DNA from: Thermodesulfomicrobium sp. WS
Lineage (GTDB): Bacteria; Desulfobacterota; Desulfovibrionia; Desulfovibrionales; Desulfomicrobiaceae
Reading direction: 5' to 3'
DNA: 64,000 bases
NCBI RefSeq assembly: GCF_027925145.1
Contig: NZ_AP027130.1
Location: 744,001 to 808,000 of the forward strand
Position 1 is the stretch's first letter; each line of letters opens with the position of its first letter. The translations under genes were made by a program, and so were the position numbers. Shown piece after piece: positions 1 to 64,000 of this stretch. A model generated the notes under the pieces. That model saw only the letters and a list, made by a program, of their open reading frames with translations. It made no database searches and was not told where the DNA came from.

Positions 1-232
1 TTTGGCTCATGGCTTCGAGACGCCCCTGGATGGCCTGTCGGCGTGGCTCCGGAACGTCCTGGAGAAACGCTGCGGCGTTTTGGGCAAGGTCCGCCAAAAT
101 TTGCGCCTTGTGGCGCATGTGCGCGCGGTAGCGGGCAGCGTCTTTGTCCTGGTGCAGGGCGATTTCCGCCTCAGTCTCGATGCCGCGAATGGTTTGGGCG
201 GTGCTCTGCAAAAAATCGATCAAGGCTTTCAT
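1..232 (-). CDS. N-terminal part of an unrecognised small helical protein, cut by the window edge
   Basis: An open frame of 77 codons starts at the ATG complementary to 230-232, six bases after a GGAGG ribosome site, and stays open to the window edge, so the C-terminus is missing. The visible part is hydrophilic, rich in Ala, Gln, Glu, Arg and Leu, has no Cys and no membrane segment, and looks like long amphipathic helices. It begins inside the last 62 bases of the phospholipase-like gene in another frame, which suggests translational coupling on one mRNA. I do not recognise the family. The clear ribosome site and the coding-like composition support a real gene. Confidence 0.6.
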   Translation of the reverse strand, partial: MKALIDFLQSTAQTIRGIETEAEIALHQDKDAARYRAHMRHKAQILADLAQNAAAFLQDVPEPRRQAIQGRLEAMSQ

Positions 233-1067
233 GGCGGCCCTCCAGGGAAGTAAGGTCTGCGGCCAGGGGAAAGATGATGCCCCGCTCGTGCAGGTCGTAG
301 AAGCGGCGCTGGCGGCGGTGGAAATGGCGGATGGCGAAAAGGCGTTCGGCACCGATGGGGTCGTGCCCCATGGCCGCGCCATGCCGTGGGTCCGTGAGGG
401 TTGTCCATACCAGGCGCAGGGCGAGGTCAAGGCTGTGCCGGGCCAGGGTGGCGGTGCGCGGACGCCGTGCCAGTGGTGCAAGATAGAGGTGTTCCAGGGT
501 GCGCACCCCGTGCTGGAAGATGCCTTTCTTCAGGCGAAAAGTGACCGGGCGCTGGCAGGTGGCCTGGCGCAGCAGTGTGTCGGCCTCGGGAAATACGAGG
601 GTGGCGATGGCACTGCCCTGGTGACTGGGGATGCGGATGTGGGCGTCTGCGAGCATTTCGGCATAGGAGTGGGCGAGCTTGCCGCGGCCTGCCGAGTATC
701 CCAGCATGTTGGGGACGAAATAGTTGTGGGCAATGACATCGGCGGCCAAATGGGCCAGATACCCGTAGGCGTGGGCCGTGAGACGCGGCGTGGTCGTGTG
801 ACTGAGGAGCCGTCGCGCCACGTCCCAGTTGTGGGAGTGGTGGGGCGTCGAGCGGCTGCCTTTGCCTACGAGGATGTCCGCCGCCAGGGAGCCGTATAGA
901 AAAGCCCGGGGATGGGCGGCCAGAACTGTGGCCACGTGCGCGGGAAGAAGCTCCACGGAGGAAAGGATATGGTTGCCGATGGCAAGGTGGGCGGCCGGCC
1001 CCCAGGCCAGGGCCTCTGAGGGAAATAGGGCCGCGGCGGCCACAAGAACGAAGGCAAAGAAAATCAT
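171..1067 (-). CDS. Exported zinc-dependent phospholipase C-like protein
   Basis: The 298-residue product has a signal peptide (hydrophobic residues 2-17, likely cut after ALA at about residue 21). The mature chain would begin with Trp-Gly. In zinc phospholipase C enzymes the N-terminal Trp of the mature protein is a metal ligand, so this cleavage site fits the family. His and Asp clusters typical of the trinuclear zinc site follow: HLAIG, GSLAADI, HHSHNWD and [14 protein letters not shown]. The likely role is hydrolysis of phospholipid head groups or related phosphodiesters outside the cytoplasm; the substrate is not known. The start at 1067 overlaps the prfC stop as ATGA, so the two are translationally coupled. 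Family assignment is fairly secure, function less so. Confidence 0.72.
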
Positions 1068-2662
1068 ATGCAGCGTTTTTCCTGAGTGGCGGCAAAGACG
1101 ATGCCGGGCCACTTCTCGGCAATGTAGTCCAGTCGCCAGGCGCTGTCCACCAGTATGGCGAGGTTGTCTTCGGCATCCATGGCGAGCGAATGCTGCATCT
1201 CCCGCCGGAAGCGCGCAAGCTCGGCGGCATCGTTGCTGTGCACCCAGCGGGCGACGTTCCAGGAAGTCGGCTGATAGGTGGCGTCCACGCCGTATTCGTC
1301 CGCCAGTCGGGCGGTGATGACCTCGAACTGGAGCAGCCCCACTGCGCCCAGAATGAAGTCGTTGGAGGACAAAGGCCGGAAGACCTGCACCGCCCCTTCT
1401 TCGGCCAATTGGATGAGCCCCTTGTGGAGCTGTTTGGCCTTGAGGGGGCTTTGGAGCACCACCTTGCGGAAGTGCTCCGGCGCGAAGCTAGGGATCCCGA
1501 CGAACTTGAGCTCTTCTCCCTGGGTGAAGGTGTCGCCGATCTTGATGGTGCCGTGGTTGTGTAAACCAATGATGTCGCCGGGATAGGCCACGTCCACGCC
1601 GCTGCGATCCTGGGCGAGGAAGATGAGGGCGTTATGGACGGCGAGGTCTTTGCCGAGGCGCAGGTGGCGCAGCTTCATACCCCGGGTGAATTTCCCCGAG
1701 CAGATGCGTACAAAGGCGATGCGGTCCCGGTGGGCGGGGTCCATGTTGGCTTGAATCTTAAAGACAAAGCCGGAGAAGGCCTCTTCGGTGGGGGCCACTT
1801 CCCGGGTGAGGGTGCGGCGCGGCTGCGGGGGCGGGGCGATGCGCACGAAGGTGTCCAGGAGTTCCTGCACGCCGAAGTTGTTGAGGGCGCTGCCGAAAAA
1901 TACCGGCGTCTGTTGTCCTGCGAGGTAGCGGTCCAGGTGGAAGGGATTGCCTGCGCCGGCGAGGAGCTCCAGGTCTGCGCGCAATTCGTCGGCCTGGGGA
2001 CCGAGGATGGCGTCCAGGCGCGGGTCGTGGACATCTTCAAACACCTCTCCCTGCTGGATGCGGCCGCCATGGGTGGGGGAGTAGAGGTGCAGGCGCTTTT
2101 CGGCGATGCTGTAGGTGCCGCGGAAGAGCTTGCCCATGCCGATGGGCCAGGAAAGCGGCGCAGTTTCCACCCCGAGGTGGGCCTCCACGTCGGCCAGGAG
2201 GTCGAGGGGCGGCAGGCCGTCGCGGTCCAATTTGTTGATGAAGGTGATGACCGGGGTGCGTTGGAGGCGGCACACCTCCATGAGTTTTTTGGTTTGGGAC
2301 TCCACGCCCTTGGCGCTGTCGATGACGAGCAGGGCCGCGTCCACGGCGGTGAGCACGCGGTAGGTATCCTCGGAGAAGTCGTCGTGTCCTGGGGTGTCGA
2401 GGAGATTGATCACCATATCCGCGTAGTGGAACTGCATCACCGAGGTGGTGATGGAGATGCCGCGTTCCCGCTCCATGGCCATCCAGTCGGAGGTGGCATG
2501 GCGGGCGGCCTTGCGCGACTTCACCGCCCCGGCCATCTGGATGGCCCCGCCGTAGAGGAGGAGCTTTTCCGTGAGGGTGGTTTTGCCGGCGTCCGGATGG
2601 CTGATGATGGCAAAGGTACGTCGGCGAGCGGCCTGCTGCTGGATTTCTCGGGCAAGGGACAT
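1064..2662 (-). CDS. prfC: Peptide chain release factor 3 (RF3)
   Basis: RF3 is a translational GTPase that removes RF1 or RF2 from the ribosome after peptide release. The 532-residue length is normal. The G-domain motifs are all visible: P-loop SHPDAGKTT (residues 21-29), the switch region [18 protein letters not shown] near residue 88 and NKLDRDG near 140. The start at 2662 is chosen over an upstream ATG because a GGAG ribosome site lies 8-9 bases before it and the protein then begins like other RF3s ([18 protein letters not shown]). A promoter-like sequence lies about 30 bp upstream. The phospholipase-like gene follows with an ATGA overlap. Confidence 0.95.
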
Positions 2663-2692
2663 TGGTGGTCTCCAGAAAAAAGGTGCGCAGGG

Positions 2693-2721
2693 CACGTAGG
2701 GCCCGGCTGGGATTGCGTCAA
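2693..2721 (-). promoter_or_regulatory. Probable promoter of prfC
   Basis: On the minus strand TTGACG (2721-2716) is followed after 17 bases by TACGTG (2698-2693). The TTGAC/TANNN layout matches the likely tRNA promoters in this window, and the site sits 31 bases before the prfC start codon. This is a pattern match only. Confidence 0.45.
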
Positions 2722-2760
2722 GGTTGGCAGGCAGCGGGGGATTGCCACGGGGGATTTTCC

Positions 2761-2788
2761 TTGACCCGGGGAGGGCACATGCTAGGAG
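2761..2788 (+). promoter_or_regulatory. Possible promoter of the 79-residue protein gene
   Basis: TTGACC (2761-2766), a 16-base spacer and TAGGAG (2783-2788) lie 53 bases before the start at 2842. The -35 is good and the -10 is weak. It is divergent from the prfC promoter. Confidence 0.35.
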
Positions 2789-2793
2789 AAGCC

Positions 2794-2817
2794 AAAAACT
2801 CCACGTAATGCCGTGGA
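2794..2817 (-). terminator. Possible intrinsic terminator for minus-strand transcripts coming from cimA
   Basis: Read on the minus strand, a 6-bp stem (2812-2817 with 2800-2805, six-base loop) is followed one base later by five T. No gene on the minus strand lies between here and cimA, so it would end a cimA transcript that has run antisense through the 79-residue gene. The stem is short, so confidence is moderate. Confidence 0.42.
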
Positions 2818-2841
2818 AAACCGGAAGCAGGAGGGATGAAG

Positions 2842-3081
2842 ATGTCCTATTCGCAGAGTGATTTGCCGGTGCGGCTCCATGACGGGGAACTCCTGGTCCT
2901 GGACGATGGCACGGAGATCCGCTGGGAAAGCAATGGCGAGGCCAAGGCCGTGTTTTTGGGCGATAGTTTCGAACCTACCTTCGAGCTGTTTCCGGGCCAG
3001 GACACGGTCCTTGAGGCGGGCGGACTGAGGCTCAAGCTCACGGCCTTTTTCGAGGACGCCCTGGAAGTGCGGGAAGCCTGA
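2842..3081 (+). CDS. Small acidic protein of unknown function, 79 residues
   Basis: A small soluble protein with no signal peptide, membrane segment or Cys. The alternating hydrophobic pattern (for example [14 protein letters not shown] and [11 protein letters not shown]) suggests a compact beta-rich fold. I do not recognise the family. Two ATGs are possible, at 2836 and 2842. I chose 2842 because the AGGAGG ribosome site at about 2829-2834 is 7 bases from it but only 1 base from 2836. The gene stands alone, divergent from prfC and convergent with cimA. Codon use looks normal for the window, so it is probably a real native gene. Confidence 0.65.
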
Positions 3082-3115
3082 GGGATGTGCCCCCTGGAGA
3101 CATCCTTCAGGGGGC
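3081..3115. other. Two competing hairpins between convergent genes
   Basis: The 37 bp between the stop of the small gene and the end of cimA can form two stems that exclude each other. Stem A pairs 3081-3088 with 3100-3107 (8 pairs, one G-U). Stem B pairs 3089-3096 with 3108-3115 (8 pairs). The segments alternate A-B-A'-B', but the connecting loops (0 and about 2 bases) look too short for a true pseudoknot. There is no T tract, so it is not a standard terminator. Confidence 0.5.
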
Positions 3116-3118
3116 GGC

Positions 3119-4732
3119 TTAGAGTTCTCGGATGGCCTGGGTGAGCTTGCGCTGGTCGTCCTTGAAGAGCTTGTAGTTGATGGAGTCTTCCAGGGCCTGG
3201 CGGCTGGCCTCAATGATGTTGTAGGAGACGCCCACCGTGGTCCAGCGCGCCTTGCGGTCACCGGATTCGATGAGCACGCGCACGAAAGACGCCGTGCCGC
3301 TGGTGTCGTTTCCGTTTTTGGGCCGGGAAAGGACCCGTACCTTGAAATCGAGAAGCTGCATCTCCGCCAAGGCGGGGTAGAACTTCTCCAGACCCTTGCG
3401 CAGGGCGTTGTCCATGGCGTTGACCGGGCCGCGTCCGGTGGCGGCGGTGTGCTCCAATAGGCCGCCCACCCGAAGCATCACTGTGGCCTCGGTAAAGGGC
3501 TCGCCGTCTTCGGTGAAGAGCGAGTCGAGGATGCGGATGGCGGCGATGCGAAAATACGTTCTCGCCCGACCGAGAACGCGGTTGACGAGCAATTCGTAGG
3601 ACGCCTCGGCGGCGGCGTATTCGTATCCCGCATCTTCGCGGTTTTTGAGCTCGGTGAGGAGCTCCAGGACAAAGGGATCGCCTTTGTCGAGCTCGAACCC
3701 GTATTGGCGGGCCTTGTAGAGGATGTTGGACTGGCCTGATTGGTCGGAAAGCACGATGCGCTGGCGGTTGCCCACGGCCTCGGGGGGGATGTGTTCGTAG
3801 GTGCGGGGATTTTTCCGCACTGCCGCCACGTGCACGCCGCCCTTGTGGGTGAAGGCCGACTTCCCGGTAAAGGGTTGGCGGGCAAAGGAGCGCAGGTTGG
3901 CCACGTCCGCCACGAATTCGGCGGTGTCCGTGAGGCGGCAAAGCCGGCCTTCGGGCAGGCAGGGCATACCCAGCTTGAGTTCCAGATTGGCGATGACCGA
4001 GCAGAGGTTGGCATTGCCGCAGCGTTCCCCATAGCCGTTGATGGTCCCCTGCACCTGGATGGCCCCATGCTGCACCGCCACGATGCTGTTGGCCACGGCC
4101 AGCTCGCTGTCGTTGTGGGTGTGGATGCCGAGCTTGGCGTCCGGCAGTTCACGCCGCACGGCATCCACGGCCGCGGCGATTTCATGCGGCAGGCAGCCGC
4201 CGTTGGTGTCGCAGAGCACGAGCACGTCGGCCCCGGCTTCGTGGGCGGTGCGCAGGCAGGCGAGGGCGTAGGCCGGATTGGCCTTGAAGCCGTCGAAGAA
4301 ATGCTCGGCGTCGTAGAAGAGTTCCGCGGCATGGGGGCGCAGGAAGCGCAGCGAGTGGGCAATGAGCTCCAAGTTGCGCTCCAGCGGTATCTTGAGGGCG
4401 TCGGTGACGTGGATGTCCCAGGTCTTGCCGAAGATGGTGAGTGCCGGGGCCTGGCTGGCGATGAGTTCGGTGAGGTTGGTGTCTTTGTCCGCGGAGGTCT
4501 TGGCCGCATGGGTGGAGCCAAAAGCAGCGATGCGGGCATGACTTAGGGCATATTGGCGGATTTCTTGGAAAAAGCGTTTGTCTTTGGGGTTTGCCCCAGG
4601 CCAACCGCCTTCGATATAGGCCACGCCGAGTTCATCGAGCTTGGTGGCGATGCGCAGCTTGTCATCCGTGGAGAAGGAGATCTCCTCGCTTTGATTGCCG
4701 TCGCGCAGGGTGGTGTCGTAGATCTGGATCAT
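3119..4732 (-). CDS. cimA: Citramalate synthase
   Basis: The 537-residue enzyme joins pyruvate and acetyl-CoA to (R)-citramalate, the first step of the threonine-independent route to 2-oxobutyrate and isoleucine. It belongs to the isopropylmalate/homocitrate synthase family. It shows the metal and substrate motif DTTLRDGNQ (residues 6-14), the HTHND metal ligands, GTINGYGERCGNANL, and a C-terminal allosteric domain (about 390-530). The length fits the long citramalate synthase type rather than LeuA. The gene stands alone, preceded by a leader peptide and terminator (4750-4886) that make up an isoleucine-type attenuator. The next gene on this strand is prfC, beyond the convergent small gene. 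Confidence 0.93.
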   Translation of the reverse strand: MIQIYDTTLRDGNQSEEISFSTDDKLRIATKLDELGVAYIEGGWPGANPKDKRFFQEIRQYALSHARIAAFGSTHAAKTSADKDTNLTELIASQAPALTIFGKTWDIHVTDALKIPLERNLELIAHSLRFLRPHAAELFYDAEHFFDGFKANPAYALACLRTAHEAGADVLVLCDTNGGCLPHEIAAAVDAVRRELPDAKLGIHTHNDSELAVANSIVAVQHGAIQVQGTINGYGERCGNANLCSVIANLELKLGMPCLPEGRLCRLTDTAEFVADVANLRSFARQPFTGKSAFTHKGGVHVAAVRKNPRTYEHIPPEAVGNRQRIVLSDQSGQSNILYKARQYGFELDKGDPFVLELLTELKNREDAGYEYAAAEASYELLVNRVLGRARTYFRIAAIRILDSLFTEDGEPFTEATVMLRVGGLLEHTAATGRGPVNAMDNALRKGLEKFYPALAEMQLLDFKVRVLSRPKNGNDTSGTASFVRVLIESGDRKARWTTVGVSYNIIEASRQALEDSINYKLFKDDQRKLTQAIREL

Positions 4733-4749
4733 ATGGCCCCCGTCGTCAT

Positions 4750-4777
4750 AAAAAAACCCCGGGCCGAGGGTCCGGGG
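4750..4777 (-). terminator. Attenuator terminator in the cimA leader
   Basis: On the minus strand CCCCGG (4777-4772) pairs with CCGGGG (4762-4757) around a 9-base loop and is followed at once by seven T (4756-4750). It lies only 17 bases before the cimA ATG, so it can only act as a conditional stop before the gene, not as the end of another transcript. Confidence 0.85.
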
Positions 4778-4825
4778 TGGTGCTGTGTGGTCTATGTGGC
4801 TGTTACGCGCACGCCGCCCCGAACC
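4769..4825 (-). promoter_or_regulatory. Antiterminator pairing of the cimA attenuator
   Basis: Minus-strand GGTTCGGGG (4825-4817), inside the 3' half of the leader peptide gene, can pair with CCCCGGACC (4777-4769) over nine base pairs including one G-U. The second segment contains the 5' arm of the terminator, so the two structures exclude each other. A ribosome stalled at the upstream Ile codons would leave 4817-4825 free and favour read-through. A ribosome reaching the stop codon at 4803-4805 would cover it and let the terminator form. Confidence 0.72.
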
Positions 4826-4886
4826 GCCCGCTGGCGATACGGATCATGCCGATAATGGAAAGAATGGGGCATAGCGTGGTGTGCAT
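4803..4886 (-). CDS. Isoleucine-rich leader peptide of cimA, 27 residues
   Basis: A 28-codon frame (with TAA) on the minus strand. Residues 8-17 read ILSIIGMIRI, five Ile in ten, just upstream of an antiterminator segment and a terminator. Ile is the end product of the citramalate pathway, so this is the expected control codon. A short GGAG lies 2 bases before the ATG, which is closer than usual. If the TTGACA at 4916-4921 is the -35, transcription would start about at the ATG itself, so translation could be leaderless. The peptide should have no function apart from its translation. Confidence 0.75.
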   Translation of the reverse strand: MHTTLCPILSIIGMIRIASGRFGAACA

Positions 4887-4892
4887 GGCTCC

Positions 4893-4921
4893 CCGGTATG
4901 TGGTAGATAATCGATTGTCAA
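4893..4921 (-). promoter_or_regulatory. Probable promoter of the cimA leader
   Basis: A perfect TTGACA (4921-4916) is followed after 17 bases by TACCGG (4898-4893). The -10 is poor apart from its leading TA, as seen at other likely promoters here. The predicted start falls at about 4886, the first base of the leader peptide. The divergent nagZ may use GATAAT at 4906-4911 in the same DNA, without a clear -35. Confidence 0.48.
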
Positions 4922-4960
4922 GCAGGGTGTTCGGCGAATTCGGCGCAGGGAGAAGAAGGG

Positions 4961-6109
4961 ATGAAGAGAGGCAGGTGGTGGGCTTGGGCGGTGACGGGGG
5001 CGCTTTTGGCCTTGATTCTGCCGGCTCGGGCGGGGGCCGAGACGGATCTGCGCACCATGCTTGGCCAAATGCTTCTGGTAGGGTTCCGAGGGGCCGAGAT
5101 CACCGAAGACGCGCCGATTGTGCGGGATATCCAGGCCTTTCATATCGGCGGGGTGATCCTTTTCGACCGGGACGTACTTTCTGGTGGCGCGCGCAATATC
5201 CTTTCCCCAGCGCAGGTGCGCACGCTGACCGCATCCTTGCAGGCGGCCGCGTCCATTCCGCTTTTCATCGGTGTGGATCAGGAGGGCGGCCGGGTACGGC
5301 GGCTGCGGGAGGAACATGGTTTCCCGGCGCTACCGTCCGCCTGGGAGATGGGCCAAGGGACTGAGGCCGCCACCCGCAGGTGGGGGGAGCGTACCGGCGC
5401 CATGCTGGCGGACGTGGGGATCAACCTCGATTTTGCCCCGGTGGTGGACGTGGCGGTGGACCCGCAAAGTCCGGCCATTGGGGCCTTGGGCCGCAGCTTT
5501 GCCGCAGACCCGCAGGCCGTGGCCCGCCACGCCCTGGCTTTTGCCCAGGGGCTGCGAAGTCAGGGGGTACTTGCCTGCCTCAAACACTTTCCCGGGCATG
5601 GCAGCGCCCGCACGGATTCGCACCTCGGCATCACCGACGTCACCGCCACCTGGAGCCCGGCCGAACTCATCCCCTATGCGCGCATCCTGCCCACAGGGGT
5701 GGCCTCATGCGTCATGACGGGCCATCTCTTTGTGCGCAGCAAGGACGCCGCCGCGCCGGCGACGCTTTCGGCCGCCATCGTCACCGGGATGTTGCGTCAA
5801 GAACTGGGGTTTGATGGCGTGGTCATCTCCGACGATCTGCAGATGCGGGCCATCACCGACCATTTCGGCCTGGAGGAAGCGGCCGTCCGGGCGGTGGCCG
5901 CTGGTGTGGACATGCTCCTGGTGGGCAACAACCTCCAGTACGCCCCCGATGTGGTCCCCCGCGTGGTACAGGCCCTGGAGGCCGCCGTGGCTGCGGGGCG
6001 TCTTTCTCCGCAGCGCATCGAGGCCTCGTGGCGGCGCATCATGCACCTGAAGGCGGAACTGCCTGCGGGCGGGCGCGGCCCGGAGGCGCGCACCCGCCTG
6101 GAGGATTAG
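4961..6109 (+). CDS. Beta-N-acetylhexosaminidase, family 3 glycosidase (NagZ-like), with signal peptide
   Basis: The 382-residue product matches family 3 beta-N-acetylglucosaminidases that cut GlcNAc from muropeptides in cell-wall recycling. Visible motifs are GVDQEGGRVRRL near residue 107, the family signature KHFPGHGSARTDSH near 207 (His and Asp of the acid/base dyad) and VISDDLQM near 288 with the nucleophile Asp. Unlike cytoplasmic NagZ of enteric bacteria it has a clear signal peptide (residues 1-26, ending ARAGA), so it probably acts in the periplasm. A GAAGG ribosome site precedes the ATG. It converges on the oxidoreductase operon with a 4-base overlap and no visible terminator. Confidence 0.9.
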   Translation: MKRGRWWAWAVTGALLALILPARAGAETDLRTMLGQMLLVGFRGAEITEDAPIVRDIQAFHIGGVILFDRDVLSGGARNILSPAQVRTLTASLQAAASIPLFIGVDQEGGRVRRLREEHGFPALPSAWEMGQGTEAATRRWGERTGAMLADVGINLDFAPVVDVAVDPQSPAIGALGRSFAADPQAVARHALAFAQGLRSQGVLACLKHFPGHGSARTDSHLGITDVTATWSPAELIPYARILPTGVASCVMTGHLFVRSKDAAAPATLSAAIVTGMLRQELGFDGVVISDDLQMRAITDHFGLEEAAVRAVAAGVDMLLVGNNLQYAPDVVPRVVQALEAAVAAGRLSPQRIEASWRRIMHLKAELPAGGRGPEARTRLED

Positions 6110-8739
6110 TTGGCCATATTGGCCAGAATGTTTTCGTGGTGGAATTCGTACTCCATGTCCATGGTATGGCACACGGCGCAATTGCCTCGGGCGCCGATGG
6201 GCGCGGAGATGCCTTGGTACTGCAGCGGCTGGATGGCGTCCCGCTGGCTGGCGAAGGGGTTTTGCGCCGGATATTCGGCGTGCGTGGGGCCGTGGCAGAC
6301 CGGACAGTGCAGGCCCGCGTCGTCGGTACGGCTGCGATAGAGCTCCTTTTCCCCTCGGGCCCAGGTGTTGAACGCCGAGATCCCTTTGTCCTGCGGGCGG
6401 GTGAAGTTCTGGTGGCAGGTGAGGCAATCGGGCTCGTCTTTCCAGGGCGTGCGCGGTTGGACGGCCTCCACCGAATCCACGCTCCGGGGGCGCACGCCTT
6501 GCATGAGACGCTTGGCCTTGGGTTTGCCGGCGTCGGCCTCGGCACGAAGGAGCGAAAGGGCGTGGTCTTCCAGGGTGCCGTGGCAGGAGACGCAGGTCAT
6601 CCCGCGTTGGGCGTGGACGCCGCGGGCGCAGCGGCTATAGCTGGTGGGCCCGGTGGGATGGCAGGCGTGGCAGGGCTCGGCCCCAGGCCGGTCCGCCAGG
6701 TAGTGGACGTGGAAGCCGTGCAAGGCTGCCGGGAGGTTGAGGAGATCGGGGTTGCCCTTGGCGCCGAAGAGCGGATCCGGATGGCAGCTCTGGCACAGGA
6801 CCGGGGCGCCGGCCTGGGCCGTGGCCATGAGCTTGGTCTGGTGGCGGCGGTCATGGCGGGCGAGGATGTCCGACGCTGTGGTGGCGGCAATGCCCATGGC
6901 CCCCTGCCGGCGCCAGGTGCCGCCATGGCAGTTTTTACAGCCGATTTCCGTGGATACGGGCAGGACCACTTGGGTGGAGGCCAGAAGCGAGCCGCTTGCC
7001 GCATCTCGGGCTTCCACGGTCCACACGGGATACGGGTCGATGACGCCGTCGTCGCGGTACGGCAGGGCCGGGATGCCGTTGGCCATAAAGAGCGCCTGCC
7101 CTTCCACCAGGTGCATCACCCCGGAAGGAGTGAGCCCCTTGGCGCTGGTGTCCGCAGGGAGCTCTTTGCCGACCAGGCTCTTGGCGTACTTCCAAAAATC
7201 CACCTGGCCGCTGGGGTGCTCGTGGCCTGGGGGCGCGATGTAGCGCAACTCGACGCCTTCGGAGACCAGTTGCGGTAGCGGGCCGCGTCGCACGAGCTGC
7301 GCCATGAGCGTGCTTCCGGGCGGCAGGAGCGAAAACTGGGCGTCACAATCGGAGATGCATTTTTCGCCCAAGGTGCACCAGGCAAGCAGCACGTATTCGG
7401 ACGTTTCCTTGGAAAACGCAGGGATGGATTGGTCGAGGGCTGGCCGCGGCAGCATGGGTTCCTCCACCCGGGGGGTGAGGCTCGCCACATAACTGGCCAG
7501 GGCGTGGCGCTCGGCCGCGGTGCCCACAAAGCGCGGCATGTAGCCGTAGATCTTGCCCATGCCGGTAAGCAGGCTCTCCATGCCCATAAGCCCGAAGGAG
7601 GCAGAGAGCTTGCGGATGTCGTTGAGCGGCCCGCCGATGGAGTGACAGGCGGCGCATTGCCCGCGGAAGAGCTCTTTTCCGGCGGCCAGAGGATCGGTGA
7701 GATCCGCATACTGGTTCCAGGCCGAGGCCTTGAGGTAGCCTTGGGAGAGCATCGGGACATCGTCTTGGAGCACGCCGTTGGAAAAGAGGTGGCCGACGAT
7801 GAGATACGGCCGGCGTCCGGCCTCGCGGATCCATTCGAAGCTCCCCAGGGAGGCGATGCCCATAACGAGCAGGGCCACTGCCGCCGAACGCTTGAGCTGC
7901 GCGGGCATGCGGATGGCCAGGATCAGGCCGCCGGCCACGAGCAGGGCGCAGACCCCGTACAAGGTGGTAAAGAGACGCGGGATCTCTGGATTGCCGCCAA
8001 GGATGAGCAGCCGTTGGGCCTCTGGGATGACCTGGAGATACCACCATCCTGACGGGAGCAGCGCGGCAAAGGGCAGGATGAGCCAGAGGGCGTTGAGGCG
8101 CACCAGGCGCTCACGGGCGGCGTTGTCCTTTTCCCATGCCGCGGTGACCAGACCGTAGAGGCCGGCCAGCGAGAGCGCAAAGGCCGTGCGGAAGACCAGC
8201 GCCGGCCAGAAGGACGGGTTGAAGAATCCGTCCCAGAAATTGCGGGTGGTCAGCCAGTCTCCAGGCGTGAGCATGAAGCCGATGATGCCGTTGATCATGA
8301 AGAGCGACATCCATCCGCACACAAAATAGACCCAGCCAATGGCCAAGTGCAGCCTGCGCTGGATCTTTCCGAAGAGATAGAAATAGAGAAAAAGAGAGAT
8401 GATTTCGCCGGCAAAAAAGACCCATTCCGTGGCCCAGGCGAAAACGAATGTATGGATGAGAATGCTCGTGGCATGGGGGGAGAGCAGCGATATGATGAAC
8501 CAAATGCCGACTCCAGTGATTCCTCCCAGTACCATGGTAACGATGAGGAAAAATTTGGTATGCCGCTTGATGTATTCCAAAAGATGGTTGTCGCCCGTGC
8601 GGTACGCCCAGTGTTCCATCGTCACCAAAAAGAGTCCGCCGCCTACGGCAAAGTGGGCGATGTAGACATGAAATATAGCAATGAGCGCTACGAGCAGTCC
8701 CCCGCCTGCTGCATTGAGTTCCCAGACTGGAAAGTTCAT
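6106..8739 (-). CDS. Cytochrome bd-like membrane domain fused to an eight-haem cytochrome c domain
   Basis: The 877-residue protein has two parts. Residues 1-320 hold about eight or nine membrane helices that resemble the N-terminal part of CydA, with early His residues, an FFAGEIISLFLY segment like the haem-binding Glu helix of CydA, and SLFMINGIIGFMLTPG. The GRQPW quinol-loop signature is absent. Residues 350-877 hold eight CXXCH motifs (at about 362, 601, 649, 690, 716, 772, 812 and 854), so eight c-type haems, presumably periplasmic. The start at 8739 has AGGAGG 7 bases upstream and overlaps the stop of the preceding membrane subunit. The likely role is electron transfer between the membrane pool and periplasmic carriers rather than oxygen reduction. 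The exact reaction is unknown. Confidence 0.82.
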   Translation of the reverse strand: MNFPVWELNAAGGGLLVALIAIFHVYIAHFAVGGGLFLVTMEHWAYRTGDNHLLEYIKRHTKFFLIVTMVLGGITGVGIWFIISLLSPHATSILIHTFVFAWATEWVFFAGEIISLFLYFYLFGKIQRRLHLAIGWVYFVCGWMSLFMINGIIGFMLTPGDWLTTRNFWDGFFNPSFWPALVFRTAFALSLAGLYGLVTAAWEKDNAARERLVRLNALWLILPFAALLPSGWWYLQVIPEAQRLLILGGNPEIPRLFTTLYGVCALLVAGGLILAIRMPAQLKRSAAVALLVMGIASLGSFEWIREAGRRPYLIVGHLFSNGVLQDDVPMLSQGYLKASAWNQYADLTDPLAAGKELFRGQCAACHSIGGPLNDIRKLSASFGLMGMESLLTGMGKIYGYMPRFVGTAAERHALASYVASLTPRVEEPMLPRPALDQSIPAFSKETSEYVLLAWCTLGEKCISDCDAQFSLLPPGSTLMAQLVRRGPLPQLVSEGVELRYIAPPGHEHPSGQVDFWKYAKSLVGKELPADTSAKGLTPSGVMHLVEGQALFMANGIPALPYRDDGVIDPYPVWTVEARDAASGSLLASTQVVLPVSTEIGCKNCHGGTWRRQGAMGIAATTASDILARHDRRHQTKLMATAQAGAPVLCQSCHPDPLFGAKGNPDLLNLPAALHGFHVHYLADRPGAEPCHACHPTGPTSYSRCARGVHAQRGMTCVSCHGTLEDHALSLLRAEADAGKPKAKRLMQGVRPRSVDSVEAVQPRTPWKDEPDCLTCHQNFTRPQDKGISAFNTWARGEKELYRSRTDDAGLHCPVCHGPTHAEYPAQNPFASQRDAIQPLQYQGISAPIGARGNCAVCHTMDMEYEFHHENILANMAN

Positions 8740-9797
8740 GACCGCACCTCCTTGTGCCCATCGGCAATGACTGCTCGGATCATCCATACGATGACGCCGA
8801 TGCCAACGATGAATGTGGCAAGGAACATGATCAACGATCCATACTCATGGGTTACCGTGCGTTGGTAGACGGAAAAGTAGGGTTCGAGATAGAGATCACG
8901 GATCATATCCCGTAGAGCCACCATGAGGATGACTGTGGTGAGCAGCAGCCCGGTGGTGGTTGCCAGGCGTTTTTGCAAGGCCGTAGCAATACTGACAAGA
9001 CCAAGGATGGCGCCGAGGGCGAAGGTGAGTGTGGGGAGCATCGTGCCGCCACCGATGGCGTGGGCGACGTGCTGGGGGAGTGCGGAGTAGAACCACATGC
9101 CCGTGGCGTATTGCCCCATGGAAGCACCGGCGTACCAGGTAAGGCCATGGGATACCCATTGGGCAGAGAGCCATCCCCGGTGCGCGGCCCAAGCCAGCCC
9201 CAGTCCGGCGACAGCCACTGAGGCCAGGACGAAGTGGAGGTAACGGGGAGCCAGGGTGGGGTCTTCCAGGTTGAGGATGGTCCCGTGGGGATTGTGGAAA
9301 TAGGCCTGCCAGCGGGCGGGGGCGAGCATCAGGGTCATGTTGTTGGTGTAGATGAAGGCCACGGTGGCCAGGCATGCGGCCATGAAGGCAAAGACCGCCG
9401 TGCGGGCGCCGCCGAGCTCGTGGTAGCGGAAATCCACCAGATACGCGGCGAGATACGCGAGGATCACCAGCGCGATGACCGAGATCCAGGGCACGGCCAT
9501 GAGCACGCTGCTGGTGTAGAGAAATTGGCCGTAGAGTACTTGGGTGAAGAGCAGCGGCGCCACGCCGAAGTTGACGGCAAAGGCGATGGTGAACGGGAGC
9601 TTGGTGGCCAGGGTTTCCGTGGCCGGTGCGGGGGCGCCGCCGCGTGCGAGACTTACGGCCACGGCGATGAGGCTTCCGCCGAGCATGAGGTTCATGAACA
9701 GGAAATGGACGACGAGGGTGACGAATTGCAGCACCACGAACCATCCTGGCTCTACCGGGACGGCGAGGGCTTGGGGAATGAGGCGGCTTGCATCCAT
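8736..9797 (-). CDS. Membrane subunit of a cytochrome bd-like oxidoreductase
   Basis: A 353-residue integral membrane protein with about eight or nine hydrophobic helices and short loops. Conserved-looking His residues sit in helices (for example VVHFLFMN, LHFVLAS, HVAHAIGGG) and could bind haem b. Its helix layout and glycine-rich first helix pair resemble the membrane domain of the downstream octahaem protein, so the two likely form a heterodimer like the two subunits of bd-type enzymes. The stop overlaps the partner's ATG (ATGA), which supports stoichiometric translation. A GGAG ribosome site precedes the ATG at 9797. The specific family is not certain from sequence reading alone. Confidence 0.68.
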   Translation of the reverse strand: MDASRLIPQALAVPVEPGWFVVLQFVTLVVHFLFMNLMLGGSLIAVAVSLARGGAPAPATETLATKLPFTIAFAVNFGVAPLLFTQVLYGQFLYTSSVLMAVPWISVIALVILAYLAAYLVDFRYHELGGARTAVFAFMAACLATVAFIYTNNMTLMLAPARWQAYFHNPHGTILNLEDPTLAPRYLHFVLASVAVAGLGLAWAAHRGWLSAQWVSHGLTWYAGASMGQYATGMWFYSALPQHVAHAIGGGTMLPTLTFALGAILGLVSIATALQKRLATTTGLLLTTVILMVALRDMIRDLYLEPYFSVYQRTVTHEYGSLIMFLATFIVGIGVIVWMIRAVIADGHKEVRS

Positions 9798-9925
9798 ACG
9801 CGCTCCTTGGAGGAAATAAGGACAGGATGACGCGCGCCATAGCAGAGCTTCTGGCCTTCCGTCAAAGGGCTGGGCGCATTGGGCAAAGGAGAGCCGGGCA
9901 GTGGGATTTAGGCCGCAGCGGCATC

Positions 9926-9961
9926 AAAAAAAAGGCCTTGCCGCGTGGGTGTGGCAAGGCC
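9926..9961 (-). terminator. Intrinsic terminator of the tRNA-Lys/tRNA-Glu cluster
   Basis: On the minus strand a 9-bp perfect stem (GGCCTTGCC with GGCAAGGCC, 9961-9934) is followed directly by eight T (9933-9926). It lies 12 bases after the last tRNA-Glu and is the first strong terminator after tRNA-Leu at 12954 on this strand. Confidence 0.93.
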
Positions 9962-9972
9962 GTGGTCCGCTG

Positions 9973-10048
9973 TGGCGTCCCCAAGGGGATTTGAACCCCT
10001 GTTACCGGCGTGAGAGGCCGATGTCCTGGGCCACTAGACGATGGGGAC
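9973..10048 (-). tRNA. tRNA-Glu (anticodon CTC), copy 2 of the tandem pair
   Basis: A 76-base cloverleaf with encoded CCA (complement of 9973-9975). Acceptor stem GTCCCCA/TGGGGAC, anticodon loop CTCTCAC giving CTC, and T loop TTCAAAT. It differs from the neighbouring copy at three positions: the D arm, the outermost anticodon-stem pair (G-U instead of G-C) and the T loop. Confidence 0.95.
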
Positions 10049-10057
10049 CCGGAAGAG

Positions 10058-10133
10058 TGGCGTCCCCAAGGGGGTTTGAACCCCTGTTACCGGCGTGAGA
10101 GGCCGGTGTCCTAGGCCACTAGACGATGGGGAC
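10058..10133 (-). tRNA. tRNA-Glu (anticodon CTC), copy 1 of the tandem pair
   Basis: A 76-base cloverleaf with encoded CCA, a fully paired anticodon stem CCGGC/GCCGG and loop CTCTCAC. It is separated from the second copy by only 9 bases and from tRNA-Lys by 5 bases, so the three are surely processed from one transcript. Confidence 0.95.
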
Positions 10134-10138
10134 GCACG

Positions 10139-10214
10139 TGGTGGGCCGTGAAGGGATCGAACCTTCGACTCTCTGCTTAAAAGGCAGATACTCTACCGTC
10201 TGAGTTAACGGCCC
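10139..10214 (-). tRNA. tRNA-Lys (anticodon TTT)
   Basis: A 76-base cloverleaf with encoded CCA. Acceptor stem GGGCCGT/ACGGCCC, anticodon loop CTTTTAA giving TTT, T loop TTCGATC. It is the first tRNA of the Lys-Glu-Glu cluster and lies 18 bases after the ABC permease stop. Confidence 0.96.
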
Positions 10215-10229
10215 GATGTCGAGAAGCCG

Positions 10230-10259
10230 CCCTTAGCGGGAGTGCTCGGCTGCTGTCAA
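10230..10259 (-). promoter_or_regulatory. Probable promoter of the tRNA-Lys/Glu cluster
   Basis: TTGACA (10259-10254), an 18-base spacer and TAAGGG (10235-10230) on the minus strand, about 16 bases before tRNA-Lys. The -35 lies inside the last codons of the ABC permease gene, so the cluster can be expressed alone as well as by read-through. Confidence 0.52.
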
Positions 10260-11153
10260 CCGATTTTGCATGCTCGCGTGGCCGCGGGCAAGACGGCCCT
10301 CGACCATCTGGGCCAAGGAGGACAGCACGGTGGTGAGAAGGAAATAGATGACGGCCACTGCGGTCCAGACCTCGAAGGTGCGGTAGGTGGTGGCCATGAG
10401 CTGCATGCCTTGGAAGGTGAGCTCCTGGATGGAAATGACCGCCATGATGGCGGAATCCTTGACGGTGGAGATGCCTTGCCCCGCCAAGGGCGGCACCATG
10501 ACCCGCAGCGCCTGGGGCAGGACCACGTGGCGCAGGATTTGCCCTTGGGAGAGCCCGAGGGCAGAGCCGGCGTCCCATTGCCCGCGGGGGATGGATTCGA
10601 TGCCGGTCCGGACGATTTCGGCCACGTAGGCCCCCTCCATGAGGCCCAAGATGCACGCTGCGGACCACAGGGCGTGCATCTGGCTCACCGGGCCGAAGGC
10701 AAATTCCAAGAGGCCCCGAATAGTGCCGGTGGCGGTGCGGGCGGCGCTATGCAGGTGGCTGAGCAACGGGATCTGGTCCGCGAGGAAGAAATAGCCGAGA
10801 AAGACGAGCACCAGCGGCGGGATATTGCGGATGCCGTGGATGAGGCATGCCGAGAGGGCGCGCAGATACGGCCAGTGGCTCACCCGGCACAGCCCGCCCA
10901 CGGCGCCAAGGACTATGGCGATCAGTCCGCCCCAGCAGGAAAGACGCAGGGTTTGGGCAACCCCTTGGAGAAGCAGCCCCGGGGCAAGCGCAGGTTCGGT
11001 GCGTACGAGATAGGGGACAAGGGATTTCCAGTCCCAATCGTAGGGCACCTGGTGTTGGGCGCGCAGCGCGATCCCTGCCCCGGCGGCGGCAAGGGTGAGG
11101 AGGATGAGAAAGTCAGGCCACAGCCGGCGCCGTGGCCTGCGAGTCTTTTTCAT
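10233..11153 (-). CDS. Polar amino-acid ABC transporter permease
   Basis: A 306-residue inner-membrane permease of the His/Glu/Gln type. An N-terminal helix (residues 12-28) and a periplasmic stretch precede the core of about five helices. The permease-to-ATPase coupling motif is visible as GSALGLSQGQILRHVVLPQALR (cut here to its key residues G, G and QALR). The start at 11153 is taken because it overlaps the binding-protein stop as ATGA. No ribosome site is present, so translation should be coupled. Together with the second permease and the binding protein it would form a heterodimeric importer. The ATPase gene is not in this stretch. Confidence 0.86.
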   Translation of the reverse strand: MKKTRRPRRRLWPDFLILLTLAAAGAGIALRAQHQVPYDWDWKSLVPYLVRTEPALAPGLLLQGVAQTLRLSCWGGLIAIVLGAVGGLCRVSHWPYLRALSACLIHGIRNIPPLVLVFLGYFFLADQIPLLSHLHSAARTATGTIRGLLEFAFGPVSQMHALWSAACILGLMEGAYVAEIVRTGIESIPRGQWDAGSALGLSQGQILRHVVLPQALRVMVPPLAGQGISTVKDSAIMAVISIQELTFQGMQLMATTYRTFEVWTAVAVIYFLLTTVLSSLAQMVEGRLARGHASMQNRLTAAEHSR

Positions 11154-11953
11154 TGGAGGCGCGACTGCCAATCCAGGGTGCGGAACCAGTAGGTGTAGCG
11201 CTCTTCCAGCCAGCCTTGGGTTTGCTGGATGGTGATCCAGTTGTTGAGGAAATTGAGGAAGTCGTGGTCGCCCTTGGGCACGGCGAAGCCGATGGGTTCG
11301 CGGGTGAAGGTCTGGCCCGCAAGGGGCAGATAGAGGCGGTCCTTGTGGCGTACTGCCTGGTGTTCGGGGAAGGGCGCCGAGGCCACCATGGCGTGGGCGC
11401 GGCCGGTGAGGACCTCTTGGAGGGCCTGGGCCTCGTCCTCGAACATGCGCATGGTGGCTTTGGGCATGAACTTCTGGACCGCGGCCACGGAGGTGGCGCC
11501 GGTCTTCACCGCAATGACGACGTCCGGGCTGTTGAAGGCATCGAGGCTTGTCTTGTGGGATGCTGTTTGGGCATTGGCCACGATGGACATGCCGGAGAAC
11601 TCGTAGGGGATGCTGAAATTGACCTTGAGGTTCCGTGCCGGCGTAATGCCCATGCCGCCGATGATGATGTCGAACTTGCCGGCCAGCAGCGCCGGGATGA
11701 TGCCCGACCACTTGGTGGGCACGAATTCCACCTGTACCCCCATGTCTTCGGCCAGCTTGCGGGCCACGTCGATTTCAAAGCCCATGTACTCGCCGTTTTT
11801 GTCCTTCATGGCCCAGGGGACGAAGGTGTCGAATCCGACCCGAAGCACCCCACGGCGCACGACTTCATCCAAGGTGTTTTGTGCCGAGCTTGGCGCGGCG
11901 AAACCCAAAAGAACCATGGCAAGAAGCAGCAAGGAACGTACACGATGGCGCAT
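11150..11953 (-). CDS. Periplasmic amino-acid-binding protein of an ABC transporter
   Basis: A 267-residue family 3 solute-binding protein. The signal peptide covers about residues 1-24 (hydrophobic core [12 protein letters not shown], cleavage near SSAQ). The mature protein shows the family pattern [38 protein letters not shown] and [15 protein letters not shown], which form the ligand cleft for polar amino acids. The exact ligand cannot be read from the sequence. A GGAGG ribosome site lies 6 bases before the ATG at 11953, inside the unusually extended 3' end of the upstream permease gene. It is followed by the second permease with an ATGA overlap. Confidence 0.9.
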
Positions 11954-12818
11954 GACAACCTCCAGAAAGCGGGTTGAGGGATGAGGGACCGTGCATGCGG
12001 AATGCGACCCACGAGAGGGTTCCCGTGAGCACGAGATACATGCCGGCGACGAAAAACCAGGTCTCGAAGACGAGAAACGTCTCCGCCACCACGGCGCCGG
12101 CGCGCATGGTGAGGTCGTAGACCGCGATGGTGGACACCAGGGCAGAGTCCTTGATGAGGGAGACCCCTTGGTTCACCAATGCAGGAAGCACCGTGCGCAC
12201 GGCTTGGGGCAGGACGACCCGAGTCCACAGGTGCCAGGAGGACAGGCCCAGGCTGCGTCCGGCTTCCCATTGGCCTTGGGGTACGGCCAGGATGCCGGCG
12301 CGCAGGATCTCCGAGGCATACGCCCCCTCGAACAGGGCCAGGGCCACGATGGCGGTGACGAATCGGTCAATGCCGAGGATCGGGGCGGCGACGAAATAGA
12401 GGAAGAAAATCTGGACGATGAGCGGGGTGTTGCGCACTGCATCCAGCACCACCCGGGAGACGGCGCGGGCCACGGGCGAGGCCGATAGCCGCATGAGGGC
12501 AAGGCTCACGGCTCCCAGGGCCATGCCGCCAAGCCCCCAGAGGCTCACCTGGATGGTTTGGGCAAGACCGAGGAGGATGGGGCCCGGGGCGAGACCGTCC
12601 TGGGTGCGGAGCACATACGGCCAGAGCCGGCTCCATTGCCAGGTGTAGCCCACGTGCTCCGCTCCACGTATGAGCAGCCACCCGAGGACGGCCAGGGTGA
12701 GCAGCACCCGCGCCCACACCCATCCCGGATGGTGCCACCAGATCCTCCAGCATAATGGAATGCGCACGCCAAACAGCATACCCTCGTAGTACGCCACAGG
12801 GTGGAAAAAGTCCATCAT
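11865..12818 (-). CDS. Polar amino-acid ABC transporter permease with an odd C-terminal tail
   Basis: A permease of the same family as the one at 10233, with an N-terminal helix, a periplasmic stretch and the coupling region [16 protein letters not shown] followed by QAVR. The family-like part ends near SWVAFRMHG. About 40 further residues, rich in Cys, Ser and Lys, read 89 bases into the binding-protein gene in another frame and resemble no transporter end. This could be a lost stop codon or a small frameshift. The start is uncertain: no good ribosome site precedes the ATGs at 12860, 12818 or 12815. I chose 12818, which gives 317 residues. It lies just after tRNA-Leu. Confidence 0.78.
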
Positions 12819-12868
12819 CGCAAAACTGGAGGCAGTCCCATGGGGAGCAGAGGTGCGCATGGGGGCGA

Positions 12869-12954
12869 TGGTGCCCGGGGCGGGATTTGAACCCGCACGG
12901 CCCGAAAGCCAAGGGATTTTAAGTCCCTGGTGTCTACCGTTCCACCACCCGGGC
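12869..12954 (-). tRNA. tRNA-Leu (anticodon TAA)
   Basis: An 86-base class II tRNA with a long variable arm and encoded CCA. Acceptor stem GCCCGGG/CCCGGGC, anticodon stem AGGGA/TCCCT around loop CTTAAAA, giving TAA. A good promoter sits just upstream and no terminator follows before the ABC permease gene. Confidence 0.96.
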
Positions 12955-12964
12955 AGGAAAGGCG

Positions 12965-12993
12965 ACTGTAGGCGCAGTGTCTGCCTGGGTCAA
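12965..12993 (-). promoter_or_regulatory. Probable promoter of tRNA-Leu
   Basis: TTGACC (12993-12988), a 17-base spacer and TACAGT (12970-12965) on the minus strand, with a predicted start a few bases before the tRNA. It overlaps the sdaA stop codon. This is among the best sigma-70 type matches in the window. Confidence 0.65.
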
Positions 12994-14222
12994 TCGCCTT
13001 GGGAAGAGAGGCTCTTTGAAGTTTTCTCGGAGCCTTGGAACACCCGGGCCAGTCCGCCTTGCGCGGTCTCCCGGTACAGGGAAGGAAGGTCGTGGCCGGT
13101 CTGCTGCATGGCCTCCACCACCTGATCGAAACTGATGAGATGGCGGCCGTCGGTGAGCAGGGCATACTCCGCGGCGGACAGGGCACGGATGGCGGCAAAG
13201 GCGTTGCGCTCGATGCAGGGGACCTGCACCAGCCCCAGGATAGGGTCGCAGGTGAGCCCCAAGTGGTGCTCCAAACCCATCTCGGCGGCGTATTCCACCT
13301 GAGCCGGAGATCCGCCGAGGATCTGCGCCGCAGCGGCGGCGGCCATGGCGCAGGCCACGCCCACTTCGCCCTGGCAGCCCACCTCCGCCCCGGCGATGGA
13401 GGCATTGGTCTTGACGATGTTGCCCACCAGCCCTGCCGTGGCCAAGGCCCGGAGGATGTCCGTTTCGTCCAGTTCCATGTCCTTGTGGAGATAGGCGAGC
13501 ACCGCCGGTACGATCCCACATGACCCGCAGGTGGGGGCGGTAACCACCATGCCGCCTGCGGCGTTGTGCTCCGCCACCGCCAGGGCGTAGGCGGTAAGCA
13601 GGGCCGTGCGCCGCATGCTTCCACGCAGGTTCTTGGCGCGGGCAAGGACGGACTTGGCCTTGCGCTGGAGCTTGAGTCCTCCGGGGAGCACCCCTTCGGC
13701 CTTGCTGCCTTCGCTGATGGCGGCGCGCATGGCGCTCCACACCTTGGCCAGGTATTCCCAGATGTCCGGCTCCACGTCGTCCACCAAGGCCCAGAAGGGG
13801 CGGCCGGAGTCCTGCGCCCAGGCGAGGATCGTGGCCATGTGGCGCAGGGGGTAGATGGACGGCGCCGGTTCCACCTGGCCGCTTGGCTCGCGGATCTCTC
13901 CGCCGCCGATGCTGAACACCGTCCAGGTGGCCGTGGGGGTGCCCTGCTCCGAGAGGGTTTCGAAGGTCATGCCATTGGGATGAAAGGCCAGCGGCTTGGG
14001 ATCCCAGAGGATTTCCGCCTGCAGGGGGGCAAGTCCCTGGAGGATGGCCTGGTCCGTCAAGTGGCCTTTGCCGGTGGCGGCGAGGCTCCCATGCAGGGTG
14101 ACGCGCACGCGGGCGGCGTCCGGATGTTTTTGCCGAAAGACCTCCGCGGCCCGGCGCGGACCCATGGTATGGCTGCTGGAGGGGCCCATGCCGATACGGT
14201 AGAGTTCTCGCAGGGACTGCAT
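12990..14222 (-). CDS. sdaA: L-serine ammonia-lyase (iron-sulfur serine dehydratase)
   Basis: A 410-residue single-chain enzyme that converts L-serine to pyruvate and ammonia with an oxygen-sensitive [4Fe-4S] cluster. The N-terminal domain shows GPSSSHTMGPRRAA. The C-terminal domain carries the cluster ligands in APTCGSCGIVP and in LTCDPILGLVQVPCIERN. Alpha and beta parts are fused in one chain, as in enteric SdaA, rather than split as in many Gram-positives. A GGAG (GGAGTCC) lies 7-8 bases before the ATG at 14222. It follows the DUF4139 gene by 9 bases on the same strand. Confidence 0.94.
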   Translation of the reverse strand: MQSLRELYRIGMGPSSSHTMGPRRAAEVFRQKHPDAARVRVTLHGSLAATGKGHLTDQAILQGLAPLQAEILWDPKPLAFHPNGMTFETLSEQGTPTATWTVFSIGGGEIREPSGQVEPAPSIYPLRHMATILAWAQDSGRPFWALVDDVEPDIWEYLAKVWSAMRAAISEGSKAEGVLPGGLKLQRKAKSVLARAKNLRGSMRRTALLTAYALAVAEHNAAGGMVVTAPTCGSCGIVPAVLAYLHKDMELDETDILRALATAGLVGNIVKTNASIAGAEVGCQGEVGVACAMAAAAAAQILGGSPAQVEYAAEMGLEHHLGLTCDPILGLVQVPCIERNAFAAIRALSAAEYALLTDGRHLISFDQVVEAMQQTGHDLPSLYRETAQGGLARVFQGSEKTSKSLSSQGD

Positions 14223-14231
14223 CGTGGACTC

Positions 14232-15611
14232 CTACCATCGGGCTTCGACGGTGTAGCGGACCACCATCGGCGCATCTTTTGGCGTGGGCGCAAGGGTGAG
14301 GTCAAGGAGGGCCGTGCGGCTGTCTTTTTGGACAAAGGGATGGGACGGGGCTTGGATGGTCCAGTCGCCATGGAAGCGCTCCGAAAGCTCCAGCCGCTGC
14401 GGGGTGCTTTGGGCGCTCTGGATACGAAGCTCCCAGGTGCAGCGGGCGGCGTTGCGGCCGAGTTCCTGGTAGTCGAGCATGCGCCGCTCGATGACGACGT
14501 CGAAAGACTCTCCCAGGCGCAGTCGGGCCTCGGTGTCCACAGGGGTGTGGCCGATGGTGTTTTCGCCAAGGAGTACGGGACCGCTTTCCGTCTTTCCGTA
14601 TACGCGCACCGTCCCTTGCGGTAGGGGGATGCCGAGGCCGCTTGCGGCACGGTTGTGCAGACGGAGCATGGTCCGGGGGTGGGTGGTCGTGGTGGCGCCG
14701 GACCAGCGTTGGGGCATGGCGTCGCTCGCCGCGGCGAGATACGGCTCCACCTGGATGGTGCGCGTGGCGATGAGCGGGACCTGCACGGTCTCGTTGGCGG
14801 CGATGTCCACGGGCTGCGGCAGGGTGTACATGTGGCCGCCGTGAATTTCTTCCCGGTGGTACTGCGGGCCCTCTTCCCGGACCATACTGGGGGCGGCGAG
14901 ATATTTGCGGGAATTGTCTTCGTTGAAGTCCACATCGCCGGCGACCAGGCGCAGCTGCGCCCCGGCGAGGTCCAGTCCCGCATTGTTGGTGATGGTGGCC
15001 TGTCCCGTGAGCTCTCCGGTAGTGCCGTCGTGGTGGAGATAGAGGCTGTAGTCCATGGACCAGCGCATGCCGCTCGCCAGGTAGAGAACCTCTATGTCGT
15101 GGTGGTTGGGGCCGAGATTCTTGGCTCGCCAGGAGAGGGTGGGGGCAAGGACGAGGGAATTTGCCTGTGGGATCTGGATGCCGCGGTGCTCGCCCAAATA
15201 GATGCCGTCTTCCATCTGGAAGATGGGCGGGGTGGTGGCGGCAAGCAGTACCGCTTCCCGGGAGATGGTGCGCTCTGGGGTGGTGGGATCAGGCAGGAGC
15301 ACGCGCACGGTGTGGCCTTTGAGGGCGTTGAGGAGGTTTGCCGGGGTGGTGATCCCGGGATGGAAACGGATGTCGGTGGCGGTTACAGTGCTCGGATCGG
15401 TATTCGAGCGCACGGTGACGGAGGAAAGGTCAAGGGTGGCGGCCACGCCGGGGAAGGTGACCGCGCTTTCGCCTTGGGGGTGCTCCACGCGGCGCAGGTG
15501 GCGGATGAGAGCGTGATCGGCGCTGTACATCGTGACCTGGGTGGAAAGATCGTGGGCCTCGGCAGACAGGGCGTTGAGCGTAAGACCAAGGAGGGTGATG
15601 AAGGGGAACAT
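14232..15611 (-). CDS. Exported DUF4139 domain protein
   Basis: A 459-residue protein with a signal peptide (residues 1-19, cut near AEAHD). The body is beta-rich and matches the DUF4139 family, a presumed surface or periplasmic protein of unknown function also known from mucoidy-inhibitor-like proteins. Typical segments are LSWRAKNLGPNHHDIEVLYL, then the paired strands around GELTGQATITNNAGLDLAGA and the late GESFDVVIERRM. It lacks the long coiled coil found in some relatives, so this is the short form. It sits 9 bases before sdaA and 17 bases after a glycosyltransferase, which suggests one transcript, but the functions do not obviously connect. Confidence 0.75.
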   Translation of the reverse strand: MFPFITLLGLTLNALSAEAHDLSTQVTMYSADHALIRHLRRVEHPQGESAVTFPGVAATLDLSSVTVRSNTDPSTVTATDIRFHPGITTPANLLNALKGHTVRVLLPDPTTPERTISREAVLLAATTPPIFQMEDGIYLGEHRGIQIPQANSLVLAPTLSWRAKNLGPNHHDIEVLYLASGMRWSMDYSLYLHHDGTTGELTGQATITNNAGLDLAGAQLRLVAGDVDFNEDNSRKYLAAPSMVREEGPQYHREEIHGGHMYTLPQPVDIAANETVQVPLIATRTIQVEPYLAAASDAMPQRWSGATTTTHPRTMLRLHNRAASGLGIPLPQGTVRVYGKTESGPVLLGENTIGHTPVDTEARLRLGESFDVVIERRMLDYQELGRNAARCTWELRIQSAQSTPQRLELSERFHGDWTIQAPSHPFVQKDSRTALLDLTLAPTPKDAPMVVRYTVEARW

Positions 15612-15628
15612 GGTCGGCTCCGGAGGGT

Positions 15629-16399
15629 TTAGGAGGTGTTGTGGGTGTGGAGGGCAAGTTCCGTGGCGCGGAGGTATTTGTGGAAGGCGTAGAAAAAGCC
15701 GTTGATAGCCAGCACAAAACCCGCACGGCCGTCGAGAAAGCCCGCACGCAACACATATATCTTGGCAAAGCGGGCGAGTCCATGGGCCAGGGCCGTGAGC
15801 ACCGAGGGATGTTTTCCCTGCCGCACCAGGTCTTGGGCCGCGATTTGGGTGTAGGCGTTCATCTTTTCCACGTGCTGGGCCAGGTTGGCATAGGGGTAGT
15901 GGAGGATGTCGCCTGCAAGGCGTCGGGTGGGACCGTGAGGGCGAAAACCGTAGTGCGGGGGGGAGACGTGCACCTCGGTCTTTTCCAAGAGAAAGACCCG
16001 GGGCAGGAGGTCGGGATACCAGCCGCTATGGCGTAAGAATCGGTCGAAATAGAAGGACGCCCGCGGACAGAGAAAGGCCACGGCGTCGCCTGGGTCGGCG
16101 AGAGCCGCCTGAATGGACGCCTGCAGCGCCGGCGAGAGGATCTCGTCTTGGTCTAGGGAGACCACCCATGGGGTGTGGATCTCAGCAAAGGCAAAACGGA
16201 ACTGGTCCGCCGGACCTGTCCAGTGCCGCACCAGCACCCGCGCCCCACAGGCGGCAGCGATGTCCCGGGTGCGGTCAGTACTCTCGGAGTCCACCACCAG
16301 GATCTCGTCGCAGAACGCCAGGGAGCACAGGCAGGCTTCCAGGTGGCGCTCCCCGTCTTTGGTGAGTACGAGTCCCGTGATCGGAGGGCGGCTAGACAC
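15629..16399 (-). CDS. Family 2 glycosyltransferase (WaaE/KdtX-like)
   Basis: A 256-residue inverting glycosyltransferase with a GT-A fold. The nucleotide-sugar site shows [18 protein letters not shown] and [12 protein letters not shown]; the metal-binding DxD equivalent is in SLDQDEIL. The size and the C-terminal region with amphipathic helices match the WaaE/KdtX branch that adds sugars to the lipopolysaccharide inner core at the cytoplasmic face of the membrane. The acceptor here is not known. The start overlaps the last 8 bases of tmk. Confidence 0.85.
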
Positions 16400-17024
16400 G
16401 GCCGCGTTCTTCCAGCACGCGTAGAATGGCGTCGAATACCGTTTCCGGCGTCCCTGTGGCGTCTACCACGGCGATGCGCGCGCGGTTGAGGGCCGCCCAG
16501 GTGAGGTAGCCTTCCCGTATGCGGGTGTGGAAGGCCAGATCTTCGGCCTCAAACCGGCTTTCGTCCGGAGCCCCGGTGCTGAGGTTGCGGGCCAGCGCCC
16601 GGCGCAGTCCGGTTTCGGGGTCCACGTCGAGGACGATGGTCAGATCAGGCCATAGTCCGGCCACCGCCAGGTCGCAGAGTTCCGCCAGCCGGGCCGGGAT
16701 CATGCCGCGGCCGTAGCCTTGGTAGACGATGGTGGAGTCCGCGAACCGGTCGCAGAGCACCATTCGTCCGGCACCCAGGGCCGGGCGGATGACCGTGGCT
16801 ACATGCTGGGCGCGGTCGGCAAGGTAGAGAAAGAGCTCGGCCTCGCGGGTGATGTCCGTGGCCGCAGGATCGAGCAAAAGCCGCCGCAGTTCTGCGCCCA
16901 GGCGGCTTCCTCCGGGCTCACGGGTGGTGAGTACGTCGTGGCCGTGACGGATGAAATACTCGGCAAGCAGCCGCTGTTGGGTGGTTTTCCCGCAGCCTTC
17001 CATGCCTTCGAGGGTAAGAAACAT
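16392..17024 (-). CDS. tmk: Thymidylate kinase
   Basis: The 210-residue enzyme phosphorylates dTMP to dTDP. It shows the P-loop GMEGCGKTT (residues 7-15), the [10 protein letters not shown] motif and the DR motif in [10 protein letters not shown]. The start at 17024 is preferred to an ATG 13 codons upstream because AGGAG lies 7 bases before it and the protein then starts at the P-loop strand as in its relatives. It lies 42 bases after the HD-domain exonuclease gene on the same strand. Confidence 0.95.
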
Positions 17025-17066
17025 GGGGATCTCCTGGGGTGCTGAGGCAGGGTGATCGCACAAGCC

Positions 17067-18071
17067 TTATGCCTGTGCCTTGTCGTTCGCAGGCGCGGTA
17101 GCGGCGGATGCAGGGCGCGGGGTGCGCAGGGGCTCGAACACGGCCCGGCCCAGCGCCGGGATGCGCTCCGACCAGGACAATGGGGGGGAGCCTGCCAGGG
17201 CCGCCCGGGTGGTGGCGATTTTGGCATCCAGGTTGTCGGCAAAGTGGAGGATGAAGGCCTCCACGGTCATGGGCTCTCGGGGAGTGCCGAATTCCGGCTG
17301 TCCGTGGTGGCTCACCACCAGGTGCCGCAGATGCAGGGCAAGGCCTTCAGGGAGTTCGGGTACCTGGGCGAGGAAGCGGTCGAGGATCTCCATCCCCAAA
17401 ATCAGGTGTCCGACGAGCCGGCCGGCATCGGTGTACTCTCGCTCCAGGCCCGTGCGGATCTCAAAGGCCTTGCCCAGGTCGTGGAAGAGGGTGGCCACCA
17501 GCAGAATCTCTTGGTCCGCCTCAGGGTAGAGGGCGGCGATGGCTTGGGTAAGGCGCATGACCGCCAGGGTGTGCTCCAGAAGCCCCCCGACGTAGGCGTG
17601 GTGTACTTTTTTGGCCCCTGGGGCCTGAATCAGCGCCGTACGGATTTCCGGGTCCGTGAGCACCAAGGAGCAGAGGGTGCGCCACGGGGTGTAGGTGAGG
17701 CCGGCATCCAGGAGCGCTTCCAGCTGGGCGAGAAGCTCTGCAGCCGGGGTGGCGCTGGTGGTCATGAAGTCCGCAAGTTCCACGGAGGCTGGGTCCACGA
17801 GCAGGAACGAGCTGACATTGATTTGCGTCTGGCCGTTGTACCTGGTGACCGTGCCCTCCACCCTGGCGATGGTCCCGCGGGGCACGTCCGTAACGGCCTG
17901 GCTGGTAGGCGCCCAGATGCGGGCCTCCATCTGGCCGCTTTTGTCCATGAGGGTAATCTGCCAATAGGGGCCGTTTTTGGCCTCCCGGCGTTGGGCGGCG
18001 GTGACGGCGAAGAGATCCGCCACTGGGTCGCCTGGGGTAAGGTCGCTGAGATAGGTTTGCTTCATGGTCAT
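17067..18071 (-). CDS. YhaM-like HD-domain 3'-5' exoribonuclease
   Basis: About 334 residues with an N-terminal OB-fold nucleic-acid-binding domain (residues 1-100, including YWQITLMDKSGQMEARIW) and a C-terminal HD phosphohydrolase domain. Metal ligands are visible in HHAYVGGLLEHT, LFHDLGK and VVSHHG. The domain order matches YhaM-type 3'-5' exonucleases acting on RNA or single-stranded DNA. The start is unsure: a TTG at 18083 has GAGG too close, the ATG at 18071 has it 13 bases away, and the ATG at 18065 gives the most family-like N-terminus (MKQTYLSDL). It is divergent from korD across a 146-bp gap. Confidence 0.85.
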   Translation of the reverse strand: MTMKQTYLSDLTPGDPVADLFAVTAAQRREAKNGPYWQITLMDKSGQMEARIWAPTSQAVTDVPRGTIARVEGTVTRYNGQTQINVSSFLLVDPASVELADFMTTSATPAAELLAQLEALLDAGLTYTPWRTLCSLVLTDPEIRTALIQAPGAKKVHHAYVGGLLEHTLAVMRLTQAIAALYPEADQEILLVATLFHDLGKAFEIRTGLEREYTDAGRLVGHLILGMEILDRFLAQVPELPEGLALHLRHLVVSHHGQPEFGTPREPMTVEAFILHFADNLDAKIATTRAALAGSPPLSWSERIPALGRAVFEPLRTPRPASAATAPANDKAQA

Positions 18072-18217
18072 GGAAGTTGCCAATCCTCAATGTCTGGCAT
18101 AGGTGAGAGCACGTACGCATGGGTGGTGTCGCCGCCCGCGAAGCGTATGGTTTTTTGCCCAAAATGGTGCAACTGGCAAGCGACGATGGTGAGCCGGATT
18201 GGCGGCAGGAGGCGTGG

Positions 18218-18517
18218 ATGACTGGCAAGCGAGGACGGGGCCAAACCCAGGTGCGTATCTATCCGGACTGGTGTAAAGGCTGCGGCATTTGTGTGGCCTT
18301 TTGTCCGGCCGGGGTGTTCGCCATGGGGCCGCAGGGCAAGGCGGTGGTGGCCAAGGAAGAATTGTGTATAGATTGTGGATTTTGCGAACTTCACTGTCCG
18401 GATTTCGCGGTGTCCGTAACCCCGCGTCCTGGGGGAGAGGGCACTTCCCAGGTGAGTCCCAAGGTGCACGAGGAGTCTAAGGAGGCCGAGCATGGCGAGC
18501 AAGAAACGCGCTCGTAA
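18218..18517 (+). CDS. korD: Ferredoxin-like subunit of 2-oxoacid:ferredoxin oxidoreductase
   Basis: A 99-residue protein with two [4Fe-4S] motifs: CKGCGICVAFCP and CIDCGFCELHCP. It is the electron-carrier subunit of a four-subunit Kor enzyme. The start at 18218 was chosen over an ATG 33 codons upstream because AGGAGG lies 5 bases before it and the upstream residues are not conserved-looking. The last 26 bases overlap korA. It is the first gene of a long plus-strand run that continues to queD. The 146-bp gap from the divergent exonuclease gene should hold its promoter, but only a weak candidate (TTGCCA at 18077, TAGGTG at 18100) is visible. Confidence 0.9.
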   Translation: MTGKRGRGQTQVRIYPDWCKGCGICVAFCPAGVFAMGPQGKAVVAKEELCIDCGFCELHCPDFAVSVTPRPGGEGTSQVSPKVHEESKEAEHGEQETRS

Positions 18518-19640
18518 GGAACTCTTCGCCCAAGGCAACGACGCCGTGGTGGAAGGGGCCCTTTTGGCCGGCTGTACGTTCTATGCTGGCTATCCCATCA
18601 CTCCGTCCACAGAGATCGCCGAGGGCATGGCCGCCCGGCTGCCATACGTCCCGAACGGGGTGTTCATCCAGATGGAAGACGAGATTGCGAGTCTTGGCGC
18701 GGCCATTGGCGCGTCCTTGGCCGGGCGCAAGGCCATGACCGCTACCTCGGGCCCGGGGTTTTCCCTCATGCAGGAGCATATCGGCTACGCCTGCATGGTG
18801 GAGGCGCCAGTGGTCATCGTCAATGTCATGCGCGGTGGGCCGAGCACAGGGCTCCCTACGAGCCCGGCTCAAGGCGATGTGCAGCAGGCCCGCTGGGGGA
18901 CGCACGGGGATCATTCCATCATCGTGCTCTCGGCAAGTAATGTCCAAGAATGTCTGGAAATGACCGTGACGGCCTTCAATTTCGCCGAAAAGTACCGCAC
19001 TCCGGTGATTCTGCTCCTCGATGAGGTGACGGCCCATACGCGCGAGCGGCTGGTGATTCCGGAAGCAGGAGAGGTGGAGATCTTTTCTCGGGTGGCGCCC
19101 TCCATGCCCCCGGAGTGGTACGTGCCCTACGAAGACGGCCTGCGTGGGGTGCCGCCCATGCCGGCCATGGGCTCCGGCTACCGCTACCACGTCACGGGGC
19201 TTACCCATGACCGCAACGGATTTCCCACCTCGCGGCCGGACGAAGTCCAGGCCCTCATTTCCCGGCAGTTCCGCAAGATCGACCAGTTCTTCTACGACAT
19301 CCAGCTCACGGAGTCCTACTGGTGCGACGACGCCGAGGTGGCGGTGGTGGCCTACGGGTGCGTGGCCCGCTCAGCGCGTTTGGCCGTGGATCTGGCCCGA
19401 GAACAGGGCGTGCGGGCGGGGCTTCTCCATTTGAAGACCCTGTTTCCTTTCCCGCGGCCTGCGGTGGAGGCGGTGCTGCGCACCTGCTCCCGGGTGGTGA
19501 TCCCGGAGATGAACATGGGACAGATTTCGCGCGAGGTAAAACGGGTGAACAACGGCCTGGCAGCTATCCGTACCGTGAACCGCATCGATGGCCAGATCAT
19601 CACCCCCCAGGAAATCCTCAAACCCCTGCTGCGAGGCTGA
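18492..19640 (+). CDS. korA: 2-oxoacid:ferredoxin oxidoreductase, alpha subunit
   Basis: A 382-residue subunit carrying the pyrimidine-binding and transketolase C-terminal-like domains. Typical segments are AGYPITPSTEIAE (residues 33-45), TATSGPGFSLM and GGPSTGLPTSPAQGD. With KorB, KorC and KorD it oxidises a 2-oxoacid, probably 2-oxoglutarate, to the acyl-CoA with reduction of ferredoxin; in anaerobes this often supplies succinyl-CoA or runs reductively. The exact substrate cannot be read from the sequence. AAGGAGG lies 6 bases before the ATG. Confidence 0.92.
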   Translation: MASKKRARKELFAQGNDAVVEGALLAGCTFYAGYPITPSTEIAEGMAARLPYVPNGVFIQMEDEIASLGAAIGASLAGRKAMTATSGPGFSLMQEHIGYACMVEAPVVIVNVMRGGPSTGLPTSPAQGDVQQARWGTHGDHSIIVLSASNVQECLEMTVTAFNFAEKYRTPVILLLDEVTAHTRERLVIPEAGEVEIFSRVAPSMPPEWYVPYEDGLRGVPPMPAMGSGYRYHVTGLTHDRNGFPTSRPDEVQALISRQFRKIDQFFYDIQLTESYWCDDAEVAVVAYGCVARSARLAVDLAREQGVRAGLLHLKTLFPFPRPAVEAVLRTCSRVVIPEMNMGQISREVKRVNNGLAAIRTVNRIDGQIITPQEILKPLLRG

Positions 19641-19641
19641 A

Positions 19642-20490
19642 ATGGCGGCCATTACCGAACTCATTCACGACTACTTGCGCCACAATAAGAAGTTTCCACA
19701 CGTGCTCTGCGCTGGCTGCGGGCATGGCATCGTGCTCGGGGCCTTGATCCGCAGCATCCACGCCCTGGGGCTCTCCAAGGACGACGTGGCCCTGGTGGCA
19801 GGCATCGGTTGTTCGGGCCGGGTGGCGGTGTATGTGGATTTCAACACGGTGCACACCTGTCACGGCCGGGCCCTCACCGTGGCTACAGGCATCAAGATGG
19901 CTCATCCGAAGCTCAAGGTCATCGCCCTCATGGGTGATGGCGATGCCTTGGCCATTGGCGGCAACCATTTCATCCACGCCGCTCGGCGTAACATCGGCAT
20001 CACCGCCTTGGTGCTCAACAATTCCATCTATGGGATGACCGGCGGTCAAGCGTCGCCGGCGTCGCCCCTAGGCACCATGTCCACGACCACGCCGTTTGGC
20101 CAATTGGAGCGGTCTTTCGATGTGGTGGACTTGGGTCTTGCCTGTGGTGCGGGGTATGTGGCCCGGGCTACAGCCATGCATGCCCTGCTTCTGGGAAAAC
20201 TCCTGGAAGAGGCACTCACCCGGCCGGGTTTCTGCCTGGTGGAGGTGTTCACCCCCTGCCCCACGCAGTATGGTCGCAAAAACGGCTTCAAGAGCGCTGT
20301 GGATATGTACCGTTGGTACAAGGAGCGGGCCGTGAAGCGGGATCGTTGGGATACCTTGTCCAAGGAGCGCCAGGCCCAGTCCTTTCCCATCGGCGTGTTC
20401 CGGGATGCCCCCCAGCCGGGCCTTGAAGAGCGCTACTATGCCGCGTGTTCCAGTTTGCAGGAGAAGACGTCATGCCAGCCACATCAATAG
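19642..20490 (+). CDS. korB: 2-oxoacid:ferredoxin oxidoreductase, beta subunit
   Basis: The 282-residue subunit binds thiamine diphosphate: the motif GDGDALAIGGNHFIHAARRN (residues 93-112) includes the metal-binding GDGD. LCAGCGHG (residues 20-27) and GIGCSGR match KorB. The ATG at 19642, one base after the korA stop, is chosen over one 18 codons upstream because the protein then begins like other KorBs. GAGG lies about 6 bases before it. The 3' end overlaps korC by 19 bases. Confidence 0.92.
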   Translation: MAAITELIHDYLRHNKKFPHVLCAGCGHGIVLGALIRSIHALGLSKDDVALVAGIGCSGRVAVYVDFNTVHTCHGRALTVATGIKMAHPKLKVIALMGDGDALAIGGNHFIHAARRNIGITALVLNNSIYGMTGGQASPASPLGTMSTTTPFGQLERSFDVVDLGLACGAGYVARATAMHALLLGKLLEEALTRPGFCLVEVFTPCPTQYGRKNGFKSAVDMYRWYKERAVKRDRWDTLSKERQAQSFPIGVFRDAPQPGLEERYYAACSSLQEKTSCQPHQ

Positions 20491-21080
20491 ATCGTTTCGA
20501 GATCCGGCTCTCTGGCCTGGGCGGCCAGGGTATTTTGACCCTGGGGCGCATTCTTGGTCAGGCCCTGGCCTTGGAGCACGGCTATCATGTGGCCCAGACG
20601 CAAAGTTACGGTCCTGAGGCCCGGGGCGGGGCGAGCCGCGCCGACGTGGTGGTGAGTTCTCGTCCCATCAGCTATCCCAAACCGGTGAATCTGGACCTCT
20701 TGGTGGCCTTGAGCCAGGAGGCCTGTAACCTGTATTATCGGGATCTCAAGGCGGAGGGCCTGCTCTTGGTGGATGCGGACATGGTGCCGCAACCGCCCAC
20801 TAACCGGTTTTGCGCGCTCCCCTTTACCGCCCTTGCCCGGGAAAAGCTGGGAAACGCGCAGGCCATGAACATCGTGTGCCTGGGGGCGTTGGTGCATGTG
20901 CTGCCCATGCTCTCCCTGAAGGCGGTGAAGGCAACACTCCCCGCAGTATTGCCCCCTAAGATCGTGGAGCTCAATCTCAAGGCCGTGGAGCTGGGGCACG
21001 CACGGGCCAAAAAACAGTATCCGGATATTGCCAAACAATGGACATTCTCCTCACCAACGACGACGGCATCAATGCCGTAG
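20472..21080 (+). CDS. korC: 2-oxoacid:ferredoxin oxidoreductase, gamma subunit
   Basis: A 202-residue subunit with the family start RLSGLGGQGILTLGRILG and QSYGPEARGG, typical of the gamma domain that closes the active site. The ATG at 20472 has GGAG about 8 bases upstream inside korB. The last 43 bases overlap surE in another frame, and the C-terminal residues after PDIAKQ look non-conserved, so the tail may simply be read-through into surE space. Confidence 0.9.
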   Translation: MPATSIDRFEIRLSGLGGQGILTLGRILGQALALEHGYHVAQTQSYGPEARGGASRADVVVSSRPISYPKPVNLDLLVALSQEACNLYYRDLKAEGLLLVDADMVPQPPTNRFCALPFTALAREKLGNAQAMNIVCLGALVHVLPMLSLKAVKATLPAVLPPKIVELNLKAVELGHARAKKQYPDIAKQWTFSSPTTTASMP

Positions 21081-21841
21081 GGCTGCGCGCCCTGTACCGC
21101 ACCTTGCTCAATGGTGGACACAGCGTGCGGGTGGTGGCCCCAGTGACCGAGCAAAGCGCCGTGGGTCATGCCATCACCTTGTTTTCTCCCCTGCGCGTGG
21201 TGGAGGTGCAGGAGGTGGGCTTCGAGGGATTAGGCGTGGTGGGCACCCCGGCCGATTGCGTCAAGCTAGCGGTGCATCACGTGCTTGCGCGGCGGCCCGA
21301 TCTGGTGATCTCGGGCATCAATGCTGGTGCCAACGTGGGCGTGGACGTGCTCTATTCCGGCACGGTCTCTGCGGCGACGGAAGGGGCCTTGGCCGGGATC
21401 CGCGCCTTGGCCGTATCCGTGGACGACTTCCGTCCCTGGGATCTTTCCGCTCAAGCCCTGTGCACCGCCTCCTTCGTGGCGGACTTTCCCTGGGCGTCGC
21501 TGCCGCCGCTCACGGTGCTCAACCTCAATTTTCCGGCAGGACCCTTGCCCTATCCGCCGCGTATCGAGGTGTGTCCGCAGACCAGCGCCACCTATCGGGA
21601 TTGGTACATCGAGCGGGCCGATCCCCGCGGTCGGCCGTATTATTGGCTCGGAGGCGTCATCCCCGAGGAGTTGGTGCAGCCAGGTACGGACCGGGCCTTG
21701 CTCTCCCAAGGCTGCATCACCCTGACGCCACTCACTTTTGACCTCACCCATTGGGCGTTTTTGAACGTCTTGCGAGATACCCTTCGTCAACCCGATCAAG
21801 GAGGAGCCCATGCCCCTGACCACACCGAAAGCGATGTTTGA
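21038..21841 (+). CDS. surE: 5'/3'-nucleotidase SurE
   Basis: A 267-residue metal-dependent nucleoside monophosphate phosphatase linked to stress survival and nucleotide salvage. The N-terminal MDILLTNDDG holds the metal-binding Asp pair. SGINAGANVGVDVLYSGTVSAA is the second active-site region (given here in part as SGINAG and YSGTVSAA). It starts inside korC and ends 32 bases inside fba, so translation is coupled at both ends. It is the odd metabolic member between Kor and glycolytic genes. Confidence 0.94.
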   Translation: MDILLTNDDGINAVGLRALYRTLLNGGHSVRVVAPVTEQSAVGHAITLFSPLRVVEVQEVGFEGLGVVGTPADCVKLAVHHVLARRPDLVISGINAGANVGVDVLYSGTVSAATEGALAGIRALAVSVDDFRPWDLSAQALCTASFVADFPWASLPPLTVLNLNFPAGPLPYPPRIEVCPQTSATYRDWYIERADPRGRPYYWLGGVIPEELVQPGTDRALLSQGCITLTPLTFDLTHWAFLNVLRDTLRQPDQGGAHAPDHTESDV

Positions 21842-22736
21842 GCGGGCCTACGCTGAAGGCTTTGCCATCGGCGGGTTCAACGTCAACAACATGGAAATCG
21901 TCCAAGGCATCATGGAGGCGGGTGCCGCGGAGAAATCTCCTTTAATCCTCCAAGTTTCCGCAGGCGCTCGGAAGTATGCCGGCCAGGCGTACATCATCAA
22001 ATTGGTGGAGGCGGCCTTGGCCACCGTGGATTTGCCGGTGGTACTCCATCTGGACCACGGACAGAACTTCGAGATCTGTAAGGAAGTCATCGACGGGGGA
22101 TTTTCGTCGGTGATGATCGACGGCTCGCATTTGCCGTATGAAGAAAATATCGCGCTCACCCGCAAGGTGGTGGAGTACGCTCACGACCGTGGGGTGTGGG
22201 TGGAGGCGGAACTAGGCCGCTTGGCGGGGGTGGAAGACGATGTCCATGCTGCGGAAAGCGTCTACACGGATCCGGATCAGGCCGCAGAGTTCGTGGGGCG
22301 CACGGGCTGCGATTCCCTGGCCATCGCCATCGGCACCAGCCACGGGGCCTACAAGTTTTCCGGAGAGGCCCGTTTGGATTTCGACCGCCTGGAGAAGGTG
22401 GGCAAACTCTTGCCCGGATTTCCCATTGTGCTCCACGGGGCGTCCTCGGTGCCCCAGGAGTTCGTGGCCATGGCCAATGCGTACGGCGCGCAGATCGGCA
22501 GCGCCCGCGGGGTGCCGGAAGAGCTCTTGCGCAAGGCCGCCAGCATGGCGGTGTGCAAGATCAACATCGACACCGATATCCGTCTGGCCATGACTGCCAC
22601 CATCCGCAAATATTTCGTCGAACATCCGGATCATTTCGATCCGCGACAGTATTTGAGCGCAGCCCGGGATGCGGTGCGGGAGATGGTGCGGCACAAGATC
22701 CGCAACGTCTTGGGTTCGAGCAATAAAATCGCATAA
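21810..22736 (+). CDS. fba: Class II fructose-1,6-bisphosphate aldolase
   Basis: A 308-residue zinc-dependent aldolase interconverting fructose-1,6-bisphosphate and the two triose phosphates. Zinc and catalytic residues appear in VVLHLDHGQ, MIDGSHLPYEEN and VEAELGRLAG; the phosphate site is in VLHGASSVP. GGAGG (in AAGGAGGAGCCC) lies before the ATG. The length and the NIDTDIRLA segment match the bacterial short class II form. It is followed by gap after 11 bases, so two consecutive glycolysis/gluconeogenesis steps are co-transcribed. Confidence 0.95.
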   Translation: MPLTTPKAMFERAYAEGFAIGGFNVNNMEIVQGIMEAGAAEKSPLILQVSAGARKYAGQAYIIKLVEAALATVDLPVVLHLDHGQNFEICKEVIDGGFSSVMIDGSHLPYEENIALTRKVVEYAHDRGVWVEAELGRLAGVEDDVHAAESVYTDPDQAAEFVGRTGCDSLAIAIGTSHGAYKFSGEARLDFDRLEKVGKLLPGFPIVLHGASSVPQEFVAMANAYGAQIGSARGVPEELLRKAASMAVCKINIDTDIRLAMTATIRKYFVEHPDHFDPRQYLSAARDAVREMVRHKIRNVLGSSNKIA

Positions 22737-22747
22737 GGAGAAAAGAG

Positions 22748-23746
22748 ATGGGTGTGCGAATCGCTCTCAATGGATTTGGCCGCATTGGCCGCTACATGGC
22801 CCGCGTCCTTGCTGGCCGGGAAGATTTGGAGCTGGTGGCCGTCAATGCCCGGGGCGACAACGCTTCTTTGGCACATTTGCTCAAGTACGACTCCGTGCAC
22901 GGGACCTTCCCGGGCGAGGTCGTGGCCACCGAGGATGGGTTCACCATCAACGGCCGGCTGGTGCGGGTGACCCGCAACGCCCCGGATGCCTGGGACTGGG
23001 CCTCCGTGGGGGCGGATATCGTGGTGGAGAGCACGGGCAAGTTCACTGACCGCGAGAGCTGCGAGCGTCATTTGGCGTGTGGGGCCAAGAAGGTGATCGT
23101 CTCGGCCCCGGCCAAAAATCCCGACATCACGGTGGTTATGGGCGTCAATGACGACGCCCTCACCGCCGAGCACCGCATCATCTCCAACGCCTCGTGCACC
23201 ACCAACTGCCTGGCGCCGGTGGCCAAGGTGCTGCACACCACCTTTGGCATCAAACACGCCCTCATGACCACCATCCATTCCTACACCATGAGCCAGCGCA
23301 TCCTGGACGGCACGCACAAGGATTTGCGCCGGGCCCGGGCTGGGGCCATGAACATTCTGCCCACCACTACGGGCGCGGCTCGGGCGGTGACCCTGGTGAT
23401 CCCGGAGCTTGCGGGCAAGCTCGACGGCATGGCCGTGCGCGTCCCCACCCCCAATGTCTCGTTGGTGGACCTGGTGGCTGAGGTGGAGCGGCCCACCACC
23501 GCAGCCGAGGTCAACGCCGCCCTCAAGGCTGCGGCCGCTGGCCCGGAAGGCGGCCCCATGGGCTATACGGAACTGCCTTTGGTCTCCATGGACTATGTGG
23601 GCAGCCCCTACGGCGGAGTGGTGGACGGCCTGTGTACGGCAGTCATGGACGGCACCATGATGAAGGTCATCGTCTGGTACGACAACGAGGCCGGTTTTAC
23701 CCACCAATTGGTACGGCTCACCGCCAAGGTGGCCGCGTTGCTCTAA
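22748..23746 (+). CDS. gap: Glyceraldehyde-3-phosphate dehydrogenase, type I
   Basis: A 332-residue NAD-binding enzyme of glycolysis and gluconeogenesis. The N-terminal Rossmann motif is INGFGRIGR-like (LNGFGRIGRYMAR) and the catalytic Cys lies in SNASCTTNCLAPVAKV near residue 152. WYDNEAGF appears near the C-terminus as expected. AAGGAG (22735-22740) lies 7 bases before the ATG. A 33-bp hairpin without T tract (23762-23794) separates it from dnaE. Confidence 0.96.
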   Translation: MGVRIALNGFGRIGRYMARVLAGREDLELVAVNARGDNASLAHLLKYDSVHGTFPGEVVATEDGFTINGRLVRVTRNAPDAWDWASVGADIVVESTGKFTDRESCERHLACGAKKVIVSAPAKNPDITVVMGVNDDALTAEHRIISNASCTTNCLAPVAKVLHTTFGIKHALMTTIHSYTMSQRILDGTHKDLRRARAGAMNILPTTTGAARAVTLVIPELAGKLDGMAVRVPTPNVSLVDLVAEVERPTTAAEVNAALKAAAAGPEGGPMGYTELPLVSMDYVGSPYGGVVDGLCTAVMDGTMMKVIVWYDNEAGFTHQLVRLTAKVAALL

Positions 23747-23808
23747 TTGTCGGCAATCCCGGGGCGGAAAGCATAGGATGCCTGGCTTCCGCCCTGCTTG
23801 TGTTCGCG

Positions 23809-26800
23809 ATGCATACCTTTGTCCATCTCCATTGCCACACGGAATACAGCCTGTTGGACGGCGCCATCCGCTTGCGCGACCTTTGCGCCCGGGCCGTGGA
23901 CTATGGCATGGGGGCTGCCGCCGTGACGGATCACGGCAATCTTTTTGCCGCACTGCCTTTTTACTTGGAAGCCAAGAAGCACGGCATCCGGCCGATTATC
24001 GGTTGCGAGGTGTACGTGACGGAGGACATGCGCGATCGCAGCGACAAAAAGCGTTTTCATCTGGTGCTGTTGGCGCAAAACCTCGTGGGCTACCACAACC
24101 TGGTCAGATTGGTTTCCGCAGGGTTCTTGGAGGGGTTTTACTACAAGCCGCGTGTGGACAAGGAGTGCCTCAAGCGCCATGCCGAGGGGCTCATTGCCTT
24201 GTCGGCCTGCATCAAGGGCGAGATCCCGTGGACCCTCACCCAGGTAGGCATGGATGCTGGTCTGGAAGTGGCGCGGCAGTATGCGGCCATTTTCCCGGGG
24301 CGTTTGTATCTGGAGCTCCAAGAAAATGGACTCCCGGAGCAGGAGGAGGCCAATACCCGGCTTCTGGAGGCCGCTTCCGCCTTGGGGCTGCCGCTGGTGG
24401 CCACCAATGACTGCCATTACCTGGAACGGGAAGACTTCGAGGCCCATGACGCTTTGCTGTGCATCGGCACCGGCAAGACCGTGGACACCCCCGGCCGACT
24501 GCGCTTTTCGTCCGATACGTTTTACTTCCGCCCCCCGGAGGAGATGGAAGCGGCCTTTGCCCACGTGCCCGAGGCCTTGGAAAACGCCGTCCGCATTGCG
24601 GACCTCTGCCAGGTGGAGTTCGATCTCGGCCGCCATCATTTTCCGGTCTATACCGCGCCGGAAGGCCGTTCCATGGAGGAGGAGTTCCAGCGCCTGGCCC
24701 GCGAGGGACTGGAAGCGCGGTTGCGCCAGCTCCCGTATGCGGTGGATCCCCAGGAATATCGCGACCGCTTGGAGCATGAGCTTTCTGTCATCACGGAAAA
24801 AGGTTTCGCCCCGTATTTTCTCATTGTGCAGGACTTCATCAATTGGGCCAAAAGTCAGGGTATTCCGGTGGGCCCAGGTCGTGGCTCCGCGGCCGGCTCC
24901 CTGGTGGCCTACGCCCTGCGCATCACCGACCTCGACCCCATCCGCTACCGCCTCTACTTCGAGCGTTTTCTCAATGCCGAGCGGGCCTCGCTGCCGGATA
25001 TCGACGTGGATTTCTGCTACAACCGCCGCGACGAGGTCATTCGGTATGTGACGGAAAAATACGGCGCGGACCGGGTGGCGCAGATCGTGGCCTTTGGCAC
25101 CATGAAGGCCAAGGGCGTGGTGCGGGATGTGGCCCGGGTGCTTGGGATCCCGCTCAAGGACGCCGACCGGGTGGCGAAACTCATCCCCGATGACCTCAAG
25201 ATGACCTTGGACAAGGCCCTGGAGCAGGAGCCGGAACTGCGGGCCCTGGTGGAAAACGACCCGGTCTTTGCCAAGCTCTTCCATATCTCCCGCCGCCTCG
25301 AGGGCCTTGCCCGGCACCCGTCCCAGCATGCGGCAGGCATCGTCATCTCCCGCGAACCCATGGTGGAGTACCTTCCCCTGCATGTGGGCAAGAACGGCGA
25401 AGTGGTCACCCAGTTCGACATGAAGAAAGTGGAGATGGTGGGGCTCATCAAGTTCGATTTCTTGGGCCTCAAGACCCTGACCGTGATCCACGACGCGTTG
25501 CGCCTCATCGCCCAGGGGGGAGGGACCCCGCCGGACCTGGAGACCTTGCCTCTGGACGATGCGGCCACCTACGCGCTCTTGTGCCGGGGCGAGACCGACG
25601 GCGTGTTCCAGCTGGAATCCGAAGGTATGCGCCGGGTGCTCCGCAGCCTCAAGCCTTCGTGCTTCGAGGACATCATCGCCTTGCTCGCCCTCTACCGCCC
25701 GGGGCCGCTGGAAAGCGGCATGGTGGACGACTTCATCGACCGCAAGCATGGCCGTAAGCCCATCGAATACGCCTATCCCGAGCTGGCGTCCCGCCTGCAC
25801 CCCATCCTGGAGGACACCTACGGCGTGATCCTCTACCAGGAGCAGGTCATGAAGATCGCCTCGGAACTGGCCAACTACTCCATGGGCGAGGGCGACATCC
25901 TGCGCCGGGCCATGGGTAAGAAGAACCCCGAAGAAATGGCCAAGCAGCGCTCGCGGTTTCTCTCCGGCGCCCGGGAAAACGGCATCAGCGAAGAGGCCGC
26001 AGGCTGGATCTTCGACCTCATGGAGAAGTTCGCCGGTTACGGCTTCAACAAGGCCCATAGCGCCGCCTACGCCCTTATTTCCTACCAAACGGCGTATCTC
26101 AAAGCGCATTTTCCGGCGGAGTTCATGGCCGCCACCATTACTTCCGAGGTGTCCAACTCCGACAAGGTCCTGGCGCATATCAATGCCTGCCGCGACATGG
26201 GGCTCACCATCCTGCCGCCGGACGTGAACCAGAGCCGCTACGAGTTCACTGTGGAAGCAGGGGCGGTGCGCTACGGGCTCTCCGGGATCAAGGGGGTGGG
26301 CGAGGCCGCAGTGCAGGGCATGGTGGCGGAACGGGACGCCCACGGTCCCTTTGCCAGCCTGCTGGATTTTTGCTGCCGGGTGGATTTGCGCAAGGCCAAC
26401 AAAAAGGTGCTCGAAGCCCTCATCAAGGCCGGGGCCATGGACACCTTTGGCTGCCACCGGGGACTGCTGCTTGCAGCCGTGGAGCCGGTCATGGCCATGG
26501 CCCAGCGTCAGGCCAAGCGCAAGCGCTCCGGCCAGCTTTCCTTTGCGGCCGTGGTGGATGCCTCCACGTGCCGCCTGACCGGCATTGGCGCGGACGTCCC
26601 CATAGAAGGTGCGGTCCGCGTCCCGGATGACGCGGAAAAGCTGCGTATGGAAAAGGAGGCCTTGGGGTTTTATCTCATGGGGCACCCCCTGGAGCCGTAC
26701 CGGGAGGAGCTGCGGCGCATGGACCTGACGCCGCTGGCTGCGTGCGCGGAGCTTGGGGAAGGCACGCCGGTGCGGGTGGCGCTCCTGGTCACGGGACTCA

Positions 26801-27258
26801 AGGTCATCACCACCAAGCGGGGGGACCGCATGGCCTTTGCCGAGGTGGAAGACCTTTCCGGCTCCGGCGAGTTGGTGCTTTTCAGCGACGTCTTTGCCGC
26901 GTGCCGGGAGGTGCTCGCCGCCGAGGAGCCGATGCTGGTGGAGGCGGAGGTGGGCCGCATGGAGACGGACGAAAACGGCCAGGTGACGCGTGTGCAGCTC
27001 GTCGCCCGGGACATGCGGCTTTTGCGCGCCGCCGTGGCCGAGAGCGCGCAGCCGGTGCGGGTGGAAGTCCCCTTGGCGGACGCCGTGGACTGGGCGGGGC
27101 TCGCCCAGGTCTTTTCCCGCCACGCGGGCCCTGCCCCGGTGGTCCTCGAGGTGGTGGCCCCGGAATTCGTCTGTCAGCTGCAATGCGGCCCAGACGTGGG
27201 TGTGGCGGCGGGGCCCCAATTTTGGCGCGATCTTGAGAGCTGGCGAGGAGGGCGGTGA
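23809..27258 (+). CDS. dnaE: DNA polymerase III alpha subunit
   Basis: The 1149-residue replicative polymerase. It begins with the PHP domain (HLHCHTEYSLLDGA, residues 5-18). The palm domain carries the catalytic Asp residues in PDIDVDF near 396, the fingers hold GFNKAHSAAY, and helix-hairpin-helix, OB-fold and tau-binding C-terminal parts follow. The ATG at 23809 was chosen because the PHP strand must start there, although no ribosome site is visible and the frame is open further upstream. The stop overlaps queD (TGATG). Confidence 0.96.
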   Translation: MHTFVHLHCHTEYSLLDGAIRLRDLCARAVDYGMGAAAVTDHGNLFAALPFYLEAKKHGIRPIIGCEVYVTEDMRDRSDKKRFHLVLLAQNLVGYHNLVRLVSAGFLEGFYYKPRVDKECLKRHAEGLIALSACIKGEIPWTLTQVGMDAGLEVARQYAAIFPGRLYLELQENGLPEQEEANTRLLEAASALGLPLVATNDCHYLEREDFEAHDALLCIGTGKTVDTPGRLRFSSDTFYFRPPEEMEAAFAHVPEALENAVRIADLCQVEFDLGRHHFPVYTAPEGRSMEEEFQRLAREGLEARLRQLPYAVDPQEYRDRLEHELSVITEKGFAPYFLIVQDFINWAKSQGIPVGPGRGSAAGSLVAYALRITDLDPIRYRLYFERFLNAERASLPDIDVDFCYNRRDEVIRYVTEKYGADRVAQIVAFGTMKAKGVVRDVARVLGIPLKDADRVAKLIPDDLKMTLDKALEQEPELRALVENDPVFAKLFHISRRLEGLARHPSQHAAGIVISREPMVEYLPLHVGKNGEVVTQFDMKKVEMVGLIKFDFLGLKTLTVIHDALRLIAQGGGTPPDLETLPLDDAATYALLCRGETDGVFQLESEGMRRVLRSLKPSCFEDIIALLALYRPGPLESGMVDDFIDRKHGRKPIEYAYPELASRLHPILEDTYGVILYQEQVMKIASELANYSMGEGDILRRAMGKKNPEEMAKQRSRFLSGARENGISEEAAGWIFDLMEKFAGYGFNKAHSAAYALISYQTAYLKAHFPAEFMAATITSEVSNSDKVLAHINACRDMGLTILPPDVNQSRYEFTVEAGAVRYGLSGIKGVGEAAVQGMVAERDAHGPFASLLDFCCRVDLRKANKKVLEALIKAGAMDTFGCHRGLLLAAVEPVMAMAQRQAKRKRSGQLSFAAVVDASTCRLTGIGADVPIEGAVRVPDDAEKLRMEKEALGFYLMGHPLEPYREELRRMDLTPLAACAELGEGTPVRVALLVTGLKVITTKRGDRMAFAEVEDLSGSGELVLFSDVFAACREVLAAEEPMLVEAEVGRMETDENGQVTRVQLVARDMRLLRAAVAESAQPVRVEVPLADAVDWAGLAQVFSRHAGPAPVVLEVVAPEFVCQLQCGPDVGVAAGPQFWRDLESWRGGR

Positions 27259-27638
27259 TGGGGGTATGGCGACTGCGGGTGTGCGGGGGGTTTGCCGCTG
27301 CGCATCAGATTCTCCATTATGGCGGGCCATGCGAGGCCCTGCATGGCCACAACTTTGCCGTAGAGGTGGAGGTGGAGGGCCGTGCGTTGGACCCCAAGAC
27401 CGGCATGCTCATGGATTTCAAGGAGCTCAAAAGGCATCTGGCGGCGGTGACGGAGGGATTGGACCACACCCATGTCAATGCACTGCCGGAGTTTGCCGGG
27501 GTGAGCCCTTCCTCGGAACGCTTGGCGGAATACATCTTCCGCCGCCTTGCCGCGCGTCTTGAGGGATTTGGGGTGCGTCTGGTGCGGGTGCTCGTTTCGG
27601 AAAATACTGGCGCTGCGGCGGAGTATCGGGAGGAGTAG
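27258..27638 (+). CDS. queD: 6-carboxy-5,6,7,8-tetrahydropterin synthase
   Basis: A 126-residue enzyme of the 6-pyruvoyl-tetrahydropterin synthase fold, in the queuosine and 7-deazapurine pathway. Zinc ligands His16, His29 and His31 and catalytic Cys25 are visible in AAAHQ and CEALHGH. LDHTHVN holds another catalytic His and SSERLAEYI the pterin-anchoring Glu region. The ATG at 27258, with AGGAGG 6 bases before it, is preferred to the GTG one codon upstream. It overlaps the dnaE stop by one base. Confidence 0.93.
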   Translation: MGVWRLRVCGGFAAAHQILHYGGPCEALHGHNFAVEVEVEGRALDPKTGMLMDFKELKRHLAAVTEGLDHTHVNALPEFAGVSPSSERLAEYIFRRLAARLEGFGVRLVRVLVSENTGAAAEYREE

Positions 27639-27639
27639 C

Positions 27640-29205
27640 GTGGCGCAGGCTTCACCTGGGTTTGATGCGCCCGTGCGGGTCATGGTGGTGGACCGCGATC
27701 CGGTGCTGCGCCGCTTGGTGCGCCACGCCCTGGACGCGCGCTTCACCCTCGCCGAAACCCAGGACGGCTTCGATGCCTTGGATGCCTATTTGGAAGAGCG
27801 CTTCGACATCATGGTGATCGGCGAGCGCCTGGGCTCCTGTGACGCCCGGCAGGTGGTGGAGTACATCCGGGGGCAGGCCAACGACAGCCGTACGTTCATC
27901 GTGGTGTTTTTCTGGGACCTTTCGCCGGTCGGGGAGTTCGCCTTGCTCCACGCCGGGGCCAATGAGTGCTTGCGCCTGCCGTTTTACCGGGAGGTCTTTC
28001 GCGCGCGTATGGAGGTGGCCCTGCGCCACATCCGCATGACCCAGCAACTCGAGCAGGCCTACATGCGCATCGAGGCGCAGATGCGGACCGTGGCGGCCCT
28101 GCAGAAAAAGCTCGTGCCCTCCTTGGCGCAGGAAGTGCCGGGTTTTCGGGTGCGGCACCTCTACCAGCCCTCCGGCCTGGCCAGTGGAGATTATTACGAT
28201 TGTTTGTCCTTGCCCTCGGGAGGCGTGCGGGTGGTGATGGCGGATGTGTCCGGCCACGGGGCCCGGGCGGCCTTCATCATGGCCATGGTGCGTACGGTGG
28301 TGCGCGCAGGCACGGCCCGGGGAGCGAGCATCGAGTATATCCTTGCCACCACCAACACCCAGCTCCTGGAAACCGTGGGGGATGAGTCGGATTTTGTGAC
28401 CATCTTTCTTGCGGACGTGGACCCGACACTGGGGCAGCTGCGCTTTGCCAATGCCGGCCATTGTCCGGGGCTGTTGCGCGTGGGCGCGCGGGTGGAACCG
28501 TTGGGCGCGTCCACTCCCATGCTCGGATTTTTCCCTTTGGAGTTTCGCGTTGAGGAGCGGCCGTTTCCGCCGGGATCGGGCCTGTTGCTCTACACCGACG
28601 GGCTGTACGAGTGGGAGATGGCCTCCGGCGAGCAGCTGGGGGTGGAGCGGTTCGTGGAACTCGCCAGCGAGGTGATTTGCGAGCCCACGGTGTATCTGGA
28701 CGCCTTGATGCACCGGCTGGAAGAAGCGGGCGAGATATCGCCGGTATTTACCGATGACCTGACGGCCCTGTGGGTGGAGACGGATCCCGCCTGGCGCAGC
28801 GTGGTCTTCCGCACGCAGGCGGCGCCGGCCGAGGTGCGTCAGGTGGTCCGTCGGGCGATGGAGTGGACCGCGCAGATGCCGCCGGAGATGCGGGCGGCGG
28901 TGGAGCTTGCCATGGTGGAAGCGTGCGCCAATGTCGTCCGGTATGCATACGGCGAGGAAGGTGGCGTCCTCGAGTTGCGGGTGGCGGTGGCCCCTGGGAG
29001 CTTGGTGCGTTTTCAGGTGGTGGACCATGGCCGCCCCTTTGATCCCCCGGAGCGCTGGGGGCTGCCGGAGGCCACATCCACGTCGGGACGAGGACTTTTT
29101 CTCATTCATACCCTCATGGACCGCGTGCATTATGGGCGTGTGGAGGGGGCCAATGTGTTGACCTTGGAAAAACGATGGGAGGGCGCATGCCAGAATTGCG
29201 TATAG
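27640..29205 (+). CDS. Pseudo-receiver / SpoIIE phosphatase / anti-sigma kinase fusion
   Basis: A 521-residue regulator with three parts. Residues 8-125 have a response-regulator fold, but the phosphate-accepting Asp position reads Gly (DIMVIGERLG) and the usual Lys-Pro is Leu-Pro (LRLPF), so it cannot be phosphorylated normally. A helical linker leads to a SpoIIE-type PP2C phosphatase (about 165-375; GDYYD, DVSGHG, NAGH). Residues 395-515 are an RsbW-like histidine-kinase-type ATPase (EACANVVRYAY, GRGLFLI). The GTG start at 27640 follows GGAGG by 6 bases. The next gene encodes a STAS antagonist, so kinase and phosphatase of one partner switch sit in a single chain. The output target is unknown, perhaps the flagellar genes that follow. 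Confidence 0.88.
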   Translation: MAQASPGFDAPVRVMVVDRDPVLRRLVRHALDARFTLAETQDGFDALDAYLEERFDIMVIGERLGSCDARQVVEYIRGQANDSRTFIVVFFWDLSPVGEFALLHAGANECLRLPFYREVFRARMEVALRHIRMTQQLEQAYMRIEAQMRTVAALQKKLVPSLAQEVPGFRVRHLYQPSGLASGDYYDCLSLPSGGVRVVMADVSGHGARAAFIMAMVRTVVRAGTARGASIEYILATTNTQLLETVGDESDFVTIFLADVDPTLGQLRFANAGHCPGLLRVGARVEPLGASTPMLGFFPLEFRVEERPFPPGSGLLLYTDGLYEWEMASGEQLGVERFVELASEVICEPTVYLDALMHRLEEAGEISPVFTDDLTALWVETDPAWRSVVFRTQAAPAEVRQVVRRAMEWTAQMPPEMRAAVELAMVEACANVVRYAYGEEGGVLELRVAVAPGSLVRFQVVDHGRPFDPPERWGLPEATSTSGRGLFLIHTLMDRVHYGRVEGANVLTLEKRWEGACQNCV

Positions 29206-29531
29206 AGACCAAAGGCACCGAGGTGTGGGTGCGCTATGACGGGGAGATCACCTTTGACGTGGTGGAGGACCTCAAGGCCCGCATGGAGACGGTGTTTGCC
29301 GCCCCGCATTGGAAGACGCTCATTTTCGATTTGGAAGGGGTGGACTTCCTCGATAGTTCCGGCATCGGCTTTTTCGTCATCCTCAACAACCGCTGTTCCC
29401 AATCCGGGCAGAAGCTCATCCTCTTCCGCTTGCGGCCGCAGCTGCGCAAGACCTTGGCCCTCGTCAATATGTTGCACTTTTTTTGCATAGCCGACGACGA
29501 GGACGATGTGGACGCCAACCTCGTGGACTAG
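29187..29531 (+). CDS. STAS-domain anti-sigma factor antagonist
   Basis: A 114-residue SpoIIAA/RsbV-type protein. The key motif DSSGIGFFV holds the Ser that the kinase partner would phosphorylate. The ATG at 29187 follows GGAGGG by about 4 bases; an ATG four codons upstream is less well placed. It overlaps the end of the kinase/phosphatase gene by 19 bases, which supports production as a matched pair. The C-terminus is acidic (ADDEDDVDANLVD). No sigma factor gene is nearby. Confidence 0.9.
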   Translation: MPELRIETKGTEVWVRYDGEITFDVVEDLKARMETVFAAPHWKTLIFDLEGVDFLDSSGIGFFVILNNRCSQSGQKLILFRLRPQLRKTLALVNMLHFFCIADDEDDVDANLVD

Positions 29532-29534
29532 CCC

Positions 29535-30647
29535 ATGCCCTATTTCCTCAAGCACCATTTTGATCCCGATTTCGACCACTTGAACCTCAAACCGCGCCAG
29601 CGGGAAGACGGCTCCGTGGACCACCAGAACATGGGCTACGTGCAGAATGTCATCGAGGGCCAGGTGCTGGCGGAGATGGTTCCCATCTCCGAAGAGGCGG
29701 CGCGGGCCTTGCCGCCGCAGTCGGTGTTTGCCGAGCCTCGTTTCCCCATGGGCCGCAACTGCGCGGTGCACCCGCAAAATCCCCTGCAGCTTTTGGCCTC
29801 GGCCAATGGGTATGTCTTTTACGACGGCGGTCTCATCCATGTGAAGCGGGTGCTCAACGTGCGCCAGGACGTGGGGGTGCGCACGGGCAACATCCAATTT
29901 GTGGGGGATGTCATCGTCCATGGCTCGGTGCGCGCAGGCTTTGAACTGGTGGGGCGGGACGTGCGGGTGCAGGAGGGTGTGGAAGCGGCCACCGTGCAGG
30001 CGGGCGGCAATCTGCAGGTGGACGGCGGGGTGCGCGGTGCCGGGCTGCTGCGGGCCGGCAAGAACATCCGGGTGGGGTTTTGTGAGAACGCGACCCTCTG
30101 GGCCGGGGACTCCATCCTGGTGGACAAGGTCTGCATGCATGCCCAGGTGTTTTGCCAGCGCAAACTGGCGGTGCGCGACCGGCTGGTGGGCGGGCGCATC
30201 TGCTGCCAGGCGGTGGTGTTTGTGGGCGGGCAACTGGGCGGCGGGCTGGGCACCCCCACGGAGTTGGTGCTCGGTTTCGATGCCGAACTCATGGGCGAGG
30301 TGGAGCGCTTGGAGCGGGAACTTGCCCGCTTGGGGCCGGTGAGCAGAGAGTTGCAGCGGGAAATGGCCAAAAATGCCACCTATGCCGCGGAATACGCCCC
30401 GCGCCTGGCCACTGTGGAGCGCAAGATGCGCGCTTTGCAGAACAAGGTGGTGGGCATGCGCGAGCGGCTCCACGAGCGCTTTTTTGCCCGTGCCATGGTG
30501 GTGGCGCCCGGCGAGGTGCGGCCTGGGGTCACCATCTCCATGGGCACCGCCCGGCTGCAGGTGAATGATTTTTTGCGCAACGTGCGCTTTGAGTTGGCGG
30601 ACAACGAGATTGTCGTGCGCAGCCCAGCCCTCGGCAAGAAAGAGTAA
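29535..30647 (+). CDS. FapA (DUF342) family protein
   Basis: A 370-residue protein of the flagellar-assembly-protein A/DUF342 family. The centre (about 100-245) is a run of Gly- and Val-rich short strands (NIQFVGDVIVHGSVRAG and similar) expected to form a right-handed beta helix. Residues 255-310 form a charged coiled coil and a short beta end follows. The N-terminal part is shorter than in long FapA proteins. It sits 3 bases after the STAS gene and 17 bases before motA, which fits a flagellar or polar-assembly role. Exact function is not established. Confidence 0.78.
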   Translation: MPYFLKHHFDPDFDHLNLKPRQREDGSVDHQNMGYVQNVIEGQVLAEMVPISEEAARALPPQSVFAEPRFPMGRNCAVHPQNPLQLLASANGYVFYDGGLIHVKRVLNVRQDVGVRTGNIQFVGDVIVHGSVRAGFELVGRDVRVQEGVEAATVQAGGNLQVDGGVRGAGLLRAGKNIRVGFCENATLWAGDSILVDKVCMHAQVFCQRKLAVRDRLVGGRICCQAVVFVGGQLGGGLGTPTELVLGFDAELMGEVERLERELARLGPVSRELQREMAKNATYAAEYAPRLATVERKMRALQNKVVGMRERLHERFFARAMVVAPGEVRPGVTISMGTARLQVNDFLRNVRFELADNEIVVRSPALGKKE

Positions 30648-30664
30648 GTACCATAAGGTGACCT

Positions 30665-31420
30665 ATGGATATCGGAACCCTTATCGGCATTGTCGCAGCG
30701 TTTGGCCTGATTTTTGGATCCATCCTCATGGGCGGGAGCATCGGCCCTTACGTCGATATCCCTTCTGTGCTTATCGTGTTCGGCGGCACCGTGGCCGTGA
30801 CCTTCATCATGTACCCCATGGGCGCGGTATTGGGCATGGTGAAGGTCATGCTCAAGGCCTTTTTTGCCAAGGACCCAGACCCCAAAGAGCTCATCAAGAA
30901 GATCGTGGAACTGGCGGAACTTGCCCGACGCGAGAGCCTCGTGGCCCTGGAGAAGGCCAGTGTGGACGATCCCTTTCTCAAGAAAGGGGTGCTCCTCGTG
31001 GCGGACGGCACCCAGGAGGGGCTGGTGCGCTCGGTGCTGGAGACGGAGATCAACTTCATGCGCCAGCGCCATGGTTCCGGCCAAGCCATCCTCAAGAGCA
31101 TGGGCTCCATGGCCCCGGCCTTTGGCATGATCGGCACCCTCATCGGCCTGGTGGCCATGCTCCAGACATTGAGCGATCCTTCCGCCATCGGTCCGGCCAT
31201 GGCCGTGGCCTTGCTCACCACCCTCTACGGTGCGGTGCTCGCCAACGTCATCTTCATCCCCATCGCCACCAAGCTGGGCGAGCGTTCCGCGGCCGAGACC
31301 TTCTACATGGAGATCGCCGTGGAAGGCATCTTGTCGGTGCTGCGTGGGGAAAATCCGAGAATCATCCAGGATAAGCTGGAGGCGTTCCTGGCCCCGGCCT
31401 TGCGCGAAGGGAGCAAGTAA
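30665..31420 (+). CDS. motA: Flagellar stator protein MotA (first set)
   Basis: A 251-residue inner-membrane stator subunit with four membrane helices (about 3-23, 31-51, 150-170 and 182-202) and a large cytoplasmic loop containing the charged residues that contact FliG. The segment SMAPAFGMIGTLIGLVAML and the Pro-rich turn before helix 4 are typical. The closest style is PomA (sodium) rather than enteric MotA, but the ion cannot be fixed by eye. It ends on the first base of motB. A second, different motA lies at 54365. Confidence 0.93.
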   Translation: MDIGTLIGIVAAFGLIFGSILMGGSIGPYVDIPSVLIVFGGTVAVTFIMYPMGAVLGMVKVMLKAFFAKDPDPKELIKKIVELAELARRESLVALEKASVDDPFLKKGVLLVADGTQEGLVRSVLETEINFMRQRHGSGQAILKSMGSMAPAFGMIGTLIGLVAMLQTLSDPSAIGPAMAVALLTTLYGAVLANVIFIPIATKLGERSAAETFYMEIAVEGILSVLRGENPRIIQDKLEAFLAPALREGSK

Positions 31421-32160
31421 TGTCCGAGGAAGCCCCCAAGAAATGTCCGGAGTGCGTGTGTCCCGACGGCTTGCCCGAGTGGCTGGCCACCTTTGGGGAC
31501 CTCATGTCCTTGCTGTTGACCTTCTTCATCCTGCTCCTTTCCTTTGCCAACATGGATGTCCAGAAATTCAAGGACATGATGGGCTCCATCCGGGATGCCT
31601 TTGGCGTGCAGACCGAGCGACCGCTGGACACATACGTGGCGTACTCTCCCTCGCAGTACGAGCGCGAGGAGGTGAAGCTCGACACCGAGTCGCGCAAGAT
31701 CATGCAGCTTTCGCTGCAGATCTCCGCCATGTTCCAGGAGGATGCGAATCTCGCCAAGCAGGCCCAGGTGACCCCGGACGACAAAGGCGTCTTGGTACGG
31801 GTGGGAAGCGGTGCCCTGTTCGCCCCAGGATCGGCAGCGATCAAGCCCGACGCCACCCGCATTCTGGAGGAGGTCATCACCATCCTCGTCAACTTCAATT
31901 TCGATGTGGTGGTGCGCGGGCATACCGACGACTCCGAGCCCCTGGGGGGCTTTGGGTCCTACTGGGAGCTGTCTGCAGCCCGGGCCGCAGCGGCCCTCAA
32001 TTACATCGTCACCCATGGCCATATTGCGCCCTCGCGCCTCAAGGCAGTGGGCTATGCCGACACCCGGCCTTTGGTGCCCAATACCTCGGAGACCAACCGC
32101 GCCACCAACCGGCGGGTGGAATTCTATTTTCACCGCGCCGCAGAAAAGGGGGCCTGGTAG
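31420..32160 (+). CDS. motB: Flagellar stator protein MotB (first set)
   Basis: A 246-residue stator subunit. One membrane helix (about 25-45) carries the ion-binding Asp in ATFGDLMSLLLTFFILLL. The C-terminal OmpA-like domain (about 115-240) binds peptidoglycan and shows NFDVVVRGHTDD and NRATNRRVEF. A Cys pair (CPECVCPDG) lies in the N-terminal cytoplasmic part, which is unusual. It overlaps motA by one base and is 3 bases from the next glycosyltransferase gene. Confidence 0.93.
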   Translation: MSEEAPKKCPECVCPDGLPEWLATFGDLMSLLLTFFILLLSFANMDVQKFKDMMGSIRDAFGVQTERPLDTYVAYSPSQYEREEVKLDTESRKIMQLSLQISAMFQEDANLAKQAQVTPDDKGVLVRVGSGALFAPGSAAIKPDATRILEEVITILVNFNFDVVVRGHTDDSEPLGGFGSYWELSAARAAAALNYIVTHGHIAPSRLKAVGYADTRPLVPNTSETNRATNRRVEFYFHRAAEKGAW

Positions 32161-32163
32161 CCC

Positions 32164-33801
32164 ATGCAGGTTTGGCCCGTGCCCAGGGAAGACGGCGCGC
32201 TCGTGGACGCCGTGGTGGAGGTGGCGGGCAAGCGCTGGCGCATGAACGGCCGCCGGGGACCGGCCCTGGAGGAAGATCTGTTGGCTGCGGCGCGGCCCCA
32301 GGAAGGCGAGGCCGTGGTCTTCTTGGGCGCGGGCCTGGGGGCGGGCATTGCCGCTGCCTTGCGCATGGGGCTGCCGGTGGCGGTGGTGGACAAGGAGACC
32401 GGGCTTGCCGAAGCCTTGGGTATCCGCCTTCCGCACGAGGTCTTGTGGTGCCGGCAGAGAGACCCCCAGGCCGTGCTCGCGGCCTTGACGCGCTGGCAGA
32501 TGGACCTGGGAGGCCCGCCGCTGGTGCCCATCGTGCACCCGCTCTACGCCCGCCTGGATCCCGCCTTTTACCGCACCCTGGCCGAGCACCTGACCGCAAG
32601 CCGCAAGGCCTGCTTTTGGCAGCGCGCCCGGGCCCCGCGCCTCGGGAAAGACACACCGCGCATCCTTTTGGTGGCGAGCGCCTATTTTCTCCATGGGGAG
32701 CTGCTTTCCGCCTGCGCCCGCTTGGGGTACGCGGTGCGGGTGGTGGAGCTTCCCAGCCAAGAGGTGGGCAGGCAGGAGTTCGTGGAGGCCATCTTGCAGG
32801 CCGTAGTGGAGTTCCGGCCCCATTTCGCCCTCACCGTCAATCACTTGGGCGTGGACCGGGAAGGGGTGCTCACCGACCTCTTGGCCCGGCTGGAGCTCCC
32901 CCTGGCTTCGTGGTTCGTGGACGATCCGCACCTCATCATCGGGCTCTACCAGAGCGCGGTTTCGCCCTGGGTGGCCCTTTTTACCTGGGATGCGGACACG
33001 GTGGAGGGCCTGCGCGCCATGGGCTTTGCCCATGTGCGCTACCTGCCGCTGGGGACCGATCCCACCCGGTTTGCGCCCCAGGGCAGTGCCCGTCTCGACG
33101 TGGCCTTTGTGGGCAACTCCATGGTGCACAAGACCCGCACCCGTCAGGGGATCCTTCCCCGGGAGCTTACCTCCTGCATTCCTCAGGTGGCGCAAGGTTT
33201 TGCCCAAAGCCCCATCCGCACGGTGCGGGCCTATATGGCGCTCCACCATCCAGACATCGTGGCCCACATGGAGGCGCTGCCCACGGAAAGCCAGCTCGCC
33301 CTGGAGACCGCCATCACCTGGCATGCCACGCGCGACTGGCGGCATGCGTGTGTGCGCAGGCTTCTGCCCTTTCACCCCCACATCGTGGGGGACTCGGGGT
33401 GGCGGCGCCTGCTTCCGGCGCGCGGCTGGCACTACCATCCCGAGGTGAGTTACTATAGCGAGCTTCCCCAATGGTACCCGCAGGTACGGGTAAACTTCAA
33501 CTGCACCAGTTTGCAGATGAAAGGGGCGGTGAACCAGCGGGTCTTCGATGTGCCGGCCTGCGGGGCCTTTCTGCTCACCGACTACCGCCGCCAGATGGAA
33601 GACCTGTTCACCTTGGGCCGGGAGGTGGTGTGCTACGGTGACCCGGAAGAAATTGGCGACTTGGTGCGCTATTATCTCGCCCACGACGCCCAGCGTCAGG
33701 CCGTCACCCAGGCCGCCCGCGAGCGGGTGCTTGCGGAACACACCTACGACGTGCGGCTTGCCACCTTGGTTTCCGCCATGCGGCAGTGGTATGGCACGTA
33801 G
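32164..33801 (+). CDS. DUF3880/CgeB-like glycosyltransferase
   Basis: A 545-residue protein whose second half looks like a GT-B glycosyltransferase of the DUF3880 plus Glyco_trans_1_2 type: WFVDDPHLIIG, FTWDADTVEGLRAMG, LPLGTDPTRFAP, VAFVGNSM and the sugar-nucleotide site near NQRVFDVPACGAFLL. The first 160 residues form a separate Rossmann-like region. It lies between motB and fliK, so flagellin or hook glycosylation is the natural guess. That is inference from position only. Confidence 0.8.
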   Translation: MQVWPVPREDGALVDAVVEVAGKRWRMNGRRGPALEEDLLAAARPQEGEAVVFLGAGLGAGIAAALRMGLPVAVVDKETGLAEALGIRLPHEVLWCRQRDPQAVLAALTRWQMDLGGPPLVPIVHPLYARLDPAFYRTLAEHLTASRKACFWQRARAPRLGKDTPRILLVASAYFLHGELLSACARLGYAVRVVELPSQEVGRQEFVEAILQAVVEFRPHFALTVNHLGVDREGVLTDLLARLELPLASWFVDDPHLIIGLYQSAVSPWVALFTWDADTVEGLRAMGFAHVRYLPLGTDPTRFAPQGSARLDVAFVGNSMVHKTRTRQGILPRELTSCIPQVAQGFAQSPIRTVRAYMALHHPDIVAHMEALPTESQLALETAITWHATRDWRHACVRRLLPFHPHIVGDSGWRRLLPARGWHYHPEVSYYSELPQWYPQVRVNFNCTSLQMKGAVNQRVFDVPACGAFLLTDYRRQMEDLFTLGREVVCYGDPEEIGDLVRYYLAHDAQRQAVTQAARERVLAEHTYDVRLATLVSAMRQWYGT

Positions 33802-33887
33802 GTGGTGCCTCCAGCGTCTTTCCGGCACGTTGCGCCCCGGCGACCACGGTGCCTGCGGACCTGCGGCGCCGGGCCCCCGTCACGCCC

Positions 33888-35267
33888 ATGGCTGAGCCTC
33901 TCGTTGTCCTGCAGATGCAGCGCTTGGGGGATGTGGTCCTCTCCTTCCCCCTGCTTTTGTGGCTCATGCGCACTTTTCCCGGCCATCCGCTGTGGCTGCG
34001 CGCAGAGCCGCAATTTGCCGCCCTGGCGCAGGGGCTTATGCCTTCCGGGGTGCGGCTTTTGGGCCCTGCAGACGATGCCGAGCTGCGCGCCACCCCGGCG
34101 CATCTCGTGCTTCACCTGGGGCATGCCGAGGCTGGGGCGGCCTTGGCCGGCGCCATCGTTGCCCAGCGGGTGCTGGGGCTTGTGCGCCGCGACGGGGTGC
34201 TGCGCATCCACGGATTTTGGCACCGCTACCGGGCAAGCCTGGTGCACGCCAACCGCCATAACCGCTTCCATTGGGCCGACCTCTACGCCCTGGACGTCGT
34301 GCCCAGGGAGCGCATGGCGGCCACCCGCTGGGATGCGCCGCGCCGTCCCCTTTCGGACAAGATCGGCCTGTTTCTCGGGGCGAGCACTGCGGCCAAGCGG
34401 CCGGATGCCGTCTTTTGGGCCGGGGTCTGCGGTCATCTGCGGCGTTTGGGTTTTGCCCCGGTGCTTTTGGGCGGCCCGGCGGAAAAACCCCTGGCCGAGG
34501 CGGTGCGCGGGCTGGTGCGCCGGCCGGTGCTCGATCTCTGCGGCGCCTTCAGCCTGGAGCGCCTGGCCTACTTCGGGCAGGAGCTGGCGCTGCTCATCAC
34601 CCCGGATACCGGCCCCATGCACGTGGCGGCCTGGACCGGGCTGCGGGTCCTCAATGTGAGTTTGGGGCCGGTGTGGCCGTGGGACACCGGACCGTACCAG
34701 CCGGGGCACCTGGTGCTGCAGGCCGCCTGTTCGTGCCGCGGGTGCTGGGCGTGCACGCGGAAGGCCGAGCCCTGCCGCTCTCCCATGACCCCGCGTCAGG
34801 TGGCCCAGGTGGCTGCGGCTGCGGTGCAGGGCGCGCCGTGGCCATGTGTGCGGGGGCTGCGGCTTGCCCAAACGGGCCGGGACGCCCAGGGGCTGTACCT
34901 CCTGGAGCCGCAATGCGGCGCCGAGCCCTGCGCCCGGGAGCTTGTGTCCGGCTATTGGCGCGCCCTGTGGCTTGCCTGGGGCGCTGGGGGCGATGCGGCC
35001 TTTTGCCGCGCCATCCGCCAGCGGTTGTGGAGCGCCTATCCTGCCCTTGCCCGGGCCATTGCCCGCGAGAGCCTGCGCCTGGTGCGCTGGCTCTCCAGCA
35101 CTTCGCCGCCCACCCCGCTTCCGTGGAACTCCTTTGTCCCCGCCCTGCGTCCTCTGGCAAGTTTCCTGGCCGTGAGCCTCGAAAACGAAGATTTTTCGCC
35201 AGCAAGCCTGCGTCATGCGGCCGAACTGGTAGAGCGCCACCTCGCCTGCTTTGCCCCGGAGGCTTGA
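33888..35267 (+). CDS. Family 9 glycosyltransferase (heptosyltransferase-like)
   Basis: About 459 residues. It begins like heptosyltransferases (VVLQMQRLGDVVLSFPLLLWL) and carries their donor-site signature TPDTGPMHVAAWTG near residue 246, followed by a Cys cluster (CSCRGCWACTRKAEPC) found in several family 9 enzymes. The last 170 residues are a helical extension of unknown role. The ATG at 33888 is chosen because the Rossmann strand starts there, though no ribosome site is obvious. It follows the DUF3880 gene in the flagellar run and is 60 bases before fliK. Confidence 0.84.
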   Translation: MAEPLVVLQMQRLGDVVLSFPLLLWLMRTFPGHPLWLRAEPQFAALAQGLMPSGVRLLGPADDAELRATPAHLVLHLGHAEAGAALAGAIVAQRVLGLVRRDGVLRIHGFWHRYRASLVHANRHNRFHWADLYALDVVPRERMAATRWDAPRRPLSDKIGLFLGASTAAKRPDAVFWAGVCGHLRRLGFAPVLLGGPAEKPLAEAVRGLVRRPVLDLCGAFSLERLAYFGQELALLITPDTGPMHVAAWTGLRVLNVSLGPVWPWDTGPYQPGHLVLQAACSCRGCWACTRKAEPCRSPMTPRQVAQVAAAAVQGAPWPCVRGLRLAQTGRDAQGLYLLEPQCGAEPCARELVSGYWRALWLAWGAGGDAAFCRAIRQRLWSAYPALARAIARESLRLVRWLSSTSPPTPLPWNSFVPALRPLASFLAVSLENEDFSPASLRHAAELVERHLACFAPEA

Positions 35268-35327
35268 GCCCGCGCATGGGGCGTTTGGAACGGCTTTTGA
35301 TTGGTGTCCTCGGCAAAGGAGGCCACC

Positions 35328-37034
35328 ATGCAATTTTTTCCCATCGCTTTGCAGCACGGCGGCGTGTTTTCCGTGCTGGCGGGCAAAGGAGCATCCGCCA
35401 AGGCCGGTTCCCTGTTTTCCCAGCTCTTGGGGCGCAGCACGGGCGCGCCTGCTGCGGGCCTGTGGGAGCATATCCTGGCGCTGCGCGAGCAAGGCGGCAT
35501 TGACGACGACCTGTGGCAGCGCCTGACGGACTGGAAAAAGAGCGGCGAGGACGGCCGCTTGGGCGCGTGGCTGGCGCAGGTGTGCCCGGAGCTTTTGCCT
35601 GCGGGCTGGATTTCGCATTGCCGCCTGCAATCAGACCCTGCTGGAGCAGAACCGGTGTGCCCGGAGACCTTGCCTGCCGGCCGGATTTCGTCTTCCGGGG
35701 TTTCCATGGAGCAGGTGGACAGTGCGGTCGCGATGCACGACGACGCTCAGGCCGCTGTATCCGCCAAACAGGGGGCAGCGTCCCTCTGGGCGGCCCAGGG
35801 GAAAAAATTTCGTGGGACCAACGGCCAATGGATCCACGGCAGGCAAGATGCTGGGGCGCACCAAGAAAAGCCCCTGGACGCGGGCAAGGATCTTCCTGTG
35901 GCGCAGGAGGCTTCGGCATCGTCGCGTGCCCATGGAGCGAATGGGTGGGCCGGAAAAGTCAAGGGGGCTGATGCTTTGGGGCACGAAGGCGCCGCCGCTT
36001 TGCGGACCGCATCCCGACCGGCGAGTTCGGTCTTCGGTGCCACTGGGCAAGAAGCCATGGATGCCGTGCGCAGTGAGGCTGCGGACGGGGCCCAAAAGCC
36101 AGGGTCTTGGGCGGCGCATGGGGGGCACTTCGCCGCAAAGGATGGGCTCGGGCAAAGCCCACGCGGGAACATGGGGCATGGGGAGCCCCCTTCGCTCTCC
36201 CCTGTGGAGGGTCTGTGGCAGGCGACGTCCAAGAAGGTCGGGCAATCTCTCGAGGCCCAAAGCCTGGCAGGCGAACCCGAGGCGCGGCGCCCGGGCAGAT
36301 CTGGGGATGAAGACCGCATCCGTTCCGAGCACAGGCGCAGCAGCCTCGAGGCGGCCTGGGTGGAGGACCCCCAGGAGCTGAGCCCCCGCGCGGTGCCTTT
36401 GCGCGGCAGCGGTTTCGGGGCAAAGGAGGGGAGGCCCGAGCACCAGTCGCCTGACGAACGTCGGGGGCAAAGGCCCCTGGCCGCGCAGGGCGGGCAGAGC
36501 ACAGGCGCCGAAGGGGCTGGCGCCGCGGCCTTCTCCCCCGCAGGGCCGGTGGCCTCCCGCGCCGAGGCCCTGGCGCCTTCCATCGTGGAGCAGACGGCGC
36601 AGGCCATGGTGCGGCAGCTCTCTCCGGGCATCAAGCAGCTCACCATCCAGATCGAACCCCAGGACCTGGGGCCCATCCACGTGGCCCTGCAGGTGCGCGG
36701 CGGCGAGGTCCACGCCGTGCTGCGGCCGGCGCACCCGGAAACCAGCCAGATCCTAAACGCCCACCTGCCCAGCTTACGTCAGGAGCTGGAGCGGCAGGGG
36801 TTTCAGGTGGCGCGCCTGGACGTGCAGGCCGGTCTTGCGGACTTGGGCTCCCACAACGCCTGGGATGGGGCCAGCCAGCACCAGCGCCCGCAGGGGGACG
36901 GCGCGGGCACTGGGTTTTGGTGGCGGCGCTCCGTGGTCCCGGAGGAATCGTTGGCGCGCAATCTGCAAGAGGAGAGGACACCCGGCCTGCACACGGCACT
37001 TCGTGCCGACGGGGCTGTGGATCTCTTTGCGTGA
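35328..37034 (+). CDS. fliK: Flagellar hook-length control protein FliK
   Basis: A 568-residue protein. The conserved C-terminal domain (about 430-530) is recognisable by QLTIQIEPQDLGPIHVALQV, followed by VHAVLRPAHPE and LRQELERQGF. The N-terminal two thirds are low-complexity, rich in Gly, Ala, Ser, Gln and Glu, as expected for the molecular ruler. A 36-bp repeat (35580 and 35655) duplicates CPE-LPAG-IS within this part. AGGAGG lies 5 bases before the ATG at 35328, preferred to one nine codons upstream. flgD and flgE follow directly. Confidence 0.9.
   Translation: MQFFPIALQHGGVFSVLAGKGASAKAGSLFSQLLGRSTGAPAAGLWEHILALREQGGIDDDLWQRLTDWKKSGEDGRLGAWLAQVCPELLPAGWISHCRLQSDPAGAEPVCPETLPAGRISSSGVSMEQVDSAVAMHDDAQAAVSAKQGAASLWAAQGKKFRGTNGQWIHGRQDAGAHQEKPLDAGKDLPVAQEASASSRAHGANGWAGKVKGADALGHEGAAALRTASRPASSVFGATGQEAMDAVRSEAADGAQKPGSWAAHGGHFAAKDGLGQSPRGNMGHGEPPSLSPVEGLWQATSKKVGQSLEAQSLAGEPEARRPGRSGDEDRIRSEHRRSSLEAAWVEDPQELSPRAVPLRGSGFGAKEGRPEHQSPDERRGQRPLAAQGGQSTGAEGAGAAAFSPAGPVASRAEALAPSIVEQTAQAMVRQLSPGIKQLTIQIEPQDLGPIHVALQVRGGEVHAVLRPAHPETSQILNAHLPSLRQELERQGFQVARLDVQAGLADLGSHNAWDGASQHQRPQGDGAGTGFWWRRSVVPEESLARNLQEERTPGLHTALRADGAVDLFA
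35580..35690 (+). repeat. 36-bp imperfect direct repeat inside fliK
   Basis: 35580-35615 and 35655-35690 match at 31 of 36 positions, 75 bp apart and therefore in frame. The encoded residues are CPELLPAGWIS and CPETLPAGRIS. It suggests an old partial tandem duplication in the ruler region of FliK. Confidence 0.75.
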
Positions 37035-37043
37035 GGCATCCGT

Positions 37044-37733
37044 ATGATCGAATCCATCCTGCACAACCAAGGGGCTTTTGCCGGCAGCGAGGCCAAAGGC
37101 TCCAAGGCCCTGGACAAGGACGCCTTCTTGCGCCTGCTGGTCACCCAGCTCCAGCATCAGGACCCCTTGAACCCCATGGATGACAAGCAGTTCATCGCCC
37201 AATTGGCGCAGTTTTCCAGCCTCGAGCAGATGAACAACATTGCAGCGGGCATCACCAAGCTCACGGAGCAGGCGGCAAGCCAGGACATGCTCTCCGCCGC
37301 GGCCTTCATGGGCAAAGAGGTGGTGGCCGCAGGAAGCGGCCTGTCCAAGGAAAAGGGCGCGGTCTCCAGCGTGGATTTCACCCTGCAGGGCACCGCCACC
37401 GAGGTACAGGTCTTTGTGTATGACAGCAGCAACAACCTGGTGCGCACGGAAAAACTTTCCGGCCGTGCCGCCGGTACCTATTCCTACGCTTGGGACGGCA
37501 AGGACGACCAAGGCACTAGCCTGCCCGATGGCCGCTACAGCGTGACCTTTGCCGCCACCGATGCCGAGGGCACACCGGTGCTCGTGTCCACGGCCGTCTC
37601 CGGCCGGGTCACGGCCGTGGAGCGTACCGAAGACGGCGTCACCCGGCTGCGTCTGGCCGATGGTCGTACCGTGGCCTTGAGCGACGTGCGTACCGTGACG
37701 GAAACGAGCACTGCTGCCACAGAGCAGGAGTAA
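37044..37733 (+). CDS. flgD: Flagellar hook-assembly (hook cap) protein FlgD
   Basis: A 229-residue scaffold that caps the growing hook. The N-terminal signature [23 protein letters not shown] (cut here to [19 protein letters not shown]) is diagnostic, followed by [16 protein letters not shown]. Residues 85-210 form the tandem beta domains (FlgD Ig-like: [26 protein letters not shown]). Nine bases separate it from fliK and 18 from flgE. Confidence 0.95.
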
Positions 37734-37751
37734 GAAGAAGAGGAGGGACCT

Positions 37752-39569
37752 ATGGGCCTGTCAGCTTCCATGTATGCGGGGACCAGTGGACTGCGTGTCC
37801 ACGGTGAGGACATGTCGGTCATCGGCAACAATATCTCCAATATCTCCACCATCGGGTTCAAGGCCTCGCGCTCGTACTTCGAGGACACCTTGAGCCAGAC
37901 CATCTCCGTGGCCAACGGCGTGGGGCAGGTGGGCCGTGGCGTGGCCATGGGCGCGGTCATGGGGGATTTCTCCCAGGGCTCTTTGGAGACCACCAACGAG
38001 GCCACGGATTTGGCCATTGGCGGGAACGGCTTCTTCGTCGTGGTCCCGCCTGGGGAAGAGACCAACTACTACACCCGGGCCGGCTCGTTCCGCTTCGACA
38101 AAGACGGCTATCTCGTGGACCCCCATGGCTACCGGTTGCAGGGCTGGGCCATCCAATCGGACGACACGAGCGAGGTGGTGTCCACCACCGAGACGTCCGC
38201 CCCCAGCGCCACGGTGAAGATCGTGGGCGTGCCCACGGACATCAAGCTGGAGAACTTCCAGTCGCCCCCCCAGGCCACCAGTCGGGTGGACCTCATCTTG
38301 AACCTCGATTCCCGGGCCGTGGACCGCTCCGTGGAGGATGGGGACCCGCCAACCACGACCCCGTTTGATGGCACGCCCTTTACCGCCATGTTCGACGCCT
38401 ACGACGCCAACTCCGTGGACGGTGTTCCTTTGGGCGATGCCCGCTATGCCTACCAGACCACCATCAAGGTCTATGACGAAAACGGCGGCGCCCATAACCT
38501 TACCGTGTACATGGACCCCATCAACGACCCTGACGTGACGGACAATGCTGGGGGCAAGCGCTATTGGGAATACATCGTGGCCGTGCCCCCCAATGAGGAC
38601 AACCGGGAGTTTTGGGCGGTGCAGACCGATACCTCCAAGCGGGGCATCCTCATGGCCGGCACCCTGACCTTCAATGCCACCGGTGAGCTGGAAGGCATGA
38701 GCGCCTTTACCATCAATAACCCCTACAACGGCACGGGCGGCACGGAACCGACGCCTGGCCCCCCGCCCACAGCGGGGACGTTTGCCACCGATGCCAGCGC
38801 CATCACCAACTGGACGCCGGCCAATTTTTCCAAGAACGGATTTCCCGTATGCACCGCCAACTTCTTGGGCAAGGCCAATGGCAGCATCACGGCTACGGAC
38901 GATAGTGCGGCGACGCCCAATATTCCGCCCAAGGATCTTACTTTGACGGACAACTCTCCGGCCAACATCGAGATCAATTTCGGACTGCGCAACAAGGCCA
39001 CCAACTGGTCCGGAGGCTTGGCTACTTTGGATGCACTCAGGCAATTGATGCAGACCGGCAATAGCGGCGGCCCGGTGACGACACCGGCCCAGATGCAGGC
39101 GGCCCTTGCCACCATCAACAATTTTGCCTCGGTGGAGGCCAATGCCCTGCGCACCACGAGCTACAGCTCGGCGTCCACCACGGTGTACCAGTCCCAGAAC
39201 GGCTATGCCGCGGGCTTTCTCCAGAGTATCTCCGTGGACCGGGATGGCGTGCTCACCGGCCGCTACTCCAATGGGCAGGTGCAGCAACTCTACGCCCTGA
39301 CCCTGGCCACCTTCAACAACAACTACGGCCTGTACCGGGAGGGCGGCAATCTCTTCTCCGAGACCCGCGCCTCGGGCCCGGCCATCACCGGCCTGGCCAA
39401 TACCGGCGGCAAGGGGAGTATCGCCTCCAACGCCCTGGAGCAGTCCAACGTGGACCTTGCCACGGAATTCGTGAAGATGATCACCACGGAAAAGGGCTTC
39501 CAGGCCAATTCCAAGACCATCACCACCACGGAAAACCTCATGAACACCCTCATCCAGCTCAAGCGCTAA
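37752..39569 (+). CDS. flgE: Flagellar hook protein FlgE
   Basis: A 605-residue hook subunit. The N-terminus has the rod/hook signature (LRVHGEDMSVIGNNISNIST, residues 14-33) and the C-terminus the matching helix ending MNTLIQLKR. The central part (about 150-450) is a large variable surface domain, which makes it longer than enteric FlgE (about 400). AGGAGG lies 7 bases before the ATG. A strong terminator follows, so this ends the flagellar run. Confidence 0.95.
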   Translation: MGLSASMYAGTSGLRVHGEDMSVIGNNISNISTIGFKASRSYFEDTLSQTISVANGVGQVGRGVAMGAVMGDFSQGSLETTNEATDLAIGGNGFFVVVPPGEETNYYTRAGSFRFDKDGYLVDPHGYRLQGWAIQSDDTSEVVSTTETSAPSATVKIVGVPTDIKLENFQSPPQATSRVDLILNLDSRAVDRSVEDGDPPTTTPFDGTPFTAMFDAYDANSVDGVPLGDARYAYQTTIKVYDENGGAHNLTVYMDPINDPDVTDNAGGKRYWEYIVAVPPNEDNREFWAVQTDTSKRGILMAGTLTFNATGELEGMSAFTINNPYNGTGGTEPTPGPPPTAGTFATDASAITNWTPANFSKNGFPVCTANFLGKANGSITATDDSAATPNIPPKDLTLTDNSPANIEINFGLRNKATNWSGGLATLDALRQLMQTGNSGGPVTTPAQMQAALATINNFASVEANALRTTSYSSASTTVYQSQNGYAAGFLQSISVDRDGVLTGRYSNGQVQQLYALTLATFNNNYGLYREGGNLFSETRASGPAITGLANTGGKGSIASNALEQSNVDLATEFVKMITTEKGFQANSKTITTTENLMNTLIQLKR

Positions 39570-39591
39570 GACCTGGAGGACAGGCCAACAC

Positions 39592-39620
39592 AAAACCCCG
39601 GGGCTTGCCGGGGTTTTTTT
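39592..39620 (+). terminator. Intrinsic terminator after flgE
   Basis: AAAACCCCGG (39592-39601) pairs with CCGGGGTTTT (39608-39617), with seven T at 39614-39620. It lies 22 bases after the flgE stop. Because four A precede the stem, it may also stop the opposing fabI transcript. Confidence 0.92.
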
Positions 39621-39716
39621 GTGCTGGTGGCGGGGCTGATGGCAGTGGCATGGTCCATCACGATTACTGCATGGTGCGCTTCCGGGGTGTTGTGTTGGTG
39701 GCAGGGCTGATGGCAG
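39621..39716. repeat. 25-bp direct repeat between the flgE terminator and fabI
   Basis: 39621-39645 and 39692-39716 match at 23 of 25 positions. They flank a 46-bp stretch and together fill the gap between the terminator and the fabI stop. No inverted ends or target-site duplication suggest a mobile element. Confidence 0.7.
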
Positions 39717-39718
39717 GG

Positions 39719-40483
39719 TTAGATGCCCATGATGTGGTAGCCGCTGTCCACGTAGATGACCTCGCCGGTGACGGCGCTGGCCAGATCCGAGGCGAGGAAG
39801 AGCGCCACCTTGCCCACTTCCTCCTGGGTGATGTTGCGCCTTAGCGGCGCCCGCTCCTCGATGGTCTGCAGGATGCTGCGAAAGCCGGAGATGCCCGAGG
39901 CCGCCAAGGTCTTGAGGGGCCCGGCGCTGATGGCGTTGACCCGGATGCCCTTTTCCCCCAAGTCCATGGCCAGGTAGCGCACGCTGGCCTCCAGGGCTGC
40001 CTTGGCCACGCCCATGACGTTGTAATTGGTGATGACCTTTTCCGCGCCGTAGTAGGTCATGGTCATGATGGAGGCCCCAGGGGAGAGCAGCGGCTCGAAG
40101 GCCTGGGCCAGGGCCACCAGGGAGTAGGCGGAGACGTCCAGGGCCAGGCGGAAGCCCTCGCGGCTGGTGTCGATGTAGCGGCCTTTGAGGTCGTCGCGGT
40201 TGGCAAAGGCGATGGAATGCACCAGGATGTCCACGCTCCCCCAGGCCGCGCGCACCGTATCCACCGCCGCGGCGATGGCGGCGTCGTCCGTGACATCACA
40301 CGGGAAGAGCAGTTCGCCGCCCAGCTCCGCGCAGATGGGCTCCACCCGTTTCTTGAGGGCTTCGCCTGCGTAGCTCAGGCCGATGGTGGCGCCGCCCTCC
40401 TTGAGGGCCTTGGCGATGGCGTAGGCGATGCTCTTGTCGTTGGCCACGCCGAAGATCAGGGCTTTCTTTCCGTGGACGAGCAT
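39719..40483 (-). CDS. fabI: Enoyl-[acyl-carrier-protein] reductase (NADH)
   Basis: A 254-residue short-chain dehydrogenase that reduces enoyl-ACP in the last step of each fatty-acid elongation cycle. The FabI type is shown by [17 protein letters not shown] (cofactor loop, residues 8-24) and the catalytic pair in [20 protein letters not shown], with Tyr-x6-Lys spacing. AGGAG lies about 7 bases before the ATG. It is the third gene of hisD-purC-fabI, 9 bases after purC. Confidence 0.95.
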
Positions 40484-40492
40484 GGTGATCTC

Positions 40493-41398
40493 CTATGGGT
40501 TGGGGATGGCAAGGGGGCTACCGGTGAGGATGCGGTAGGCGTCCAGGTAGCGGCGTTGGGTCTGGAGGATGATCTCTTCGGGCACTTTCGGCGCTGGCGG
40601 CCGCTTGTCCCAGCCGGAGGCCGACAGCCAGTCGCGCAGGTATTGCTTGTCGAAGCTCGGCGGTACCAATCCCGGCGCATACCCTTCCTTGGGCCAGAAG
40701 CGCGAGGAGTCCGGGGTGAGCACCTCGTCGATGAGCATGAGGTCCCGGTCATGGAGCCCGAACTCGAATTTGGTGTCCGCAATGAGGATGCCGCGCTCCT
40801 CCGCATAGGCCCGGGCCCGTTCGTACATGGCAAGCGCGATCTCCTGCACCCGGCGCACCAGGCCCTCGCCCACCCGGGCCTTGGCCGAGGCCACGGTGAT
40901 GTTTTCGTCGTGTTCGCCCAGTTCGGCCTTGGTGGAGGGCGTAAAGAGCGGCGGGGTGAGTTTGGCCGCCTCGGGCAGCCCTTCGGGGAGCTTGTGGCCG
41001 CACACGCTGCCGGTGGCCAGATAGTCCTTGTAGCCGGAGCCGGTGAGGTAGCCGCGCACGATGCACTCGATGGGCAGGGGTTTGGCGCGGCGCACCACCA
41101 CCGCCCGGCCCTCCAGGTCATCGGCGAAGGCCGCCAGGGCCGGTGGAAAATCCGTCACTTCCGTGGCCACCAAATGGTTGGGGGTGAGGTCTTCGAACAT
41201 CCGCATCCAAAAGACGGTGATCTGGTTGAGGACCACGCCTTTGTAGGGCACGGGCTCGCCCAGCACCACGTCAAAGGCGGACATGCGGTCCGTGGTGACG
41301 ATGAGCAGGTGCTCGGGGTCCAGGGCGTAGATGTCCCGCACCTTGCCGCGGGAGAGGAGTTCGAGTCCCGGAAACCGGGTCTGGGTGACGACGCGCAT
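40493..41398 (-). CDS. purC: Phosphoribosylaminoimidazole-succinocarboxamide synthase (SAICAR synthase)
   Basis: A 301-residue ATP-dependent ligase of purine synthesis. Typical segments are LLSRGKVRDIYAL (residues 13-25), TTDRMSAFDVVL, KPLPIECIVRGYLTGSG and DTKFEFG. It is the longer SAICAR synthase type found in yeast and some bacteria, not the 240-residue form. AAGGAG lies 6 bases before the ATG at 41398, just after the hisD stop. The frame stays open upstream through the whole hisD gene, but that part is a shadow. Confidence 0.95.
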   Translation of the reverse strand: MRVVTQTRFPGLELLSRGKVRDIYALDPEHLLIVTTDRMSAFDVVLGEPVPYKGVVLNQITVFWMRMFEDLTPNHLVATEVTDFPPALAAFADDLEGRAVVVRRAKPLPIECIVRGYLTGSGYKDYLATGSVCGHKLPEGLPEAAKLTPPLFTPSTKAELGEHDENITVASAKARVGEGLVRRVQEIALAMYERARAYAEERGILIADTKFEFGLHDRDLMLIDEVLTPDSSRFWPKEGYAPGLVPPSFDKQYLRDWLSASGWDKRPPAPKVPEEIILQTQRRYLDAYRILTGSPLAIPNP

Positions 41399-41400
41399 GG

Positions 41401-42699
41401 CTACTCCTTGAAGCGGGATTCGATGCTGCGGGCATGGGCCTCGAGACCTTCCAGCCGTGCCAGCCGGGCGATGGTGGCCCCGTGCCGGGCCACGTACGCG
41501 GGGCCGGTGGCCACGAGGCTCGTGGTCTTGCAAAAGGTCGCTACCGAGAGGGCTTGGGCGAAGCGGGCCGTGCCCAGGGTGGGGAGCACGTGGTTGGGGC
41601 CGGCGAAGTAGTCGCCCACGGGCTCCGGGGTGGTGTGGCCGAGGAACACCGCCCCGGCGTGGCGCACCTGCGGCACCAAGGCCCATGGGTCGGCCACGGC
41701 CAGTTCCACGTGCTCCGGGGCCAGGGCATTGATGCACTCCATGCCCGTGGCCAAATCCGGCACCAGGACGATGGCTCCCCAATCGGCCAGCGCCTTGCGG
41801 GCGAGCTCGGCGCGGGGCAGTTCGTCCAATTGGCGCTCCAGCTCCGCGGCCGTGGCCCGGGCCAGGGACTGATCCGGGGTGAAAAGCAGGGCCGAGGCCA
41901 GGGGGTCGTGCTCCGCCTGGGAGAGCATGTCCGCGGCCAGGTGCTGCGCTGTGGCCGAAGCATCCGCCAGGATGGCGATCTCGCTCGGCCCGGCGATCAT
42001 GTCGATGCCCACGCTCCCGGCGACCAGACGCTTGGCCGTGGTCACGTAGATGTTGCCCGGCCCGGCGATGACGTCCACCGCAGGAATAGTCTCCGTGCCC
42101 AAGGCCAGGGCCGCGATGGCCCAGGCCGAGCCCATGCGGTAGATCTCGGTGATGCCCAGCATCCGGGCCGTGGCCAGAAGATACGGGTTCAGCGTGCCGT
42201 CCGGCCGCGGCGGGGTGGCCACGGCAAGGGAAGGCACCCCGGCCACCTGGGCGGGGATGGCGGTCATGAGCAGGCTGGAGATGAGCGGGGTGTCTCCGCC
42301 CGTGCCGCCCGGGACGTACAGCCCGGCGCGGCCTACGGGCAGCACCAATTGGCCGAGGATGGCGTCTGGGGCGTGGGTGAACCAGGAGTTTTGGCGCTGG
42401 CGCTCGTGAAAGGCGCGGATGTGGGCTGCGGCTTCGGCGATGGCCGCGGCGTCGGCCGCGGGAATTGGTGCGGAGGCGATGTCCGCCTCGGGCACGCGGA
42501 TGGTCTGGGCCGTGGCGCCGGACCAGTCGAAACGGGCCGTGTACCGGGCCACCGCGGCGTCGCCTTCGGCCTGCACCGTGGCGAGGACCTCGCGCACCTG
42601 GGCCTCGAGCGCCGCCATGTCCGCCCCCGGCGCCCCGCGGCCGGCAAGCCAGGCTCGCAGCTCGGGCAGGGGAGGATGGGAAAGCACACGAATGGGCAT
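41401..42699 (-). CDS. hisD: Histidinol dehydrogenase
   Basis: A 432-residue zinc enzyme for the last two steps of histidine synthesis, histidinol to histidine with two NAD. Visible motifs are YVPGGTGGDTPLISSLLM, DVIAGPGNIYVT, DMIAGPSEIAILAD and the catalytic and zinc-binding His residues in APEHVEL and GPNHVLPT. The ATG at 42699 with AAGGA 7 bases upstream gives a family-like N-terminus. It leads the hisD-purC-fabI operon, away from other his genes. Confidence 0.95.
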   Translation of the reverse strand: MPIRVLSHPPLPELRAWLAGRGAPGADMAALEAQVREVLATVQAEGDAAVARYTARFDWSGATAQTIRVPEADIASAPIPAADAAAIAEAAAHIRAFHERQRQNSWFTHAPDAILGQLVLPVGRAGLYVPGGTGGDTPLISSLLMTAIPAQVAGVPSLAVATPPRPDGTLNPYLLATARMLGITEIYRMGSAWAIAALALGTETIPAVDVIAGPGNIYVTTAKRLVAGSVGIDMIAGPSEIAILADASATAQHLAADMLSQAEHDPLASALLFTPDQSLARATAAELERQLDELPRAELARKALADWGAIVLVPDLATGMECINALAPEHVELAVADPWALVPQVRHAGAVFLGHTTPEPVGDYFAGPNHVLPTLGTARFAQALSVATFCKTTSLVATGPAYVARHGATIARLARLEGLEAHARSIESRFKE

Positions 42700-42745
42700 G
42701 GGGTATCCTTGGCAAAAAGATGGCGTGTTGCTGGAAAGCCCGCCT

Positions 42746-42773
42746 TCTATGCCGTCCGGCCGGGGCAAGTCAA
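42746..42773 (-). promoter_or_regulatory. Probable promoter of hisD-purC-fabI
   Basis: TTGACT (42773-42768), a 16-base spacer and CATAGA (42751-42746) on the minus strand, 46 bases before the hisD start. The rest of the 196-bp gap up to the porin gene holds only the porin terminator. Confidence 0.5.
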
Positions 42774-42846
42774 ATGGCGCAGGGTAAACGGCCCTGACGC
42801 CACGGGCGTTGCCTGCGGCACCACCGCGGCCTGCGGAGCGTGGCAC

Positions 42847-42873
42847 AAAAAAAGGCCAGGGTTTCCCCTGGCC
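42847..42873 (-). terminator. Intrinsic terminator after the porin gene
   Basis: On the minus strand an 8-bp stem (GGCCAGGG with CCCTGGCC, 42873-42854) with a 4-base loop, followed by seven T (42853-42847). It starts 22 bases after the porin stop. Confidence 0.93.
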
Positions 42874-42895
42874 TTGGGTGTCAGAGTCCCAACGC

Positions 42896-44179
42896 TTAGA
42901 ACTTGTACTTGAAGCCCGCGGCCACGAAGGCAGAGGGATCTTCGTCTTCCATCTTGTCGTCGTTGAAGCTGGGAGCGAAGTAGTCGAACTCCACGATGGC
43001 CGAGAGGTTCTCGTAGATCTTGTAGGTGTTGGCGAAGTACACTTCCCAGGCATGGGAATCTTCGTCGAAGAGCTGGGCGGAATCCTGGTCCGAGGTACCC
43101 TTCAGGTAGGCAATCACCAGGGTGTGGGTCAGGTTATCGATGAATTTGATCTTGTCGAGCTTGAGGCCCACGGTCCACATGCCAAGGCCGGCTTCCTGCG
43201 GCAGACCGGTAAGTCCCCAGGTATCCCAGGTGGTGGAGAAGGCGCGGGCACCGGTCATGGGCGAGATGGCCCAACCTTCGGAGAGCGTGGGCATGATCTC
43301 GGAGCCGTCGGTGGCGTCGTCGTCGTCACCCGAGGCATAGGTGAAGAACAGGGTGGGGGTGACCATGTCGAACTTGTAGGAAGCGGCCAGGGCGCCGTAC
43401 CAACCGTGGTCGTTCTCATCGAGCCCGGAGGTGGAGCCGTACATGAGGTCCGCAGCAAAGGTCAGCGGATCGAACATGGTGAGTTCGGCATTGGCGCCCA
43501 ACCACCAGACGTTGTAGGCCTCGGAAGTTTTGTAATCTTCACCCACCCAGCCGTAGGCGAAGTAGGGGGTGATGGCAAAGCCGTCGAGCTTGATGGGAGC
43601 CGCCAGGAAGGAAGCGTCGAGCTCTTTGTCTTTTGGCGTGGAGACGATGTTGTCGGTGTTGGTGTCCTGTCCACGCATGAAGCCTGCAGTAAGGGCGAAC
43701 ATGTCGTTGATGGGCGCGCTCACCACGATGGCCGGGGCGTCGTCGTCAAAGATGGGGGAGCCGAACACGCCGGGCAGGGCCACTGCCTGCATGCCCGCTT
43801 TGATGTTCACCACCGAGTCTGGATAGGTGAAATCAATATAGGCGTGCTTGATTTCGACAGAGCCGGTGGTGCTGGTGCTGGAACCACGGTTGGACTGGTC
43901 GGTGCCGAAGCCGGCGTCAAAGCCCCAGTCGGTGTCGATCTCGAAGCCCACCACACCCTTGAGGTTCTGGCTGGCCACGTAGTCGAAGTACATGCGCACG
44001 CGCTGGTTGATGGAGTGGTTGTCGGGATCGGAGACATCCGAGTTGAAGTCATAGAGGTTCTGGGACCACTGGCCGTACACATCAATGCTGCCGCGGGTTT
44101 TGAGCTCAGCGGCGGAGGCGCTCCAGGCCGCGCCGAACAGCATGCTGGCCAAGAGAGCGGCACAAGCAAAACGTTTCAT
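42896..44179 (-). CDS. Outer-membrane homotrimeric porin (Desulfovibrio type)
   Basis: A 427-residue beta-barrel protein with a signal peptide (residues 1-23, cut near ASAAE). The mature chain has alternating aromatic and hydrophobic strands, many Asp- and Gly-rich loops and a terminal Phe (GFKYKF), the usual signal for barrel insertion. The opening ELKTRGSIDVYGQWSQN and the overall size match the abundant porins annotated in Desulfovibrio genomes. AAGGAGG lies 6 bases before the ATG and a strong terminator follows, which fits high expression. A possible promoter (TTGCTT 44272-44267, TAAAGG 44248-44243) is weak. Confidence 0.86.
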   Translation of the reverse strand: MKRFACAALLASMLFGAAWSASAAELKTRGSIDVYGQWSQNLYDFNSDVSDPDNHSINQRVRMYFDYVASQNLKGVVGFEIDTDWGFDAGFGTDQSNRGSSTSTTGSVEIKHAYIDFTYPDSVVNIKAGMQAVALPGVFGSPIFDDDAPAIVVSAPINDMFALTAGFMRGQDTNTDNIVSTPKDKELDASFLAAPIKLDGFAITPYFAYGWVGEDYKTSEAYNVWWLGANAELTMFDPLTFAADLMYGSTSGLDENDHGWYGALAASYKFDMVTPTLFFTYASGDDDDATDGSEIMPTLSEGWAISPMTGARAFSTTWDTWGLTGLPQEAGLGMWTVGLKLDKIKFIDNLTHTLVIAYLKGTSDQDSAQLFDEDSHAWEVYFANTYKIYENLSAIVEFDYFAPSFNDDKMEDEDPSAFVAAGFKYKF

Positions 44180-44263
44180 GGTGTTCCTCCTTTTGCAATT
44201 GGGGTTGCGTTACGAAAAACTTCGGCTGACGCCGTGGCCTCACCTTTAGGGGAAGGCCGGTCC

Positions 44264-44298
44264 AAAAAGCAAGCCCTTTTTTGCGTTTTTTTGGGCTT
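44264..44298 (-). terminator. Probable terminator after the exported repeat protein
   Basis: On the minus strand AAGCCC (44298-44293) pairs with GGGCTT (44276-44271) around a 16-base A-rich loop, with five T at 44268-44264. It lies between the repeat protein stop and the porin start. The long loop lowers confidence. Confidence 0.55.
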
Positions 44299-44312
44299 TG
44301 GTCCAATTTTTT

Positions 44313-45923
44313 TTACTGCCCCCGGGCTGCGCCCACGCCGCTGGTATCCAGGGGATAGGCCAGGAGCACTGTGCGTTTGGACTGGGTGCCCAGGAGCCCG
44401 GTGTGGGTGTTGACGAGCACGGTGAGGTCCAGGCGGCCGTCGCCGTCCAGGTCCGCCAGGGCGTAGTCGGTGATGGTCCCCTTGATGATGCTCGTCTTCC
44501 ACTGCAGGGCCAGGCCCACGCCGTCCCAGTAGAGGCTGTGCATCTCGCCCTGAGGATAGTCGCGGTAGTTGGAGAAGATCTGGGCGGACACCGAAAGCCC
44601 TCGGCCCACCAGGAGTTCAAAACGCTTGTCGCGGTCGAGGTTGGTGAGGAGCATGCGCATGGGGATGAAGAGCGCGGCAAGGGGCATGTCTTTTTCCGTG
44701 TACGGCCGCAGTCCCGGCGCGGCCTCCTGCTTGTCGATGGCGATGTTGGAGCCGGCGTAGGTCTCGTCCGTGACCGCCAAGAGCGAACCTGCCGGCGAGT
44801 ACACCCGGAGCTTGTCGCTACCGTCCACGAGGATCACCTTGTGGGAGCCTTCGTCCGGCAGGAACTGCACGTTGAAGATGTTGCCGTCCGCGGGCAGGGC
44901 CACCGGCGGGCCGAGGGTGAGGCTGCCGCCGCTGCGCACCACGGTGTTCACCTGGCTTTCCAAAAAGCGGGTGGTGCCGATCTTCTGCCCCACCAGGGTG
45001 GGCGTGAAGTCGGGCGGCAGATTCAGCGTGGCCAGGAAGAAGGGGATATGGTCTTCTTTCACCTGGAGGGCGCCCCCCTTGAGGGTGTAGATGGTGGAAA
45101 AGGCCGCCTTGCCGTCCATGCCGGTGAGGATGATGTCCGTCTTGCCGTCGCGCTCGATGTCGAAGGCGGAGATGCGCAGCACCTCGAGGCGTCCGGGGTA
45201 TTGGGTCTCCGCCACCTTGCGCAGCTCGCCACCCGTTACCCGGTAGGCCAAGAGCGCCTCTTCGGTGACGATGAAGACTTCATGAGCGCCGTCGCCGTCG
45301 GCGTCCGCCACCACCATGCCGCGGGAGGCGAAGGGCAGGGCCTGGCTGCGCCAGCGGCCCTCGGTGGTGTCGGCGTTTTGGTACTTGAGGGAGGGGTTGG
45401 CGTAGGCCCCGGGCTGGGACTCATTGACGATGATGGCTGGATTGGGCGCTGCCACGGCGGTAGTGGCTGCCGGCGGCAGGGCGCGGCCGTGGATGTGGGC
45501 ATCCATGCGGGTGGCGACGCCTTCGAGCGCCGCAATGACCCCGGACAGCGGAGTCTGTACCGCAAAGGGCGTGGCAGCGCCCTGGGCGTCCACAAGCTGG
45601 ATATCCAGGCTGCAGGAGTCGCCCATGATGGTGGCCGCTCCCCACACCAGGTAGTCCACGCCGAGTTTTTTGCCGATGGCCGCGGCGGCCGTGGCGTCCG
45701 CAGGCGCCGTGGGGGCTGCGGCACGCACGCGGCTCGCCTCCGCTGCATCCAGGGAGCCTGGCCGGGTGAGGCGCGAGGTGAGCATGCTGGGGATGCCCTG
45801 GGAAAGGTATTGGTATTCTTTGGGGCCGTGCACGGTAAAGGGAAGCACCGCGAAGGTTTTCGCCCACAGGGGCGTGGCCCATGCGAGGGCCGCCACGAGA
45901 AGCAGGATCAAGCGCTTGAACAT
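44313..45923 (-). CDS. Exported protein with FG-GAP/VCBS-like repeats
   Basis: A 536-residue protein with a signal peptide (residues 1-21, cut after LWA). Residues 22-130 look like an outer-membrane-associated domain of the FlgO/CsgG-like type (FAVLPFTVHGPKEYQYLSQG). From about 200 on there are calcium-loop repeats such as ADADGDGAHEVFIV, DIERDGKTDIILTG, NLDRDKRFELLVG and DLDGDGRLDLTVLV, typical of VCBS/FG-GAP beta propellers. GGAGG lies 5-6 bases before the ATG at 45923. A TTGACA at 46007-46002 may be its -35. Likely a cell-surface or periplasmic protein of unknown role. Confidence 0.8.
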   Translation of the reverse strand: MFKRLILLLVAALAWATPLWAKTFAVLPFTVHGPKEYQYLSQGIPSMLTSRLTRPGSLDAAEASRVRAAAPTAPADATAAAAIGKKLGVDYLVWGAATIMGDSCSLDIQLVDAQGAATPFAVQTPLSGVIAALEGVATRMDAHIHGRALPPAATTAVAAPNPAIIVNESQPGAYANPSLKYQNADTTEGRWRSQALPFASRGMVVADADGDGAHEVFIVTEEALLAYRVTGGELRKVAETQYPGRLEVLRISAFDIERDGKTDIILTGMDGKAAFSTIYTLKGGALQVKEDHIPFFLATLNLPPDFTPTLVGQKIGTTRFLESQVNTVVRSGGSLTLGPPVALPADGNIFNVQFLPDEGSHKVILVDGSDKLRVYSPAGSLLAVTDETYAGSNIAIDKQEAAPGLRPYTEKDMPLAALFIPMRMLLTNLDRDKRFELLVGRGLSVSAQIFSNYRDYPQGEMHSLYWDGVGLALQWKTSIIKGTITDYALADLDGDGRLDLTVLVNTHTGLLGTQSKRTVLLAYPLDTSGVGAARGQ

Positions 45924-46076
45924 GAAGTCCTCCCTGGATAGCACAAAGGCGGCCCGATGCGGCCGCGAAGCGTTTTTCTTCTTGGAGGGGTTGGCGATGG
46001 TTGTCAATTGCTCGCTGCGACGGAAGTGTTTGGGCGTGTGGACGCAGGCATGCTTGCAGTCCGGCGAGGTCCTGCC

Positions 46077-46550
46077 ATGGTGACCCGGCGGGAGCTGCTT
46101 TTCGGCTTGGTGCGGCGTGTGGCCCCCCAATCGCCGCTCTCCGGCCTCGACGCCGAGGTGCGCGCCGCAGACGCGGCCTTTGCCAGCGGGGATTTCGCCC
46201 TGGCCCGGGAGCGCTACCGTGCGGTGCTGCGCACCCAGCGCGATCACCACGAGGCCCGGGTGCGCCTGGGCATCTGCTTCTACAAGCTGGGGGATTTTCT
46301 CCAGGCCAAGGACACCCTGGCCCTGGCCGTCCGTCACCGTCCGGCAGATCCCCTGGCCCGAGCCTACCTGGGGCTGAGCTACGCCCAGCGCGGCCAGGTG
46401 GAAAAGGCCCTGGCGGCCTGGGAAGGCTTCATGGACCCGGACAATATTGCCCTCACCCGCGAAATCAACCTGTGGCGCGCCCTGGCGGAAAGCGGCGAGC
46501 CGGTGGATGTATCGGCCATGGTGGCTGCAGTGGAACCCCTGGTGGGGTGA
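46077..46550 (+). CDS. Small TPR-repeat protein
   Basis: A 157-residue soluble protein with two to three tetratricopeptide repeats (ASGDFALARERYRAVLRTQ, ARVRLGICFYKLGDFLQAKD, ARAYLGLSYAQRGQVEKALA). It should serve protein-protein contacts; no catalytic motif is present. The N-terminus MVTRRELLFGLVRRV recalls a twin-arginine signal but lacks a long hydrophobic stretch and cleavage site. The ATG at 46077 follows GAGG by 7 bases and is preferred to an ATG nine codons upstream. It stands alone, divergent from the exported repeat protein. Confidence 0.75.
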   Translation: MVTRRELLFGLVRRVAPQSPLSGLDAEVRAADAAFASGDFALARERYRAVLRTQRDHHEARVRLGICFYKLGDFLQAKDTLALAVRHRPADPLARAYLGLSYAQRGQVEKALAAWEGFMDPDNIALTREINLWRALAESGEPVDVSAMVAAVEPLVG

Positions 46551-46722
46551 GGTGGGGTGGTTTTCCCCGCATGGGGCGTTTTTCTCCAGGGCTATGGATG
46601 CGCCCGGTGCATCGAACCATCGCATATTCTTCGATTTTGATGGGTGTGGTGAGAGACGTGTGGTGACGAGGCGTTTGGGGGTTCTGTAGAATTTCCTGAA
46701 AGTTCAACGTGTTGTTCTTTTT

Positions 46723-46738
46723 TGGCACAGCCTTTGTT
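46723..46738 (+). promoter_or_regulatory. Sigma-54 promoter of the response regulator-TauE operon
   Basis: TGGCAC (46723-46728), five bases and TTGT (46734-46737) match the sigma-54 -24/-12 consensus TGGCAC-N5-TTGC in 9 of 10 positions, 23 bases before the ATG at 46761. An NtrC-family activator with GAFTGA is encoded 3.7 kb downstream in the same locus. The rest of the 210-bp gap from the TPR gene shows no other clear signal. Confidence 0.78.
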
Positions 46739-46760
46739 TGGGTGAAATCAAGGAGGCGTC

Positions 46761-47195
46761 ATGCTTGTTGCGGCCAATGTCCTGCTGGTGGATGACGATG
46801 CCCAATTCACCGAGATCATGCGCAAGCGTTTGTCGGTGCGCGGCATGCGGGTGCGCACGGCCCACAGCGGCCTGGAGACCCTGGCCTGCCTGGCGGCGGA
46901 CCCGGAGATCGAGGTGGTGGTGCTCGACGTGCGCATGCCGGGCATGGACGGCCTGGAAACCCTGCGCCGCATCAAGGCCGAGCATCCCTTGGTGGAGGTC
47001 ATCATGCTCTCGGCCCACGCCACCATGGACGATGCCGTGGACGGCATGATGCAGGGTGCCTTCGACTATCTGCTCAAGCCCTGTCCGGTGGAAATCTTGG
47101 ATGCCAAGATTCGGGCCGCGGTCAGCCGCAAGCGCGAGCATGAGGAGAAGATCCTCGACGCCCGGCTGGCGGCCCAGAGCTGCCGTCAGGACTAG
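46761..47195 (+). CDS. Single-domain response regulator
   Basis: A 144-residue receiver domain with the acidic pocket (LLVDDD), phosphate-accepting Asp in VVLDVRMPGMDG (near residue 56) and Lys in YLLKPCP (near 106), so it looks active. Instead of a DNA-binding domain it ends in a charged helix of about 25 residues. It should act by protein contact. AAGGAGG lies 5 bases before the ATG. It is the first gene after the sigma-54 promoter, 57 bases before the TauE-like transporter. Confidence 0.92.
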   Translation: MLVAANVLLVDDDAQFTEIMRKRLSVRGMRVRTAHSGLETLACLAADPEIEVVVLDVRMPGMDGLETLRRIKAEHPLVEVIMLSAHATMDDAVDGMMQGAFDYLLKPCPVEILDAKIRAAVSRKREHEEKILDARLAAQSCRQD

Positions 47196-47252
47196 GAAGA
47201 CGCCTACGGGAGGTATGTGGCGGTTTTCGCCCAAACAGCAAAGGAGGACGAC

Positions 47253-48527
47253 ATGGGATTTTTTCGGGATTTCGGAAAATTGATGGTGGAGGGATCACGA
47301 AGTTTCGCCCGGTGGGAGCTGGACAATGCCCGCGTCATCATGGGGGACCGTCGGCGTCTGGCCCTGTTGGGGCTGCTCTTGGTGCCGGTGATCGTGGGCA
47401 GCGTGGCCTTTGCCGAGGAAGTCAGCCAAGCCCTTCCGGGGTTCATTGGCGGCAAAGAGGCGTATGGGCCGTCGTACTATAGCCTGTTCATCTTTTTGGT
47501 GTCCATCGCCGTGGGTATGGGCGCCGGGCTCATCTCCGGCTGTATCGGCGCCGGCGGCGGCTTCATCATCGCCCCGGCGCTCATGAGCGCTGGGGTGAAG
47601 GGTATCCTGGCCGTGGGCACGGACCTCTTTCATATCTTTGCCAAGGCCATCATGGGCTCCGTGCTCCACCGCAAAATGGGCAACGTCTCGGTGCCCCTGG
47701 CGGTGATCTTCATCATCGGCGCCGTCATCGGCACCACCGTGGGCGCAGGCATCAACCGGGCGCTCTACGACATCAACCCGGTCTTGAGTGACGCCTTCAT
47801 CACCATTGTCTATACCTTCATGCTCGGGTTCTTGGGCTTCTACGGCATGTACGACTACTTCAGCGCCAAGAAGGGCGGCAAGGCCGCCGGTCCGCATGAG
47901 GGCCGCGAAGGCGCTGGACTCACCCCGTTGGCCCAGCGGCTCCAAACCGTGACCCTGCCCCCCATGGTGACCTTCGACCAGGGGATCATTCCCGGCGGCC
48001 GCAAGATCTCGTGCTGGTTTCTCATCCTCTCCGGCGCTCTCGTGGGCATGGCTGCCGGCATCATGGGTGTGGGCGGCGGTTTTCTCACCTTCCCCATCTT
48101 CGTGTACGTGCTGGGCGTCTCGTCGCTGACCACCGTGGGCACGGATATCTTCCAGATCGTGTTTACCGCCGGCTACGGTGCCATCACCCAGTACGCCATC
48201 TACGGCTTTATCTTCTACACCCTGGCCATGGGCATGCTTTTGGGTTCGCTCATCGGCATTCAGGTGGGCGCCTTGGTGACCAAGGTGGTGCCCGGCATTA
48301 CCATTCGCGGCTTCTTCGCCCTCTCGGTCATGGCCGGCTTCGTCAACCGGGCCTTTGCCCTGCCCAAGAAGCTCGTGGCCATGGGGTGGATCTCGCTCGA
48401 CAAGGCCACGGCATCCATGATCGACACCGTGGGCATGTGGCTTTTCTTCGTGACCATCGGCTTGTTTGGGCTGTGGGTGTTCGGTGCCTTTTTCATGAAC
48501 ATCAAAACCCTCAAGGGGGAGGCCTAA
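47253..48527 (+). CDS. TauE/SafE-family anion transporter
   Basis: A 424-residue inner-membrane protein with about eight to nine helices in two repeats. Each half has the Gly-rich family motif: GAGLISGCIGAGGGFIIAPAL (cut here to GLISGCIGAGGGFIIAP, near 95) and GMAAGIMGVGGGFLTFP (near 267). The family moves small organic or sulfur anions such as sulfite, sulfonates or sulfoacetate. An extra N-terminal helix region (1-65) and a cytoplasmic loop of about 60 residues make it longer than the simple 250-residue form. GGAGG lies 6 bases before the ATG at 47253. Confidence 0.88.
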   Translation: MGFFRDFGKLMVEGSRSFARWELDNARVIMGDRRRLALLGLLLVPVIVGSVAFAEEVSQALPGFIGGKEAYGPSYYSLFIFLVSIAVGMGAGLISGCIGAGGGFIIAPALMSAGVKGILAVGTDLFHIFAKAIMGSVLHRKMGNVSVPLAVIFIIGAVIGTTVGAGINRALYDINPVLSDAFITIVYTFMLGFLGFYGMYDYFSAKKGGKAAGPHEGREGAGLTPLAQRLQTVTLPPMVTFDQGIIPGGRKISCWFLILSGALVGMAAGIMGVGGGFLTFPIFVYVLGVSSLTTVGTDIFQIVFTAGYGAITQYAIYGFIFYTLAMGMLLGSLIGIQVGALVTKVVPGITIRGFFALSVMAGFVNRAFALPKKLVAMGWISLDKATASMIDTVGMWLFFVTIGLFGLWVFGAFFMNIKTLKGEA

Positions 48528-48530
48528 GCC

Positions 48531-49226
48531 ATGCACAGCAAGAAGGAATTCACCTTGGGCTTTGTCCTGCTGGCCCTGTTTTTCGTAGTGCTCTTTGCCA
48601 TGTTCATGCCGCTGTGGGACGGCCATAACGCCATGGCATATCTCGACAACCTCTATAACTCCATTTCCAAGGGATCTGCATATTATGTCCCAGAAATGAA
48701 AGAGAAATCCGCTTCTTTGGGCTCAGAGACTCTCGATGCTGTCGTCTCCATGAAGAGTGAATCCCAGGCACAGGCCATGGCCACTATTCTGCAGACCTCT
48801 GGAGTTACGGCGACAGCGCAAGGAAGTAAAATCAATGTCCAGGGAAATTACAAGGCGATTATCGATTCCTGCCTTGCTGATGCCGATGTCATGTATCACA
48901 ATGATGGCGCATCGTTGCAGAAGAAATATCCTGCGTATGCCCAGAAGGATGAACGCCAGGCATTGTACGATTGGTTCGTGTTCTTGGAAGGACTCGACAA
49001 GGCGCTCAAGGATCAGAAACGCTTCGCCGATGCCAAGGTTGCCTATTCCGTGAAATCCAAGGTTGTGGAGCCGGCATACAATTACTACAAAGTGCAGGCG
49101 GAAAAGATCGGGGATAAATGGGGAATCGTCTTCTTCTCTCTGGCATTCTACGTTGTCTACACCATGTGGTATGGTTTTTCGATCCTCTTTCTCTTCGAGG
49201 GTTGGGGGCTCAAGATCAGCCACTAG
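48531..49226 (+). CDS. Unknown two-helix membrane protein next to the transporter
   Basis: A 231-residue protein with a hydrophobic helix at each end (about 10-28 and 200-222) and a soluble middle of about 165 residues, probably outside the cytoplasm, rich in Lys, Ser, Asp and Tyr. I do not recognise a family. Its coding sequence is clearly richer in A and T than its neighbours from about 48650 to 49100, which hints at a different origin or weaker codon selection. It lies 3 bases after the transporter gene, so it may be an accessory or sensing subunit. A hairpin follows. Confidence 0.72.
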   Translation: MHSKKEFTLGFVLLALFFVVLFAMFMPLWDGHNAMAYLDNLYNSISKGSAYYVPEMKEKSASLGSETLDAVVSMKSESQAQAMATILQTSGVTATAQGSKINVQGNYKAIIDSCLADADVMYHNDGASLQKKYPAYAQKDERQALYDWFVFLEGLDKALKDQKRFADAKVAYSVKSKVVEPAYNYYKVQAEKIGDKWGIVFFSLAFYVVYTMWYGFSILFLFEGWGLKISH

Positions 49227-49242
49227 CCGCAAGGAAAGTGCG

Positions 49243-49280
49243 GTGCGCGGCGCGGGGGAGACCTCGCGCCGTGTGCTTTT
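49243..49280 (+). terminator. Hairpin, possible partial terminator before the histidine kinase gene
   Basis: CGGCGCG (49248-49254) pairs with CGCGCCG (49265-49271), extended by about five mostly wobble pairs, with four T at 49277-49280. The short T run suggests partial termination, which would separate transporter expression from the kinase and activator genes. Confidence 0.48.
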
Positions 49281-49333
49281 CAGGGGGGCGGTTGCGTGGT
49301 AGGAGCTTGGGAATACCAGGAGAGCGATGCCTC

Positions 49334-50449
49334 ATGCCGCCATCCCCATCGTATGCGTGTACCCCGGCCCAGGAACTTGCGGCCGCCCACCGCGCCTTGG
49401 CGTGCCTGCACGCCTTGACGCTGCACTTTCTCGATTCCGAGGCCGAGGTGAGCGCCGTGGTCGCCCAGGTGCCGCCAATGGTGCGGGAGGCCTTGTCCCA
49501 TCCGCAGGCCCTCGCCGTGGCCGTGCGCTTGGATGGCCAGACATGGACCGCGGGGGACATGTCCGAAGATGCGCACCACCTCGCGCCGCTGGTGGTGCAG
49601 GGTGTGCGCCGCGGCAGCCTGCGCCTGGGCGGGGAGGAGTGTTGGGTGCGGGCGGAAGACCGGCGCCTTCTCGATCAGGTGGCCCTGCAGCTCTCTTCCC
49701 TCATCGCCAAGAAGGAGGCGCAAACGGCCCGCCGCAAGCTGGAGGCGCAGGTACGCCGGGCCGACCGGCTGGCCAAGGTGGGGCAACTGGCCGCAGGCCT
49801 TGGCCATGAGCTCAACGAGCCCCTGGCCAACATCCTCGGCTTTGCGCAACTGGCCGCCGCCACTCCAGGGGTACCGGAGTCGGTGCGCCGGGATCTGGCG
49901 CGCATCGAGGCTGCGGCCATGCAGTGCCGGGAGATCATCAAGAAACTCCTCGTCTTCGGCCGCCAGATGCCGTTGCAGCGGCAGCGGGTGGAGCTTGCCG
50001 ACGTCATAGGCCAGGCGCGGGACTTGGTGGCTGCCAGCGCCGAGCGGCATGGCGTCGTGCTCGAGGTGACGGTGGATGGTGCTCCGGTGGTGCAGGCAGA
50101 CGCCGGCCAATTGGTGCAGGCCGTGGTGAATTTGGCGGTGAATGCCATCCACGCCATGCCCACGGGCGGGGTGTTGCGTCTGGTCGCCTACGCGGAAGCA
50201 GGCAACGCCGTGGTGGCGGTGGAGGACTCGGGCATGGGCATGAGTCCGGAAGTTTTGCGCCAGATCTTTCATCCTTTTTTCACCACCAAGGGACCGGACG
50301 GCGGCACGGGCCTAGGGCTGGCGGTGGTGCATGGCATTGTCTCGGCCCACGGTGGGACCATCGATGTGCAGAGCACGCCCGGTGTGGGCTCGCGCTTTGA
50401 GATGGTCTTTCCGCTGTGGGAAGAGAGCGTCGGTGCGGAGGGCGTGTGA
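49334..50449 (+). CDS. Cytoplasmic sensor histidine kinase (NtrB-like)
   Basis: A 371-residue kinase with no membrane helix. Residues 1-135 are a small input domain of GAF-like character. The His box is AAGLGHELNEPLANILGF (His near 160), followed by N box NLAVNAIHAMP, VEDSGMGMSP, FFTTKG and GGTGLGLAVVHGI. It should phosphorylate the NtrC-type regulator that begins 3 bases before its stop. The ATG at 49334 is the best placed start, though its AGGAG is about 12 bases away. Confidence 0.88.
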   Translation: MPPSPSYACTPAQELAAAHRALACLHALTLHFLDSEAEVSAVVAQVPPMVREALSHPQALAVAVRLDGQTWTAGDMSEDAHHLAPLVVQGVRRGSLRLGGEECWVRAEDRRLLDQVALQLSSLIAKKEAQTARRKLEAQVRRADRLAKVGQLAAGLGHELNEPLANILGFAQLAAATPGVPESVRRDLARIEAAAMQCREIIKKLLVFGRQMPLQRQRVELADVIGQARDLVAASAERHGVVLEVTVDGAPVVQADAGQLVQAVVNLAVNAIHAMPTGGVLRLVAYAEAGNAVVAVEDSGMGMSPEVLRQIFHPFFTTKGPDGGTGLGLAVVHGIVSAHGGTIDVQSTPGVGSRFEMVFPLWEESVGAEGV

Positions 50450-51786
50450 GCGAGGAACTGCGCGTTGTGGCCATTGATGACAATCCCGCCACCCTGGAGG
50501 TCGTTGCCCGGGTCTTGGCGCCCCACGGCTACGTGGTCCGCACGGCGGCAGGTCTTGCCGAGGCCATGGCCCTGCTTGCGCGCGAACCGGCGGACGTGGT
50601 CATCACCGACATGCGCATGCCCGGGGAAGACGGCCTGGCCGTGGTGCGCACGGTGCGCGAGCACTTCCCGGACACGGAGATCATGATGCTCACCGGCTAT
50701 CCTTCGGTGGAGGGAGCGGTGCACGCCATGCGTGATGGGGCCGCGGAGTATCTGGCCAAGCCCTTTACTGCCCAAGAGCTCGTGGCTGCCGTGGAACGCT
50801 TGGCGCAGCGGGTGCGCCGCCGCCGGCTCATGGCGGCGGATGTCCCGGCCCCGGATGGGCTTTTGGGGGCCTCCGAGGCCATGCGCCAGGTGTTTGCCCT
50901 CATCCACAAGGCCGCGGCATCTGCGGCCACGGTGCTCATCTCCGGGGAATCCGGCACCGGCAAGGAACTGGTGGCCCGGGCCATCCATTACCAGAGCCCG
51001 CGCCGCGCCCAGGCCTTTGTGCCGGTCAATTGCTCGGCCATCCCCGAAAGCCTCGTGGAGAGCGAGCTTTTCGGCCATGTGCAGGGGGCCTTTACTGGGG
51101 CCACCAAATCCCGGGCCGGTTTTTTCGAGATTGCTGCAGGAGGGACCATCTTCCTCGATGAAATCGGCGACGCCAGCCCCAGCCTTCAGGCCAAGCTGCT
51201 GCGGGTGCTGCAGAACAAGGAGTTTTGCCTGGTGGGGTCGTCGCGGCCGCGTGTGGCCGATGCCCGGGTCCTGGCCGCCACCCACAAGGACTTGGCCGCC
51301 TTGGTGCGCCAGGGGGTGTTTCGGGAAGACCTGTTCTATCGCATCCAGGTGCTGGAAATCCGGGTGCCGCCGCTGCGGGAGCGCGGCGAGGACGTGCTGC
51401 TCCTTACGCATTTTTTCTGCCAGCGTTTTGCCCAGGAGCTGGGGCGGCCGCAGCCGCGCTTCGACGATGCGGCCTTGGACGCCTTGCTGCGCTATGCGTG
51501 GCCCGGCAACGTGCGCGAGCTGGAAAACCTCGTGCACCGTCTGGTGCTTTTGGTGGATCGCGACACCATTGGATGCGGGGACTTGCCTGCGTATATGCGG
51601 GCCGTGCCGCAGCGGGAGACGGCCTTTGTGCCCCGCAGCCTTGCGGAAGTGGAGGCCGAACACATCCGCGCGGTACTGGCGCATGTGGGCGGCAACAAGT
51701 CCCAGGCAGCCGAGATCTTGGGCATTGACCGCAAGACCTTGCGGGAAAAACTGCGCCGCCTGGAATCCGGCGGCGCTGCTGCGTAG
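50446..51786 (+). CDS. NtrC-family sigma-54-dependent response regulator
   Basis: A 446-residue activator. The receiver domain (5-120) has Asp in VVITDMRMPGEDG and Lys in YLAKPF. The AAA+ domain (about 140-370) has the Walker A GESGTGKE, the GAFTGA loop that contacts sigma-54, and FLDEIGDAS. The C-terminal Fis-type helix-turn-helix ends IRAVLAHVGGNKSQAAEILGIDRKTL (cut here to GGNKSQAAEILGIDRKTL). The GTG start at 50446 overlaps the kinase stop. It is the natural activator of the sigma-54 promoter at 46723. Confidence 0.93.
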   Translation: MSEELRVVAIDDNPATLEVVARVLAPHGYVVRTAAGLAEAMALLAREPADVVITDMRMPGEDGLAVVRTVREHFPDTEIMMLTGYPSVEGAVHAMRDGAAEYLAKPFTAQELVAAVERLAQRVRRRRLMAADVPAPDGLLGASEAMRQVFALIHKAAASAATVLISGESGTGKELVARAIHYQSPRRAQAFVPVNCSAIPESLVESELFGHVQGAFTGATKSRAGFFEIAAGGTIFLDEIGDASPSLQAKLLRVLQNKEFCLVGSSRPRVADARVLAATHKDLAALVRQGVFREDLFYRIQVLEIRVPPLRERGEDVLLLTHFFCQRFAQELGRPQPRFDDAALDALLRYAWPGNVRELENLVHRLVLLVDRDTIGCGDLPAYMRAVPQRETAFVPRSLAEVEAEHIRAVLAHVGGNKSQAAEILGIDRKTLREKLRRLESGGAAA

Positions 51787-51822
51787 CCACGGCGTGGCAT
51801 CGAGGTTGCTCGGGGCCTGTCT

Positions 51823-53445
51823 CTACTGGGCGTTTTCGAGATAGGGCCGCATGGCCTCCATGAGGCTTTGTGGAGTAAACGGCTTGTTCACAATGGCGTT
51901 GACCCCGGCCTCCAGGGCGGCCTTGTGGTCGTTCATCTCGTTTTGGGTGGTGACCATGAGCACGGGCAGGGCCTCCTTGGGGAAGCGCTCGCGGATGCGG
52001 CGGGTAAGCTCGATGCCGGTGATATCCGGCATGTTGAGGTCGGTGAGCACCATGGCTGGGGTGTTGCCTTCGAGCCATTCCAGGGCGCTGGCCGGGAATT
52101 CGAAGAGTACCGGCTCGAAGCCGAGTTCGTGCAGGGTGTTTTTGTAGATGGAAAGGATCATGCGCGAGTCGTCCACGGCCACGATGGTGGGGCGGGGCTG
52201 CGCTGTGGCTTCGGGGGCCGCCAGGCGCAGGGCGAGTTCCGAATACCCGTTTTCCTTGAGCAAGCCGTAGAAGTAGTCCTTGGTGTCCTGGTGGGCGTGC
52301 TGCACTGCGTCGAGGAGCATGGCGGCCAGGCGCTCGTCGTCCACCAAAGAAAGGAAAACCCGGCCGGCATGGGCCTGCACCACGGTACGGACGATGCGGG
52401 CGGCGTCGTCGTCGGCCGCAGCCATGTTCTTGATGCCTGCGCCCAGGATGGGGGTGAAATTGCGGTCCACGGCCCGGGCCGCGGCCACGGCCACGTGTTC
52501 TACGGGGTCAAGCAGCCCCTGGGTGAGCACGTAGGCCCCTTTGTCCAAGGGGAGCAGCCCCAAGGCCTCGTAGGCGGCGAAGCGCACGTTGGGGTTTTTG
52601 GGCTGGGTATGCAGGAGCTTGCGGATGGGGGCGATGGCCGCGGCGTCACCGATGTCCCCCAGGACGTTCAGGGTATGGATGACGAGGTCCGGGTCGTCGT
52701 AGCGCAAATTGTCGGTGAGCAGCGGCACCGCCTTGGCGCCGATCTCCACCAGGGCCTTTTTGGCGTAGGTGCGGATGTGGGCGAAATGGGAGCGCATGGC
52801 CTCATTGAGTTTTTCCAGGGATGTGGTGTCCTGCACCCGGGCAAAGATGTCGAGGATGAGGATGTCCAGCTGGTTGTCCGTGCCCATGCGCTCGGCCAGG
52901 CGGCGCATGGCGGTGGGGGTGGCGACTTTCCCCAGGGCTCGGATGGCGGCGATGATGAGTTTGCGGTTGCCGGAGTAGAGGAAGTCGCCCAGGGCGTTGG
53001 TGGCCACCGGATCACCGATCTCGCCGAGGGTGCGGATCACGACCTCGATGCGGTCGGGCTCGGTGAGGGTTGCCATGAATTCCAGCAAGGGCTCCGTGGC
53101 CGCCTCCAACTTGAGCTCCGCCACAATGCCGAGCACCAACTCCAAGGCCCGCGGGCCGAGGGCGGGCAGCACGGTTTCGAGCACGTGCGGTTCGCCAAGG
53201 AGCTTGATGGCGAGGATCTCGCGCACCACAACGTGGCGTTCCACCAAATCCGGCTGGGTGTCGGCGAGTCTTGCCGCCAGGGGGACGGCCATGGCGGGGC
53301 GCGCCTTGGCGAGGATGCCCAAGGCTTGCGCCTGGGTGGCCTCGTCGAGATGGGGGAGGTAGTCGAGGACCAATTGCGCCTTGATGGCGTCGTTTTTGGC
53401 CACGTTGTCGGCGATTTCTTTGAGTACGCAGGCGGCTTCGCTCAT
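51823..53445 (-). CDS. HEAT-repeat protein with C-terminal receiver domain
   Basis: A 540-residue protein. Residues 1-400 are a helical solenoid of HEAT-like repeats (for example RTLGEIGDPVATNALGDFL, IRALGKVATPTAMRRL, LNVLGDIGDAAAIAPIRKLL). Residues 424-540 are a complete receiver domain with IVAVDDSRM, phosphate-accepting Asp in VLTDLNMPDITG and Lys in IVNKPF. So it is a phosphorylation-controlled protein scaffold rather than a transcription factor. The ATG overlaps the stop of the purine nucleoside phosphorylase gene (ATGA). Its partner kinase is unknown. It converges on the NtrC gene with a 36-bp gap that has a small hairpin (51785-51797) but no T tract. Confidence 0.85.
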   Translation of the reverse strand: MSEAACVLKEIADNVAKNDAIKAQLVLDYLPHLDEATQAQALGILAKARPAMAVPLAARLADTQPDLVERHVVVREILAIKLLGEPHVLETVLPALGPRALELVLGIVAELKLEAATEPLLEFMATLTEPDRIEVVIRTLGEIGDPVATNALGDFLYSGNRKLIIAAIRALGKVATPTAMRRLAERMGTDNQLDILILDIFARVQDTTSLEKLNEAMRSHFAHIRTYAKKALVEIGAKAVPLLTDNLRYDDPDLVIHTLNVLGDIGDAAAIAPIRKLLHTQPKNPNVRFAAYEALGLLPLDKGAYVLTQGLLDPVEHVAVAAARAVDRNFTPILGAGIKNMAAADDDAARIVRTVVQAHAGRVFLSLVDDERLAAMLLDAVQHAHQDTKDYFYGLLKENGYSELALRLAAPEATAQPRPTIVAVDDSRMILSIYKNTLHELGFEPVLFEFPASALEWLEGNTPAMVLTDLNMPDITGIELTRRIRERFPKEALPVLMVTTQNEMNDHKAALEAGVNAIVNKPFTPQSLMEAMRPYLENAQ

Positions 53446-54308
53446 GGGGCTTCCTCCAGGGTGGGGATGAGGTGATCAAGCAGGCGGCGAAGGGCCTTGC
53501 CCGCTTGGGCGGCCTGGGCGAGGATGGTCTCGATGGATACCGCTTCCATGCAATCGGGCAGGTTTTGATTGGCGATGCAGGAGATGCCGAGAATTTGCAT
53601 GCCCATATGGTGGGCGGCAATGGCTTCGAGCACGGTGGACATGCCGATGGCGTCTGCCCCCAGGGTGCGGAACATACGTGTTTCCGCCGGGGTCTCCAGT
53701 TGGGGGCCGGTGATGCCCACGTACACCCCGCACTCCAGGCGGATCTGGGCCTCCATGGCTGCGGTGAGGGCACGGGCGCGAAGGCGCGGGCAGTAGACCT
53801 GGCTCATGTCGGGAAACCGCGGCCCCACGGCGTCGTCATTGGGGCCCGTAAGCGGGCTGTGGCCAGTGAAGTTGATGTGGTCGGTGATGGCCATGAGGCT
53901 TCCTGGCGCAAAGAGCGGGTTGAGGCCGCCGGCGGCGTTGGTGAGCACCACGCGGCGTGCCCCGAGAAGGCCCAAAGCGCGCAGCGGCCGCACGATTTGT
54001 CGGGAAGTGTAGCCTTCGTAGAGGTGAAAGCGGCCTGAGAGCAGGGCCACTGGGGTATGGCGCAGGCGCAGTACTATGAGTTCCCCGGCGTGGCCTGGGG
54101 CCGTGGAGCGGGGGAATTCGGGGATTTCGGGATACGCCATGCGCTCGAGGATTTCGGCGTCTGCGCTGAGCACTTCCCCGAGCCCGCTTCCGGCCACCAC
54201 CACCGTGGCCGGACAGGGGTGGTGGAGGTGTTCACGCAGCCACGCGGCCGCGCGCCGTGCACGGGAAAAAGGGGGCGCGTCTTCTGGGAGGGGGATGCTG
54301 GACAGCAC
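53442..54308 (-). CDS. Purine nucleoside phosphorylase
   Basis: A 288-residue trimeric-type phosphorylase (PNP-II/MTAP family) that splits purine nucleosides with phosphate. Motifs are VVAGSGLGEVL (phosphate loop), GRFHLYEGY, TNAAGGLNP, GPQLETPAE and GADAIGMSTVLEAIAA. The Met-Ser pair and the size favour inosine/guanosine rather than methylthioadenosine as substrate. The GTG at 54308 with AAGGAG 6 bases before it is preferred to an ATG 23 codons upstream that would run into the divergent motA start region. Coupled to the HEAT-receiver gene by an ATGA overlap. Confidence 0.9.
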   Translation of the reverse strand: MLSSIPLPEDAPPFSRARRAAAWLREHLHHPCPATVVVAGSGLGEVLSADAEILERMAYPEIPEFPRSTAPGHAGELIVLRLRHTPVALLSGRFHLYEGYTSRQIVRPLRALGLLGARRVVLTNAAGGLNPLFAPGSLMAITDHINFTGHSPLTGPNDDAVGPRFPDMSQVYCPRLRARALTAAMEAQIRLECGVYVGITGPQLETPAETRMFRTLGADAIGMSTVLEAIAAHHMGMQILGISCIANQNLPDCMEAVSIETILAQAAQAGKALRRLLDHLIPTLEEAP

Positions 54309-54364
54309 TGTGGCTCCTTGGGTACGGATCAAAGAAGCATCTTCGTGAGTATAAGGATCTTCCC

Positions 54365-55120
54365 ATGGATTTTGCAACGCTTTTAGGGCTCCTCTTTGGG
54401 CTGGCCCTGGTCTTTGGGGCCATTTGGTGGGGCGGCGCGGTGGCCATCTTCATCAATATTCCCAGCCTGATGATCGTGGTGGGCGGGACGTTGGCCGCCA
54501 TCTGCGTCAATTTTCCGCTGCACGAGGTGTGGCAGGCGGTACTCTCGGTGGTGAAGGTCTTTGGCCGACGCCGGGTGACGGCCAACGACGTGGTGAACGT
54601 CATGGTGCAGGTGGCGGAGATCAGCCGCCGCGACGGGCTCTTGGCCTTGGAGCGCGTGGAAACGGACAACAAGATTTTGCAGAAGGCCTGCCAGCTCATT
54701 GCGGACAATGCCGATCCCCGGGTCATCCGCGATGCCGTGCGCTTCGAGATCGCCTCCATGAACCGCCGCCACAGCAACACGCAGGACGTATTTAAACGCG
54801 CCTCCATGTATGCCCCGTCTCTGGGCATGATCGGCACCCTCATCGGCTTGGTGCAGATGCTCACCAACTTGAACGACCCCAACAGTATCGGCCCGGCCAT
54901 GGCCGTGGCGCTTCTGACCACCTTTTACGGCGCCTTCATGTCCACCATGATCTTTTTACCCATCGCCGGAAAGCTTCGGTCCATATCCCTGGAGGAGCGG
55001 CTGCATTTGGAGATCATTTTTGAAGGCGCCAAATGCATTCTCGAGAATAACAACCCAAGGCTGGTGTATGAAAAACTCTCGTCCTTCGTCCCCCCCAAAG
55101 AACGTCGATCCGTCCGATGA
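54365..55120 (+). CDS. Flagellar stator protein MotA (second set)
   Basis: A 251-residue four-helix stator subunit, distinct from the one at 30665. Helices lie at about 4-24, 29-49, 150-172 and 182-204; SMYAPSLGMIGTLIGLVQML and the Pro in FLPIAGKL are typical. The ATG at 54365 with AAGGA 8 bases before it gives a family-like N-terminus; frames upstream are not conserved. Its last 53 bases overlap the next motB gene. Having two stator pairs suggests two ion uses, two load ranges or two motors. Confidence 0.9.
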   Translation: MDFATLLGLLFGLALVFGAIWWGGAVAIFINIPSLMIVVGGTLAAICVNFPLHEVWQAVLSVVKVFGRRRVTANDVVNVMVQVAEISRRDGLLALERVETDNKILQKACQLIADNADPRVIRDAVRFEIASMNRRHSNTQDVFKRASMYAPSLGMIGTLIGLVQMLTNLNDPNSIGPAMAVALLTTFYGAFMSTMIFLPIAGKLRSISLEERLHLEIIFEGAKCILENNNPRLVYEKLSSFVPPKERRSVR

Positions 55121-55847
55121 CGAGCCCCTGATCCCCGAGGAAGAGGAGGTGGAGGAAAAGGCCGCGTGGGAGACCACCCTGGCGGACCTCTCCATGCTGC
55201 TGCTCACCTTTTTCGTGCTCCTCTATTCCATGAGCACCCTGGATTCGCGCAAATTTGAGCAATCGTTTTTCTCGGTGCGCGTGGCCCTGGAGGAGATGGG
55301 GGGCAAAGGCTCCGGGGTGAAGGTCCTGGAGAACGAAGGCGGGGTGTTCGTGGACGAGGTGCGCATGCTGCGCGAGCTCGAGCAGCACCAGCAGCAGGTG
55401 TTTTCGGATTTCAACATGTACGCCACCCAGCATGGTCTCGCCGGCATCGTGGGGGCCCGGCTGGAGGCCGGCAAGATCACCCTGGTGCTTCCCGAGGCGG
55501 TGCTCTTCCCCAAGGGCCAGGCCGAGCTCACCCCCGAGGGGCGTCGGGCTGTGGCGGGACTGCGGGATTTTTTCATCCAGGTGCCGGACCAGCGGGTGCT
55601 GGTGGTGGGACACACGGACTCGACCCCCCTGGCGCCGGGGTCTCGGTTTCGGGACAATTGGGAGCTGTCCACCTTGCGGGCCGTGGCGGTGCTGCGGACC
55701 CTCATGGAGATGGGGATTTCCGCCAACCGGCTGTCCGCCATGGGGCTGGCGGATTCCCAGCCGATCCTCCCCGAAACCGACGAGGCAAGCCGCGCCCGCA
55801 ACCGGCGCGTGGAATTCGTGCTGGAAAAAATGATTGGAGGTCGGTGA
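55068..55847 (+). CDS. Flagellar stator protein MotB (second set)
   Basis: A 259-residue stator subunit with an acidic N-terminal segment (EEEEVEEKAAWE), a single membrane helix around 33-55 holding the ion-binding Asp (LADLSMLLLTFFVLLYSM), and an OmpA-like peptidoglycan-binding domain (about 130-255; VLVVGHTDSTP, ARNRRVEFVLEK). The start at 55068 has AAGG 8 bases upstream and lies inside motA. The stop overlaps the ATG of the PilZ gene. Confidence 0.9.
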   Translation: MKNSRPSSPPKNVDPSDDEPLIPEEEEVEEKAAWETTLADLSMLLLTFFVLLYSMSTLDSRKFEQSFFSVRVALEEMGGKGSGVKVLENEGGVFVDEVRMLRELEQHQQQVFSDFNMYATQHGLAGIVGARLEAGKITLVLPEAVLFPKGQAELTPEGRRAVAGLRDFFIQVPDQRVLVVGHTDSTPLAPGSRFRDNWELSTLRAVAVLRTLMEMGISANRLSAMGLADSQPILPETDEASRARNRRVEFVLEKMIGGR

Positions 55848-56236
55848 TGGTGGATGAACTCGACGGACTGTGTCTCAAGTACCAACCGCAGACGTCTTAC
55901 CCGCGTCAGGCCTTTCGTGTCGAGCGCCCGCAGGGGGTTGCGGCGCGCCTGAACGGCGCTTGCTTGGTTGCCCTCAAGGATATAAGCGCCTGTGGCTTCG
56001 CCGTGGAAGAGGTGGGCCCCTGGCACGAGGGACAGAGCGTGCAGGTGGACCTGCTCGAGGACGGCGAGGTCCGCTTCCGTCAATTGGCCGCGCAAGTGGT
56101 GCGCGTGGGGGAGCGGACCACGGCCTTTCGTTTTCTTCATCCCCATTGGCGCGCCGAGGCCGCTTTGGACGGGTTCGTCCTGGAGTTGGAAAAGGCCGCC
56201 ATCGCCCGCCGCAAGGCGCAAACCGAAGATGGATAG
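55847..56236 (+). CDS. PilZ-domain protein, likely c-di-GMP receptor
   Basis: A 129-residue single-domain protein. Both c-di-GMP contact motifs are present: RxxxR in PRQAFRVERP (near residue 20) and D/NxSxxG in DISACGFAVEE (near 45). GGAGG lies 7 bases before the ATG, which overlaps the motB stop by one base. This tight link to a stator pair suggests c-di-GMP control of motor function, like YcgR, though YcgR has an extra N-terminal domain that is missing here. Two bases separate it from the biotin-carboxylase-like gene. Confidence 0.85.
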   Translation: MVDELDGLCLKYQPQTSYPRQAFRVERPQGVAARLNGACLVALKDISACGFAVEEVGPWHEGQSVQVDLLEDGEVRFRQLAAQVVRVGERTTAFRFLHPHWRAEAALDGFVLELEKAAIARRKAQTEDG

Positions 56237-56238
56237 CT

Positions 56239-57648
56239 ATGCAGGAACGACATACCATTCTCATCGCCAACCGCGGCGAGATCGCCATCCGCATCATGGA
56301 GGCGTGCCGCAAATTGGGCCATGCCTTTGTGGCCCTGTTCACTGAGGCCGACCAGGACAGCGAGCACTGCACCTTGGCCCGCACCTGGGGCGGCGCCCTG
56401 TACCGCATCAGTTCCTATCTGGATGCCAACGAAATCTTTGCCGTGGCCGATGCCAGCGGCGCCACTGCCGTGCATCCGGGGTACGGGTTCTTTGCCGAGG
56501 ATTTTCGTTTTGCCCGCCGGGCGGTGCAGCGGACGCGCAAGCTCCAGTTCATCGGTCCGTCCTGGCAGGTGATCCGGGAGCTGGGAGACAAGATCAACAC
56601 CAAGCGTCTGGCGCGGCGGTTGGGCGTGCCCACCGTGCCGGGGTCCGATCGCCCCATCACCGATGACCTCGAAGCCGAGGAGATGGCGGAGTCGCTTTTC
56701 GCCTTTCAGGCGGAGATAGGGGTCAAGCAGCCGGTGGTGCTGGTGAAGGCCTCCGCCGGCGGCGGCGGCATGGGGATCGAGGAGGTGGACGACCTCGGAA
56801 AATTCCGCACCGTGCTTCGGCGCATCAAAAACTACGCCCGCCGGCAATTCCGGGACGAAGGGGTGCTCATCGAGCAGCGCATCTTCGATTTCAACCACTT
56901 GGAAGTCCAGATCCTTGCAGACCGCACCGGCAAAGACCCGGTGCATTTCGGGACCCGCAATTGCACCGTGCAGTCCACAGGGCGGCAAAAGCGCATCGAA
57001 GTGGCGCCGGGGTTTGATCCAGGCAGCCTGCGCTACGCCTTCGACGCGCAAAAGGTCCTGGACGACATCACGGAATATTCCCTGCGCATCGCCCGCGAGG
57101 TGCGCTATGACAGCGTGGGCACCTGGGAGTGGATCGTAAGCCCCACCGGCCAGCCCTTCCTCATGGAGGTGAACACCCGCATCCAGGTGGAAAACGGGGT
57201 GTCGGCGCGTATTGCCCGGATCCGCCGCAAAGGCGGGGTGGACCTCATCGCCGAGCAGATCCGCACCGCCCTGGGCGCGCCCCTGGGCTACACGCAAAAG
57301 GACATCTCCTTTGAGGGCGTGGCCATCGAGTACCGCATCATCGCCGAAGACCCGGACAACCGCTTTGCCCCCTGGGTAGGGCGCATCACCCGCTTTGCCT
57401 GGCAGCCGCAGCCGTGGCTTTCGGTGCACACCCAGGTGCCTCAGGACCGGCCCTATGAGATTCCCACGGACTTCGATCCCAATTTGGCCCTGGCCATTGT
57501 CTGGGGCAAGGACCTGGCCGAGGCCAAGGCGCGCGGATTGGAGTTTTTGGAGCACTTGGAGCTTTTGGGCGAAAACGCCGCCGGTGAGCCGTTGCGCTCC
57601 AACATTGCCTTTTTGAAGCGCCATACCCTGGATCTTCTGGCTTTTTAG
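56239..57648 (+). CDS. Biotin-carboxylase-like ATP-grasp subunit of acetyl-CoA carboxylase (divergent)
   Basis: A 469-residue protein with the biotin carboxylase fold: ILIANRGEIAIRIMEAC (residues 7-23), HPGYGFFAED, the Gly-rich ATP loop near 175, and the C-terminal cap. Catalytic Glu, Asn and Arg are kept in FLMEVNTRIQVE. Two usually strict motifs are changed: the ATP loop reads KASAGGGGMGIEE instead of GGGG(R/K)GM, and the region after QVE reads NGVSA instead of HPVTE. It should carboxylate biotin on the partner carrier for malonyl-CoA synthesis. The start lacks a clear ribosome site and is probably coupled to the PilZ gene. Confidence 0.82.
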   Translation: MQERHTILIANRGEIAIRIMEACRKLGHAFVALFTEADQDSEHCTLARTWGGALYRISSYLDANEIFAVADASGATAVHPGYGFFAEDFRFARRAVQRTRKLQFIGPSWQVIRELGDKINTKRLARRLGVPTVPGSDRPITDDLEAEEMAESLFAFQAEIGVKQPVVLVKASAGGGGMGIEEVDDLGKFRTVLRRIKNYARRQFRDEGVLIEQRIFDFNHLEVQILADRTGKDPVHFGTRNCTVQSTGRQKRIEVAPGFDPGSLRYAFDAQKVLDDITEYSLRIAREVRYDSVGTWEWIVSPTGQPFLMEVNTRIQVENGVSARIARIRRKGGVDLIAEQIRTALGAPLGYTQKDISFEGVAIEYRIIAEDPDNRFAPWVGRITRFAWQPQPWLSVHTQVPQDRPYEIPTDFDPNLALAIVWGKDLAEAKARGLEFLEHLELLGENAAGEPLRSNIAFLKRHTLDLLAF

Positions 57649-57668
57649 CCCCGATTGAGGAGCTTTGC

Positions 57669-59903
57669 ATGGACCGTGACAAACGTATCCAGGAGCTGGG
57701 TACCCGGCTCCGGTATATTCAAGATATCTTCGCTTGCGAACAGAATCCGGACGTGGATCTGCTCACTGCCCGGTATGAGGAGTATTGCGCCCGGTATATG
57801 CACTTGTCTGCCGAGGAAGCCGCTCGTCAGCTCAAGACCTTGGAGGACCTCTTTGGGTTTTTGGAACGCAAATTGGAGCGGCAGCTCACTCCGATACATA
57901 AGGTGCGCATCGTTCGGCACCCGCAGCGCATCTGTCTCAAGGATATCCTGGAGAACGTCTACGACAACTATACCGAGATCGGCGGCCAGGATGAATATAG
58001 TATTGATCCCAGCATGCTCATCGCCCGTGCCTACATCACCCGCAAGCGGGGAAAAAAGACCTACAACCAGGCGGTGATGGTCATCGGCCAGGAAAAAGGC
58101 CATGGCCAGGAATTCCGCAACGGCGGCTCGGTCAAGCCGTGGGGCAACGCCAAGGCCCTGCATTACATGAAGGTGGCCGAGACCGAGAACATCCCCATCC
58201 ACACCTACATCTTCACCCCCGGCTCATATCCCATCGAGGACTACCCCGGGGCAGCGCAGCAGATCGCCCGCAATCTCTACGAGATGGCGGGGCTCAAGGT
58301 CCCCATCGTGGCGGTCATTTCCGAGGGCGGCTCCGGCGGGGCCGAGGCCATTGGGCTGGCGGACACCCGCATCATGATGTCCCATGGCTACTATTCGGTC
58401 ATCTCGCCCGAAGGCGCGGCCGCCATCGAAGGCCGGCTCAAGGAAGGCCAGCGCGCCACCCCGGAGCTCATCGCCCGCTGCGCCGAGGCCCTCAAGATGA
58501 CGGCCGACGACAACCGCGCCATGGGCTACGTGGATTGGGTGATCCATGAGCCGGAACTGGGGGCCCGGCCCGAGCATTACGAGTTCTTTCGCAAGCTGCG
58601 CAAGGCGGTGATCGCCTCCACGGATGAAATCGTCCTCGAGGTGAGCAACCTGCGGCTCTTCCGTTCCTGGGCCCTCAAGCGGCACCGGGGCTCCGACGTG
58701 CTCGATGTGTATGTGCGTTGGAACCTGGACGCTGCCGCCAAGGAGCGGCTTTTGTGGCGTCGGTACAAGAAATTCCGGCGCATGGCCCAGCATGCCTACA
58801 AGGAAGAGCGGCATGTGTGGAAAAAGGCCATGACGCAGGCGGCCGATGCCTTGGGCGGTATCTATTCGTATTTCCGCTATGAGCTGCTGGGCCGACACCA
58901 GAAAAAGGTGACGGAGCTGGCCGAAGACGTGCATGCGGAGATGCAGGTGGTCATGAGCTGGCCGGCGCGCTGGTGGAACCGTATCCAGGAGGCCTTCTCG
59001 CGCAAGCCGGAGCCAGCGGCGGAGCTGGTGCAGCTCTCGGCCTGGGACGAGGGGCGAGGTCAGGAAGGCTGGCAGTACGTGAGCCCTCAGGCCAAGCAAG
59101 ACCGCGCCATCCCGTGTCCTGGGGCGCGCAAACACGGCTGCCTCGATCAATGGGCCCCGGACCTGTTTGGCGACTTTGCCGGGGTGTGCAGCTTTTGCGG
59201 GCACCATTTTCCCATGGAGTACCAATGGTATCTCCACAATGTCTTCGATCCCGGCTCCATCGACGAATTCTTCGCCGATGTGGAGTCCATCAATCCGCTG
59301 AAATTCCCCGGCTTTGACGAGCGCCTGGCCGAGGCCAAGAAGAAGACCGGGCACAAGAGCGCCTGCATGACCTTCGAGGCGCGCATCGAAGGCACCTTGG
59401 TCATGGTGGCCATGCTCATGGCGGCCTTCCGCGGCGGGTCCGTGGGCGCGGCCGAGGGGGAAAAGTTCATCCGCGCCATTGAGCGCGCCCGGCGCAAGCA
59501 GCTCCCCTTTTTGGCGTATGTGCACGGCACGGCCGGTATCCGTATCCAGGAGGGGGTCAACGGCGTCATCCAGATGCCACGCTGCACCATGGCCGTGCGC
59601 CGCTACATCGAGGCCGGGGGCCTGTATCTGGTGCTTTATGACACCAACTCCTATGCCGGGCCGGTGGCCAGCTTCCTCGGGTGCTCGCCGTACCAATTTG
59701 CCGTGCGCTCGGCCAATATCGGCTTTGCCGGCCGTGGGGTCATCCGCGAGACCACGGGAATGGATATCCCCCCGGACTATCATAATGCCTTTCAGGCCCT
59801 CTCCCGCGGGCATATTCAGGGGATTTGGGATCGCCGCGAGATCCGCGCCAACCTCATCCAGTCGCTCAAGACCATGGGCGGCCGTAACCTGTACTACCGC
59901 TAG
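57669..59903 (+). CDS. Acetyl-CoA carboxylase carboxyltransferase, alpha and beta domains fused
   Basis: A 744-residue fusion of the two carboxyltransferase subunits. Residues 1-350 match AccA (KDILENVYDNYTEIGG-like region, GQEKGHGQEFRNGGSVKPWG, EGGSGGAEAIG). Residues 430-744 match AccD, with a variant zinc ribbon (CPGARKHGC then CSFCGHHF) and PFLAYVHGTAGIRIQEG. The order alpha then beta is the reverse of the usual D-then-A order in plants and some bacteria. A helical linker (about 350-430) joins them. GAGGAG lies 7 bases before the ATG. It transfers the carboxyl from biotin to acetyl-CoA. Confidence 0.88.
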   Translation: MDRDKRIQELGTRLRYIQDIFACEQNPDVDLLTARYEEYCARYMHLSAEEAARQLKTLEDLFGFLERKLERQLTPIHKVRIVRHPQRICLKDILENVYDNYTEIGGQDEYSIDPSMLIARAYITRKRGKKTYNQAVMVIGQEKGHGQEFRNGGSVKPWGNAKALHYMKVAETENIPIHTYIFTPGSYPIEDYPGAAQQIARNLYEMAGLKVPIVAVISEGGSGGAEAIGLADTRIMMSHGYYSVISPEGAAAIEGRLKEGQRATPELIARCAEALKMTADDNRAMGYVDWVIHEPELGARPEHYEFFRKLRKAVIASTDEIVLEVSNLRLFRSWALKRHRGSDVLDVYVRWNLDAAAKERLLWRRYKKFRRMAQHAYKEERHVWKKAMTQAADALGGIYSYFRYELLGRHQKKVTELAEDVHAEMQVVMSWPARWWNRIQEAFSRKPEPAAELVQLSAWDEGRGQEGWQYVSPQAKQDRAIPCPGARKHGCLDQWAPDLFGDFAGVCSFCGHHFPMEYQWYLHNVFDPGSIDEFFADVESINPLKFPGFDERLAEAKKKTGHKSACMTFEARIEGTLVMVAMLMAAFRGGSVGAAEGEKFIRAIERARRKQLPFLAYVHGTAGIRIQEGVNGVIQMPRCTMAVRRYIEAGGLYLVLYDTNSYAGPVASFLGCSPYQFAVRSANIGFAGRGVIRETTGMDIPPDYHNAFQALSRGHIQGIWDRREIRANLIQSLKTMGGRNLYYR

Positions 59904-59912
59904 GAGCTCCCC

Positions 59913-60557
59913 ATGGATGTCAAAGAGATGTTGCGTCGTCTTCACGAGTCTCCCTTCGAGGAAATCGTCGTGCGCGCCCCGCACTCGGGGATCGCACGTT
60001 TTGCGCTGACAGCGCCAGGGGCGCAGGTGTCTGGGCCTTCGGGGACGTGGCGGGAAAAGCCGGGCACGGCCATCGTGCGTCTGGAGCGCGAAGGGGCGGT
60101 GCGGCCGGTGTGCGCCCCGCAAAAAGGGGAGTTGATTGCCCTGGCCACGGACAAAGACGGCGCCTTTGTGCAGGCGGGCGAAGAATTGGCGCGTATCCGC
60201 CACTTTCTCACCAAGGAAGAGGTGCTCGATCGCATTTTGCGTGAGGCCTTGCACCTTTTTTGCGCTCCGGAGAAAGGCAAATATTATTTTACCGCAGAAG
60301 TGGACATCAAGGTCAAGGCCAAGGGGAGCCGCAGCGTGCGCGTGGAAGACGGGATGGAGCTCTTTATCCTCTCGCGCATGAAGCGGGAAACCACCTTGCG
60401 GTACAGCGGCCCATCCGGCATTGTGTACGCGGTCTATTTCGAAGGCGGAGAGTCCGTGGATGCCGGGGCGCCGCTCATCGGGGTGTGTGCGGAATCCGAA
60501 CTCCCCACCATCGAGGACGTGGTGGCCCGGGTGCAGAGCGAATGGGAGGAAGTCTAG
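59913..60557 (+). CDS. Biotin carboxyl carrier-like protein with an atypical biotinylation motif
   Basis: A 214-residue protein. The C-terminal 75 residues fold like a biotinyl/lipoyl domain: VRVEDGMELFILSRMKRETT then SGPSGIVYAVYFEGGESVDAGAPLIGV. The Lys that should carry biotin is in RMKRE instead of the common AMKM, keeping only the central Met-Lys. An earlier stretch (about 70-100, APQKGELIALATDKDGAFVQ) looks like a second, Lys-less half-domain. It follows the carboxyltransferase gene by 9 bases, so it is the natural carrier of this cassette. Confidence 0.8.
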   Translation: MDVKEMLRRLHESPFEEIVVRAPHSGIARFALTAPGAQVSGPSGTWREKPGTAIVRLEREGAVRPVCAPQKGELIALATDKDGAFVQAGEELARIRHFLTKEEVLDRILREALHLFCAPEKGKYYFTAEVDIKVKAKGSRSVRVEDGMELFILSRMKRETTLRYSGPSGIVYAVYFEGGESVDAGAPLIGVCAESELPTIEDVVARVQSEWEEV

Positions 60558-60920
60558 ATGGGGCGCACGCTGGCTATCCGAGTGCAGGCAAGCACCTCCT
60601 CGGAAGACGAGGTGCGGCGGCGTTGGCCGCGGCTGTGGAATCTCGCCTTCGAGGAGCATCAGCCTGCATTTCCGTGTCCCATGCGTGGGGTCCTCGAGCT
60701 GGTGCAGGCCTTGGATGACCTGCGGCAATTTGGTCGCTGGGACGCGCGCACCGGCGAGGTGGCGGCGGTCTTGCAAAAGGGGGTGCCGACGGCGGTGGCC
60801 GCCCGGCGTCAATTGGAAGACGCCTTGAGCCGGTGGGACGTGTACGCCGCCCTGGCGGCCACGGACGCGGTGGAAGACGCCCTGGACCTTGTAGAGCGGC
60901 AGATGCCGCGGATGGCATAA
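60558..60920 (+). CDS. Unknown 120-residue protein of the carboxylase operon
   Basis: A small soluble, helix-rich protein with many Arg, Ala, Leu and Trp, one Cys pair only as single residues, and no membrane segment. I do not recognise the family. It starts on the base after the carrier stop, with GGAGG about 7 bases before the ATG, and ends 10 bases before ssb, so it is co-expressed with the carboxylase. A role in assembly or regulation of that enzyme is possible but unproved. Confidence 0.68.
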
Positions 60921-60930
60921 GGAGAATACC

Positions 60931-61386
60931 ATGGCTGGAACGTTGAACAAAGTGATGCTCATCGGCCGTCTGGGCCGGGATCCGGAACTCCGCTACACCC
61001 CCAGCGGGCAGGCCGTGGCCAATTTCTCGCTGGCCACGGATGAGTCCTACACCACCAAAGACGGGCAACGGGTGGAACGCACCGAATGGCATCGTATCGT
61101 GGTCTGGGGCAAGCAGGCGGAGTTTTGCGGCAATTATTTGTCCAAGGGCCGATTGGTGTATGTGGAAGGTCGCCTGGAGACCCGCAAATGGCAGGATAAC
61201 CAGGGCCAAGACCGCGCGACCACAGAGATCCGCGCCGACCGGGTGCTGGGCCTGGACTCCCGCCCTGCAGGCGAGGGCGGTTACGCACCGGCACCGGATC
61301 TGGGACGGGTCCAGGGATCGGAAGAAGAGGACACCGGTCCGGTGTTCCCGGGCAAGGCCTCGCAGATGGATGACGTCCCCTTCTAG
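60931..61386 (+). CDS. ssb: Single-stranded DNA-binding protein
   Basis: A 151-residue SSB. The OB fold covers residues 1-110 ([23 protein letters not shown] opening, given here as [30 protein letters not shown]). A short flexible linker leads to the acidic tip MDDVPF that binds partner proteins. AAGGAG lies 6 bases before the ATG. It is the last gene before an exported NlpC/P60 protein. Confidence 0.96.
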
Positions 61387-61387
61387 G

Positions 61388-61966
61388 ATGCAAGCGCCCC
61401 TAGGCAGCGCGGAAACGTTGCGCCTGTGGTGTGGGGCGCTGGGCATGATGGCGGGGATGCCGTTGGCGCGGGCATGGAGTTCGGGCCGCAGGTGTGGTGG
61501 ATGGTGGCGCGGGCTCCTTCTCGTCGTGGTGGTCCTCGTTGCTGGGTGCGGGGGGCGATATGTGCCGCCTCCGGCGCCGCCCCCTCCGCCTTCGCTCCCT
61601 TCTCCCGTGGAGCGCCTGCAGGCAGTTGCCTTGACGTGGGTGGGCGTCCCGTATCGGGCAGGGGGCATGGACCGTCGGGGCGTGGACTGTTCCGGGCTTG
61701 TGGCGCGTATCTACGAAGAGGCGTGGGGGCTTCCCCTGCCTCGTCGCGCGTTGGATCAGGCCGAGATCGGAAGCGGGGTTGCCCCCGCCTGGCGGCGGGC
61801 GGGAGATTTGGTCTTTTTTTGGGATGGCGGTCCGCACAGCGGGATCCTCTTGGATCCCAACCGCTTCATCCATGCGTCGTGGAGCCGGGGCGTGATGGTG
61901 TCGGAACTGGATGCCTATTGGTGGCCGCGGCTGCGGGCCGTACGCCGAGTCCTTTCAGATTACTGA
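61388..61966 (+). CDS. NlpC/P60 lipoprotein, probable peptidoglycan endopeptidase
   Basis: Up to 192 residues. A hydrophobic stretch ends in the lipobox LVAGC (Cys near 57), then a Pro-rich spacer and an NlpC/P60 cysteine peptidase domain: catalytic Cys in GVDCSGLVARIY, His in GPHSGILLD and a third polar residue in RFIHASW. It should cut peptide cross-links of the cell wall from the outer membrane or periplasm. The start is unsure: the ATG at 61388 is adjacent to the ssb stop but poorly placed for a ribosome site; ATGs at 61445, 61448 and 61457 would give a more normal signal peptide. Confidence 0.83.
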   Translation: MQAPLGSAETLRLWCGALGMMAGMPLARAWSSGRRCGGWWRGLLLVVVVLVAGCGGRYVPPPAPPPPPSLPSPVERLQAVALTWVGVPYRAGGMDRRGVDCSGLVARIYEEAWGLPLPRRALDQAEIGSGVAPAWRRAGDLVFFWDGGPHSGILLDPNRFIHASWSRGVMVSELDAYWWPRLRAVRRVLSDY

Positions 61967-62445
61967 AAGAGCGCCCCTTGGCTTGCAAAGAAGATTTGAG
62001 GTTTTGTCCCCTCGGGACGCACGCCGGGGGCGGTGGTCAGCTCCATGCGGTAGCCAAAGGAAACGGATAGGGGGCCTTCGGCGCCGACGCTCTTGGGCGC
62101 GAGGTGGAACTCCAATGGCACCCCCTTGCGGATATCCAGGGGAAGGTAGAGGCGGAGATCACTGGCCAGTACTCGGCCGCTGGCATCACTGAGATAGACT
62201 TGGATCCACAGGTCCTGGGCCCAGGTGGCCCAGGAAGGAATCTCGTCTTCCCGGGGCAGGGCCGCGCCCTGGAGCACGAGGCGGCCGTCCTGGTAGTCGC
62301 CGCGGAAGACAAAGGTCCAATGCCGGGTGGAGAGGGTGGTTTCCGTCCCAGGCACCCATGGGGCCTTGCTGAGGTGGATGACGCTGAGGTGCGCACAGGC
62401 TGCAGCGCAGAAGGCTAGGAAAAGGACGGCGATGGCGCGGGGCAT
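61960..62445 (-). CDS. Small lipoprotein of unknown function
   Basis: A 161-residue protein with a short lipoprotein signal: hydrophobic VLFLAFCAAAC with the lipobox Cys at about residue 17. The rest is beta-rich (HWTFVFRGDYQDGRLVLQG, LWIQVYLSDASGRVLAS). I do not recognise a family. The ATG at 62445 with GAGG 7 bases before it is preferred to one four codons upstream. It converges on the NlpC/P60 gene with a 7-base overlap and lies 25 bases after the Cys-cluster gene. Confidence 0.72.
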   Translation of the reverse strand: MPRAIAVLFLAFCAAACAHLSVIHLSKAPWVPGTETTLSTRHWTFVFRGDYQDGRLVLQGAALPREDEIPSWATWAQDLWIQVYLSDASGRVLASDLRLYLPLDIRKGVPLEFHLAPKSVGAEGPLSVSFGYRMELTTAPGVRPEGTKPQIFFASQGALFQ

Positions 62446-62470
62446 GACGGACCTCAAATGTTGTTGCGAG

Positions 62471-63052
62471 TTACATCTCCGGAGGCCCTTGAACCATCAT
62501 CTCCGCCAGGGTCAAGTCCACTTTGGGGAGTTTGCCGAAGCGCCGCGCGCCCACGAAGCTCCGCTCTATTTCGATGAGGCGCAGGTAGAACGGCGTGCGG
62601 TCGAGAAGCGGCACGTCGCCCTTCGCGGCGGTGCAGATCTCCTGGCTGCGCCAGCACCCGGGAAAGGAGAGCACTCGGCCGTCAGGGCGGCGCAGCATAT
62701 TGGGCACGCCGTGCAAACGGCAGATCATGAGGCGGTGGGCATAGAGGCTGCAGCGGCCGCCGTCGTTCACCGGGCACATGACTTCCGGGCGTTTGCCGTG
62801 CATGCGGGCGGTCTGGGCCTCGGCCACGGCGCGGCGGGCCCGGCCCAAGTAGCGTTGACGTGCGTCTTCGGGAAGTTCCATGAGGCCCTGCCAGAAATAC
62901 GCCCATTCCACGTAGGTGTGGTGCTGGAAGTAGCTGGTGCAGCAATTGTCGGTGCAGCCTTCGCAGGTAAGCCCCAGGCGGGCGGCGGCGTCGGCGTAGG
63001 CGGTTTCCATCTGGTGGTAGAGATCTGCAAGGCGGGCGAAGACGTGGGTCAT
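62471..63052 (-). CDS. YkgJ-like Cys-cluster protein (possible zinc- or iron-binding)
   Basis: A 193-residue soluble protein with Cys residues spaced as in the YkgJ/UPF0153 family: LTCEGCTDNCCTSY near 30, then CPVNDGGRCSLYAHRLMICR, cut to CPVNDGGRCSLY and HRLMICR. These are thought to bind a metal or iron-sulfur cluster. Function is not established. The ATG overlaps the aroK stop (ATGA), so the two are translated together, though the link to shikimate synthesis is unclear. Confidence 0.78.
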   Translation of the reverse strand: MTHVFARLADLYHQMETAYADAAARLGLTCEGCTDNCCTSYFQHHTYVEWAYFWQGLMELPEDARQRYLGRARRAVAEAQTARMHGKRPEVMCPVNDGGRCSLYAHRLMICRLHGVPNMLRRPDGRVLSFPGCWRSQEICTAAKGDVPLLDRTPFYLRLIEIERSFVGARRFGKLPKVDLTLAEMMVQGPPEM

Positions 63053-63564
63053 GAGGCGTGCTCGGTCAGGGTGGAGAAGTGTTCCCAGATCCTGGCCGCG
63101 GCGGCCTGGGGATCGAGGGAGTCGGTGCACACGCGGAACTGGGCCCAGCGGGCGTAGAGGGGCGCGCGTTCGGCGTAGAGCTCGGCCACTGTTTGTCCTG
63201 GACGCATGGCGAGCCCTCGGCTGGTCACATTGTGCAGGCGGCCGGCGATGGTGGCGAGGCTTGCGTCCACGTGGACGATCCAGCCCTGTCGGACCAGATG
63301 CTCCATGGCGTTTTCCCGGTACACCACACTGCCGCCGGTGGCGATGATGGCCCGGCGCATGGACAGGCGCATGATGCCTTCGGCTTCGGCGTCGAGAAAG
63401 CCTTCCAGCCCCAAATGGTCGCGGATGGCCTGCAGCGGGGCCCCCCACCAGGCTTCCAGAAGGGCATCGGTGTCCACCATGGCCCAGCCTGAAAGGGCCG
63501 CCAAGGCGCGGGCCACGGTGGTTTTGCCCGCCGCCGCCATGCCGATGAGCACGATCGTGGTCAT
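63049..63564 (-). CDS. aroK: Shikimate kinase
   Basis: A 171-residue enzyme that phosphorylates shikimate in aromatic amino-acid synthesis. Visible are the P-loop GMAAAGKTT (residues 8-16), the shikimate-binding Asp in VDTDALLE and the ATGGSVVYR motif (residues 75-83). The sequence is somewhat divergent after residue 110, so a related kinase of the same fold is possible. It lies 2 bases after livF and overlaps the Cys-cluster gene. Confidence 0.86.
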   Translation of the reverse strand: MTTIVLIGMAAAGKTTVARALAALSGWAMVDTDALLEAWWGAPLQAIRDHLGLEGFLDAEAEGIMRLSMRRAIIATGGSVVYRENAMEHLVRQGWIVHVDASLATIAGRLHNVTSRGLAMRPGQTVAELYAERAPLYARWAQFRVCTDSLDPQAAAARIWEHFSTLTEHAS

Positions 63565-63566
63565 GG

Positions 63567-64000
63567 CTAACCGCCGAGGTAGGCCTTTTTCACGTCCGGA
63601 TTGGCCTTGAGCTCTTGCGCCGTGCCGTGGAGGGTGATCTCTCCGGTGTCGAGCACGTAGCCGCGGTGGGCGAAGGAAAGGGCCACGCGGGCGTTCTGTT
63701 CGATGAGGAGGATGGTCATGCCTTGGGCGTTGAGCTCCTTGAGGGCGCGGAACATGTCGTACATGAGCAGCGGCGCAAGCCCCATGCTCGGTTCATCGAG
63801 CATGAGGAAGGTGGCCCCGGTCATGAGCGCCCGGCCTACGGCGAGCATCTGCTGCTCGCCGCCGGAAAGGGACTCGCTGCGCTGGTGACGGCGCTCGGCG
63901 AGACGCGGAAAGAGGTGGTACACCAGCTCCAAATCCTGGGCCATGCGCCTCGTATCCTTGCGGGCGTAGGTGGCCAGGGCGAGGTTTTCCTCCACCGTGA
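63567..64000 (-). CDS. livF: Branched-chain amino-acid ABC transporter ATPase LivF, C-terminal part
   Basis: The visible 144 residues are the second half of a LivF-type ATPase; the N-terminal P-loop lies beyond the window edge. The family stretch TVEENL opens it, then the ABC signature LSGGEQQML, Walker B FLMLDEPSMGLAP and switch His region replaced by the usual LLIEQNARVAL. LivF powers uptake of leucine, isoleucine and valine or related substrates. Two bases separate it from aroK. Confidence 0.93.
   Translation of the reverse strand, partial: TVEENLALATYARKDTRRMAQDLELVYHLFPRLAERRHQRSESLSGGEQQMLAVGRALMTGATFLMLDEPSMGLAPLLMYDMFRALKELNAQGMTILLIEQNARVALSFAHRGYVLDTGEITLHGTAQELKANPDVKKAYLGG

Follow-up and report, generated by a model that had tools for sequence, protein, structure and literature searches.

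A probable isoleucine-responsive leader-peptide attenuator before the citramalate synthase gene cimA in Thermodesulfobacteriota

The citramalate synthase gene cimA of Thermodesulfomicrobium sp. WS, a sulfate-reducer-type bacterium, is very probably controlled by a ribosome-mediated (leader-peptide) transcription attenuator that would sense charged tRNA-Ile. The attenuator, located in the window (the whole 64,000-nucleotide stretch of DNA analyzed here), is supported by its presence, the positions of its parts, their conservation, compensatory pairing, and a fitting ribosome geometry; from these we infer promoter use, leader translation, termination, and a response to isoleucine. The mechanism is ordinary ribosome-mediated attenuation: what is new is the target gene, the lineage, and the recurrence. 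Rereading the sequence reproduced, base for base, the anatomy given in the original prediction (TTGACA, leader, Ile codons, pairing, terminator, and spacing), and a segment 1:2 hairpin not mentioned there was recognized at about 4842-4819. The features are as follows.

4916..4921, minus strand: putative -35 hexamer of the leader promoter, TTGACA; present in 18/18 loci
4803..4886, minus strand: leader peptide ORF MHTTLCPILSIIGMIRIASGRFGAACA, 27 codons; an Ile-rich leader is present in 18/18 loci
4836..4865, minus strand: Ile codon cluster, residues 8-17; ribosomes would be expected to stall here when charged tRNA-Ile is low
about 4819..4842, minus strand: segment 1:2 hairpin, CCGTATCGCC AGCG GGCGGTTCGG; overlaps and would compete with the antiterminator
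4817..4825, minus strand: antiterminator segment 2, GGTTCGGGG; within the last leader codons
4769..4777, minus strand: segment 3, CCCCGGACC; pairs with segment 2 and also supplies the terminator's 5' arm
4750..4778, minus strand: predicted intrinsic terminator, stem ACCCCGGACC CTC GGCCCGGGGT plus T7; -15.3 kcal/mol
3119..4732, minus strand: cimA, (R)-citramalate synthase, the gene presumed to be controlled; TIGR00977, 712.8 bits versus a cut-off of 450

The leader ORF runs from an ATG at 4886-4884 to a TAA stop at 4805-4803, and its Ile codons at residues 8, 11, 12, 15, and 17 read ATT, ATT, ATC, ATC, and ATC. Segments 2 and 3 can form 9 bp, one of them G-U. The terminator consists of a hairpin at 4778-4757 followed by seven T at 4756-4750, with 17 nt between the T run and the cimA ATG (4732-4730). 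The folding energy of the whole leader was ordinary (z = +0.79 in a single-sequence fold), a score that is uninformative for such RNAs because of their alternative structures.

Citramalate synthase converts pyruvate and acetyl-CoA to citramalate and thereby opens a threonine-independent route to isoleucine. The predicted identity of the gene product held up, its TIGR00977 score being well above the cut-off; its domains were HMGL-like and LeuA_dimer, and LeuA-type models fell below their own cut-offs. Citramalate synthase is the isoleucine entry in most of the phylum, with cimA found in 222 of the 247 genomes sampled. It is probably the main entry in the window's family, because no protein in 8 family genomes reached the cut-off of TIGR01127, the one threonine deaminase model run (best 72 bits versus 378.75). 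Within Desulfovibrionales, several complete genomes of genus g12 (G013, G018, G023, G028, G033, G047, and others) had no cimA match at all. In the window, cimA neighbors a divergent nagZ-type beta-N-acetylhexosaminidase gene at 4961, and no minus-strand gene lies close upstream of the leader, so nothing there needs a terminator at 4778-4750. The attenuator module accompanies cimA despite differing neighbors, which are a divergent nagZ for the window and lpxB for one relative. No attenuator was found before the main ilvB or the LeuA-like genes of the window's genome. Elsewhere in the window are a minus-strand cluster of three tRNAs (Glu, Glu, and Lys; 9973-10214) and a tRNA-Leu (12869-12954).

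Under the proposed mechanism, ample Ile-tRNA would let the ribosome reach the leader stop codon and cover segment 2, whereupon segment 3 would pair with segment 4 and transcription would terminate 17 nt short of cimA. With Ile-tRNA scarce, the ribosome would stall within the Ile cluster and leave segment 2 free to capture segment 3, blocking the terminator and allowing cimA to be transcribed; without any translation, the 1:2 hairpin could compete with the antiterminator. For the geometry, the RNA was masked to the 3' edge of the ribosome, assumed to extend 15 nt past the start of the P-site codon, and cut after segment 3. In these folds the antiterminator pairs formed in 18/18 leaders whichever Ile codon the ribosome occupied, and in 18/18 they were abolished once it stood at the stop codon; in truncated folds without a ribosome, the 1:2 hairpin failed to suppress the antiterminator. 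For the full-length window RNA, stalls at Ile12, Ile15, and Ile17 gave the antiterminator, and placing the ribosome on the stop codon gave the terminator. Full-length equilibrium folds of several relatives favored the terminator at most stalls; the antiterminator must therefore win kinetically, by forming ahead of the synthesis of segment 4, which is also how known attenuators work.

CimA was sought across the genus, family, and order, and the near set comprised 18 loci from 18 genomes of one family: 3 from the window's genus (g1, window included) and 15 from its sister genus (g3). The full set of TTGACA, Ile-rich leader, antiterminator, and terminator was present in all 18. TTGACA lay 35-51 nt ahead of the leader start, the terminator 17-97 nt ahead of cimA, and the leaders had 20-27 residues with 4-8 Ile (e.g., MKNIIAPISIIIISVIEKSRPGE). 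Indels between relatives were mostly multiples of three and thus in-frame, which supports translation of the leader. Single residues turned over while Ile content and frame were kept (the two nearest leaders differed by L>I, I>T, and M>I), and the leaders used mainly ATT for Ile (77 of 114 codons), versus ATC in six genes of the window (128 of 154). The 1:2 hairpin was present in most relatives (in the sister genus mostly as the counterpart CCGTGAT...ATCACGG) and was weak in L009, L020, L022, and L023; the antiterminator was weakened in L021 and L023, to 7 and 6 of 10 pairs. The leader-peptide attenuator originally proposed is thus supported by both conservation and geometry in 18/18 loci, and the covarying stems and conserved Ile runs expected of it were both found among near relatives. 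Its loss from relatives, named as what would count against it, was not seen in either genus. The assumption that the attenuator would be Desulfovibrio-wide proved wrong, as it is missing from most of the order.

The combination of a terminator, an ORF with clustered Ile codons, and an antiterminator was found by a dedicated search in 18/18 near loci, in 0 of 1,800 dinucleotide shuffles of their upstream regions, and in 0 of 2,000 shuffled versions of the upstream region in the window; as the search was built after the locus was known, the shuffles measure specificity and are no blind test. No match was found in 152 other cimA upstream regions. Over 10 non-identical relatives, 86% of the segment 2:3 cells were paired, and double changes occurred at 4 of the 10 pairs (U-A/C-G, G-C/C-G, and C-G/U-A), a count biased towards pairing since the pairing was itself the basis for aligning the segments. 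The covariation score exceeded 500/500 column shuffles and all slid registers. In addition, between the genera the run of G in segment 2 and that of C in segment 3 both lose one base, going from 5 to 4.

In the window's genus, TTGACA lies 35 nt from the leader ATG; with a 17-nt spacer, transcription would then begin at the ATG or close to it. A normally spaced Shine-Dalgarno sequence was absent from the leader start in this genus, while the sister genus mostly had 47 nt between TTGACA and ATG together with an AGGA-type site. That the leader peptide of the window's genus is read from a leaderless transcript is a conjecture, because the -10 region is poor: no good sigma-70-consensus element was found at the window's leader promoter. 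In most relatives, conservation extended past the -35 hexamer, with TTGACA followed by ATCGATT; this sequence, TTGACAATCGATT (4921-4909 in the window), has the palindrome AATCGATT in the spacer and is a possible operator.

Such an operator would fit a different account of the locus, in which the terminator is a fixed one or an insulator, the Ile-rich ORF and the 9-bp pairing are coincidental, and cimA is constitutive or answers to a DNA-binding regulator. This reading also gains from the ease with which hairpins arise, as about 9% of shuffled upstream regions held a terminator-like hairpin of some kind. We nevertheless regard it as very improbable: terminator, clustered Ile codons, and antiterminator occurred together in 18/18 loci and never in shuffles or the 152 other cimA loci, segments 2 and 3 show compensatory substitutions, and there is no upstream minus-strand transcription unit to insulate. 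Marginally less probable still is that the leader does no stalling, the ORF encoding instead a small membrane-type peptide with a function of its own, or the RNA being a metabolite riboswitch or T-box. The ORF is indeed hydrophobic with a conserved frame, and T-boxes regulate leuA-type genes (COG0119) in Bacillota (PMC12452182); however, residues other than Ile are freely replaced, Rfam gave no match to either RNA class, and the structured elements are three mutually exclusive hairpins.

A genuine attenuator might alternatively respond to something other than isoleucine alone, such as a general slowdown of translation or Leu and Val as well. Some relatives' leaders contain 1-2 Leu and 1-2 Val codons, and the cimA leaders of another family (f51) are an Ile/Leu/Val mixture. 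Yet Ile dominates in the leaders of the window's family (4-8, versus 0-2 Leu and 0-2 Val) and is the product of the pathway, and a mixed signal therefore appears improbable, if less so than the two preceding accounts.

The window's type of Ile attenuator had a restricted distribution. Named Desulfovibrionales relatives surrounded the window's CimA in the CimA tree, which places the window in this order, and in much of the order cimA lies directly behind lysC (aspartate kinase), an arrangement shown for genus g2 of the window's own family by an aspartate kinase match; no attenuator was seen at such cimA genes, nor before lysC in 10 loci with lysC-cimA operons. A model built from the 18 near-clade leaders (R1) recovered all of its source leaders and had no strong match elsewhere, and some of its weak matches were evident Phe and Tyr leaders upstream of other genes. 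When 90 cimA loci were taken from other families of the phylum, a single one (L311) had a convincing Ile leader with a matching terminator, and when its order (that of genome G439) was sampled (L326-L355), an Ile-rich leader and terminator preceded cimA in 27 of 30 loci.

This second cimA attenuator lies about 160 nt before the gene and is typically composed of the antiterminator GACCTGATAATGG and a terminator of CCGTTATCAGG, a loop, and CTGATAACGG, followed by a T run; the terminator is 19-48 nt ahead of cimA in most members. Antiterminator cells were paired in 93% of cases and terminator cells in 97%, with covariation in both above 500/500 shuffles. The corresponding model (R2) had matches in 25 of 247 genomes of the phylum, which in the loci read stood before cimA and also before genes reading as ilvB, leuA, and ilvD. 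The two attenuators share the target gene, the Ile-rich leader, and the antiterminator/terminator logic, whereas the second differs in sequence (CCGTTATCAGG and GACCTGATAATGG), has stronger 1:2 hairpins, and belongs to a separate CimA clade. Homology between them was considered and is disfavored: cross-matches of R1 and R2 exist (mostly 16-26 bits) and reflect shared architecture, because R1 also matches Phe and Tyr leaders, and the CimA proteins of the two groups fall in separate clades with full support.

Because the second attenuator sits in a separate CimA clade, Ile-attenuator control of cimA probably arose at least twice. An independent gain in the window's family is the simplest reading, favored though not proven; an ancestral cimA attenuator that was lost many times is still conceivable. 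On balance, we lean towards a joint reading in which Ile control of cimA is recurrent in Thermodesulfobacteriota through independent gains: one in Desulfovibrionales when cimA left the lysC-cimA arrangement, with a leader that may be leaderless in the window's genus, and another that is order-wide in the second lineage, in which similar leaders also precede other branched-chain genes.

Enterobacterial branched-chain operons (ilvGMEDA, ilvBN, and leuABCD) have ribosome-mediated attenuators with product-codon-rich leaders, 1:2, 2:3, and 3:4 segments, and an intrinsic terminator before the first structural gene, and the window's attenuator is built likewise. It differs in preceding cimA rather than ilv or leu genes, in a leader with Ile only where the enterobacterial leaders have mixed Ile/Val/Leu, Val, or Leu, in its occurrence in Thermodesulfobacteriota, and in an apparently very short or absent 5' UTR before the leader in its genus. 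Thr_leader (RF00506) of Rfam follows the same leader-peptide logic with a different amino acid and gene. The window's leader did not match it, and the sole Rfam match among the cimA leaders tested was L338 to this family (33.5 bits, E 0.011, gathering score 55). No amino acid operon leader (Thr RF00506, Leu RF00512, His, or Trp) reached its gathering threshold in the window or eight loci, nor did any Rfam family for the second attenuator, and the T-box (RF00230) had no match in the window at gathering or in the eight loci at E up to 1. No description of a cimA attenuator was found in Rfam or the open-access literature, and within these sources the original prediction's view that an Ile attenuator on cimA is undescribed stands. 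One survey gives only His, Leu, Thr, and Trp attenuators in Rfam at the time and suggests a gamma-proteobacterial origin (PMC3766115). Control by tRNA charging is also exerted by the T-box on branched-chain genes of the leuA type (isopropylmalate, homocitrate, and citramalate synthases) in Bacillota (PMC12452182); unlike the window's leader attenuator, the T-box binds uncharged tRNA directly without translation.

If true, an Ile attenuator on cimA would place the threonine-independent pathway under the control of tRNA charging, and the switch would probably limit enzyme making to isoleucine shortage. Citramalate synthase is used in metabolic engineering, and little on its control was found in the open-access literature. 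Leaders on cimA, ilvB, leuA, ilvD, an archaeal-type aromatic pathway, and symporters suggest a rich set in the phylum that sequence-bound models have missed, and offer a ready test of attenuator convergence.

Several of these leaders were encountered before other genes. In other families of the phylum (L365, L366, L367, L369, L370, L373, and L375), branched-chain leaders with CCGTTATCAG-type terminators preceded genes reading as ilvB, leuA, and ilvD and are predicted to form a related leader family extending beyond cimA. In the sister genus, a second ilvB (L186, L187, and L188) stood behind a leader containing a valine run, MNRITADVSVSLVVVVVVCVVMDALTL, and a strong terminator, together a predicted valine-type attenuator; the main ilvB of that genus had no attenuator. 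Phe-run leaders MRTMSSFSFFFFFFSKETARGRCVRI with a terminator (L215:373-511 and L217:357-488) stood before a gene for 2-amino-3,7-dideoxy-D-threo-hept-6-ulosonate synthase (TIGR01949 match for L215), the enzyme that opens the archaeal-type route to aromatic amino acids. Leaders with Phe/Tyr runs (e.g., MNKAFFFSFTYYYYPDALPRLGVMPCA and MHFYYYYSGHRLWAPDRMCCA) and terminators at L219:392-534, L221:386-526, and L227 (minus strand) were followed by sodium:solute symporter genes (PF00474 for L219 and L221), whose products may be aromatic amino acid transporters under attenuation control. Finally, a Phe leader MQITLFNRSFFFMSLH with a terminator (L229:380-497) preceded a phenylacetate-CoA ligase-like gene, after which came an ORF resembling an ACT-domain protein.
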